Of a DNA stretch of 41,180 bases, positions 1-41,180 are shown in pieces; position 1 is the stretch's first letter, and every line of letters starts with the position of its first letter. Both the position numbers and the translations under genes were made by a program. This stretch comes from Elusimicrobiota bacterium. Lineage in GTDB: Bacteria > Elusimicrobiota > Elusimicrobia > UBA1565. The notes beneath the pieces are model-generated. The model was not told the origin of the DNA and ran no database searches. It worked only from the letters and a program-made list of their open reading frames with translations. The stretch lies in contig JACRDU010000077.1 of NCBI GenBank assembly GCA_016218495.1, forward strand, positions 1-41,180, read 5' to 3'.

Positions 1-2210
1 GGCTGCTGGCCGCCGCCGTCGCGCTGGCCCTGCCCTTCGGCCAAGCCGAAGCGGCCGTCCTGCGCGTCATCACGGTGGCGCCCGGCGGGGCCGCTCCGGG
101 CGTGGCGCCCGTGCCGGCCCAGGCCGCGCCGCTGGCTCCGGGCGCCGCCTCCCTGGGGGCCGCGCCCACCCTGTCCCCCCTGCCGTCGGCCCTGCCCGGC
201 CCGCGCGTCCTGGGCGTGACGCCGGCCGTCCCGGCCGACGTGGCGGTGGCCCGCGCCCGCTATCCCGCCCTGGCCGCAACGCTCAGCGGGGCCGACCCCG
301 TCCGAGAGGCCGCCGCCCGGGCGGCCGCCTCCAGCCTCCCTCTGGTAGACGGCGAGCGGGCGCGCCGGTCCGGGGAGGGCCGCGTCGCGGCGCCGCAGGA
401 GGCCGGGGCGCAGGGCGGCGCCCAGGTAGACGTCGAGGGCGCCGGGGCGGCGGCCGCCAACGACCTGTCCAGCTCGCTGGCCGCGCTGGGGCCCGGGGCC
501 GGGAAGCTCTCGCTGCGCGAAGCCGTGGGCGCCGCCTTCGACGGGTCGGGCAAGTCGCGCGCCCAGGAGGTCGCCGCCGTCGATGCGCCGCTGGGCGCGG
601 CCGAGGTCTTCGGGCGCTCGGCCCGGGCGCTCAAGCTGCCCTCCGCCGAGGCCGACCGGCTCGCCGGGCTGGGCGACCGCGTCGCCCAGTGGCGCGGGGT
701 CCGCGCGGCCCAGGGCGAGGCCGCGCTAGCGGCCGAGCAGGCGGCGGTGCTGCGCGGCATCGACGACCTGGCCCGGGCCGCGGCCATCGGGCGCACGGAC
801 CCGGCCGTGCTGCGCGTGGCGGCCGACGTGGTCGGCCGGATGGCGCCCCAGAAGCTCGACGCCTTCATCGAGCTGGGGCTCAAGTTCGTCGGCACCGAGG
901 TGCCGGGGCGCTCCACCCCGTTCGCCATGGCCGGCAACGTCGAGCACATCGCACAGCAGCTGCTCGACCCCCTGCGCGAAGACGGGGCCGAGCTGGCCGC
1001 GGCCTTCAAGACGGACCGGCGCGAGACGCCCGAGCACTTCGTCAAGGCGCTAAAGGCCCTGCAGATAGCCACCGACACCGGCAAGCAGGAGAACCCCGCC
1101 GACCTCAAGGCCGCGCTGGCCCTGTTCAACCCGCCGGGCCCGGTCTCCTACATCAACAACTACATCCTGCCGCACGAGTACGCGTCGATGGTCTGGGCGC
1201 AGACCCTCGGGCGCCAGGCCGGCTTCACGCCCCGGGAGATCCTGGCCTTCCAGCGCCTCATCGCCAACCACAACTTCGGGCCGGACCTGACCCGCCCCGA
1301 GAACGCCCAGATGCGCGAGCACTGGTGGGCGAAGAACTTCCGCGAGCAGATGCTGCCGATGATGCAGGCCATGGGCATCGACGTCGAGGCCTACTTCAAC
1401 AAGGACGAGGAGGGCCGCCTCCAGTACAACCACACCCAGGGCCATCCCATCCCCCTCATGCTGTCGGTCTACGACCGGGCCATCGCCGTGCCGGCCAACG
1501 GCAACGGCATCGCCACCTGGAAGAAGTACGGGACCCAGGACTTCAACCAGAAGAAGGGCCGCCTCAAGGGCACCCGCGAGGCCAACGCCGCGGCCAAGGC
1601 CGGCCAGCTGCTCCGGCCCGACCCGGAGGGTGCCAAGGACGAGGAGGGCGTGCCCGGGCCGCTCTTCGAGTTCGACGGCCCGTCCATCATCTCGGCGATG
1701 GAGGCCACGGCGGACTGGGCCGAGCAGCATGTGGAGTCGCTGTGGTCGTCGGTGTACGCCGCCCTGCCCGCGGAGAGCCCCGTGCGGGCGCGCTATCCCG
1801 ACGCGGCGAGCTTCAGGCAGTTCCCCCCGTACTACAGGCACCGCAAGTCGATCGGCTCCCTGGTCCAGGTGCTGCGCTATGCGCGCGCGGCCAACCCGCA
1901 GGGCCCGACCAACCGCGCCGACATCGTGCCCAAGGACGGCGTGGCCTACTACGAGGTTCCCCAGGGCGAGCTGGCCGGCGTCTACCGGGTGACCCTGGAG
2001 CGCGTCGGGCCGGGCGCCTTCGACCAGCGCTCCACGGACTACTCCTACGCGGCCAGGCTGGAGGTCCGCGGCACGCCCGGCGACCCGGGCGGGGGCTGGA
2101 AGACGCCGACGGGGCCGCGCTTCGGGACCGGGGCGGGGAAGATCGCAGTCTCGGGCGTCGACCCCGTGGCGCTCTACACCGACCTCATCCGCGCTGAGCG
2201 GGGCCTGTAG
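1..2210 (+). CDS. Secreted protein of unknown function, Ala/Pro-rich leader, possible degenerate HD-like domain (5' partial)
   Basis: The frame is open to the left edge, so the true start lies outside the window; the first full codon is at 3. The visible N-terminus (LLAAAVALALPFGQAEA) is the hydrophobic core and cleavage region of a signal peptide, followed by about 60 residues rich in Ala, Pro, Leu and Val, then an Ala-rich, probably helical stretch. A better conserved-looking region lies around 1100-1760. It has His in LPHEYA, NHNFG at the place where HD phosphohydrolases have an HDxG motif, then HTQGH and SVYDRA. This spacing recalls the HD superfamily (H...HD...H...D), but the HD Asp would be Asn, so activity is doubtful. 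I do not recognise the family. The stop lies 1 bp from the stop of the convergent acyltransferase gene. Confidence 0.8.
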   Translation, partial: LLAAAVALALPFGQAEAAVLRVITVAPGGAAPGVAPVPAQAAPLAPGAASLGAAPTLSPLPSALPGPRVLGVTPAVPADVAVARARYPALAATLSGADPVREAAARAAASSLPLVDGERARRSGEGRVAAPQEAGAQGGAQVDVEGAGAAAANDLSSSLAALGPGAGKLSLREAVGAAFDGSGKSRAQEVAAVDAPLGAAEVFGRSARALKLPSAEADRLAGLGDRVAQWRGVRAAQGEAALAAEQAAVLRGIDDLARAAAIGRTDPAVLRVAADVVGRMAPQKLDAFIELGLKFVGTEVPGRSTPFAMAGNVEHIAQQLLDPLREDGAELAAAFKTDRRETPEHFVKALKALQIATDTGKQENPADLKAALALFNPPGPVSYINNYILPHEYASMVWAQTLGRQAGFTPREILAFQRLIANHNFGPDLTRPENAQMREHWWAKNFREQMLPMMQAMGIDVEAYFNKDEEGRLQYNHTQGHPIPLMLSVYDRAIAVPANGNGIATWKKYGTQDFNQKKGRLKGTREANAAAKAGQLLRPDPEGAKDEEGVPGPLFEFDGPSIISAMEATADWAEQHVESLWSSVYAALPAESPVRARYPDAASFRQFPPYYRHRKSIGSLVQVLRYARAANPQGPTNRADIVPKDGVAYYEVPQGELAGVYRVTLERVGPGAFDQRSTDYSYAARLEVRGTPGDPGGGWKTPTGPRFGTGAGKIAVSGVDPVALYTDLIRAERGL

Positions 2211-2211
2211 C

Positions 2212-3147
2212 TCAGGTCCGGGAGTAGGTCGGCGTCCCGTCCGGCCAGACCGTGTTCTTGAAGCGCCGGTGGCCCCACAGCCACTGGGCCGGGTGCTTGC
2301 GGATCCAGGCCTCGGCCACCGCGCTCAGCCGCTGCGTGGATTCCGCGTGGTCCGCCATCCAGTCCCCGCGCTCCATCTCCGGCGCCACCTCCAGATGGAC
2401 CGTGCCGTCGTCCAGGCGGTGCAGGACCAGCGGCAGCAGGGCGGCCCCGGTCCGGTGGGCCAGCGGCCCGAGCACGGAGAGGGTGTCGGTCTCGACGCCG
2501 AAGAAGCGCGCCTTCACGCCCGCCGGCGGGGCGATGTACTGGTCGATCATGAACCCCATCGTCTCGCCGTTCTTGAGGCCGCGCAGCACGATGGGCATGG
2601 TCCGGGGCTGGTAGGCGGCGGCGATGCCCACCTCGAGGCGCGCCGCCTCGACGCGCCGCATCAGCCAGTCCGGGGTCAGGCGGCGCGTGACGATGGTGGA
2701 GGGAAAGCCCCGGGTCCCGCCCACGGCGGAGGCGATCTCCCAATTGGCGGTGTGGGCGGAGAAGAAGAGCACCCCCTTGCCGCGCGCCAGGGCGCGCTCC
2801 CAGTTCTCGCGCCCGGCGATCTCGCTGTGGGCCAGGGTCCAGCGCTTCCAGTGGCCGGGGACGGGGGAGAAGATGTGCAGCAGCTCGAGGATGAGCCGGC
2901 CGTAGTGCTCGAAGTTCGCGCGCAGCAGGCGGGCGCGGCCCGCCGCGTCGAGCTCGGGCAGGCAGTGGCGCATGTTCTCCTCGGCGATGAGGCGCCGGCG
3001 CCGGTCCACGCGCAGCGCCAGGCGGCCGAGCAGGGCGCCCAGGGACATCTCCCAGGAGCGCGGCAGGCCCGAGACGCCCAGGCCCAGCGCGGTGAGGACG
3101 AGCCAGAGCGGCGCCGCCAGCCAGACCGGCATCCGCCTGGCGGCCAT
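2212..3147 (-). CDS. Lipid A biosynthesis acyltransferase, LpxL/HtrB family
   Basis: A 311-residue protein with a hydrophobic N-terminal anchor and the LpxL/LpxM/HtrB fold. The catalytic HX4(D/E) motif is visible as HTANWE, preceded by GKGVLFFSA, and a second conserved block reads GETMGFMIDQY. The C-terminal HPAQWLWGHRRFK is the usual family ending (WxHRRFK). Length matches the family (about 300). Members transfer a secondary acyl chain to lipid A precursors at the inner membrane, which implies an LPS-bearing diderm. The ATG lies 3 bp after the stop of the potassium channel gene, so the two are cotranscribed. Which acyl position it serves (LpxL or LpxM type) cannot be decided from sequence. 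Confidence 0.92.
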   Translation of the reverse strand: MAARRMPVWLAAPLWLVLTALGLGVSGLPRSWEMSLGALLGRLALRVDRRRRLIAEENMRHCLPELDAAGRARLLRANFEHYGRLILELLHIFSPVPGHWKRWTLAHSEIAGRENWERALARGKGVLFFSAHTANWEIASAVGGTRGFPSTIVTRRLTPDWLMRRVEAARLEVGIAAAYQPRTMPIVLRGLKNGETMGFMIDQYIAPPAGVKARFFGVETDTLSVLGPLAHRTGAALLPLVLHRLDDGTVHLEVAPEMERGDWMADHAESTQRLSAVAEAWIRKHPAQWLWGHRRFKNTVWPDGTPTYSRT

Positions 3148-3150
3148 GTC

Positions 3151-4149
3151 CTAGACGGCGGCTTTGAGGCGGGCGATCTCCTCGGTGGACCCGAGGACGA
3201 CCAGGACGTCCCCGGCCTCCAGCGCCTGCTCTTCCGGCGGATTGATGGAATAGCGGCCGCTCTTGGACTCCTTGACGGCGACGACGGCCGGCGCGCGGCC
3301 ACAGACCTCGAGCCGCCCGAGCGGGCGGCCGACCAGCCGCGAGCCGGCCGCGACGGAGACCTCCTCGAACCGGTAGGTGTAGGAACGGTCGCGGATCATC
3401 GAGTCGAGGAAGCTGACGGTGATGGGCCGCACCATCTCGGAGGCCAGGCGCAGCCCGCCGATGTGCGGCGAGCTGACCACGGCGTCCGCGCCGCAGCGCG
3501 CGAGGCGGTCGCGGTGGCGCGGCTCGTGGAGCTCGCTGACCACGCGCACAGCGGGGTTGAATTCCTTGGCCGCAAGGGCCAGCACGATGTTGTCCTGGTC
3601 GTTGCCCAGCGTGCAGAAGATGCCGCGGGCGCGCTTGATGCCGGTGCGCTCGAGGACCTCGTCGTGCAGGGCGTCGCCGTGCACGACCAGCAGGCCCTCG
3701 CGCTCCAGCTCGGCGGCCTTCTCGGCGTCGCGCTCGATGATGACGACGGGGCGCTTAGTGCTGGTCAGCTCCTCGAGGATGACCCGGCCGGTGTGGCCCA
3801 GGCCCGAGATGATGAAATGCTGCTCGAGGGCTTTGATGCGCTGCTCCATCTTCTTCCTCCGCATGACGTTCGACAAGCCGCCTTCGACCAGGATGGCGGT
3901 GAGCTGGGAGAACGCGTAGGCCGTGACGCCCAGGCCCATCAGGATCAGGAAGATGGTGAACACCCGGCCCGGCGTGTTGAGGGGGTTGGTCTCGCCGTAG
4001 CCGACGGTGCCGACGGTGATGACCGTCATGTAGAGGGCGTCGAAGGCGCTCCAGCCCTCCACCAGCATGTAGCCGGCGGTGCCCACGCTCAGCACCGCGC
4101 CCAGCAGGACGGCGACCTGGGTCAAGCGGCGGCGGATGTCTTCTTCCAT
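3151..4149 (-). CDS. Potassium channel protein with TrkA-N/TrkA-C (RCK) domains
   Basis: A 332-residue two-TM channel. TM1 is at about residues 10-32, the pore helix and selectivity filter (ITVGTVGYGE) at about 43-55, and TM2 at about 60-90. After a charged linker comes a Rossmann RCK_N domain (IISGLGHTGRVILEEL, GxGxxG) that binds nucleotide, then a TrkA-C domain near the C-terminus (DVLVVLGSTEEI). This is the MthK/Kch plan of a ligand-gated K+ channel. A TATAAT hexamer at 4157-4162 sits 7 nt before the ATG with no Shine-Dalgarno sequence, so the mRNA is probably leaderless. The lipid A acyltransferase follows 3 bp downstream. Confidence 0.95.
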   Translation of the reverse strand: MEEDIRRRLTQVAVLLGAVLSVGTAGYMLVEGWSAFDALYMTVITVGTVGYGETNPLNTPGRVFTIFLILMGLGVTAYAFSQLTAILVEGGLSNVMRRKKMEQRIKALEQHFIISGLGHTGRVILEELTSTKRPVVIIERDAEKAAELEREGLLVVHGDALHDEVLERTGIKRARGIFCTLGNDQDNIVLALAAKEFNPAVRVVSELHEPRHRDRLARCGADAVVSSPHIGGLRLASEMVRPITVSFLDSMIRDRSYTYRFEEVSVAAGSRLVGRPLGRLEVCGRAPAVVAVKESKSGRYSINPPEEQALEAGDVLVVLGSTEEIARLKAAV

Positions 4150-4156
4150 CCCCCGG

Positions 4157-4162
4157 ATTATA
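4157..4162 (-). promoter_or_regulatory. -10 element for the K+ channel/acyltransferase operon
   Basis: Perfect TATAAT on the minus strand, 7 nt before the ATG at 4149, so transcription should start at or within 1 nt of the start codon. The -35 is poor. Confidence 0.6.
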
Positions 4163-4170
4163 GGAAATGC

Positions 4171-5154
4171 CTACTTGCGCAGACGGCTGGAATCGCGCAA
4201 GGCCCCGGAGGCGTCGTAGAACTCGAAGACGGCCTCGCGGCCCTCCAGGGTGACGGCGAGGAAGCCGTGCTCGACGACGGTCTTGGCCGACCAGGGGGCG
4301 GAGGACTTCACGGGGCGCAGGCGGGCCCCGCCCGTGCCGACGACGAAATAGACGGCCGGCCCGACGGGGCGGGTGCGCTCGTAGTGGTGGTCGTGCCCTT
4401 GGAAGACGGCGTCGACCCGGTGCCGGTCGAACAGCGGCCCGAACGTACGCCGCATGGAATCGGAGCCGCCGCGCGGCCCGGTCGAGTAGAGGGGAACATG
4501 CATGAGGACGAACTTCCAGGGGGACTTCGCTGCGGCCAGGTCCGCCTCGAGCCAATCGCGCTGCGCAGCACCCGGGTCGTTGGTGTCGAGGACGGCGAAG
4601 TGCGCGTCGCCGGCCTCGAAGGAGTAATAGGGCGGCCGGCGGAAGACGCGGGCGTACCCCTCGTCGAGGCGGTGCCGGCCCTTCTCCCGGTCCGTGGTGT
4701 TCCCGTAGTCGTGGTTGCCCGGGGCCGGGAAGACGGGGCGCCGGGAGAGCAGGCCGCCGTAGGGCGCGAAGAAGCGCGCGTCGTAGCGGGCGTCCTTGCC
4801 GCTGGGGTAGACCACGTCGCCCGCGATGAGCAAGAGGTCGGGCAGCCAGGAGGCCAGCACCTTCGCCGTCTCCATCTGGCCTTTCGAGCCCGACCCCGCG
4901 TCGCCGAAGACGGCGAAGCGCAGGGGCTTGCCGGCGGGCGGCAGGGTGCGCGCCGTCCAGGAGCCCTCCCGCCCCGGGATGCTGTATTGGAAGTCCGCCC
5001 CGGCGGCCAGGTCGTCCCAATCCGAGCAGGCGTCCTGCCCGCCGGCGTCGCGCCAGCAGGCGCGCGCCGAGACCGAGGACGCGTCGACGAGGTAGGGGCC
5101 GCGGACGGCGGCGAGGGCCGAGACGGCCAGCAGGGCCAGCAAGGGAGCCGTCAC
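4171..5154 (-). CDS. Secreted calcineurin-like metallophosphoesterase (purple acid phosphatase-like)
   Basis: A 327-residue protein, GTG start, with a signal peptide (LLALLAVSALAAVRG). The metal-binding motifs appear in order: FGDAG (about residue 83), AGDVVY (about 110), GNHDYG (about 146), MHVPLYSTG (about 218) and GHDHHYER (about 252). These are the di-metal ligands of calcineurin-like phosphoesterases, and the arrangement resembles extracellular purple acid phosphatase/alkaline phosphatase D-like enzymes. It probably hydrolyses phosphomonoesters outside the inner membrane; the substrate is unknown. It is divergent from the MATE gene with only 26 bp between the two starts. An ATG-less GTG start is chosen because the signal peptide begins there. 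Confidence 0.9.
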   Translation of the reverse strand: MTAPLLALLAVSALAAVRGPYLVDASSVSARACWRDAGGQDACSDWDDLAAGADFQYSIPGREGSWTARTLPPAGKPLRFAVFGDAGSGSKGQMETAKVLASWLPDLLLIAGDVVYPSGKDARYDARFFAPYGGLLSRRPVFPAPGNHDYGNTTDREKGRHRLDEGYARVFRRPPYYSFEAGDAHFAVLDTNDPGAAQRDWLEADLAAAKSPWKFVLMHVPLYSTGPRGGSDSMRRTFGPLFDRHRVDAVFQGHDHHYERTRPVGPAVYFVVGTGGARLRPVKSSAPWSAKTVVEHGFLAVTLEGREAVFEFYDASGALRDSSRLRK

Positions 5155-5167
5155 CGGGGTAACTTAG

Positions 5168-5173
5168 TAAAAT
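5168..5173 (+). promoter_or_regulatory. -10 element for the MATE gene
   Basis: TAAAAT ends 7 nt before the TTG start at 5181, which predicts a leaderless transcript. The -35 is weak. Confidence 0.4.
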
Positions 5174-5180
5174 CGGACGC

Positions 5181-6506
5181 TTGAAACCCCCCACCTGGCC
5201 GGAAGCCCGGGCCATGCTGTCGTTGGCCGTTCCCATCGCGGGCCTGCAGCTGGGGCTCATGCTCTACGGCGTCGTCGACATGATGTTCCTCGGCCGCCTC
5301 GGCCCGCTGGCGCTGGCCGGCGTGGGCGTGGGCAACGCGGTGTACTTCGGGATGTTCATCGCCGGGCTGGGGGCGATGCTGGGCATCGACCCGATGGCGT
5401 CCCGCGCTTGGGGGGCGGGCAAGCCCGCCGTCTGCGCCGGGGTCTTCATGCACGCCCTGGTACTCGCCGCCGGCGTGGGGGCCGTCCTCTTCGTCGGCAC
5501 CTTCGCGGCGGGGCCGTTCTACCGTCTGGCCGGGGTCGACGCCCCGGTGGCGCGGACGGCGCTGGATTTCCTGGGCGTGCTGCGCTTCATGATGTTCCCG
5601 GGCCTGCTCTTCGTGGCTTGCCGGCAGTACCTGCAGTCGATGGACGAGACCGCTCCCTTGATGTGGGCCATCGGGCTGGGCAACGTCCTCAACGCCTTCC
5701 TCAACTGGCTGCTCATCTTCGGGAACCTGGGCTTCCCGGCCCTGGGCGTGCGGGGCAGCGCCCTGGCCAGCCTGACCTCGACGTCGTTCATGCTCGCCGT
5801 GGTGGGCTGGGCCGCGGCCCGGCGCGTGCGCGCGTCACAATGGCGCTACCACGGCTGGCACCCCAGCGTGTTCGGCGAGCTGCTGGCCCTCGGCGTCCCC
5901 GCCGGCCTGCAGACCCTGGCCGAGGTGTGCGCGTTCGGGCTGACCACCGTGCTGATCGGCCGCCTGGGCCCGGTGCCCACCTCCGGGCACCAGATCGCCC
6001 TCAACCTGGCCAGCGTCACCTTCATGGTGCCGCTGGGCATCTCGATGGCGGCGGCGGTCCGCGTGGGCCAGGGGATCGGCAGGGGGGACCGGCCCGGCGC
6101 CGCCCGCGCCGGCGACTCGGCGGTGTTCCTGGGCGTGGCCTTCATGGGCGCGATGGCCCTGGTCTTCTGGGCCGTCCCGTCCGCCCTGGTGCGGCTCTAC
6201 ACCCACGACCCGGCCGTGCTGGCCGTGGCCGCGCCGCTCATCCTCATCGCCGCCGTCTTCCAGGTCTTCGACGGGGCGCAGGTCGTCCTCACCGGGGCGC
6301 TGCGCGGGCTGGGCGAGACGCGCCTGCAGCTCTGGGCCAACATCGCCGGGCACTGGCTGCTGGGCATCCCCGTGGGCGCCTTCCTGTGCCTGCGCCTGGG
6401 CTGGGGCGCGCGCGGCCTCTGGCTGGGCCTGTGCTCCGGTCTCGTCCTCACCGCCGGCCTGCTCTACTGGGCCTGGCGCGAGAAGAGCGCTCCCCTGCGC
6501 ACTTGA
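5181..6506 (+). CDS. MATE family multidrug/cation efflux transporter
   Basis: A 441-residue polytopic membrane protein with about 12 hydrophobic segments in two similar halves. Family features include the N-terminal LAVPIAGLQLGLMLYGVVDMMFLGRLG and the matching second-half LGVPAGLQTLAEVCAFGLTTV, and HQIALNLASVTFMVPLGIS. MATE proteins export drugs or metabolites in exchange for Na+ or H+. The TTG at 5181 is taken as start because it gives a short cytoplasmic tail before TM1 and lies right after a -10-like TAAAAT; an ATG at 5214 is the alternative. The stop is 1 bp from the stop of the convergent FKBP gene. Substrate unknown. Confidence 0.93.
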   Translation: MKPPTWPEARAMLSLAVPIAGLQLGLMLYGVVDMMFLGRLGPLALAGVGVGNAVYFGMFIAGLGAMLGIDPMASRAWGAGKPAVCAGVFMHALVLAAGVGAVLFVGTFAAGPFYRLAGVDAPVARTALDFLGVLRFMMFPGLLFVACRQYLQSMDETAPLMWAIGLGNVLNAFLNWLLIFGNLGFPALGVRGSALASLTSTSFMLAVVGWAAARRVRASQWRYHGWHPSVFGELLALGVPAGLQTLAEVCAFGLTTVLIGRLGPVPTSGHQIALNLASVTFMVPLGISMAAAVRVGQGIGRGDRPGAARAGDSAVFLGVAFMGAMALVFWAVPSALVRLYTHDPAVLAVAAPLILIAAVFQVFDGAQVVLTGALRGLGETRLQLWANIAGHWLLGIPVGAFLCLRLGWGARGLWLGLCSGLVLTAGLLYWAWREKSAPLRT

Positions 6507-6507
6507 T

Positions 6508-7134
6508 TTACTTGATGTCGAGGAGCTCGACGTCGAAGAGCAAAGTGGCGCGCTCGGGGATGACGGGCGGGCGGCCGCGCTCGCCGTAGGCGATGGGGTA
6601 CGGGCAGATGACCTTGGCCTTGCCGCCGATGCCCATCAGCTGCAGCGCCTCGGTCCAGCAGGGGATGACGCCGTTGAGGGGGAAGTCCATCGGCTGGCCG
6701 CGCTGGACCGAGCTGTCGAAGACCCGGCCGTCGGGGAAGGTCCCGTGGTAATGGGCGTTGACCGTGTCCGTCTCCTTCGGGCGGCGCTGGCCGCCGGCCT
6801 TGACCTCCGTGAAGATGAGTCCGGAGGGCAGCACCTTGGCGCCGGGCTCCTTGGCGTAGGCCTCGAGCTGCTTGAGGCGGCGGGCCTCGTCGGCCTCGCG
6901 CCTGAGGCTCAGGAGCGGCACGCGCAGGTCCTTGGGGTCGGTCTTCAGGGGCTTTTCGGCGGCGGCGTCGGCCAGCCCGTCCGAGACGGCCTTCACGTCG
7001 GCGGCCTTGAGCATGTAGTCCTGGGCCAGCTGGGCGCCTAGGGCGTAGAGCACCTGGGAGCGCTCGAGCGGCGGGGTGGGCGTCGGTTCGGCGGCGAAGG
7101 CGGCGGCGGCCAGGGCGAGGGTGATGAGGGTCAT
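6508..7134 (-). CDS. FKBP-type peptidyl-prolyl cis-trans isomerase, exported
   Basis: A 208-residue FkpA/Mip-like protein. It has a signal peptide (MTLITLALAAAAFA), an N-terminal helical FKBP_N-like dimerisation region (LYALGAQLAQDYMLKAADVK) and a C-terminal FKBP domain with the core motifs HYHGTFPDGRVFDSS, FPLNGVIPCWTEAL and YPIAYGERG. It should catalyse prolyl isomerisation and act as a folding chaperone in the periplasm. The ATG at 7134 is chosen over a longer frame reaching 7338 because it has an AAGGAG site 5 nt upstream and starts a clean signal peptide; the extension is basic and lacks family character. The conserved active-site tryptophan region reads IPCWTEAL, as in FkpA-type enzymes. 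Confidence 0.92.
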   Translation of the reverse strand: MTLITLALAAAAFAAEPTPTPPLERSQVLYALGAQLAQDYMLKAADVKAVSDGLADAAAEKPLKTDPKDLRVPLLSLRREADEARRLKQLEAYAKEPGAKVLPSGLIFTEVKAGGQRRPKETDTVNAHYHGTFPDGRVFDSSVQRGQPMDFPLNGVIPCWTEALQLMGIGGKAKVICPYPIAYGERGRPPVIPERATLLFDVELLDIK

Positions 7135-7405
7135 GGTTCTCCTTGGGACGGCCAGCGCGATATTAGCAGAAATGGGAAACGACGCAGTCCCCCGACGGAT
7201 CGAGCGACCCCCCCGGGGGGCCGCTCGGGGTCGACGCTCCAACGGTCGCGCCGACCGGGTACGGAGCATCGTGCTGCAATCTTTTTTGGGGGAATGCCCG
7301 ATGAAACGTCGTTTCATGAGGTCATCCGCAAAAATCAAATTGCATCATATTGTGCCGATCCGTTGAGGGGGGCCTTCTCCCGTTTCTAGAAATGGTAGTT
7401 TCCCC
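7135..7405. promoter_or_regulatory. Divergent intergenic region with several dyads
   Basis: This 271-bp gap separates the FKBP and RNase R genes. A minus-strand TAATAT at 7160-7165 may be the FKBP -10. Three dyads are visible: a GC-rich imperfect inverted repeat at 7201-7227 (CGAGCG ... CGCTCG arms around a C/G run), a perfect 17-bp inverted repeat at 7301-7317 (ATGAAACG-T-CGTTTCAT), and TTTCTAGAAA at 7383-7392. The right part is clearly AT-richer than the surroundings. I see no convincing gene here. Confidence 0.5.
7301..7317. promoter_or_regulatory. Perfect 17-bp inverted repeat, candidate operator
   Basis: ATGAAACG, one central T, then CGTTTCAT. It lies about 90 bp before the RNase R start in an AT-rich part of the gap, a typical size for a dimeric repressor site. 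No regulator is identified. Confidence 0.4.
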
Positions 7406-9322
7406 ATGATGCGAAACCGCTCCGCTCGCCGAACCCGCCGGAACCAGCCCAGCCGCCCGCCGCAGCCCAGGCCCGGCCGGCCCCAACGCCCCGCGCCGCG
7501 CCCGTCCGGGCCCGGGGTCGAAGGCCGCCTGGAGCACCACGGCACCTTCGGCTTCGTGGTCTGCGAGCCGGTGGGCGACGGCGACGTCTATGTGAAGGGC
7601 CCCAGCCTGCGCCTGGGCGCCGACGGCGACCGCGTGCGCGTGAGGGTCTATCCCGGCGGGGCCCGGCGCGAGGGGGAGATCCTCGAGGTCATCCAGCGCG
7701 CGCGCTCCACCTTGGTCGGCCCGCTGCGCCAGGCGGGGGGACGCTGGCTCCTGACCCCGCGCGAGGGCGAGCCGTTGGTCGTCGAACGCTTCGCCAAGGG
7801 CTGCCGCCCCGTCGACGGCGCCGTGGCCGTGGCCCGCGTCACCCAGTGGCCCGCCCTGAACGCGGAGGGCCGCGGCGTGGTCGAGGAGGTGCTCGGCGCG
7901 CCGGAGGCTCCGCGCGTGCGCGTCACCGCGGCGCTGCGCGAGCGCGAGCTGCCCGAGGCCTTCCCCGCAGAGGCGTCGGCCGAGGCCGAGCGCTTCGGCA
8001 AGGCCGTCCCGCCGGACGCCCTCAAGGGGCGCAAGACCCTCTTCCACATCCCGGTCTTCACCATCGACGGCGCCGACGCCAAGGACTTCGACGACGCCGT
8101 CTCCCTCGAGCGCCTGCCCTCGGGCCGCTGGCGCCTGGGCGTGCACATCGCCGACGTGTCCTGGTACGTACGGCCCGGCACCGAGCTCGACCGCGAGGCC
8201 TACCGCCGCGCCACCAGCGTCTACCTGCCCGACCGCGTGGTGCCGATGCTGCCCCCCGCCCTCTCGGACAACCTCTGCAGCCTGATGCCCGGCTTGGAGC
8301 GCCTGACGCTGTCGACCTTCATCGAGCTCTCCGAGGACGGGCACGTCTTCAAGACCGAGGAGGCCGAGACCGTCATCCGCTCGGCGCGCCGCTTCACCTA
8401 CGAGGAGGTCTCCGAGGTGCTGCGCGGCGGGCACGCCGAGGGCGTCACCGGGCCCCTGCGCGACTCCGTGCTGGCCATGGGGCGCTTCCAGAAGGCCCTG
8501 ACCGAGGCGCGCATCCGGCGCGGGGCTCTGGACTTCGACATGCCGGAGTTCCGCGTCCTGACCGACGCGCGCGGCGTGCCCACCGACCTCGTGCGGCGCG
8601 ACCGGCTCGACAGCCACCGCCTCATCGAGGAGTTCATGATCCTCGCCAACGAGGCGGTCGCCCGGCGCCTCATCGCCGCGAACCGTCCGGCGCTGCACCG
8701 CATCCATCCCCCGCCGGACCCCGCCAAGCTGGCCATGCTCTCGCGCGAGCTCGCCAAGCTGGGCGTGCGGGCGGCCCCGCGCGACGCGCGCGGCCTGCAG
8801 GCCGTGCTGCGCCTGGCCCACGAGCACCCGGCTGGGGACACCCTGACGGTGCTCTGCGTGCGCAGCCTCAAGCAGGCGCAGTACACCGCCCAGCCCGGCC
8901 CGCACTACGGCCTGGCCTCGCAGGCCTACTGCCATTTCACCTCTCCCATCCGGCGCTACCCCGACCTGGTCGTCCATCGCGCCCTGCGCCATGTGCTGGG
9001 GCGCCCGGCCGGCGCGCCTCCGGCCCTGGGCTGGCTGGGCCAGGCGGGCCCGCACTGCTCCGAGCGCGAGCGCCTGGCCGCCGAGGCCGAACGCTCCGCC
9101 GTCAACGCCCTGCGCGCCGAGGTCTTCGCCCGCCGCGTGGGCCAGGTCCTCGACGCCGTGGTGACGCGGGTCGAGTCCTACGGGGCCTTCGTCGAGCTGA
9201 CCGGCACCGGCGGCTCGGGCCTGGTCCGCGGCCTGCGCGCGGCCCTGGGGGCCCGCGTCCGGGTCAAGATCGAGGGCGCCGACCCCAACGAGGGCCGGGT
9301 GGCCCTGCGCCTGGTGCGATGA
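7406..9322 (+). CDS. rnr: Ribonuclease R (RNase II/RNB family 3'-5' exoribonuclease)
   Basis: A 638-residue protein. A basic Arg/Pro-rich N-terminal tail (about 1-37) is followed by an OB/cold-shock domain (GRLEHHGTFGFVV), then the RNB catalytic domain with the metal-binding cluster DGADAKDFDDAV (Asp224, 227, 229, 230), GVHIADVSWYV, YLPDRVVPMLP and CHFTSPIRRYPDLVVHR, and a shortened S1 domain at the C-terminus (VVTRVESYGAFVEL). It degrades structured RNA processively from the 3' end. It is shorter than typical RNase R (700-800), because the N-terminal helix-turn-helix domain is absent and the S1 domain is abridged. The start could be either of two adjacent ATGs (7406 or 7409). The stop overlaps the MazG start (ATGA). 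Confidence 0.95.
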   Translation: MMRNRSARRTRRNQPSRPPQPRPGRPQRPAPRPSGPGVEGRLEHHGTFGFVVCEPVGDGDVYVKGPSLRLGADGDRVRVRVYPGGARREGEILEVIQRARSTLVGPLRQAGGRWLLTPREGEPLVVERFAKGCRPVDGAVAVARVTQWPALNAEGRGVVEEVLGAPEAPRVRVTAALRERELPEAFPAEASAEAERFGKAVPPDALKGRKTLFHIPVFTIDGADAKDFDDAVSLERLPSGRWRLGVHIADVSWYVRPGTELDREAYRRATSVYLPDRVVPMLPPALSDNLCSLMPGLERLTLSTFIELSEDGHVFKTEEAETVIRSARRFTYEEVSEVLRGGHAEGVTGPLRDSVLAMGRFQKALTEARIRRGALDFDMPEFRVLTDARGVPTDLVRRDRLDSHRLIEEFMILANEAVARRLIAANRPALHRIHPPPDPAKLAMLSRELAKLGVRAAPRDARGLQAVLRLAHEHPAGDTLTVLCVRSLKQAQYTAQPGPHYGLASQAYCHFTSPIRRYPDLVVHRALRHVLGRPAGAPPALGWLGQAGPHCSERERLAAEAERSAVNALRAEVFARRVGQVLDAVVTRVESYGAFVELTGTGGSGLVRGLRAALGARVRVKIEGADPNEGRVALRLVR

Positions 9323-9714
9323 AGCCGCGCCGGGCCTCCTTCCCCCAGCTCGTGCGCCTGATGCACCGCCTGCGCGCCCCGGGGGGCTGCCCCTGGGACG
9401 CGGCCCAGACCCACCGCTCCCTCCTGAAGTACCTCCGGGAGGAGTCGAAGGAGGTGGAGCGGGCGGTGCGCCGCGGCGACCACGAGAACCTCAAGGAAGA
9501 GCTGGGCGACCTTCTGCTCCAGATACTCTTCCATGCCGAGATCGCCGCCGAGGGGGGGCGCTTCGACATCGGCGGGGTCATGGGGGTCCTCAAAGACAAG
9601 CTCGTCCGCCGCCATCCCCACGTCTTCTCCCGCAAGAAGGAGCGCCTGACCCCCGCCGAGGTCCACCGGCGCTGGAAGGCCATCAAGGAGTCCGAGAAGC
9701 GCCGGGCCGCGTAG
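9319..9714 (+). CDS. mazG: MazG family nucleotide pyrophosphohydrolase (single domain)
   Basis: A 131-residue protein with the MazG signature: GGCPWDAAQTHRSLLKYL, the EESKEVERA helix, and EELGDLLLQILFHAEIA, which supply the Mg-binding Glu/Asp residues. The tail KLVRRHPHVF...RRWKAIKESEK is also typical. Enzymes of this type hydrolyse NTPs to NMP and PPi, cleaning up aberrant nucleotides. E. coli MazG is about 260 residues with two such domains; this one has a single domain. Its ATG overlaps the RNase R stop in ATGA, so it is translationally coupled to an RNA decay enzyme. Confidence 0.93.
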   Translation: MKPRRASFPQLVRLMHRLRAPGGCPWDAAQTHRSLLKYLREESKEVERAVRRGDHENLKEELGDLLLQILFHAEIAAEGGRFDIGGVMGVLKDKLVRRHPHVFSRKKERLTPAEVHRRWKAIKESEKRRAA

Positions 9715-9806
9715 GACTAAAGGCCTACCATTCTGCGCCCCCCCGGCCCATGTGCCGCGCCTCCTGCGCGGCTATCCTTCCCCTAATGACGCACCGAGAG
9801 GGGATA

Positions 9807-11357
9807 ATGGACAACAGACTTCTGGCGGCCCTGTGCGCCGCGCTCATGGCCGCTCCGGCCGCCGCTCAGATGGAGGGGCTCAAGGGCCGCGACCTCTCGC
9901 TGCCGTCCATGGACATCATCCGGGCCCGCGCCCACGGCCCCAACGGCGGCGCCCCGACCTTCACCCCGGTCAAGTACAAGGTGGAGGAAGGCCCGGCCTG
10001 GGAAGACCCCAATCTGCGCCGCCTGGTCCCGCAGAAGCCTCCGAACCTAAAGGAGGCCCAGGTCACCGCCCTCATCGACCGCCTGGCCAAGTACGACGCC
10101 TCCCAGCACGGCGGCAAGCTCACCCTGACCCGGGACCAGGTCACCGCCATCGTCGTGCGCCTGGTCCAGATCGACGTGAACTTCGTCGACACCGTCGACG
10201 CGCAGAAGTGGGACGGCATCATCAAGGCCACCGGCGACGCGATGGAGATGTCCTATGGGAAGTCCAAGTCCTGGGACAAGGCCGTCGAGGACGGCATCGT
10301 CACCGCGGTGAAGGCCCTGAAGGACCCGCACACCATCTACTTCAACGAACAGCAGCTCAAGGCCTTCATGGACTCGATGAAGGGCACCTTCGTCGGCATC
10401 GGGGCCAGCATCGCCAAGGACCCCAAGGGCCTGAAGCTGGAGTTCATCTACCCCGGCTCGGGCGCCGAGGCCGCCGGCATCAAGGCCGGCGACATCGTCA
10501 CCGCCATCGACGGCGTGCCGGTGGCCGGGCAGACCCCGGAGGACATCGCCAAGAAGCTGCGCGGCGACGAGGGCACGACCGTCTCGGTCACCGTGGAGCG
10601 CGGCGGCAAGGCCCAGCGGCCGGTCCTGGTCACCCGCAAGCAGGTGAAGATGCCCACCGCCTTCTCGAAGATGGCCGCCCCCGGCGTCGGCTACGTCTAC
10701 TGGAACCAGTTCGGCGAAGACTCGGACGCCACCGTGCTCGCCCATGTGCGCCGGCTCAAGGCCCAGGGCGCCAAGTCCGTCATCATGGACGTGCGCGGCA
10801 ACCCCGGCGGCCTGGTGGACTCGGTGGCCTCCATCGCCTCCGAGTTCCTCAAGGACGGCCAGGAGATCGTCTCCTTCCGCAAGCAGGGAAAGGTCGTCTA
10901 CAAGAACATCGCCGACGGCAACGGCGAGTTCGCCGACATGCCCGTGGCCGTCCTCACCGACGAGGGCTCCGCGTCGGCCAGCGAGATACTCGCGGCGACG
11001 ATGCAGGACCAGCGCAAGGGCTACGCCGTCATCGGCTCGCGCTCCTACGGCAAGGGCACGCAGCAGGCCATCCTGCCCGGCGCCGACGAGGGGGGCCTCA
11101 AGATCACCCAGTCGCGCTGGCACCGTCCCAACGGCGGCAACATCGACGCGCAGCACGACCCGGCCACCGGCGAGAAGGTCGACGGCACGGGCGGCGTGAT
11201 GCCCGACGTCGAGGTGGCCGTCTCCGAGGACCAGGCGCGCGACATCGCCCAGCAGACCGCCTACGAGCTCATCGGCCGCCCGTCCCCGAAGAAGGTGGCC
11301 GACCCGGTGCTCGAGAAGGCCGTCGAGGTCCTCAGCAACGCGACCAAGGCCGGCTGA
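9807..11357 (+). CDS. S41 family carboxy-terminal processing protease (CtpA/Tsp-like) with PDZ domain
   Basis: A 516-residue exported serine protease. It has a signal peptide (LLAALCAALMAAPAAAQ), an N-terminal helical region, a PDZ domain at about residues 195-275 (GTFVGIGASI ... SGAEAAGIKAGDIVTAIDG), and the S41 core: VIMDVRGNPGGLVDSV, the nucleophile block GSASASEILAATMQD and the general-base Lys in RSYGKGTQQ. Such proteases trim C-termini of periplasmic proteins. Start: the ATG at 9807 follows GAGAGGGG and begins the signal peptide; a longer frame from 9750 does not look like coding sequence. A strong hairpin terminator follows the stop. Confidence 0.95.
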   Translation: MDNRLLAALCAALMAAPAAAQMEGLKGRDLSLPSMDIIRARAHGPNGGAPTFTPVKYKVEEGPAWEDPNLRRLVPQKPPNLKEAQVTALIDRLAKYDASQHGGKLTLTRDQVTAIVVRLVQIDVNFVDTVDAQKWDGIIKATGDAMEMSYGKSKSWDKAVEDGIVTAVKALKDPHTIYFNEQQLKAFMDSMKGTFVGIGASIAKDPKGLKLEFIYPGSGAEAAGIKAGDIVTAIDGVPVAGQTPEDIAKKLRGDEGTTVSVTVERGGKAQRPVLVTRKQVKMPTAFSKMAAPGVGYVYWNQFGEDSDATVLAHVRRLKAQGAKSVIMDVRGNPGGLVDSVASIASEFLKDGQEIVSFRKQGKVVYKNIADGNGEFADMPVAVLTDEGSASASEILAATMQDQRKGYAVIGSRSYGKGTQQAILPGADEGGLKITQSRWHRPNGGNIDAQHDPATGEKVDGTGGVMPDVEVAVSEDQARDIAQQTAYELIGRPSPKKVADPVLEKAVEVLSNATKAG

Positions 11358-11376
11358 CCGGCCCGGAGCGCTTCCA

Positions 11377-11408
11377 AAGAGGGCGCGGGGGAGACCCCGC
11401 GCCCTCTT
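11377..11408. terminator. Bidirectional hairpin terminator
   Basis: A perfect 14-bp stem (11377-11390 with 11395-11408), GC-rich with A/T ends, closes a 4-nt loop GAGA. It lies between the stops of the convergent S41 and prolyl oligopeptidase genes. T-runs are short on both sides. It is the only clear terminator hairpin seen in the window. Confidence 0.8.
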
Positions 11409-11415
11409 CATTTGC

Positions 11416-13470
11416 TCAGAACAAGGCGTTGAGGAAGTAGAGGTAGTGGTAGGTCCATAGCCGGATCCGCTGCTCGAGGTCGGCCGCCGCCGAGTGCCCG
11501 CCCTCGGTGTTCTCGTAGTACAGCACCCGGTGCCCCAGCTCCGTCATCTTGTGGACCATGCGCCGGGCATGGCCGGGATGGACCCGGTCGTCCTTGGTCG
11601 AGGTGTAGAAGTAGATGCGCGGGTACTTCGCGCCGGCCTTCACGTTCTGGTAGGGCGAATAGCGCGCGATGGCCGCGGCCATGGCGGGGTCCTCGGGGTC
11701 GCCGTACTCCCCCATCCAGCTGGCGCCCGCCAGGAGCTTGTGGTAGCGCAGCATGTCCAGGAGCGGCACCGCGCAGGCCACCCCCGTGAAGAGGTCCGGG
11801 CGCTGCACCGCCACCGCCCCGACGAGCAGGCCGCCGTTGCTGCCGCCGTAGATGCCCAGGCGCCGGGGAGAGGTGATCTTGCGCCGCACGAGGTCCGTGC
11901 CCACGGCGATGAAGTCGTCGTAGGCGCGCTGGCGGTTCTCCTTGAGGGCGGCCTTGTGCCAGGCGGGCCCGAACTCTCCGCCGCCGCGGATGTTGGCGAC
12001 GGCGTAGCCGCCGCCGCGCGCCAGCCAGGCCTTGCCCGCCGGAGCCCGGTATTCCGGGGTCTCCGAGGATTCGAAGCCGCCGTAGCCGTAGAGGATGACG
12101 GGCAGGCTGCCGTCGGCCTTGGCCGACTTCGGGCGCAGCAGGAAGTAGGGCACCTTCGTTCCGTCGGCGCTGACGGCCTCGGCCTGCTCCACCGCCAGGC
12201 CCGAGGCGTCGAAGCGCGCCGGCAGGCTCTTGAGGGGCCGCGGGGCCCCGCCGTCGATGAGGTAGAGGGTGGGCGGGGTCAGGAAGCCCTCGTAGGAGAC
12301 GAAGACCCGGTCGTCGAAGGCGTCGGCCGCGACCACGTAGGCCGAGCCGTTGTCCGGCAGGGCCACGGCCTCGCTGGTCCAGCCCGCCGCGCCCGGGCGC
12401 AGGCGCTCCAGGCGGCCTTTCACGTTGTCGAGCCAGGACAGGTATAGGGTGCTCGAGGCGATGGAGACGGCCTCGATGGAGCGCCGCTCGGCCGGGGCGG
12501 CGACGAGCTCGAGCGCCGACTCCGGGCCCGGCCCCGAGGCGTCCGAGAACGGCAGGGCCACCAGGGCCCCGGCGGGGAAGCTCCCGGCGGCGGTCTTCCA
12601 CTCCGAGCGCAGCAGGGCCAGCAGGCGTCCGGCGAAGAGGCCTTGCAGGCGCGCGTCGGCGGGCAGCGGCAGGCGCGTGAGCCCGCCGCCGGGCCGCAGC
12701 CAGTAGTGCTCGCTCTCGTAGCGGGTGATGGAGCGGGTGATGAAGGCGGCCCGGGCGTCCGGCCGGACGACGGCCCAGCCCCACACCCCGGTGTCCGCGG
12801 CCTTCCCCTCGAACACGGTCTTGGCCTCGGCCAGGGGCGTGCCGCGCCGCCACAGCTTCGCCACGCGCGGATAGCCCGAATCGGTCATGGAGCCGGGCCC
12901 GAAGTCGGTCCCGACCAGCACCGTGTCCGCGTCGACCCAGGCCAGGTCGGACTTGGCCTCGGGGAGGCGGAAGCCGTCCGGTAGGAAACGCTTCTCTTCG
13001 GCGTCGAACTCGCGGATTTCGACGGCGTCCTTGCCGCCGCGCGAGAGCGAGAGCAGGCAGCGCCGCTCCTGCGGGGCCAGGCAGTCGGCCCCCTTGTAGA
13101 CCCAGCTCTCCTTCTCCTGCGCCGAGAGGCGGTCGACGTCTAGCAGGACCTCCCAGGCGGGCCGCTCCTTCGCGTATTCCGCGAGCGTCGCGCGCCGCCA
13201 GAGCCCCTTCACGTTCGCCTCGTCCTGCCAGAAGTTCACGACGCGCCCCGCCTGCCAGGAGGGGGTGGGGATGCGGTCCTTGGCGGTGAAGATGGCCCGG
13301 AGCTCGGCTTCGACGTCCTTCGCGCGCGGGTCGCGCGCGAACTCCGCGGTCGACTCCGCGTTGCGCTCCCCCACCCAGGCCAGGGCCTCCTTGCCCTCCA
13401 CCTCCTCGAGCCAGAGGTCGGACTGCGCGGCGGCGGGGACGGCGAGCAGGAGGATAAGGAAGGATTTCAT
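11416..13470 (-). CDS. Secreted prolyl oligopeptidase family (S9A) serine peptidase
   Basis: A 684-residue protein with a signal peptide (KSFLILLLAVPAAAQS), an N-terminal seven-bladed propeller region (about 60-400) and a C-terminal alpha/beta hydrolase. The nucleophile is in YGGSNGGLLVG, the catalytic Asp in TKDDRVHPGHA, and the His in NTEGGHSAA. ANIRGGGEFGPAWH, which shapes the oxyanion region, is also typical of S9A. It cleaves short proline-containing peptides, here probably in the periplasm. The ATG at 13470 starts the signal peptide; ATG 13479 is possible. A nearby OPT transporter (26154-28358) might import products, but they are not linked in an operon. Confidence 0.93.
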   Translation of the reverse strand: MKSFLILLLAVPAAAQSDLWLEEVEGKEALAWVGERNAESTAEFARDPRAKDVEAELRAIFTAKDRIPTPSWQAGRVVNFWQDEANVKGLWRRATLAEYAKERPAWEVLLDVDRLSAQEKESWVYKGADCLAPQERRCLLSLSRGGKDAVEIREFDAEEKRFLPDGFRLPEAKSDLAWVDADTVLVGTDFGPGSMTDSGYPRVAKLWRRGTPLAEAKTVFEGKAADTGVWGWAVVRPDARAAFITRSITRYESEHYWLRPGGGLTRLPLPADARLQGLFAGRLLALLRSEWKTAAGSFPAGALVALPFSDASGPGPESALELVAAPAERRSIEAVSIASSTLYLSWLDNVKGRLERLRPGAAGWTSEAVALPDNGSAYVVAADAFDDRVFVSYEGFLTPPTLYLIDGGAPRPLKSLPARFDASGLAVEQAEAVSADGTKVPYFLLRPKSAKADGSLPVILYGYGGFESSETPEYRAPAGKAWLARGGGYAVANIRGGGEFGPAWHKAALKENRQRAYDDFIAVGTDLVRRKITSPRRLGIYGGSNGGLLVGAVAVQRPDLFTGVACAVPLLDMLRYHKLLAGASWMGEYGDPEDPAMAAAIARYSPYQNVKAGAKYPRIYFYTSTKDDRVHPGHARRMVHKMTELGHRVLYYENTEGGHSAAADLEQRIRLWTYHYLYFLNALF

Positions 13471-13518
13471 GGGGCACATCGTAGCATTGCGCCCATCAGG
13501 GTGGAGCAATGAGGTATA

Positions 13519-13547
13519 TTGACAAAAAAGCATATATATGCCATAGT
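13519..13547 (+). promoter_or_regulatory. Promoter of the toxin-antitoxin operon
   Basis: Perfect TTGACA at 13519-13524, a 17-nt spacer, and CATAGT at 13542-13547. The predicted start falls on the ATG at 13554, so the mRNA would be leaderless. Confidence 0.65.
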
Positions 13548-13551
13548 ATGC
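13530..13551. promoter_or_regulatory. Candidate antitoxin operator: GCATATATATGC palindrome plus third half-site
   Basis: The perfect 12-bp palindrome GCATATATATGC (13530-13541) fills the spacer between -35 and -10. Its half-site TATGC recurs at 13547-13551, 10 bp from the previous TATGC, on the same face of the helix. Such arrays are usual binding sites for RHH antitoxins that repress their own operon; binding here is inferred. Confidence 0.6.
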
Positions 13552-13553
13552 CC

Positions 13554-13778
13554 ATGAAGCGCACGATGGTCTATCTGCCCGACGACCTGAGCAAGAAGCT
13601 CAAACACCTCGCCGTCGAGAGGGAGACTTCGATGGCCGAGCTCATCCGCGAGGCCGCGGCGGCCCTGGTCGAGCGCACGGACATGTCGGCCGTGCGCGAG
13701 GCGCTCGCCGAGTACCGCGCCGACCCCGCCTCGGCCGTCCCCCTCGAGCAGTACCACCGGCGCCGCAAGAAGCGCTGA
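13554..13778 (+). CDS. Ribbon-helix-helix antitoxin (CopG/Arc type)
   Basis: A 74-residue protein. The N-terminus KRTMVYLPDDLSKKLKHLA is a CopG-type RHH strand and helix, followed by ETSMAELIREAAAALVE (second helix). The C-terminal half (about 45-74) is charged and probably wraps the toxin. It should neutralise the RelE-like protein encoded 3 bp downstream and repress the operon through the palindrome in its promoter. A longer frame from 13509 would run through the promoter, so the ATG at 13554 is preferred; an ATG at 13548 is also possible. Confidence 0.87.
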   Translation: MKRTMVYLPDDLSKKLKHLAVERETSMAELIREAAAALVERTDMSAVREALAEYRADPASAVPLEQYHRRRKKR

Positions 13779-13781
13779 GGC

Positions 13782-14039
13782 GTGTACAGGGTCCTCCTGG
13801 CGCGCCCCGTCTCGGCCCAGCTCGACGCGCTGCCCAAGGACGCCTACGAAAGGGTCCATGCCGGGCTCAAGGCGCTGGCGGGACGGCCCAGGCCGCCCGG
13901 CTGCCTCAAGGTGGAGGGCGATGTGTTCCGAATCCGCGTCGGAGAGTATCGCGTCATCTACGAGGTCTCCGACTCCGAGCGGCAGGTCCTCGTCCTGCGC
14001 GTCGCGCGTCGTAGCGAGAAGACCTACCGCGGCGTCTAG
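13782..14039 (+). CDS. RelE/ParE family toxin
   Basis: An 85-residue protein, GTG start 3 bp after the antitoxin stop. It shows the RelE/ParE fold: YRVLLARPVSAQLDALP, LKVEGDVFRIRVGEYRVIYEV and VLVLRVARRSEKTYR, with the Arg residues in the core strands and near the C-terminus that RelE enzymes use for mRNA cleavage in the ribosome. RelE-type mRNA interferase is more likely than ParE-type gyrase poison because of the RVGEYRVIYEV and C-terminal R/Y pattern, but this needs assay. Its TAG overlaps the TAG of the convergent polymerase gene within CTAG (14036-14039). Confidence 0.88.
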   Translation: MYRVLLARPVSAQLDALPKDAYERVHAGLKALAGRPRPPGCLKVEGDVFRIRVGEYRVIYEVSDSERQVLVLRVARRSEKTYRGV

Positions 14040-16231
14040 AACAGCCTGAGCTGCTCGGGCGGCGCGTCGAGGCCGTCGAGGATCTCCCGCTCGGCGCGGT
14101 CCAGGAGCTCCCCATAGCGCTTCGGGTCGTACTCCAGCGGCCCCTCCAGGAGCGCCAGAGGCGTCACCCGCCAGTCCTTGACCGGGTCCTTGGCCGAGCT
14201 GATGACGTAGCGCAGGGTCTCGCCCGGGTGCAGGGTCAGCCCCGCGCGCAGCAGCGCGCGCGCGGCGATGGCGTTGTGGGTGTCGGTCTTGTACTTGGCG
14301 GGGTCCCGCGAGAGGTGCACGCTCACCGCCAGCTCCTCGGCCGAGGCGTTCCCGTCCTTGAGGCGCTGGCGATAGCCCTCGGCGACGGCCTTGAGGCGCG
14401 GCAGCAGGGCCTTGGCGGAGGAGAGGTCGGGGGCCTGCTCCAGGAGCGCCAGCATCTCCTCCTGCATCCTCTTTAAAAGGAGCGGCGTGTCGCGCCGGCG
14501 GTAGGCCAGGCCGCGCGCCTTGAGTTCGCCGCCTTGAAAGGCACAGAAGTAGCGCGCCGGCACGCCGACGAGGCTGTCCTCCTTGGAGGGGCAGAAGCGC
14601 AGCCACTTGGTCACGCCTTCGAGGGCCACGGGGCAGCCGGCCTCATCCTCGATGGCGCGGCGCAGGGCCTCGTAGTCCGCCCCGGGGCGCCCTTCCACCC
14701 AGACCGAGTCGACCAGGGCGTGGAGCATGCGGAACCCCCGGCGCTCCACGGCCTCCTTGGCCCGCAAGAGGACCTCGCGCCCCCAGGCCGTCACGCATTC
14801 GTGGGCCTCGATCTTGCCGAAGCGGGCGTTGGAGTAGCCGAGGTAGCCGAAGCAGCAGACCAATATCCACTTGTGGGCCGAGGCCCGGGCCTTGTAGGAG
14901 GCGCGGTCCGGGTGGTCAGTCTTCGAGAGCGCCTTATAGGCCGCGCGCTTCTTGAGGAGGGGGGAGAGCACGCGCGGCACCAGGCCCGGCCGGCGGCGGC
15001 ACAGCCAGTGGCCGAGGTCGGGGACCCTGTTGTCCGAGCAGCAGGGGCAGTTCACCGTCTCCGGGGAGATGTTCTTGTCCACCATCAGGGTCGGGTACAT
15101 CGAGGCGAAGTCGAACTCGGCCGACTCCCCGTGCCAACCGGGCTCGGGCACATAGACCAGGCCCCCTTTGTCCGCGACGAGGAACTCGTCGGCGGGGCGG
15201 AAGTCCTCGGTCTGGGCCTTGGCCGAGGGGACGAGGATGCCCGAGCGCACGGCCTCCAGCATCTGCATGGAAGAGAGCGCCGTGCCGATGGTGGAGCGCG
15301 CGGCGCGCTGCACGGGCAGGGCGGCCAGGCGCGCCACCTCGAAGAGGCCGTCGGCGCCGCACTCGCGCAGCATGAAGCTGTTGCGCCGGTCCAGGTGCCA
15401 GCGGCCGCGCAGGTACACCGAGCCGTTCTGGTAGACCGCGCGTCCGTAGGTGTAGAAGCTGCGCCCGCCCTGCGCCTTGAGGCGGTGCCCTCCGTCGCGC
15501 GAGAAGGGCAGGGGGACCTTGAGGCGCTCCGAGGCCTCGGCCAAAGCGGGCAGTAGCCAGGAGTCGCCCCAGTCGGTCTCGAGGACGTCGGGGTCCGCGG
15601 CCTTCAGATGCTCCGCCAGCGTCTCGAGCTGGAGCTGGAGGGGTCCTTCGAGCTCGGCGACGCGGCCGTCCGATTCTATGAGCAGGCTGCCGCGCGGGGC
15701 GTGGTTGGGGTCGACGCGCCCGGCCGTCTCCGAGCCGGAGAGGCGCAGGCCTATCACGCGCAGCGGGGGCAGCGGGTAGTCTACCGCCCAGCGGTCGTCC
15801 TGGAGCTCGCAGCCGCGCAGCACGCCGTCCTCCAGCGCGAACTCCCCGAAGGCCAGCGGGAAGTGCCCGCGCTCGTAGTGCCAGGCCTGCAGAGGGTTGA
15901 TGTCGGCGTCGTAGAGCTCGGCGCCCAGGTCCTTGAGCTCGCCCGTCAGGCGGCGCTGGCGTGCCGGCGAGGCGCGCGCTTCCCAGACCGGGGTCAGCTC
16001 GCCCGAGAAGAGCTCCACGCCGGAGGCCTCGGCGGGAGCGGCCCCCAGGCGCGCGCGCAGCAGGGCCCGGGCCTGCTCCCCGGCCTCCCCGCGCCGGGCG
16101 CAGCGGATGACGGGGCGCCAGGGGTCGAGGCAGGAGGAGGCGCGGCCGTCCCCCCCGATGAGCCAGACGCGCACGCCCGCGTCGCCCGCCGAGGAGTCAA
16201 AGAGCCAGGCGCGGAGGTTCTTGCGGGCCAC
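14036..16231 (-). CDS. B-family DNA polymerase with apparently lost proofreading motifs, SOS-controlled
   Basis: A 731-residue protein. Motif A is FDFASMYPTLMV (about residue 372-383), followed by a Cys cluster (CPCC ... C, about 393-412) that may bind zinc. Motif B is KWILVCCFGYLGYSNARFG (about 452-470) and motif C is ALVDSVWVEG (about 504-513). Motif C has LVDS instead of DTDS, but keeps the Asp that matches the second catalytic metal ligand. In the N-terminal half the exonuclease motif expected as DIE reads IGLRL, and the second reads TDWGDSWLLP, so 3'-5' proofreading is probably gone. The GTG start has GAGGAG upstream and lies 35 nt inside the preceding small gene, so the two are translationally coupled. 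An SOS-type promoter at 16530-16558 drives both. Probable role: damage-induced DNA synthesis. Confidence 0.88.
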   Translation of the reverse strand: MARKNLRAWLFDSSAGDAGVRVWLIGGDGRASSCLDPWRPVIRCARRGEAGEQARALLRARLGAAPAEASGVELFSGELTPVWEARASPARQRRLTGELKDLGAELYDADINPLQAWHYERGHFPLAFGEFALEDGVLRGCELQDDRWAVDYPLPPLRVIGLRLSGSETAGRVDPNHAPRGSLLIESDGRVAELEGPLQLQLETLAEHLKAADPDVLETDWGDSWLLPALAEASERLKVPLPFSRDGGHRLKAQGGRSFYTYGRAVYQNGSVYLRGRWHLDRRNSFMLRECGADGLFEVARLAALPVQRAARSTIGTALSSMQMLEAVRSGILVPSAKAQTEDFRPADEFLVADKGGLVYVPEPGWHGESAEFDFASMYPTLMVDKNISPETVNCPCCSDNRVPDLGHWLCRRRPGLVPRVLSPLLKKRAAYKALSKTDHPDRASYKARASAHKWILVCCFGYLGYSNARFGKIEAHECVTAWGREVLLRAKEAVERRGFRMLHALVDSVWVEGRPGADYEALRRAIEDEAGCPVALEGVTKWLRFCPSKEDSLVGVPARYFCAFQGGELKARGLAYRRRDTPLLLKRMQEEMLALLEQAPDLSSAKALLPRLKAVAEGYRQRLKDGNASAEELAVSVHLSRDPAKYKTDTHNAIAARALLRAGLTLHPGETLRYVISSAKDPVKDWRVTPLALLEGPLEYDPKRYGELLDRAEREILDGLDAPPEQLRLF

Positions 16232-16490
16232 GGGGCTCCTCGGCCGGCGCGCCCGTCCCGCGCTCGAGCTCCAGCACGGCGCGCATCACGCCCACCAGCA
16301 TCGCCATCAGCACGGTCTCGAGCACCACCGCGCGCGAGGCCATCGCGGCCGGCGCGGCGTGGCGGCGGGCCAGGCGCCAGAGCGCGTCGAAGGCCTCCTG
16401 GTCCTCGCGCCGGAGCGCGCGCCGGAAGCTGTTCCAGTCCTCGCGCTCCATGTCGAGCGCGCGGATGATGGTGGGGAGGGTGCGGCCCAT
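16197..16490 (-). CDS. Small protein preceding the SOS polymerase, unknown function
   Basis: A 97-residue, mostly helical protein. The first 45 residues (GRTLPTIIRALDMERED ... FRRALRREDQEAFDAL) are charged, and a hydrophobic helix follows (VVLETVLMAMLVGVMRAVL). The ATG has an AGGAGAG site. It is the first gene after the LexA-type promoter, and its end overlaps the polymerase start by 35 nt. From memory, similar short proteins sit before B-family polymerases in other bacteria, which suggests an accessory subunit; I cannot confirm this by search here. Confidence 0.75.
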   Translation of the reverse strand: MGRTLPTIIRALDMEREDWNSFRRALRREDQEAFDALWRLARRHAAPAAMASRAVVLETVLMAMLVGVMRAVLELERGTGAPAEEPRGPQEPPRLAL

Positions 16491-16529
16491 GGGGCTCTCC
16501 TGCGGGGCCCACGCGGGCCGTCGCCTTGC

Positions 16530-16558
16530 AGTATAGTGTACATATGTACACTTGTCAA
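16530..16558 (-). promoter_or_regulatory. LexA-type promoter of the small protein/PolB operon
   Basis: Minus strand: TTGACA (16553-16558), 17-nt spacer, TATACT (16530-16535). The spacer holds the perfect palindrome TGTACATATGTACA (16537-16550), extendable to 18 bp. It fits TGKAC-N4-GTNCA, shared with the lexA and RecA-like promoters at the same offset from -10. Predicted start near 16523 gives a leader of about 33 nt with a Shine-Dalgarno site. Confidence 0.85.
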
Positions 16559-16596
16559 GGGCCGGGTCCCCGCATTCGCCGGCGCATGCGGACGCG

Positions 16597-18258
16597 TCAG
16601 GGCGCGGCGAGGAGCGCGCGGACCTGGGCGGCGTCGGGGTCTTCGGGATGCTCGGCGAGGAAGGCGCGCCAGTGCTCCGCCGCGGCCGCGCGCTCGCCGC
16701 GGCCCCAGAGCAGGCGCCCCAGGTTGAAGCGCGCCACGGAGTCCCAGGGCTTCACCGCCAGGGCCTGCGCATACAGGCGCTCGGCGTTCGCGGCGCGGCC
16801 GAGGCCTTCGGCGGCCAGGGCCCGCAGGACCAAAGTGTCGGGGTCTTTGGGATTGGCCAGGCTCGCCTTCGCGAGCAGTTCGTCGGCCTCCCGCAGCCGG
16901 CCGTCGTCCAGCCGCAGCTTCGCCAGGTTGTAGTAGGCCTCCGGCCGGGTCGGGTCGGCTTCGATGGAGCGCAGGAAGCCGGCCTCGGCGCCGGCGCGGT
17001 CGCCCTCCTGCGCCTGCACGACGCCGATGCTGTCGTAGGCGGCGCCCGAGCGCGGGTTCTGGGCGAGGACGGCGGTCCAGTAGGTGCGCGAGTCGCGGTA
17101 GGCCCCTTCGGAGGCCAGGGTCCGTCCCGCGAACCACAGCAGCGCGGTCGCGGCCGCCAGGGCGGGCGCCTTCCCGGGGCGCAGGGCCGCCGACGCGGCG
17201 AGGGCGAAGAGCCCCATCGAGGGCAGGTAGAGGAAGCGCGCCGCGCCCAGGGTGTCATAGCGGAACAGGAGGTGGGAGTTGGGCAGGATGAAGAGCCCGG
17301 CCCAGAGGGTCCAGAAGCCCCAGGCCTCGCGCCGCCAGGCCGCGCGCGCCGCCGCCGCGAAGAAGGCCGCCCAGCCGGCCAAGAGGAGCATCGCGACGGG
17401 GTCCGTGGGCGAGGCGTCGGGGAAGAAGGGGCGCATGGCGTCGAGCACGACCCCTGTCCCCGTGACGAGCGGCCTGAGATAGCACGACGACCAGAAGCGC
17501 GCCAGGGTCAGGAGCTTCACCCAGGCCCCGGTCGCGCCGAAGTAAGGCGTGCCCCCCGCGATGAGGGCGCCCGGGAGCAGGACGGCGCGCAGGGCGAAGT
17601 AGGCGGCGAGGACGCCCCACAGGGCGGCGTGGGTCCGGGCTTCGGCACGCAGGGCGCGCGGCCCGCGCCGCCAGTGGACGAAGAGCGCATAGGCCGCCGG
17701 GAAGAGCGCGGCGCTCTCCAACGACCCCAGCGCCAGGGCGTACCAGAGGCAGGCGGCGCGCGGGCGGCCGTCTTCGAGCCGGCGCCAGGCCGGGAGCAGG
17801 AAGAGCGCGCACAGGAGGTAGGGCCGGCTCGTCACGCGCGCCACCGCCTCGGCGTGGACCGGGTGGACGGCGAAGAGCAGCGCCGCCAGCAGCGCGGCCC
17901 CCGGGGCCAGCCAGCGCTTCAGGGTGGAGGCCAGCAGGGCCGAGGCCCCGGCGTGCAGCAGGACGTTGGCCGCGTGGAAGGCCCAGGGCTCGTCGAGCGT
18001 CTGCGCCTGGAGGAAGAAGCTCAGCGAGACCACGGGGCGGTAGATGGAGACGGTGGCGGAGGCCCCCGCCCAGGGCTGCCAGTAGCCCGAGAGCAGCAGC
18101 CGGCCCAGGTGCCGTCCGTCGCGCAGGAACGGGTTGTCGACCAGCAGGTTGAAGTCGTCCTGCACGTAGCCGAAGAAGCAGGAGGGCGCGAAGACGGCGG
18201 CTGCGGCCGCGAAGACGAGGCATTCCGCCTTGTGTTCCTTCAGGAAAGCGGCGGGCAT
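16597..18258 (-). CDS. TMTC-like polytopic membrane protein with C-terminal TPR repeats
   Basis: A 553-residue protein. The N-terminal two thirds contain about 9-10 hydrophobic segments, with a GT-C-like first loop (YVQDDFNLLVDNPFLRD), IYRPVVSLSFFLQ and HAANVLLHAGAS, typical of TMTC/DUF1736-type membrane proteins. The last about 190 residues are TPR repeats (SGAAYDSIGVVQAQEGDRAGAE, PEAYYNLAKLRLDDGRL and others). The family is linked to protein O-glycosylation, but activity here is inferred. The ATG at 18258 is chosen because a TTGTAC-17-TATACA promoter ends 5 nt before it; a frame upstream would lie within the promoter. The SOS polymerase operon follows on the same strand with its own promoter. 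Confidence 0.85.
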   Translation of the reverse strand: MPAAFLKEHKAECLVFAAAAAVFAPSCFFGYVQDDFNLLVDNPFLRDGRHLGRLLLSGYWQPWAGASATVSIYRPVVSLSFFLQAQTLDEPWAFHAANVLLHAGASALLASTLKRWLAPGAALLAALLFAVHPVHAEAVARVTSRPYLLCALFLLPAWRRLEDGRPRAACLWYALALGSLESAALFPAAYALFVHWRRGPRALRAEARTHAALWGVLAAYFALRAVLLPGALIAGGTPYFGATGAWVKLLTLARFWSSCYLRPLVTGTGVVLDAMRPFFPDASPTDPVAMLLLAGWAAFFAAAARAAWRREAWGFWTLWAGLFILPNSHLLFRYDTLGAARFLYLPSMGLFALAASAALRPGKAPALAAATALLWFAGRTLASEGAYRDSRTYWTAVLAQNPRSGAAYDSIGVVQAQEGDRAGAEAGFLRSIEADPTRPEAYYNLAKLRLDDGRLREADELLAKASLANPKDPDTLVLRALAAEGLGRAANAERLYAQALAVKPWDSVARFNLGRLLWGRGERAAAAEHWRAFLAEHPEDPDAAQVRALLAAP

Positions 18259-18263
18259 GCCGA

Positions 18264-18292
18264 TGTATAGCAAGCGTAAAGGGCGTGTACAA
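18264..18292 (-). promoter_or_regulatory. Promoter of the TMTC-like gene
   Basis: Minus strand TTGTAC (18287-18292), 17 nt, TATACA (18264-18269), then 5 nt to the ATG at 18258. Predicts a leaderless transcript. Confidence 0.6.
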
Positions 18293-18353
18293 GATGAAGC
18301 CTCTTGCGGGGACCGTGGGGGGGTTGTTACGATGGGCCGTCCCCGGAGGACCT

Positions 18354-19937
18354 ATGAGGAAGATTCTCGCCCTTCTTGCCGTCGTCGCCGTCTCCGTCCA
18401 GCCCGCGGCGGCCTCGACCACGCGTCTCTTGAGCCTGGGCCTCGACAACTGGCAGCTCGACGACGAGGTCAACCACTGGACGAACCCGGCGCTCTTGCGC
18501 TCGGCGCCCGACTTCGGGCTCTTCGAGATGGGCACCCAGGCCGCCGACGGCGGGGTCCTGACGGCCGGCTCGCAGTGGGGGGGCTTCCACAAGAGCCTGG
18601 GCGACTCCGCCGTCTTCGCCCTCTACATCCGCCGGCCCTACACCACCAACGACTTCAGCGCCACGGGCACCCCGCTGACCACGCCGATGCCCGGCGGCCT
18701 CATCTCGGCCAACAGCGTCATCGGCACCACCGGCCTCGACGCGGCCATCAACACCGCGGCCCAGTTCAGGACCACCGGGCCCTTCGGCTCGACCGGGGGC
18801 AGTGCGCTCGCCATCACCGGGGCTCCCGCGACGGTGGCGCGCAACATCGCCCTCCCGCAGAACTACGCCGACATGATCTTCGCCTGGGCCTGGGGGCGGA
18901 TGGACTGGGGGATGCACTTCAACTACGCGCGCAACGCCGGCGGCGAGACGCGCCGGCAGTACTACCACAACACGGCCGGGGCCACCCCGGGCACCCTGGA
19001 GGTCGAGCGGCTCTCTCAGGAGTTCAACACCCGCCTGGGCTGGCGCTGGAACGGCTGGCGCAACACCTGGATGCACATGGTCCTCGACGCGTCCTTGCCC
19101 GACTTCGACATGGACTCGGCGGAGAGCAGGCCGGGCGGGGCCTTCTCGGACAGCTACATCCACTCCGAGCCGATGGTGGCCACCGGCGGGCTCTTCCAGT
19201 TCGGCCACCGCAACGAGAGCGAGTCGCTCTGGTCGCTCACGTTGCGGGGGATGATCCAGGATGCCACCCTCGTCGCGTCGCTGCGTGAGGACAACACCCC
19301 GGGCGGGGCCCTGGACTTCAACCGCAGGGCCTACATGGCCAATGTGCGCAAGTTCGGCGCCGCGGACTTCACCTGGGTGCGGCCCTTCGACAAGCACCGC
19401 ACTTTGCTGCTCTCCTCCATCGGGGGGCAGTATTCCTACACGAAGGCGACCTACCATCTGGAGGACGCCCTGGCCTCGGGGAACAACCACGCCGACATGG
19501 CGCGCTCGTCGAGCCTCCTGTTCCCGGTGCGCGTCGCCATCGAGACCCAGCCCTGGGACATCTTGGCGGTCCGCGCCGGCATCCAGAAGAACATCTTCTC
19601 GGAGGCCCGCACCCGCCTGCACGACGGCGACAGCACCACGGCCCTGACCATCAGCGAGACCGACACGGCCATCACCGACCCCAACGGGACGGCCGACGGC
19701 GTGGGCCTGTCCTTCGGGGTGGGCATCAAGCTGGTCGACGGCTTGTTCTGGGACTCGGTGGTGCGCCAGCGTCTGCTCTTCGACGGGCCGGAGGTGGTCG
19801 GCGGCAACAGCGTGGGCTTCTTCGCCCAGACGACCTTGGTCTACCGCTGGGGGGAGGAGGACGCGATGAAGCGCGTCTCCAAGCTCAAGCCGATGTTGAA
19901 CATCAAGCGGCTCTTCTCGAAGAAGACCGCCGACTGA
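18354..19937 (+). CDS. Probable outer-membrane beta-barrel protein
   Basis: A 527-residue protein with a signal peptide (RKILALLAVVAVSVQPAAAS). The rest is rich in alternating polar/aromatic strands (for example WAWGRMDWGMHFNYAR, RLGWRWNGWRNTWMHMV and the repeated W/Y-rich stretches) and has no transmembrane helices, as expected for a beta-barrel. The early SLGLDNWQLDDEVNHWTNPALL resembles the opening of FadL-like or other barrel proteins that begin with a parse of cell structure, but I cannot name the family. A GGAGG site precedes the ATG. The C-terminus (KKTAD) does not end in the usual aromatic residue of a barrel; the last about 30 residues are basic. A possible promoter is TTGCGG (18304-18309) and TACGAT (18328-18333). 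Confidence 0.7.
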   Translation: MRKILALLAVVAVSVQPAAASTTRLLSLGLDNWQLDDEVNHWTNPALLRSAPDFGLFEMGTQAADGGVLTAGSQWGGFHKSLGDSAVFALYIRRPYTTNDFSATGTPLTTPMPGGLISANSVIGTTGLDAAINTAAQFRTTGPFGSTGGSALAITGAPATVARNIALPQNYADMIFAWAWGRMDWGMHFNYARNAGGETRRQYYHNTAGATPGTLEVERLSQEFNTRLGWRWNGWRNTWMHMVLDASLPDFDMDSAESRPGGAFSDSYIHSEPMVATGGLFQFGHRNESESLWSLTLRGMIQDATLVASLREDNTPGGALDFNRRAYMANVRKFGAADFTWVRPFDKHRTLLLSSIGGQYSYTKATYHLEDALASGNNHADMARSSSLLFPVRVAIETQPWDILAVRAGIQKNIFSEARTRLHDGDSTTALTISETDTAITDPNGTADGVGLSFGVGIKLVDGLFWDSVVRQRLLFDGPEVVGGNSVGFFAQTTLVYRWGEEDAMKRVSKLKPMLNIKRLFSKKTAD

Positions 19938-19957
19938 CCCGCCGCCGGACCGGCGTA

Positions 19958-19979
19958 GGGCCTAGCCCGGGCTAGGCCC
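19958..19979. repeat. Perfect 22-bp palindrome, possible terminator or operator
   Basis: A perfect GC-rich palindrome with CTAG in each arm and CCCGGG in the centre, 21 bp after the outer-membrane protein stop and 67 bp before the DUF1861 start. It has no loop and no T-run, so a classical terminator is uncertain. Confidence 0.45.
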
Positions 19980-20032
19980 AATGCGCGGCCGCCCGCGCTG
20001 ATGGGCTCTCCTTCCTGTCCGGCCCCGGGGGC

Positions 20033-20038
20033 TACAAT
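20033..20038 (+). promoter_or_regulatory. -10 element for the DUF1861 gene
   Basis: TACAAT, 8 nt before the ATG at 20047, which predicts a leader of about 2 nt. No good -35. Confidence 0.45.
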
Positions 20039-20046
20039 CAGGGTCG

Positions 20047-21366
20047 ATGATGGCTCTCAAGACCTGGGCGGTATCGCTGGCGCCTTTGGGCTTGGGCGGC
20101 CTGGGGCTGCCCGCCACGCCCATCCCCGCGCTGCACCCCCCGGCCCTGAGCGTCGCGGCGCCGCTTTCCTTGCCGACGGCGCAGGCATCCTTGCGCGCCG
20201 CCGCGGCGCCGATGCCGGCGCCGGCGCTGCCGGGACCGTCGCAGCGCGCCGTCGCTGCGGCCCCCGAGGGCGCCCGGAGCGAGGACGGCGAATCGCTCCC
20301 GTCGGCGAAGTCCCCCCGGGCCCGCGCCATGCTCCTGGACCTGGGCCGGCTGGCGCGCGGGGACGCGCGCCTCAACGACTCCTTTTTCGACGCGCGCTCG
20401 CTCGGCGGCGGGACCGTCGTCGGCGCCCTGGCGGAGCATCGCGAGCGGCTGAGGGCGGCCGAGGCCTCCGCCGTCGGGCAGAAGCTCCGTTTCACCGGGA
20501 TCGGGGGCCGGGACGTCTATAACCCCACGGCGCCCTTCGAGACGGAGTTCCGAGGGAGGACGCTGACGGTGCTGGCGGCCCGGGTCGAGCCGCGCGACAG
20601 CGAGGCCTCCGAGGTCGTCTTCTTCGAGGAAAGCCGCGGGCATTGGCGCCCCCTGCCGGGCGCGCCGGTGCTGAAGCTCCAGGACCCCTTCGTGAGCAAA
20701 GTGGGCGGCGAGCTGGTCCTCGGCGGCGTGGAGACCTTCCCGAGGGAAGAGGGCGGCCTGGGCTATCGGACGGTCTTTTATCGCGGCCGATCCCTGTCGG
20801 ACCTGAAGCCCTTCGCCAAGGGCCCCGACGGGATGAAGGACATCCGCCTGGCGCCTCTGCCGGACGGCAGGCTGCTGGTCCTGACCCGGCCGCAGGGCGC
20901 CGTCGGCGGGCGGGGGAAGATTGCCATGGCCGTGCTCGACGGGCTCTCGGCCCTGGGGCCGGATTCGATCGCGCGCGCGGCGGTGTTCGACGGCATGTTC
21001 GGCGAAGACGAATGGGGCGGGGCCAACGAGCTGCATCTCCTGCGCAACGGGCTCGTCGGGGTCTTGGGACACGTCGCCAGGTACGACGCGCAGGGGAACC
21101 GCGGCTACTATCCGATGGCCTTCGTGGTAGACCCGGCCACGGGACGGAGGACGTCCCCGAAGATACTCTTGGAGCGCGCCCAGCTCCCTCCCGGGGCGTC
21201 CAAGCGTCCGGACCTGGAGGACGTCCTCTTCAGCGGAGGGCTGGTCCGGGGCGGGGACGGGACGGCTGTCCTCTATGTCGGCGCGGGGGACGCGGAAGTC
21301 TATCGGGTCGAGGTCCGCGACCCGTTCGCCGAATTCGAGCGGCTCAGTCGCCCGACCAGGGATTGA
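20047..21366 (+). CDS. DUF1861 family beta-propeller protein with Ala/Pro-rich leader
   Basis: A 439-residue protein. After a weak signal-like N-terminus comes an Ala/Pro/Leu-rich leader (about 15-80). From about residue 150 it matches what I remember of DUF1861: DVYNPTAPF, the RVEPRDSEASEVVFF block, LQDPFVSKVGGELVLGGVE, KDIRLAPLPDGRLLVLTRPQG, GGRGKIAMAVLD, DEWGGANELHLLRNGLVGVLGHVARYD and NRGYYPMAFVVD. DUF1861 has a five-bladed propeller related to glycoside hydrolase families 43/130, so a role with polysaccharides or phosphorolysis is possible, unproven. The leader fusion is unusual for the family. Its last 23 bp overlap the 3' end of the convergent gene. Confidence 0.82.
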   Translation: MMALKTWAVSLAPLGLGGLGLPATPIPALHPPALSVAAPLSLPTAQASLRAAAAPMPAPALPGPSQRAVAAAPEGARSEDGESLPSAKSPRARAMLLDLGRLARGDARLNDSFFDARSLGGGTVVGALAEHRERLRAAEASAVGQKLRFTGIGGRDVYNPTAPFETEFRGRTLTVLAARVEPRDSEASEVVFFEESRGHWRPLPGAPVLKLQDPFVSKVGGELVLGGVETFPREEGGLGYRTVFYRGRSLSDLKPFAKGPDGMKDIRLAPLPDGRLLVLTRPQGAVGGRGKIAMAVLDGLSALGPDSIARAAVFDGMFGEDEWGGANELHLLRNGLVGVLGHVARYDAQGNRGYYPMAFVVDPATGRRTSPKILLERAQLPPGASKRPDLEDVLFSGGLVRGGDGTAVLYVGAGDAEVYRVEVRDPFAEFERLSRPTRD

Positions 21367-23002
21367 AGCCGCCGCCCCGCATCGGGGCCGCCGCGGTGAG
21401 CTCCTCGTAGCGCTTGAGCTGGGCCTGCGTGGCCCCGCGGCGCCGGAGCGAGTCGTAGCCCATCGCCCAGTTCAGGTTGTATTCGGTCGAGGACCAGGGG
21501 CGGCCCTTGTAGGAGGCCGTCCCGTTCGCGGCCGCGTCCACCGCGGCGTCGGGCAGGGAACCGACGGCCACCGCCGAAGCGACGGCGGCGTCGGCCTTGA
21601 GCGCCGCGGCCAGGGCCGCGGACTCCAGCGTCCCGCCGACCAGGTAGACCCGGCCGCCCAGCTCGTCGAGCACGGTGAGGCCCTGGCGGCGCAGCAGGGC
21701 GGGCAGGGCGTCCGCGCCGACGGAGGCCAGCTCGACGACGGCGTGGCGGGACTCCGGGATGTCGATCTTGAGGGCGCGCGCGTAGAGGACGGCCCCGTCC
21801 TGGGCCAGGGCCGCCAGGGCCTTGGCCGAGCGGCCTTTTGCCGCGCCCGCGCGCCACAAGCCGTCCTGGCGCTTTTCCAGGATGGTCAGGCCGTAGCGCG
21901 AGAAGAGCGCGGCCAGGTCCGTCTCGCTGAGGCCGGGGAGAGGGGCGAGGAGGACCTGGTCGGCCTCGGCGTAGGCGGCGGTCTTGGCCGCCGCGTAGAT
22001 GACGAAGCCCTTGCCGGAGAGGCGCCGCGCGGCGGCGGCGGCGCCAGCGCGGCCGGTGACGGCCACGGTCCAGAGCCCGTCGTAGGACCGGGTGATGACG
22101 CGCAGGCCCTGCCCCTCGAAGAACGCGCGCGCCTCGGCCTCGGGCGTCCCCGACTTCACGCGCAGCACGACCTGCTTCTCGGCGGGGGTCTCCGGAGCGG
22201 CCAGGCGCGAGAACTCCGGCTCGGGGTCCTTCGTCGGCACGACGACGCGGAAATTCCCGGCCTTGAGCGGGCCCTGGGTCCAGGAGACGGTGTACTCGAC
22301 GGCGGTGACCACGGCGGCGAGCTTGGAGGAACGGTCCTTGGCGGCCGTCACCTTGAGCTTGGGGGCCGTGGGGCCAGCGAGCTCGACGCCCATGCGGGCC
22401 AGGCCGCGGAACCAGCCGGCCTTGCGGCGACGCAGGCTCTCATCGAGGTAATCCTTGTGGCGCTTCTCGATGCCGCGCGCGTAGGAGACGCCCGAGACCG
22501 CCGGTGCCGAGCGCGCGGTGGGCAGGGCGCCGTTGACCGGGGAGGCCGGTCCGGCGAAGACGGCGCCGAAGGAGCTCCGCCCCGTCAGGCCGGGCGTCCC
22601 GATAGCCCCGCCGAAGCCCGGCACGACGGAGCTCCGCCCCGTCAGGGCGTCCTCGAGCGTCACCCCGGCGGCATGGGCCGAAGCGGCGGAGGGATTGGGG
22701 GCGGAGAGCGCTTCGAGGGCGGGTTGGGCGTGGGCCTGGGCCTGAGCGGCCGCGGCCACAGGGATGGGGGTGATGGGCGCGGCTTGCGCCGCGGCGGGAG
22801 CCAGGCGCGGCGCGGCTAAGGCCGGCGTCAGGGCGGGAATGGGAAGAGCCAGGGAGGGCGCGAGCAAGGTCGGCGCCGTCACGGGGAGGACGGGGGCCAC
22901 CCGCACCACGGGAAGGACCGGCGCGGCGAGCGTGGCGCGCAGGTTCTGTGCCGAGGCGTTCGCCGCCAAGGCGACAATTAAGGAGAGGATGGGGTACGCC
23001 AT
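21344..23002 (-). CDS. Secreted protein with Ala/Pro-rich leader and three internal repeats
   Basis: A 552-residue protein with a signal peptide (AYPILSLIVALAANASAQ) and about 100 residues of Ala/Pro/Val/Leu-rich leader. The C-terminal half holds three diverged repeats of about 70 residues: each has a hydrophobic strand, a helix ending in a (G)LxV(I/L) strand, then GLWxV-like and an Ala-rich helix. They start near VVLRVKSGTPEAEARAFF, VLLAPLPGLSETDLAALF and VVELASVGADALPALL. The pattern resembles subtilisin-propeptide-like (I9) or ferredoxin-like modules, but no protease follows. GGAGG precedes the ATG. Function unknown. Its 3' end overlaps DUF1861 by 23 bp. Confidence 0.78.
   Translation of the reverse strand: MAYPILSLIVALAANASAQNLRATLAAPVLPVVRVAPVLPVTAPTLLAPSLALPIPALTPALAAPRLAPAAAQAAPITPIPVAAAAQAQAHAQPALEALSAPNPSAASAHAAGVTLEDALTGRSSVVPGFGGAIGTPGLTGRSSFGAVFAGPASPVNGALPTARSAPAVSGVSYARGIEKRHKDYLDESLRRRKAGWFRGLARMGVELAGPTAPKLKVTAAKDRSSKLAAVVTAVEYTVSWTQGPLKAGNFRVVVPTKDPEPEFSRLAAPETPAEKQVVLRVKSGTPEAEARAFFEGQGLRVITRSYDGLWTVAVTGRAGAAAAARRLSGKGFVIYAAAKTAAYAEADQVLLAPLPGLSETDLAALFSRYGLTILEKRQDGLWRAGAAKGRSAKALAALAQDGAVLYARALKIDIPESRHAVVELASVGADALPALLRRQGLTVLDELGGRVYLVGGTLESAALAAALKADAAVASAVAVGSLPDAAVDAAANGTASYKGRPWSSTEYNLNWAMGYDSLRRRGATQAQLKRYEELTAAAPMRGGGFNPWSGD
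22571..22646. repeat. 19-nt direct repeat within the leader region
   Basis: A 19-nt sequence (GGAGCTCCGCCCCGTCAGG) occurs at 22571-22589 and 22628-22646, 57 bp apart, in frame. It encodes the LTGRSS motif twice, so a short in-frame duplication is likely. Confidence 0.7.
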
Positions 23003-23082
23003 AGGGCCTCCGGACGACCTCCCTCATCGTATCACCGCCTGAAGCCGCCGCTCTGGGCCCACAGGGCAATACCGCCTAGGAC

Positions 23083-23119
23083 TGTTGACTTAGGGGTCAG
23101 ACACCTTTTGTTGCTTTTT
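23083..23119. repeat. Possible fragment of an extragenic repeat
   Basis: A TTGACTTAGGGGTCAGACACC-like block (shown in two parts: TTGACTTAGG, GGTCAGACACC) followed by TTTTGTTGC lies in the divergent gap. The wording resembles short palindromic elements seen near RAYT-type transposase genes, from memory; only one copy is present in the window and no transposase is nearby. Confidence 0.25.
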
Positions 23120-23139
23120 GCGGGTTGCGGACGTATCTA
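23111..23139 (+). promoter_or_regulatory. Candidate promoter for the 23147 gene
   Basis: TTGCTT (23111-23116), 17-nt spacer, TATCTA (23134-23139), 7 nt before the ATG at 23147. Predicts a leaderless or nearly leaderless transcript. Confidence 0.45.
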
Positions 23140-23146
23140 TAGGGAG

Positions 23147-23824
23147 ATGCGGATACGGGTTCTGGCGGTGGGCGGTCTGGCAGCGGCCCTGGCCGTGGGC
23201 GGGGGCCTGCTGTGGCGGGCCCGGCGCGCGGGCTGGGTCGAGACCAGGGTCAGCGTGCGGGACTTCGTGGCCGGCCTGGCCTCCGTGCAGCCCGACCTCA
23301 AGCTGGTGGTGGGGCGGGCCGAGTTCCTCAAGGTCATGACCGGCGAGAGCGCGAAGTCCATGCTGGGCCTGGACCTGGGCACGACCCGGGCCGCGCTGAC
23401 GGTGCCGGTACGGGTCCACTATGCGGTGGACCTGGCGCAGGAGGAGTCCGTCGTCTTCCGCTACGACCGCGCGCGGCGCGTCCTCGAAGCCGGCTTCGCC
23501 GACCCCCGGGTGCAGGCGGTGGAGGTCCTGCTCCAGGACAAGCGTCTCGTCGTCGAGCCCGGCTGGGCGCGCCTGCGGGAACGCTCGGGGCGCGCGTTGG
23601 AGGAGGCTCTGGAGCGCGGGGTCTATGACGCGGCCAAGCGCGACGCCGAGGCGCCGGCGGCGCTGGCGGCCGTGCGCGAACAGGCCCGGCCGGTCATGGC
23701 GCGCTTCCTCGAGGGTTACCTGCTGCGCGCCGGCGTCCTGCGCGTGGACGGCGGCGTCGAGGCCGTGGCGGTCCGTTTCCGCGGGGAGCCGGAGCCGGGG
23801 CTCGTCCCCTCAGGCCGACGCTAG
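23147..23824 (+). CDS. Membrane-anchored protein of unknown function (possibly DUF4230-like)
   Basis: A 225-residue protein. An N-terminal hydrophobic segment (IRVLAVGGLAAALAVGGGLLW) anchors or exports it. The mature part begins with a strand/helix (VSVRDFVAGLASVQPDLKLVV) and contains LTVPVRVHYAVDL ... VVFRYDRARRVLEAGFADPRVQ, a pattern like DUF4230 proteins, where a strand-rich domain is followed by long helices (here about 150-205). This match is from memory and weak. The ATG follows AGGGAG directly, too close for a ribosome site. The last 15 bp overlap the 3' end of the convergent RecA-like gene. Confidence 0.65.
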   Translation: MRIRVLAVGGLAAALAVGGGLLWRARRAGWVETRVSVRDFVAGLASVQPDLKLVVGRAEFLKVMTGESAKSMLGLDLGTTRAALTVPVRVHYAVDLAQEESVVFRYDRARRVLEAGFADPRVQAVEVLLQDKRLVVEPGWARLRERSGRALEEALERGVYDAAKRDAEAPAALAAVREQARPVMARFLEGYLLRAGVLRVDGGVEAVAVRFRGEPEPGLVPSGRR

Positions 23825-24346
23825 CGCGAACTCCGCGCAGCCCAGGGCGGTCAGGCTCAGCGGCCCGTCCTGTTCGGCCAGGCTGACCACCCGGTCCGAA
23901 GCGGCCAGCACGGCCTCTCCGAGGGCCGCGCGCTCGGGTGAGGTCTGGCGCTCCACGGTCAGGACCACGCAGTTGGAGGGCAGGGCCTTGAGGGCGCGGG
24001 CCAGGCGGGGAGCCAGGCGGCGCGCCTCCTCGTCCGGGAGCTCCTCGTCATAGAGGAGGGCCAGGGGGTCGGAGACCACCACGGGGTCTTCCGGACCCGT
24101 CTCCGAACCCAGGCGGCCCAGCATGGACTCGAGCTGGAAGGCGTTGAAGGGCCGGGCCAGGCGCACATGGTTGAGGACCCGGCGCGGGTCGGCGCCCGAA
24201 TCGCGGGCGGTGCGGCCCAGGCCGTAGGCGTCGAAGCGGTTGCCGGCGTCTATCCAGCGCACGCTCATCCCGCGCTCGAGGGCGGGGCAGAGGGCGGAGA
24301 GGAACCAGGCCGGCAGCCACGACGAACCGACGACGGTGTGCACCAT
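23810..24346 (-). CDS. RecA/Rad51-like protein without a clear P-loop, SOS-controlled
   Basis: A 178-residue protein. Segments line up with RadA/Rad51-type recombinase cores: VRWIDAGNRFD (compare WIDTENTF), the VLNHVRLARPFNAFQLESML block (compare VLxNIxxARAFNSDHQ), and the Walker B-like DPVVVSDPLALLY. The Walker A position reads VVGSSWLPAWF, with no GKT, so ATP binding is doubtful. It is much shorter than RecA (about 350) and ends after the Walker B helix plus two strands. AGGAGG precedes the ATG. The promoter carries the same LexA-type operator as the polymerase operon, so it probably works in the damage response, perhaps like ImuA or SulA-like RecA relatives. The YbjN-like gene lies 60 bp upstream on the same strand. 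It is convergent with the 23147 gene, overlapping it by 15 bp. Confidence 0.75.
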   Translation of the reverse strand: MVHTVVGSSWLPAWFLSALCPALERGMSVRWIDAGNRFDAYGLGRTARDSGADPRRVLNHVRLARPFNAFQLESMLGRLGSETGPEDPVVVSDPLALLYDEELPDEEARRLAPRLARALKALPSNCVVLTVERQTSPERAALGEAVLAASDRVVSLAEQDGPLSLTALGCAEFALASA

Positions 24347-24370
24347 AGGGCCTCCTGAGGCGATGGCCCT

Positions 24371-24399
24371 AGTTTAGTGTACAAGTGTTCAGTTGTCAA
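24371..24399 (-). promoter_or_regulatory. LexA-type promoter of the RecA-like gene
   Basis: Minus strand: TTGACA (24394-24399), 17-nt spacer, TAAACT (24371-24376). The spacer holds TGTACAAGTGTTCA (plus strand, 24378-24391), a TGNAC-N4-GTNCA dyad with one asymmetric position. Its offset from -10 is the same as in the polB and lexA promoters. Predicted start near 24364. Confidence 0.8.
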
Positions 24400-24406
24400 G
24401 GCCCGG

Positions 24407-24868
24407 CTAGAACGTGTCGGCCCCCATCGTCTTCTCCATGTCGTCGGCCAGCTTCGCGGTGACGAAGCAGGCCGCCGCGAACTCGGCGGGGTCCATGGTC
24501 TGGGCGATGTGGGTCTCGATGACGCCGAGGTAGTCGGCGCCGTCCACCTGGTCGATGGCCCAGGCGCCGTGCGGGATCTTGGAGTTGCGCCGCAGCAGGT
24601 CGTTGGCGGTCTTGGCGCCGATCTCCTGGCCGGCCGGCATCTTGAGGGCGGGGGAGAAGAAGGAGACGATCAGGTGCCCCGCCCCGGTCTTGCCCAGCGG
24701 CCGCACGAAGGTGTTCTGCGCCCGGCCCTCGCCCATGTCGTAGGGGACGATGACGAGCTCCGGCCCGGAGACCCGGACCTTGAGGTTGGACTTCGCGGCC
24801 AGGCCCTGTATGAAGTCCGCGAAGTTCACGCTCTTGGGCCCTTCCACCTCGCTGCGTTCGAATCCCAT
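24407..24868 (-). CDS. Small YbjN/type III chaperone-like protein, function unknown
   Basis: A 153-residue protein, no signal peptide. It starts with a helix (SVNFADFIQGLAAK) and continues with strands LKVRVSGPELVIVPYDM and AGHLIVSFFSPALK, then KIPHGAWAIDQVDGADYLGVIETHIA and a C-terminal helix DPAEFAAACFVTAKLADDMEK. The alpha-beta layout and the last helix recall YbjN/Tir-chaperone-like domains; this is a fold-level guess. An AGGGGGAA site precedes the ATG. It follows the M48 gene by 8 bp, so the two form an operon. Confidence 0.75.
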   Translation of the reverse strand: MGFERSEVEGPKSVNFADFIQGLAAKSNLKVRVSGPELVIVPYDMGEGRAQNTFVRPLGKTGAGHLIVSFFSPALKMPAGQEIGAKTANDLLRRNSKIPHGAWAIDQVDGADYLGVIETHIAQTMDPAEFAAACFVTAKLADDMEKTMGADTF

Positions 24869-24876
24869 GGTTCCCC

Positions 24877-26103
24877 CTATTCGAAGATGCTCAGCACGCG
24901 CTCCACGAACGCCGGGTCGGTGGCGAAGGCCGCCGCCATCTCGGCCAGGACCGCCCGCTCCGCGGGCTTGACCACCTGGTCGGCCCGGGCGACCACGATC
25001 AGCTTCTGCAGGAGGGCGTGCCGGTCCGCGGCGGCGAGCCCCGCGCAGGCCTTGGCGTTCACGAGGAAGCGCTCCCGCGCGCGGGCGGCCGGGTCGGCCC
25101 CGGCGGCCAGCTCCGTGGAGGCGGCCGCCAGGGCCGCGGGCTCGGCCCAGGCCGCCATGGCCGCCAGCTCGGCCGGGTCGATCCCGCCGTCGCAGGAGGC
25201 CAGCCACAGCCCGCCCCACAGGGCCGCGTCGCGGGCCGGAGCGGAGCCGGCCTCGGCCCGCTCGGGCTCCATCGCGCGCAGCAGCTCCTCGACGCGGCGC
25301 TCGGCCTCCTCGGCGCTCACGCGCGCGGTGCCGCCGCCCGCGGCCTCGGCGAAGGGGCGCGAGTCCCAGAACTGGGCCAGGGCCGCCACGCGCAGCGGGC
25401 TGAAGGGATGGCTGGAGAAGAGCTCGGAGGCGTCGGCCGAGGCGGCCAGGGACTGGATGTCGCGCATCTGGGCCACATACTCGTCGACGCTGAAGCGCAG
25501 GATGGGCTCCGAAAGGCCGGAGGACAGCTTCATCAGAGCCTTGGTGGCGTCCTGCAGGCTCTTGCAGGCGACCAGCCCCACGCGGTCGCAGGAGATCTCC
25601 GCGCGGCGGTTCCAGGCCATCAGGCGCAGGGCCTGGCGCGGGTCGAGCCGCCCCTCCTGGCGCAGCAGCCAGGCGGCGGGCAGGGCATGGTGGCCGAAGG
25701 CGGCGTGCGCCGCCTCGTGGGCGACGACGGAGCGCAGCTCGCCCTGCGAGAGCCGCTCGAGCAGGCTCGAGCTGAACAGCATCAGGATGGGGCCTTCGCC
25801 GTAGTCGATGCAGGCGGCGTTGGCCAGCGGCTCGTCGCGCACGAAGACCTCGACGCTGCGCCCGCCCAGCCCGCACAGCGTCAGGCATTCCCGCACGTCC
25901 TTGACCAGGTCCGGGATCATCGCCGCGCTGACCCGCATCCCCTCGGCCAGGAAGCGCCGGCGGGGGGCATCGAGGCCGCCCGAGCGCCTGAGCTCCTCTG
26001 AGAGGGTCTTTATGGCCGGGTCGGCGCAGAGCTCGGCCTGCATGCGCCGGTCGGAGGCGAGGCGCAGGGCCTCGAAGGCGGCGCGTTCTTCCGCGGACTC
26101 CAC
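24877..26103 (-). CDS. M48 family metalloprotease with C-terminal TerB-like domain
   Basis: A 408-residue cytoplasmic-looking protein. The zinc motif is HEAAHAAFGHH (about residue 129-139), with the third ligand in RRAEISCDRVG (about 165-175) and the M48 C-terminal block SSHPFSPLRVAAL (about 230). Unlike HtpX it has no TM helices. From about 285 a helical domain with DGGIDPAELAAMAAW and ADQVVKPAERAVLAEMA resembles TerB/tellurite-resistance modules. GTG start at 26103 is supported by a TTGACG-17-TAAACT promoter ending 6 nt upstream, which predicts a leaderless mRNA. The YbjN-like gene is 8 bp downstream. Similar M48-TerB proteins are widespread but their substrates are unknown. Confidence 0.87.
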   Translation of the reverse strand: MESAEERAAFEALRLASDRRMQAELCADPAIKTLSEELRRSGGLDAPRRRFLAEGMRVSAAMIPDLVKDVRECLTLCGLGGRSVEVFVRDEPLANAACIDYGEGPILMLFSSSLLERLSQGELRSVVAHEAAHAAFGHHALPAAWLLRQEGRLDPRQALRLMAWNRRAEISCDRVGLVACKSLQDATKALMKLSSGLSEPILRFSVDEYVAQMRDIQSLAASADASELFSSHPFSPLRVAALAQFWDSRPFAEAAGGGTARVSAEEAERRVEELLRAMEPERAEAGSAPARDAALWGGLWLASCDGGIDPAELAAMAAWAEPAALAAASTELAAGADPAARARERFLVNAKACAGLAAADRHALLQKLIVVARADQVVKPAERAVLAEMAAAFATDPAFVERVLSIFE

Positions 26104-26109
26104 GAGGGG

Positions 26110-26138
26110 AGTTTAGGCGCGGACCCCGGAGGCGTCAA
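26110..26138 (-). promoter_or_regulatory. Promoter of the M48/YbjN-like operon
   Basis: Minus strand TTGACG (26133-26138), 17 nt, TAAACT (26110-26115), 6 nt before the GTG at 26103. Strong fit, and the predicted start is on the start codon. Confidence 0.7.
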
Positions 26139-26153
26139 TAGCCGGCGGGCGGG

Positions 26154-28358
26154 TCAGCCTGCGGAGCCCTCGTCCTTGAGCCAGCGCTCCCCGCCGACGA
26201 GCAGCAGCAGGCCCGTAAGGACCCCGAAGGCCAAGAGGGCCGTGAGGTCGCTCTGGGTCCAGGCGCCGAGCTTGGCCGAGAGGTCGAGGGCGTCGGTCAG
26301 CTTGGGGCTGAGCGACAGCATCGCGATGGCGATGCCGGCGATGGCGCCTCCGGCGATGTAGCCCGAGGAGAACAGGATGCCGGGGCTCATCTCGGACTCG
26401 GCCTCGCTCTTGCCGGTCCACTTGTCGGCCGCCCAGCGCAGCACGCCGCCCATGAAGATGGGCGTCGACGACGACAGCGGCAGGTAGACGCCCACCGCGA
26501 ACGGCAGGGAGGGCACGCCGCAGAGCTCGAGCACCAGCGCGATGGCCACGCCCAAGAGGACCAGGCCCCAGGGCAGCTTCTGGGTCAGGATGCCGTCGAT
26601 GATGAGCGACATCAGCCGGGCCTTGGGGGCGTTGTACTTCTGCACATGCGAGCCGTCGAGGCGCACGGTCTCCACCCCGTTGATGCCGGGGTCGACCAGG
26701 TAGCGGATGCGGCCCTCGGCGTCGACCAGGTACTTGCCGGCGGGCACGCCGGGCGCGTCGCCTTCGCCCAGGCGCCAGACCTTGTAGTCGGCGGCGTCGG
26801 CCTCGGCGCCGGGCCCCTTGACCTTCTCGACGTCGTGCAGCTCGCCGACCGGGGCGGTGACCGCGGGGAAGTCGCGCTTCGCGTAGACGGTGCCGGCGTC
26901 GTTGAGCACGAGCAGGGTCGCGCCGATGACGAGCGCGGAGGTCAGGGAGCCCACCAGCAGGCTCCACTGCTGCCACTTGGGCGTGGCGCCGACCAGGAAC
27001 CCGGTCTTGAGGTCCTGCGAGGTCGTGCCGCCGTTGGAGGCCGCGATGCAGACCACGGCCGCGATGGAAAGCGCGGTCAGGCGCGCGCCCTTGCCCACCC
27101 AGCCGCCGGAGGGGTCGAGCTTGGAGAGCAGCACGAAGATGAGGCAGGTGAGCAGCAATGTCGCCACGGTCATGCCCGAGATGGGGTTCGACGAGGAGCC
27201 GATCTCGCCGGTCAGGCGCGAGGACACCGTGACGAAGAGGAAGCCGAAGAGCACGATGAGCAGGCCGCCCATGAGGCCCTTGAAGCCGAAGCCCAGGCCC
27301 AGCTGGGGGACGGCGGCTACGATGAGGATGATGAGCGCGCTGCCGGCGAAGACGATCCAGGTCGGCATGTCGTCCTCGGTGCGCTGGGCGGCCGCCTTGG
27401 CCTTGCCGGCGCCGGCCTTGATGTCGGCCAGGCCGGACTTGAGGCCTCCGACGATGACCGGCAGGGCCTGGAACAGGCTGATGATGCCTCCGGCGGCGAC
27501 GGCGCCGGCGCCGATGTAGAGGATGTAGGACTTCCAGATCTCGGCGGGGCTCATCTCGCTGATGAGCTTGGTGGCTGGGAACAGCGGCGCGCTCAGGCCG
27601 TCGCCGAAGAGCTTGATGGCCGGGATGAGGACCCAGGAGGCCAGGATACCGCCGGCCACCATCACGCAGGAGATGCGCGTGCCGATGATGTAGCCGACGC
27701 CCAAGAGCTCCGGGGCGACCTCGCCCGAGACGGCCGCGCCCTTGAAGAAGCCCAGCATCCGTTCCGGGACGTCCTTCCACAGGCGCAGGCCGCTCATTAG
27801 GACCTTGTAGAGCACGGCGATGCCGAAGCCGGTGAAGACGGTCTTGGCCGACGAGCCGCCCTGCTCTCCGACGATGAGGACGTCGGCGCAGGCGGTGCCT
27901 TCGGGGTAGGGGAGCTGGCCGTGCTGCTTGACGATGAAGACGCGGCGCAGCGGGATCATCATCAAGACGCCCAGCAGGCCTCCCAAGGACGAGACCACCA
28001 TCACGCGCGCGATGTCCATGTCGTAGCCCAGGATCATCAGCGCCGGCATCGTCACGCCCACGCCGAAGGCGATGGACTCTCCGGCCGAGCCGGTGGTCTG
28101 GACGATGTTGTTCTCCAGGATGGTGGCGCGGCGGATGCCGAACATGCGCGAGGCCAGGCGGAACAGGGTGATGGAGAGCACCGCCACCGGGATGGAGGCC
28201 GACACCGTCATGCCGACCTTTAGGACCAGGTACAGCGAAGAGGCGCCGAAGACGATGCCTAGGACGGCTCCGACCAGGACGGCCGACCAGGTGAATTCAG
28301 GCAGGACCTGGTCGTCGGAGACGTAGGGCTTGTGCGCGGCGGCGTGGGCTTCGGACAT
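26154..28358 (-). CDS. OPT family oligopeptide transporter
   Basis: A 734-residue polytopic membrane protein with about 14-16 TM segments. The N-terminal SAVLVGAVLGIVFGASSLYLVLKVGMTVSASIP and PLRRVFIVKQHGQLPYPEGTACADVL are hallmark sequences of bacterial OPT transporters, as are GLPLSSSTPIFMGG-like elements and the YIAGGAIAGI region near the end. A soluble insert (about 500-590) contains VPAGKYLVDAEGRIRYLVDPGIN. It imports small peptides or metal-chelate compounds, driven by protons. A TATAAT at 28384-28389 and an AAGAGAGG site precede the ATG. The lexA gene ends 58 bp upstream. Peptides from the secreted prolyl oligopeptidase are a possible, unproven substrate. Confidence 0.93.
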   Translation of the reverse strand: MSEAHAAAHKPYVSDDQVLPEFTWSAVLVGAVLGIVFGASSLYLVLKVGMTVSASIPVAVLSITLFRLASRMFGIRRATILENNIVQTTGSAGESIAFGVGVTMPALMILGYDMDIARVMVVSSLGGLLGVLMMIPLRRVFIVKQHGQLPYPEGTACADVLIVGEQGGSSAKTVFTGFGIAVLYKVLMSGLRLWKDVPERMLGFFKGAAVSGEVAPELLGVGYIIGTRISCVMVAGGILASWVLIPAIKLFGDGLSAPLFPATKLISEMSPAEIWKSYILYIGAGAVAAGGIISLFQALPVIVGGLKSGLADIKAGAGKAKAAAQRTEDDMPTWIVFAGSALIILIVAAVPQLGLGFGFKGLMGGLLIVLFGFLFVTVSSRLTGEIGSSSNPISGMTVATLLLTCLIFVLLSKLDPSGGWVGKGARLTALSIAAVVCIAASNGGTTSQDLKTGFLVGATPKWQQWSLLVGSLTSALVIGATLLVLNDAGTVYAKRDFPAVTAPVGELHDVEKVKGPGAEADAADYKVWRLGEGDAPGVPAGKYLVDAEGRIRYLVDPGINGVETVRLDGSHVQKYNAPKARLMSLIIDGILTQKLPWGLVLLGVAIALVLELCGVPSLPFAVGVYLPLSSSTPIFMGGVLRWAADKWTGKSEAESEMSPGILFSSGYIAGGAIAGIAIAMLSLSPKLTDALDLSAKLGAWTQSDLTALLAFGVLTGLLLLVGGERWLKDEGSAG

Positions 28359-28383
28359 GGGGCCTCTCTTGGCGAGACGCCCG

Positions 28384-28389
28384 ATTATA
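28384..28389 (-). promoter_or_regulatory. -10 element for the OPT transporter gene
   Basis: TATAAT on the minus strand inside a TA-rich run after the lexA stop; predicted start near 28377 gives a leader of about 19 nt with a purine-rich ribosome site. The -35 is weak. Confidence 0.55.
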
Positions 28390-28416
28390 TATAAGGGAAG
28401 ACGCCGGGAGCGGCCC

Positions 28417-29001
28417 TCAGTAGCGGCGCAGCAGGCCTACGACCTTGCCGGCCACCTGAAAAGGACCTCGGATGGGCTCGTAGGCCGGGTTCTCGGACTC
28501 GAGGGCGGCCTGCCCGGCCTTGCGGCGCAGGCGCTTGACCACGCCCTCCTCGCCGACCAGGGCCACGACGATCTCGCCGTCGCGCGCGTCGTCCTGGCGG
28601 CGCACCTGCACGAGGTCGCCTTCCAGGATGCCCGCCCCGACCATGCTGTCGCCCTTGACCCGAAGCAGGTAATCCGCGCCCCGGCGCGCGTCGCGGTCGA
28701 GCGTCACATGCCCTTCGACGTCCTCCGCGGCGATGACGCCCGAGCCCGCGGCCACCGCTCCCAGGATGGGCAGCTCGTTGGGGCTGGAGGCCAGGGACAT
28801 CCCACGGCTGATGGCGTCGGTGCGCTTGAGCAGGCCCGCGGACTCCAGCACCCTGAGGTGGTAGGCCACCGAGCTCGGCGAGGTGATGCGCAGGCGCCGA
28901 CCGATCTCGCGGATGGAGGGGGGGAAGCCCTTCTCCTCCACGCACTGGGCGATGAAATCGAGGATGCGGCGCTGCAGCTCGGTGACTTCTTTAGTGGACA
29001 T
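28417..29001 (-). CDS. lexA: LexA repressor (SOS regulator, S24 autopeptidase)
   Basis: A 194-residue protein. N-terminal winged HTH: ILDFIAQCVEEKGFPPSIREIG (about 13-34) and RITSPSSVAYHLRVLE (about 38-53). The cleavage site is Ala85-Gly86 (AVAAGSG), the nucleophile Ser119 (KGDSMVG) and the base Lys156 (GVVKRL), almost the E. coli numbering, so self-cleavage stimulated by RecA should work. Its own promoter carries two LexA-type dyads, one between -35 and -10 and one over the ATG, giving autoregulation. The ATG at 29001 is 7 nt after the -10, so the mRNA is probably leaderless; a frame upstream would run through the promoter. The histidine kinase gene ends 50 bp upstream. Confidence 0.96.
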   Translation of the reverse strand: MSTKEVTELQRRILDFIAQCVEEKGFPPSIREIGRRLRITSPSSVAYHLRVLESAGLLKRTDAISRGMSLASSPNELPILGAVAAGSGVIAAEDVEGHVTLDRDARRGADYLLRVKGDSMVGAGILEGDLVQVRRQDDARDGEIVVALVGEEGVVKRLRRKAGQAALESENPAYEPIRGPFQVAGKVVGLLRRY

Positions 29002-29037
29002 AAGTCCAATTGTAGTGGACGGATGTCCTCTTGTCAA
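28995..29037 (-). promoter_or_regulatory. lexA promoter with two LexA-type operators
   Basis: Minus strand: TTGACA (29032-29037), 17-nt spacer, TACAAT (29009-29014). Operator 1 (29016-29029, core GGAC-N4-GTCC) sits in the spacer; operator 2 (28995-29008, TGGACATAAGTCCA) covers the start codon. Their centres are 21 bp apart, two helical turns. Operator 1 has the same offset from -10 as in the polB and RecA-like promoters. Confidence 0.85.
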
Positions 29038-29051
29038 GGGCGCGAGGCGCC

Positions 29052-30710
29052 TCAGGCCGGCAGGGTGAATTTGACCGTGGTGCCCTTGCCGGGGGAGGAC
29101 TCGAGCCAGATGCGCCCGCCGTGGCGCTCGACGACCTTGCGGCAGGCGGCCAGGCCGATGCCGGAGCCCTCGAAGCGCTCCCAGGGGTGCAGGCGCTCGA
29201 AGAGGCCGAACACCGCCTCGCGCTTCTCGTCCGGGACCCCGATGCCGTTGTCGGCGACCGAGACCTCCCAGACCCTCCCGTCGCGGCGCGCGGAGACCTT
29301 GATGCGCGGCTCGGCCTCGCAGTACTTCATCGCGTTCGAGAGCAGGTTCTGCAGCAGGCGCGTGATCTCCCCGGCGTGCCCCGAGACGCTGGGCAGCTCG
29401 GTGCGCTCGACGACGGCCCGGCGCCGGGCCGTCTCCGAGGCCAGGTCGGCCAGGGCGTCGTCGAGGCAGGCGCCGACGGCCACCGGCCGGGCCGGGCCTT
29501 TGCCCTGGCCGAGGCGGGAGAATTCCAGGAGGTCGGAGACCATGCGCTGCATGCGCGCCACCGACTGCTTGGTGAGGCCGACCAGGCGCCGGCCCTCGTC
29601 GTTGAGGGCCGCGCCGCAGCGGTCCTGGAACATGTCGCAGTAGTTCTTGAGGCTGCGCAGCGGCGCCTGCAGGTCGTGGGAAGCCAGGTAGGCGAACTGC
29701 TCGAGGTCGGCGTTCGAGCGCGAGAGCACGCGGGTCTGCTCCTCGAGGCGCCGGCCGCGCTCCTCGAGCTCCGCGGCCAGGCGGGACTCGTGCTCCCGCG
29801 CGCGGCCCAACTGCACCGCCAGGAAGGCGGCGAGGAGCGCGGTGCCCAGCGTGGCCAACGACAGGCGCAGGCGCAGCGCCGACAGGCTCTCCAGGATTTC
29901 CGCCTCCGGCACGCGCGCGACGGCGCCCCAGGTCCGGCCGCCTACGTGCACGGGCACGAAGGCGGCGCGCATGGTCCGCCGCGACGCCGCGTCGGGGTAG
30001 GCGAGGAGGCCCGAGCGCCCCGCCAGCGCCCCGCGCACGGGAGGAGCCGCGGGGAGCGCGGCCGCCTCGGCATGGTCGACCGGGCCGAGCGGCTTGCCGT
30101 CGCTGTCGATGATGAGGATGCGCCCCCCGCGCCCGAAGGTCCGCTGCCCCAGATGGGCCGCCAGGGCTTCGAGCGTGTATTGGTGGGCCAGCAGGCCGAG
30201 CAGGCGTCCGCCCGAGCGGATGGGCGCCGCCATCACCACCACCGGGACCTGCGGATGGGCATGGCGGACGAAGGACGCCGAGAGCGTCGCCCCCTCGGAG
30301 ACGACCGCCTCCTTGAACCAGGCGCGGTAGGCGAAGGAGCGGCCCAGGGACTCGTCGGCGCGGGGGTCGTCGGCCCAGAGCACCCCGGCCGGGTCCACGA
30401 CGAAGACGCGGCCGACGACGGGGACGGAGGCGCGCTGCGCCGCGAGGCGGCGGCGCACGCCGGCGGCGTCCTTGCGGGCGACGGGCTCGACGAGGGCGGG
30501 GTCCTGCGCTTGGCCCGCCACCGAGAGCAGGTGGCTCGAAAGCTCGGACTCGACGATCTCCGCGGTCAGGCGGGCGCGGTCCATGTTGGCCGCGTCGTCG
30601 GCCTCCAGCATCCGCGCGGCGGCGAACCGGTAGGACGCCAAGCCGAGCAGGCCCAGCGGCAAGGTGGCCGCCAGGGCCAGGAATCCGTAGCGCAGGATCG
30701 GCCTGTTCAT
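29052..30710 (-). CDS. Membrane sensor histidine kinase with extracytoplasmic Cache-like domain
   Basis: A 552-residue protein. TM1 (about 8-28), an extracytoplasmic sensor region (about 29-280) with Cache/PAS-like elements (VFVVDPAGVLWADD, SFAYRAWFKEA, ILIIDSDGKPLG), and TM2 (about 285-305). A coiled coil leads into HisKA with the phospho-acceptor in AYLASHDLQAPLRSLKNY, then an ATPase domain: N box LLQNLLSNAMKYCE, G1 VADNGIGVPDE, F box FGLFERLHPW, G2 GSGIGLAACRKVVERHGG. No receiver domain and no response regulator gene adjoins it. The ATG overlaps the upstream stop (ATGA), so it is coupled to the 406-residue gene. Ligand and partner are unknown. Confidence 0.93.
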   Translation of the reverse strand: MNRPILRYGFLALAATLPLGLLGLASYRFAAARMLEADDAANMDRARLTAEIVESELSSHLLSVAGQAQDPALVEPVARKDAAGVRRRLAAQRASVPVVGRVFVVDPAGVLWADDPRADESLGRSFAYRAWFKEAVVSEGATLSASFVRHAHPQVPVVVMAAPIRSGGRLLGLLAHQYTLEALAAHLGQRTFGRGGRILIIDSDGKPLGPVDHAEAAALPAAPPVRGALAGRSGLLAYPDAASRRTMRAAFVPVHVGGRTWGAVARVPEAEILESLSALRLRLSLATLGTALLAAFLAVQLGRAREHESRLAAELEERGRRLEEQTRVLSRSNADLEQFAYLASHDLQAPLRSLKNYCDMFQDRCGAALNDEGRRLVGLTKQSVARMQRMVSDLLEFSRLGQGKGPARPVAVGACLDDALADLASETARRRAVVERTELPSVSGHAGEITRLLQNLLSNAMKYCEAEPRIKVSARRDGRVWEVSVADNGIGVPDEKREAVFGLFERLHPWERFEGSGIGLAACRKVVERHGGRIWLESSPGKGTTVKFTLPA

Positions 30711-31927
30711 CGCTTGGTCCGGGAGAGGGATTCTATCAATTCGCTCATGTCGCGCAGGTCGGCGCCGGAGCGCGCCTTGAGCAGGGCGCGCGAGCCCGCG
30801 TCGGGGCACCAGGCGATCCGGCCGGGCGGGTGCTCGCCCGGGCAGGCGCTGCGCGACCAGGCGGCGCCCCCGGGCGCCCGGAGCTCGGCCAGGGTCAACG
30901 GCTTGTAGCAGACGTCGAGGAGGACGGGGGCGTCCCAGAGGGCCGACAGCAGCGGGTCGGCGGAGTCGGCCCCGGGTTCCTTGACCAGCAGCCGCGCGCA
31001 GGCCTCGCGCAACCAGTCCTTCGCCCGCGCGAAGCGTCCCCAGTCGGAGCCGGCGACGGACCCGGGCGGCCGTGCCTTGGCCAGGTCCCGGGCGGCCTCG
31101 AGCAGGAACTCCTTCGAGGCCGCGGTGACGGCGTCGAGGGCCGCGCGTCGCCGCTCGTCCTCGACGACGCCGGACTGGGAGGCGTTGAGCCGCAGGCCGG
31201 GGTCCTCCACCCAGGCGTGCACCTGCGCCCACGGCAGCCAGGTCTGCACGGTCTCCACGGCCACCCCGTCCAGGCAGAAGGTGACCGTGCTCTTGGAGGC
31301 CCCCGCCTCCGGCAGGCGCAGGGTCCCGCGCGCGTCGCCGGCCGCGAAGTCGCTCTGCTCGGGCCAGTCGCCGGCCGCGGGCTTGAGCGAGGAGCCTTCG
31401 GCGTAGAAGCCGCGGGGCACCATCGGGCAGGCCTGCCGCGCCGTGGCCAGGGCGGCGCGCGCGGGCTTCCAGGACCGCCACAGCGGCCATTCGACGCGCA
31501 CGACGGTGTCCCGCGCGCCGGGGGCGGCCGGCTCGACGGCCTCCTCGCGTACGGAGAGCGCGCGCAGGCGCAGGCGCTCGGCGCCCAGGCCGGACTCGAC
31601 CAGGACGCGCGCGGGCCGGGTGCGCCAGGCGGTCAGCAGCCCCACGGCAAGGTGGCGCGCCGGGCGCCCGCCGTCCTCGTTGAGGAGCGCCCCATAGGGG
31701 TCCGAGAGCGCGGCGCGGGCCAGCGGCTCCCCGTCGAAGCGCAGCTCGAGGGCCCCGGCGGAGCGCTTGAGCGACAGCGTGCCGGCCCCCGAGGCCGCCG
31801 CGCAGCGGACGAGCGGCAGCAGGAAGAGCTCTCCGCGCGGCATCGCGAACAGCGCCAGCTTCTCGAGCGCTCGCTCGCGGTCGACGCGGAAGAAGCCCGC
31901 CTCCTTGAAGACGCCGCCTTCGCTCAC
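30707..31927 (-). CDS. Protein of unknown function in the signalling operon
   Basis: A 406-residue soluble protein without signal peptide. The GTG start overlaps the stop of the pseudokinase gene (GTGA), and its own stop overlaps the histidine kinase start (ATGA). The first about 120 residues contain ALELRFDGEPLARAALSDPYGALLNED and ARHLAVGLLTAWRTRPARVLVESG, which has the look of a GHKL-type (Hsp90-like) fold but without clear ATP-binding boxes. The rest has WLPWAQVHAWVEDPGLRLNASQSGVVEDE and several helices. I do not recognise the family with confidence. Its location between two sensor-type proteins suggests a role in relaying or modulating their signal. Confidence 0.75.
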   Translation of the reverse strand: MSEGGVFKEAGFFRVDRERALEKLALFAMPRGELFLLPLVRCAAASGAGTLSLKRSAGALELRFDGEPLARAALSDPYGALLNEDGGRPARHLAVGLLTAWRTRPARVLVESGLGAERLRLRALSVREEAVEPAAPGARDTVVRVEWPLWRSWKPARAALATARQACPMVPRGFYAEGSSLKPAAGDWPEQSDFAAGDARGTLRLPEAGASKSTVTFCLDGVAVETVQTWLPWAQVHAWVEDPGLRLNASQSGVVEDERRRAALDAVTAASKEFLLEAARDLAKARPPGSVAGSDWGRFARAKDWLREACARLLVKEPGADSADPLLSALWDAPVLLDVCYKPLTLAELRAPGGAAWSRSACPGEHPPGRIAWCPDAGSRALLKARSGADLRDMSELIESLSRTKR

Positions 31928-34458
31928 TTGGCGGCGTCCTTGAGCGCCGCCCAGGTCGTCACGAAGGCGCGCCCGTCGGCGGCCAGCAGCCAGGCCCGGC
32001 CCCGGCCGTCGAAGGCGGCGGCGCGCAGCTTGTCCGAGAAGAGGCCCTGGCGAGACTTGACGGCGCTGAAGCGGTAGTCGTCGGCGAGGGTGAGGCCGTC
32101 GCTGTAGTGGGTGAGCAGCAGCCGCCCCGCGGCGTCGACGGCGACCCAATCGGCCGAAGGGTCCTTGAAGCCGTCCGCGCGGGAATAGTTGCGCACGCCC
32201 CCGGCGTGGACGACGCTGAGGCCTCCGTTGGTGGCGGCGGCCACCGAGCCGTCGGGCAGCGCGCGCACCGCGGCCGTGTACCAATAGCCCAGCCCGTCGT
32301 CGGGGGAGTAGGAGGTCCACGACCGGCCGTCGAAGCGGTGCAGGTTCTTGCGCTGGTACTTGCCGGCCTCCCGGTCGAACGGCGGGGCGGTCCCCACCCA
32401 GATGTTCCCGGCCTTGTCCTCGGCCAGGCTCGTCACGGGGTTCTTGTCGAGGCCGGCCTCGGCCTCATGCGCCTTCCAGGAGCCGGAGTCGTAGACGAAG
32501 ACGCCCGCGCCGCTGGTGCCGGCCCAGAGCCGCCCCTTGGCGTCGATGAGGACGGCCGAGGCGCCGCCCCACTGCGCGGAGGGCATCGGGGGGAGGGCGG
32601 TCTCGGCCCCGTCGGCCCGGCGCAGGACCCAGGAGTTCCCCGCGAAGCGCGCCGAGGTGCCGTCGGCCGAGAGCCAGCCGGGCCCCGGCGGGGCGACCTG
32701 GCGGCCGTCGAAGTAGACGAAGTCCAGTTCGCCGATGCGCAGGCGCGCGACGCCGCCGTCGGGCTTGCCCTCGGCCGTGTTGCGCCGCGCGGCGTCCTCG
32801 ACGCTGTCGTAGGCGTCCCCGGGCAGGCGCGCCGGGGCTTCGGCCGCGCGGGCCGCGTCGGCCAAGGCCTTCTCGGAGCCGGCCACCGCGCCGCCTCCGT
32901 ACATCCCCACCCACAGGACCTTGTGGGCGTTGACGGCGAGCCCGGCGACGGTGTCCGAGGGCAGGCCGTAGGCGAAGCCGAACGGGAACCAGCGGCCGTC
33001 CGCGCGCAGATGGACGCCGGAATCCCAGGTGCCGACCCACAGGCGGCCGTCGCCGCCCTCGGCGAAGCCCGTCACCCAATGGCCCTGGAGCTCGCGCTGC
33101 CCGACGGCCTCCCCGCCGCGCGTCAGCGTCAGGAAGCCGTCGTGCGTCCCGACGAGCAGGCGGCCCTGGGCGTCCTGGGCCAGGCTGACGACGTCGTCCT
33201 TGTCGGCCGTTCCCTTCCAGACCCGGCGCCAGCCGTCGGCCTCCTGGCGCCACAGCCCGCCCGCGCCGCCGGCCAGGACCTCCCCGGCCGCGCTCACGTC
33301 CAGGGTCTTCATCCCGGTGGGGGGATGCCCCGGGGGTTGGGCCCAGGCGGACTGTCCCTCGCGCCAGGTCCACAGCCTCCCGTTCCAGGCCGCCCAGAGG
33401 GTCCCGTCCCGCCAGGCCATGTCGTCGACGCGCCCGTGCTCGCCCAGGACCGGGGGCCACTGCGCCGCGGTCCCGTCGAGCCTGCCGCGGTAGACCGCGC
33501 CGTCCCAGCCGCCCATGAAGGCCTCGCCGCCGGCGCCGACCCCGGCCGCATAGGACGGGCGGCGCGGGCGCGGACCTTCCTTCGTCGGCCCGGGGGATTT
33601 CGAGACCTCGAGGATGTCGTCGAGGGTCTTGCGGGGGCCGCGCAGGGAGCCGGCCTCGAAAAGGGCCGCCTCGCTCTTGGTGAAGACCCATATCCCCCCG
33701 TCGGCGGCCGGCCTGAGGGCCATGACCTCCGAGGAGACCTCGCGCACCGGCGACCACAGCGCCAGCGGCAGCTCCGCGTCCGGCTGCGGGACGAAGGCCG
33801 GGCTGGTGCGTTGGATGGCGGGCGGCGGCCCGGACGGGGCGGGCGGCGCCTTGGTGCGCAGCAGCCCGGCGCCGGCGCCCAGCGCCAGCAGCGCGGCCAA
33901 GCCCCCGGCGGCGGCCTTCCGGCGGAACCTCTGCCGCGGCGTGGCCTTGCCTTGGGCGAGGCAGTCGAACTCTTCGGCGGACTCCAGCGCCGTCTTCGGG
34001 CGTTTGTCCCAGACCGGGTCGAGCAGCCGCTCGACGCTGGGCCGCAGGGCCGCCGGGACCTCGGAGAGCAGGCCGCGCGAGAGGCCCTGGGGCAGGCCGA
34101 AGGCCGCGGGCCGCTTGCCCGTGGCCGCGAAGAGGATGACGGCGCCGAGTTGATAGAGGTCCGAGGCGGGCTGCGGGCGCTCGGCCAGGCGCTCGAAGGG
34201 GACCCAGCCCTCTGCGCCGTCGGGCGCGGGGCGGCCGGTGACGAGGACGGCGCCCCCGTCCTTGGCCAGGAAGACCGAGTCGGGCGACAGGCCTTCCTCC
34301 AGCGCCCCGGCGGCGTGGCGGTGCGCCAGCGCGCGCGAGAGCTCCAGGCCCAGGCGGAGCAGCTCGGCCTCGGCGAGCGGGCCGGAGGCCTCCACCCGGT
34401 CGCGCAGGGAGCGGCCCTTCGGGGGCTCGTCGGCCAGGTGGGGGTGGATGGGGGGCAC
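31924..34458 (-). CDS. Pseudokinase with TM segment and two-component-regulator-type propeller repeats
   Basis: An 844-residue protein. Residues about 1-165 are the remains of a Ser/Thr kinase: LSRALAHRHAAGALEEGLSP stands where HRDLKPxN belongs, VTGRP stands for DFG, and the beta3 Lys lobe is missing; the later kinase landmarks (ASDLYQLGAVILFAATGKRP, DKRPKTALESAEEF) are kept. A TM helix follows (about 180-198). The C-terminal about 640 residues are propeller repeats (GRLWVGTWDSGVH, HKVLWVGMYGGG, GRLWAGTSGAGVFVYD, GNIWVGTAPP), like the sensor regions of hybrid two-component proteins. GTG 34458 is preferred because a TTGACG-16-TACACT promoter ends 8 nt before it; a TTG at 34494 would lie in that promoter. 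Confidence 0.85.
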   Translation of the reverse strand: MPPIHPHLADEPPKGRSLRDRVEASGPLAEAELLRLGLELSRALAHRHAAGALEEGLSPDSVFLAKDGGAVLVTGRPAPDGAEGWVPFERLAERPQPASDLYQLGAVILFAATGKRPAAFGLPQGLSRGLLSEVPAALRPSVERLLDPVWDKRPKTALESAEEFDCLAQGKATPRQRFRRKAAAGGLAALLALGAGAGLLRTKAPPAPSGPPPAIQRTSPAFVPQPDAELPLALWSPVREVSSEVMALRPAADGGIWVFTKSEAALFEAGSLRGPRKTLDDILEVSKSPGPTKEGPRPRRPSYAAGVGAGGEAFMGGWDGAVYRGRLDGTAAQWPPVLGEHGRVDDMAWRDGTLWAAWNGRLWTWREGQSAWAQPPGHPPTGMKTLDVSAAGEVLAGGAGGLWRQEADGWRRVWKGTADKDDVVSLAQDAQGRLLVGTHDGFLTLTRGGEAVGQRELQGHWVTGFAEGGDGRLWVGTWDSGVHLRADGRWFPFGFAYGLPSDTVAGLAVNAHKVLWVGMYGGGAVAGSEKALADAARAAEAPARLPGDAYDSVEDAARRNTAEGKPDGGVARLRIGELDFVYFDGRQVAPPGPGWLSADGTSARFAGNSWVLRRADGAETALPPMPSAQWGGASAVLIDAKGRLWAGTSGAGVFVYDSGSWKAHEAEAGLDKNPVTSLAEDKAGNIWVGTAPPFDREAGKYQRKNLHRFDGRSWTSYSPDDGLGYWYTAAVRALPDGSVAAATNGGLSVVHAGGVRNYSRADGFKDPSADWVAVDAAGRLLLTHYSDGLTLADDYRFSAVKSRQGLFSDKLRAAAFDGRGRAWLLAADGRAFVTTWAALKDAAK

Positions 34459-34466
34459 GCATCCCA

Positions 34467-34494
34467 AGTGTAGCGCCTGGGCGCGGCGCGTCAA
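34467..34494 (-). promoter_or_regulatory. Promoter of the pseudokinase operon
   Basis: Minus strand TTGACG (34489-34494), 16-nt spacer, TACACT (34467-34472), 8 nt before the GTG at 34458. It overlaps the divergent M50 promoter. Confidence 0.6.
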
Positions 34495-34500
34495 GCGGTG

Positions 34501-34506
34501 TATACT
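34501..34506 (+). promoter_or_regulatory. -10 element for the M50-like gene
   Basis: TATACT, 5 nt before the ATG at 34512; -35 weak (TGGGCG at 34478-34483). Predicts a leaderless mRNA. Confidence 0.5.
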
Positions 34507-34511
34507 TGGCC

Positions 34512-35195
34512 ATGGCCCTCAAGGACCTCGAGCTGTCGCGCCGCGCGGGCTCTTTGCCCGGCATCCTCGTCGCCGTGCTCGCCATGACCCTGCTCTGGGA
34601 CACCTGGCTGCTCTGGCCGCTCAAGCTGATGACGGTGTTCTTCCACGAAATCAGCCACAACATCGCCGCCTTCCTGACAGGGGGCTCCTTCGGGCGCATC
34701 GTGCTGGAGTCCAACGAAGGCGGCAAGACCTGGCCAGCGGGCGGGAGCCGCTTCCTCGTCCTCAACGCGGGCTACGTCGGCAGCCTGCTCTGGGGGTCCG
34801 GGCTGGTCCTGGCCGCGGCGGCCACCAAGCGCGACCGCCTGCTGACGGGCCTCCTGGGGGCCTTCCTGGGCGCGGTCACCGTCGTCTACGTCCGCAGCCC
34901 CTTCGGCTTCCTGTTCGGCCTGGCCTCGGCCGCGGGGCTGGTGTGGGCGTCCTACCGGCTCTCCGACGCGGTCAACGACGCGCTGCTCAAGGTCATAGGC
35001 GCCACCTCCTGCCTCTACGTCATCCCGGACATCTGGTCCGACGTCTTCACCAGCTCGTGCAACTCGGACGCCAAGATGCTGGCGCGCGAGTACTTCGGGC
35101 CGCGCGTGATGTGGGGCGGGCTGTGGCTGGCCGCCTCGGCGGCCGTGCTCTGGGCCACGCTGAGGTCGGCCGCGCGCATCTCGGCGCGCCACTAG
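34512..35195 (+). CDS. M50-like (M50B) integral membrane metallopeptidase
   Basis: A 227-residue membrane protein with about 6 TM segments. The zinc motif HEISH lies in the first TM region (TVFFHEISHNIAAFLTGG, about residue 44), and a probable third ligand is the Asp in NSDAKMLAREYFG (about 182). This is the M50B-like layout, shorter than site-2 proteases with PDZ domains. M50 enzymes cut substrates inside the membrane, often to release regulators. It is divergent from the pseudokinase operon with overlapping promoters, so the two may be regulated together. The ATG at 34512 is chosen over the TTG at 34506, which lies in the -10 hexamer. Confidence 0.85.
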   Translation: MALKDLELSRRAGSLPGILVAVLAMTLLWDTWLLWPLKLMTVFFHEISHNIAAFLTGGSFGRIVLESNEGGKTWPAGGSRFLVLNAGYVGSLLWGSGLVLAAAATKRDRLLTGLLGAFLGAVTVVYVRSPFGFLFGLASAAGLVWASYRLSDAVNDALLKVIGATSCLYVIPDIWSDVFTSSCNSDAKMLAREYFGPRVMWGGLWLAASAAVLWATLRSAARISARH

Positions 35196-35209
35196 GCCCT
35201 TCTCCTTCC

Positions 35210-35215
35210 TATAAT
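35210..35215 (+). promoter_or_regulatory. -10 element for the fumarase gene
   Basis: Perfect TATAAT, 25 nt before the ATG at 35241; a GGAGG ribosome site follows at 35232-35236. The -35 is weak. Confidence 0.55.
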
Positions 35216-35240
35216 GAGCGGGTCGCCCCACGGAGGCCCC

Positions 35241-36874
<1,634 letters not shown>

Positions 36875-36878
<4 letters not shown>

Positions 36879-38101
36879 TTCAAGGGCTTGAGCAGCTCGG
36901 CTTCCAGGGTCTCGTAGCGCGCGATGACCTTGTCGACGAAGGCGCGCTTCTCGACGTGCGAGCCCGGGAAGAAGGAGCCCTTGAAGCCGGCCACCACGAG
37001 GTTGCGCAGCTGGTGGCGCGTCAGCTTGACATGCTCGGCCACGAGCTGCAGCTCGCGCGAGACCGTGGTGTTCGACATCAGGCGGTTGTCGGTGCAGATG
37101 CTCACCGAGAGCCCGGCGTCGATCATCTTCTTTATCGGGTGGTCGGCCATCGAGGTGATCGACGGGGTGGTCTGCAGGTTGCTCGTCGGGCAGACCTCGA
37201 TGCCGATGCGCTGGCCGGCGATGTAGTTGGCCAGGTCCTCCACATAGCGGGCGCGGTCCTTGATCTGGGGGTCGCGGATCATGTCCGCGGCGAACAGGAA
37301 GGTGCCGTGGCCGATGCGGTTGGCGTGGCAGCGCGTGATGGCCTGGAAGATGGACTCCGGGCCGTAGGCCTCGCCGGCGTGGACGGTCTTCTTGATGAAG
37401 TGGTCGTGCGCGTACTGGTAGGCGGACTGATGGTCCTCGGCGGGGAAGCCCGCCTCCTCGCCGGCCAGGTCGAAGCCCACGATGGGCAGGCGTTCCTCAC
37501 GGATGAGCTCGGCGGCCGTGCGCGCCAGCTCCAGCGAGGCCGTGGCGTAGACCTCCTCGGCCCTGGCGTGCGACATGATGCGCAGGAGGTCGGCGTAGTA
37601 GGGCGAGAAGCCCTTCGCGAAGCGGCGCATCGCGCAGCAGATGAGGCCGTAGTGGAACGGCAGGTCCTTGCCCGCCTTGACCTCGGCAGAGCGGTTGTGC
37701 GCCTTCGCCGCCCTGTCGAGCCCGCGGTTGACGGCGCGGATGACCTCGGGGGTCGAGAGGTCGGCCGAGGTGTGCAGCTGCGGCGCGAAGCGCACCTCGA
37801 TGTAGCGCACCCCTTCGGCGATGTTGTCCTCGGCCAGCTCGCAGGCCACGCGCTCGAGGTTGGCCGGGTTCTGCAGCACCGCGCAGGTGTACATGAAGCC
37901 GTGCAGGTATTCGCCCAGGTTCGCGTAGGTGGGCTTGAACACGAGCTTGCGCAGGCCCTCCTCGTTGTCGGCGGGGAGCTTGACCCCTCCGGCCTTGGCC
38001 AGCTCGATGAGGGTCGGGATGCGCAGCGAGCCGTCGAGGTGCAGGTGCAGGTCGGACTTGGGGATGCGGCGGATGAAATCGGGGGTTATTTTCTCGCGCA
38101 T
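36875..38101 (-). CDS. add: Adenosine deaminase
   Basis: A 408-residue amidohydrolase. Zinc ligands are in [11 protein letters not shown] (HxH, about residue 16-18), in [10 protein letters not shown] (His and catalytic Glu) and in [11 protein letters not shown] (Asp, about 320). [31 protein letters not shown] and VCPTSNLQT also fit adenosine deaminase rather than adenine deaminase. It converts adenosine or deoxyadenosine to inosine in purine salvage. TATCAT at 38108-38113 ends 6 nt before the ATG, so the mRNA is probably leaderless. The 225-residue gene lies 21 bp upstream on the same strand. It is a little longer than the E. coli protein (333). Confidence 0.93.
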
Positions 38102-38107
38102 ATTCCG

Positions 38108-38113
38108 ATGATA
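38108..38113 (-). promoter_or_regulatory. -10 element for the adenosine deaminase gene
   Basis: TATCAT on the minus strand, 6 nt before the ATG at 38101; predicted start is on the start codon. No good -35. Confidence 0.4.
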
Positions 38114-38122
38114 CACGATTGC

Positions 38123-38800
38123 TCAGCGCATCGGGTCGTAGCCGATGCGCGAGCCGACAGGCTCGGGAGGAGGGATGCCCAGCACCGGGGCCGGGGCCTG
38201 GAACGGCTCGGGCCGCCAGGGCCCGGGACCGGTCTGCGTCCCCGGCGGAGCGAGCCCCAGCTCGAGCCGGGCGGGGGGCAGGCGCACGGCGGTCGGTCCC
38301 AGGAAGTAATGGACGGCCTGGGCGCGCGGCGCGACTGGGAGGGGGCGGGCCGGCGCGGGGGCGGAACGCGGGGGGTCCCAGCGCACCCAGGCCCCTTCGA
38401 GCTCTCGGACCTCGGCCGGTCCGGCGAGCAGCCCCCGCGCGCCCGGGTGGCCGGGCTCCAGCAGCAGGACCTTGCGCGCGCAGGAGACCCCCCAGCCGGG
38501 CAGGCCGTTCTCGAGCGCCCAGTGCGACAGAGACCAGAGGGCGGCGGCGTCCCGTTCCGGCAGGGCCGCCTCGCGCCGTTTGAACTCGCTGTGCGCGTTG
38601 GGGGCGACGATGAGGGCCGAGAGCTCGCCGCGGGAGAACTCTATGAGGCCGCCGTCGGATTCGATGCGGACGGCGCCCGAGCTTTCTGAGAGCAGGACGC
38701 CCTCCAAGGAGCCTCCGGATGGGAAGCGCAGGGTCACGCCGACCGGGGCGGTCCGGGCCGCGGCGCAGACGGAGGCGAGGAGGAGCAGGGCGGTGGGCAT
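38123..38800 (-). CDS. Small secreted protein of unknown function
   Basis: A 225-residue protein with a signal peptide (PTALLLLASVCAAARTA). The mature N-terminus (VTLRFPSGGSLEGVLLSESSGAVRIESDGGLIEFSRGELSAL) is strand-rich, like small SH3/Sm-type modules seen at the start of surface proteins. A middle helical part has ALWSLSHWALENGLPGWGVSCARKVLLLEPGHPGA, resembling a TPR-like hairpin. The last about 80 residues are Pro-rich, unstructured-looking. The Cys in the signal peptide is not in a good lipobox (LASVC). No family recognised. It follows the FN3-type gene on the same strand with a 39-bp gap. Confidence 0.7.
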   Translation of the reverse strand: MPTALLLLASVCAAARTAPVGVTLRFPSGGSLEGVLLSESSGAVRIESDGGLIEFSRGELSALIVAPNAHSEFKRREAALPERDAAALWSLSHWALENGLPGWGVSCARKVLLLEPGHPGARGLLAGPAEVRELEGAWVRWDPPRSAPAPARPLPVAPRAQAVHYFLGPTAVRLPPARLELGLAPPGTQTGPGPWRPEPFQAPAPVLGIPPPEPVGSRIGYDPMR

Positions 38801-38839
38801 GGGGATAGCATGGCAGGGCGGGGGGCTGGAATCCAGGGG

Positions 38840-40216
38840 CTAGGGAGGGTCCCGGACCGCCGTCACCGTCACCCGGATGTCCTGCTCGGCTTCGGTCGAG
38901 GAGACAAGGGGGGTCTTCAGCTTGAGCCAGAGGGTGCGCAACTCCCCGCGCGGCACGCGGTAGCCGTTCTGGCCGATGGCGAAGACCGAGGCGGTGGCCG
39001 GCACGCGGGAGTCGCTCAGGAAGTCCTCGGCACCGAAGTCCACCGGGGCGGGTTCCGTGGCGTTGAAGCCGGCGATGAGCGAGAAGCGGTCGAGGCCCGG
39101 GCCGGCGAAGACCTGCCACGGGGAGTCCGTCGTCACCGTCGTGGCGCTCAGGCTGTAGGTGGCCGGGCAGCGGCCGGTGTTCGTGACGACGATCCCGGTG
39201 GGGATGACCGATTCCTGCGCCAGGAGCTGGGGGCCGAGATCCAAGAGGTGGGTGGAGGTCTCCGTGGCATCGTCGTCATAGGTCGGGTAGGGGTCGATGG
39301 TCATGTAGTTCGTGGAGCCGATCCAGTTGAGCGAGCCCACGCGGAAGTAATAGGTGGTGCAGTATTCCAGGGGGGTGTCGGCCCCCACCGCCAGGGTGCT
39401 CACGAGGACGTCCTGCGTCATCGACGAGATGACGACCCCCCCGGGGAAGAGCACGCCGAAGTCGGTCGAGGAGGCCTCGATGAGGTAGCCCTCCGCCGTC
39501 ATCGACGAGGCGTCGGGGGGGGAGAGGGGCAGGGCCGCCCAGCTCAGCGTAATGGAGGTGTCCCCCACGTCGAAGATGGGCTGTGCCAGCAGGGTGACCT
39601 TGCGCGCCAGCGAGGTGAAGGTCGACCTCGGCGAGGCGAAGGAGAGGTTCCCGTCCGTGTCGAGGGCCCAAATCTCCGCGAACCAGGTGGTGTTGGGGAC
39701 GAGAGCCTGGGCCGGGGCGGAATCCGTCGTGCCCGGCGGCACCCCCAGCCCGCCCACGCCGTGGGTGGCCACCCGGACGGAGGCGTCGAGGCCGGAGGCG
39801 TTGGAGAAAACGAACTCCGTCGGGTCCGGGTCGCTCGAGATGACGATGAAGTAGCTGGCCCCGGGCTGGAGCCGCCCCAAGGCCCCGTCGTGGCCGGGCG
39901 CGCTCCACTGCAGGGTGACGCTCGATTCGGAGATGCCGGCCAGGGCGGTGAGCCCCGTGATGACGTTGGGGTAGTGCAGAAGCCGTCTGGAGCCCGAGGC
40001 GAGGCGGTAGTCGCTGGCCGACGCCATCGCCGAGCCGACCTCGCCGACGCTGCCGCCGAGGCGGTAGTCCGACGCGGAGACCGCGCCCTCGCCGCCCCCG
40101 GACTGGTCGGCCGAGGGTCTGAGGACGTAGGACGGGCTGTCCATGCGCGCGGCGGCCCGGGCCGGTCCGGCGCCGGCCGCGATGAGGAGCGCGAGGATGC
40201 CCGCCGCGGTGATCAT
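38840..40216 (-). CDS. Secreted fibronectin type III-like surface protein
   Basis: A 458-residue protein with a signal peptide (ITAAGILALLIAAGAGPARA). After a short segment with repeated ASDYRL (SASDYRLGGSVG, SASDYRLASGS), it has two FN3-like domains: SESSVTLQWSAPGHD ... WFAEIWALDTDGN (about 90-200) and DTSITLSWAALPLS ... TTYYFRVGSLNW (about 215-320). A C-terminal strand-rich region (about 340-455) ends with RTLWLKLKTPLVSSTEAEQDIRVTVTA. Probably a surface or matrix protein that binds polymers or partners. It starts 3 bp after the stop of the repeat protein gene, forming an operon with it. Confidence 0.8.
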   Translation of the reverse strand: MITAAGILALLIAAGAGPARAAARMDSPSYVLRPSADQSGGGEGAVSASDYRLGGSVGEVGSAMASASDYRLASGSRRLLHYPNVITGLTALAGISESSVTLQWSAPGHDGALGRLQPGASYFIVISSDPDPTEFVFSNASGLDASVRVATHGVGGLGVPPGTTDSAPAQALVPNTTWFAEIWALDTDGNLSFASPRSTFTSLARKVTLLAQPIFDVGDTSITLSWAALPLSPPDASSMTAEGYLIEASSTDFGVLFPGGVVISSMTQDVLVSTLAVGADTPLEYCTTYYFRVGSLNWIGSTNYMTIDPYPTYDDDATETSTHLLDLGPQLLAQESVIPTGIVVTNTGRCPATYSLSATTVTTDSPWQVFAGPGLDRFSLIAGFNATEPAPVDFGAEDFLSDSRVPATASVFAIGQNGYRVPRGELRTLWLKLKTPLVSSTEAEQDIRVTVTAVRDPP

Positions 40217-40219
40217 ATG

Positions 40220-41180
40220 TTACGGGACGTCGGCGCCGTAGACCGAGACGGAGGTCCCGGCGTTGAAGTTGCCGGTGCCGGAGAGGAACAATGTCACTGA
40301 GTTGATCTGGGCAGTGGTATTGTTCCAGGTCCAGGTCCCCGCCACATTGGTGGGCGCCGTCGCCGAGCCGATGTTAGCTACCGCACGGTAGGTCCCGCCC
40401 TTTTGGGCCGTCGCGTAGTTTCCCCCGACCTCGAAGATGGCGCGGAAGTGGCTGGTGTTGGCCTGGTTGGCCGCGAAGAACGCGAGGTTGGCGGCGGCCG
40501 TCGCCGTCGCCGCGGTGAGGCGGGCGATGGCGTAGTTGGCTCCGGTGTCGCCGTTGAACTGGATCTGGGGGATGCGGTTGGTGACGGTGAACCCGGGGAT
40601 GTAGATCCTGATCAGGAGGCCTTCGCGGGCGGGGAAGGCGACGGTGACGGTCGTCGCCCCGGCGCCGAGGGTCCTCGCCCCCAAGAGCGTGTAGGCCGCG
40701 TACTGCTCGATCTTCCCCGACGTGATTGCGCCGGCTCCGACCTTGGCGGTGACGACGGCGCCGTTTAGGATGGCGGCGGTGGCGACGGCGTCGTTGTTGA
40801 TCTTCTCGGTGGTGACGGAGCCGTTGAGGATGGCGGTGGTGGTGACGGCTCCGGGGAGTATTTTGGCGGTGGTGACGGCGCCCGAAGAGATCTTCTCGGT
40901 CACCACTGCCCCGGACGCCAGCTTGGCGGTGACGACGGCGCCGTTCAAGATGGCGGCGGTGATGACGGCGTCGTGGTTAATCTTTTCGGTGGTGACCGAG
41001 CCGTTGAGGATGGCGGTGGTGGTTACGGCGCCGGGGAGGATTTTGGCGGTGGTGACGGCGCCCGAAGAAATCTTCTCGGTCACCACCGCCCCAGACGCCA
41101 ATTTGGCCGTGATGACCGCGCCGTCCTGGATTTTCGTCGAGTCCACCGAGCCGGCCGGCACGCTGACATTGGTCAGTTGA
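40220..41180 (-). CDS. Surface protein with 10-residue beta-solenoid-like repeats and C-terminal lectin-like domain (5' partial)
   Basis: The frame stays open to the right edge (QLTNVSVPAGSV), so the N-terminus lies outside the window. About 140 residues are tandem 10-residue units of type GAVTTAKILP, GSVTTEKINN, GAVVTAKLAS, and so on, arranged in a six-unit superrepeat of 60 residues present twice. The spacing suits a stacked beta-solenoid or fibre stalk. The remaining about 180 residues form a strand-rich domain (ATTVTVAFPAREGLLIRIYIPGF ... WTWNNTTAQINSVTLFLSGTG) that looks like a jelly-roll or adhesion head. A stalk-plus-head adhesin or appendage protein is the most natural reading; the family is not identified. 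It is transcribed first, ahead of the FN3-like gene. Confidence 0.8.
   Translation of the reverse strand, partial: QLTNVSVPAGSVDSTKIQDGAVITAKLASGAVVTEKISSGAVTTAKILPGAVTTTAILNGSVTTEKINHDAVITAAILNGAVVTAKLASGAVVTEKISSGAVTTAKILPGAVTTTAILNGSVTTEKINNDAVATAAILNGAVVTAKVGAGAITSGKIEQYAAYTLLGARTLGAGATTVTVAFPAREGLLIRIYIPGFTVTNRIPQIQFNGDTGANYAIARLTAATATAAANLAFFAANQANTSHFRAIFEVGGNYATAQKGGTYRAVANIGSATAPTNVAGTWTWNNTTAQINSVTLFLSGTGNFNAGTSVSVYGADVP
40741..41100. repeat. Tandem 180-bp repeat (two copies) made of 30-bp units
   Basis: Bases 40741-40920 and 40921-41100 align without gaps; I count about 15 mismatches by eye. Each copy holds six 30-bp units. The repeat lies within the coding region of the partial surface protein and continues in diverged form on both sides. 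Confidence 0.9.

Follow-up and report, generated by a model that had tools for sequence, protein, structure and literature searches.

Within the window, i.e., the whole stretch of 41,180 nucleotides of Elusimicrobiota DNA analysed here, the minus strand carries (i) iRadA (23810..24346), encoding a RadA/Rad51-like core of 178 residues devoid of both a Walker A motif and an N-terminal domain, as judged from the open reading frame (ORF), an AlphaFold2 (AF2) model, Foldseek, profile comparison with the PDB and conservation, (ii) PPB2 (16197..16490), encoding a small protein of 97 residues with a conserved N-terminal MGRT arm, recognised from its ORF and homologues, (iii) PolB2 (14036..16231), encoding a B-family DNA polymerase of 731 residues whose GTG start overlaps PPB2 (Pfam DNA_pol_B, 4.8e-27; type B polymerase in NCBIfam), and (iv) lexA (28417..29037), encoding the SOS repressor (NCBIfam TIGR00498, 1.3e-53). 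The iRadA ORF extends from an ATG at 24346, with CAGGAGG as ribosome-binding site, to a stop at 23810, while the remainder of the interval for which the initial annotation had proposed a RecA/Rad51-like protein without P-loop, namely 24347-24399, is non-coding and corresponds to the promoter. The length of 178 residues given there and the peptides quoted in its support, i.e., VVGSSWLPAWF, WIDAGNRFD, LARPFNAFQLESML and VVVSDPLALLY, are all found in this ORF.

The iRadA protein is conserved in 17 of the 57 genomes of the order at 42-100% identity; the named records of its relatives are Elusimicrobia/Elusimicrobiota MAGs, and none was found in viral contigs. Fold prediction, put forward in the initial annotation as a check that might return no RecA-like core, gave a RadA-like core, the AF2 model (12-member alignment, pLDDT 87.8, pTM 0.84) matching RadA, Rad51 and Dmc1 in the PDB by Foldseek with E-values from 2.7e-7 and a probability of 1.00, and 50 out of 50 among the matches listed being RadA/Rad51/Dmc1-type entries. 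Over the query, TM-scores take moderate values of 0.50-0.63, in keeping with a reduced core. A single iRadA sequence searched with phmmer matches Pyrococcus-type RadA chains in the PDB (E=1.4e-4), and with the family profile RadA is reached at 1.7e-7, RadA and Rad51 leading the matches and RadB being resembled weakly. The similarity to RadA exceeds chance, and iRadA is nearer to RadA/Rad51 than to RecA. At the level of motifs, W-I-D-A-G-N-x-F of iRadA aligns with W-I-D-T-E-N-T-F of RadA, and L-A-R-P-F-N with Y-A-R-A-F-N. In Pfam and NCBIfam, no model matches iRadA alone, those of the SulA family included, and the candidate SulA was rejected; Pfam Rad51 matches weakly in 4 of the 12 family members.

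Respective to the ATPase site, the place of the P-loop is occupied by GSSWLP, so that the Walker A Lys/Thr is absent, and G-K-S/T is found at this place in none of the 12 aligned members. In the AF2 model, the N-terminal helical domain is absent and the protein opens directly with the first strand of the core (residues 3-7), which passes via GSSW into a helix (residues 11-24). The Glu of IDTE(N/G) is replaced, the position being Gly in nearly all members, and the Walker B Asp93 is invariant. The length of the protein is insufficient for the usual DNA-binding loops, and by eye no beta-clamp motif was seen in it. Taken with the RadA/Rad51/Dmc1 fold, the missing Walker A motif bears out the RecA/Rad51-like protein without P-loop of the initial annotation, and the loss of ATPase residues marks iRadA as a seemingly catalytically dead protein of RadA type.

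The SOS-type promoter claimed for this gene is present at 24366..24400 (minus strand) as a sigma-70-like TTGACA-17 bp-TAAACT arrangement, the 17-bp spacer of which contains the LexA-type box GAACACTTGTAC. A second promoter (16523..16560, minus strand), TTGACA-17-TATACT with the palindromic LexA-type box GTGTACATATGTACAC, lies upstream of PPB2-PolB2. The combined pattern of promoter and box occurs at these two sites in the window and at none in 300 shuffled sequences; genome-wide and at no more than 2 mismatches, it is found at iRadA, at PPB2 and just upstream of recA. When up to 3 mismatches are tolerated, LexA-type boxes are not enriched genome-wide (11 versus 19 in the control), and only the 2-mismatch sites, i.e., PPB2, iRadA and recA, look meaningful. 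Among 17 related loci, 14 have a G[AT]AC-N4-GT[AT]C box, mostly as CGAAC-N4-GTTCG, which in two of them (L005 and L006) stands about 690 bp upstream of iRadA and therefore, to judge by their counterparts L060 and L066, before lexA. In the genome G002, PPB2 has a box of its own, TTGACAACTGTACACTTGTACAGTAAACT. From these boxes, both the iRadA and the PPB2-PolB2 promoters are probably under LexA control. As for lexA of the window, its true start is likely the ATG at 29001. The lexA promoter (28996-29028, minus strand) contains two GGAC-N4-GTCC repeats, GGACATCCGTCC and GGACTTATGTCC, the second overlapping this likely start codon; the boxes of iRadA and PPB2 are different, reading GTAC-N4-GTAC.

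The order and strand of iRadA, PPB2 and PolB2 are kept in the window, with a gap of 7.3 kb holding genes on the opposite strand, and iRadA and PPB2-PolB2 are not in one operon but have separate promoters. In sister genera, the genes are contiguous and on the same strand, and lexA directly precedes iRadA in several of these loci (L060, L061 and L066). In G002, the iRadA and PPB2-PolB2 halves are found on different contigs. The usual iRadA-PPB2-PolB2 operon is split in this genus, each half carrying its own LexA-type box. On the other side of iRadA, a gene encoding an M48 peptidase domain and a TerB-like domain in one protein (24877-26103, minus strand) and an ORF (24407-24880) sit between an OPT gene and iRadA, which in G002 directly follows the OPT gene. 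The 3' end of PolB2 is abutted by a small RHH antitoxin-like gene and a ParE toxin-like gene (13509-14039, plus strand).

The functional link with the PolB gene advanced in the initial annotation, together with genome co-occurrence as a check on it, was upheld by the distribution of the genes as well as by the contiguous block of the sister genera. Over the 57 genomes of the order, iRadA and PolB2 are both present in 16, iRadA only in one (G001) and neither in 40 (p=3e-13). Over 295 genomes of the phylum, the corresponding figures are 14 with both, two with iRadA only (G001 and G125), one with PolB2 only (G280, a fragment at the start of a contig) and 278 with neither, i.e., a Fisher p=6e-21 in which phylogenetic dependence is ignored. 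Co-occurrence of iRadA and PolB2 in the phylum is near-perfect.

Both partner genes exhibit features of a described system. The PPB2 start, MGRTLPT, is common to homologues across the order and to three more distant ones, MGRT being invariant and a hallmark of PPB2 (PMC11791011). In PolB2, motif A reads DFASMYP and the DxD motif is degenerate, HALVDS standing at its place and its first Asp consequently missing; the C-terminus is a QLRLF beta-clamp motif. The sole PADLOC match, a homing-endonuclease model on the polymerase domain of PolB2, was judged non-specific. PolB2 also contains EDFRPADEF followed by ADKGGL, namely an FxxA motif (FRPA) at residue 344 and DK at 354; over 14 PolB2 sequences, no change is seen at Phe344 or Arg345 and almost none at Ala347, with D(K/R)GG following. 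The FxxA motif is the known docking signature of Rad51, RadA and BRC. In PolB2 of the window, it lies shortly before D(K/R), at the place assigned to a Rad51-type oligomerisation motif (Timinskas et al., 2025; PMC11791011). The AF2 model of PolB2 is too weak for use in the palm and in the docking loop, where pLDDT is about 30-45.

The iRadA subunit of the PolB2 mutasome was described by Makarova et al. (2014; PMC4104785), and the complex was modelled as one of iRadA, PolB2 and a PPB2 trimer in which iRadA binds PolB2 via the Rad51-type oligomerisation motif (Timinskas et al., 2025; PMC11791011). In our reading, to which a probability of about 0.92 is given, iRadA of the window is the inactive RadA subunit of such a translesion-synthesis (TLS) complex, with two promoters released by LexA, FxxA docking and a tether to the clamp. 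Observed here are the genes and their motifs, the fold, the promoter boxes and the pattern of co-occurrence, whereas the geometry of the complex and the TLS role come from the published models and from Sulfolobus genetics cited in PMC11791011; LexA control and the function in this organism are proposed. Upon DNA damage, LexA would release both promoters, iRadA being expressed from one and PPB2 plus PolB2 from the other. The FxxA motif of PolB2 (FRPADEF) would mimic the self-association motif of RadA/Rad51 and thereby dock PolB2 onto iRadA, which would neither bind nor hydrolyse ATP and would have no need to polymerise on DNA. The N-terminal MGRT arm of PPB2 would be wedged, close to the DNA, between iRadA and PolB2, and the QLRLF tail of PolB2 would hold the complex on the beta-clamp for primer extension past lesions. 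The link between RecA filaments and the polymerase that had been suggested at first finds no support and was set aside, the published model having iRadA on PolB2 and the FxxA motif being present in PolB2.

Against this reading stand the 7.3-kb gap with its opposite-strand genes, unlike the published bacterial pattern, the two genomes with iRadA and no PolB2 match, and the poor PolB2 model at the docking loop. In G001, rated 100% complete, neither PPB2 nor PolB2 is detectable in the genome; its iRadA (L071, G001:C35, 156-734) has retained a LexA-type box and is syntenic with the window together with three of the window genes that follow. In G125, where PolB2 was not found in the genome, lexA is immediately followed by an iRadA-like gene and then by unrelated genes (L099, minus strand 2722-1357), and the protein has extra residues inserted before its IDSGNSF motif. 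Since iRadA is kept in both genomes, it may have a PolB2-independent SOS role touching LexA, RecA or the replication fork, the split locus being a step towards it, which is considered unlikely.

Less likely still is that iRadA works on its own to modulate RecA or LexA, either against filaments or tethering them in the manner of SulA or ImuA, its link to PolB2 being one of co-regulation only. Such a role would suit the separate transcription unit of this genus as well as G001 and the lexA-iRadA pair of G125, but it is at odds with the near-perfect co-occurrence with PolB2 and with the operon shared with PPB2-PolB2 in sister genera. The sequences of the exceptions also argue for loss of a partner over a partner-independent role. 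Of the iRadA proteins, that of G001 has the most private changes at columns invariant in the rest, namely 5 as against 0-2, and, with G088, G214 and G125 added to the comparison, Phe67 of LARPFN is the sole column invariant in all compared PolB2-bearing genomes and changed in both PolB2-less ones (to Ser and Leu). This would fit the LARPFN loop forming the FxxA-binding side of iRadA, and is suggestive only because the column was chosen post hoc and two genomes are concerned.

Hardly any weight is left for an accessory of ImuA type serving an ImuB/DnaE2 mutasome, the initial annotation having looked to ImuA and SulA for analogues. A RecA-fold protein under a LexA-type box near a B-family polymerase gene may call ImuA to mind, but the family proved to be a different one, with similarity to RadA/Rad51 rather than to RecA, and the reading is already contradicted by the partner genes, the partner polymerase being of the B-family. 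Moreover, no Y-family DNA polymerase (PF00817), and hence no ImuB, was found in the source genome, which is 95% complete, the same search giving matches in 11 of the 14 genomes used as controls; the closest analogue is iRadA. Equally improbable is an active RadA/RadB-like recombinase paralogue with an unusual ATP site, for which the RadA-like core, the invariant Asp93 and the weak RadB similarity could be invoked, against the lack of G-K-S/T, the Gly at the position of the catalytic Glu, the missing N-terminal domain and a length too short for the DNA loops.

For the inactive RadA subunit of a PolB2 complex, novelty is modest. The class of iRadA proteins (arCOG07763/04294/08101) and its partnership with PolB2 are already published (Makarova et al., 2014, PMC4104785; Timinskas et al., 2025, PMC11791011), and "Elusimicrob-" is absent from the main text of the latter, supplements lying outside this scope. 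What is added, and was not found in the main texts of the papers covered, consists of a detailed account of the Elusimicrobiota members, a split locus having two LexA-type promoters, the FxxA reading and the PolB2-less relatives. An archaeal-type PolB2 mutasome is thereby placed in Elusimicrobiota genomes, one of them without detectable Y-family polymerase; in that genome, PolB2 may therefore carry much of translesion synthesis and be a main translesion enzyme.

In comparison with known systems, the RecA-like accessory with predicted LexA control is shared with the ImuA/ImuB/DnaE2 mutasome, from which the present system differs in its B-family partner, no ImuB/Y-family polymerase being detected here. 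As in the Pol V mutasome of Escherichia coli (UmuD'2C-RecA), a TLS polymerase would dock a RecA-family protein by filament-type and beta-clamp motifs (PMC11791011), but Pol V combines a Y-family polymerase with an active RecA and another small subunit. Archaeal RadA and eukaryotic Rad51 have in common with iRadA the core fold and the aligned IDxxNxF and ARxFN motifs, whereas iRadA lacks Walker A and the N-terminal domain and does not have the length needed for the usual DNA-binding loops. The closest resemblance is with the published iRadA, i.e., a RadA/Rad51 core with ATPase residues lost and the N-terminal domain absent, travelling with PPB2 and PolB2 and, in bacteria, with lexA nearby; likewise, the beta-clamp motif is present in only one of PolB2 and iRadA, here PolB2, its presence in both being rare. 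The iRadA, PPB2 and PolB2 genes are adjacent in most published loci, not all (PMC11791011), and unlike the clustered bacterial ones, iRadA of the window lies 7.3 kb away under a LexA-type promoter of its own.
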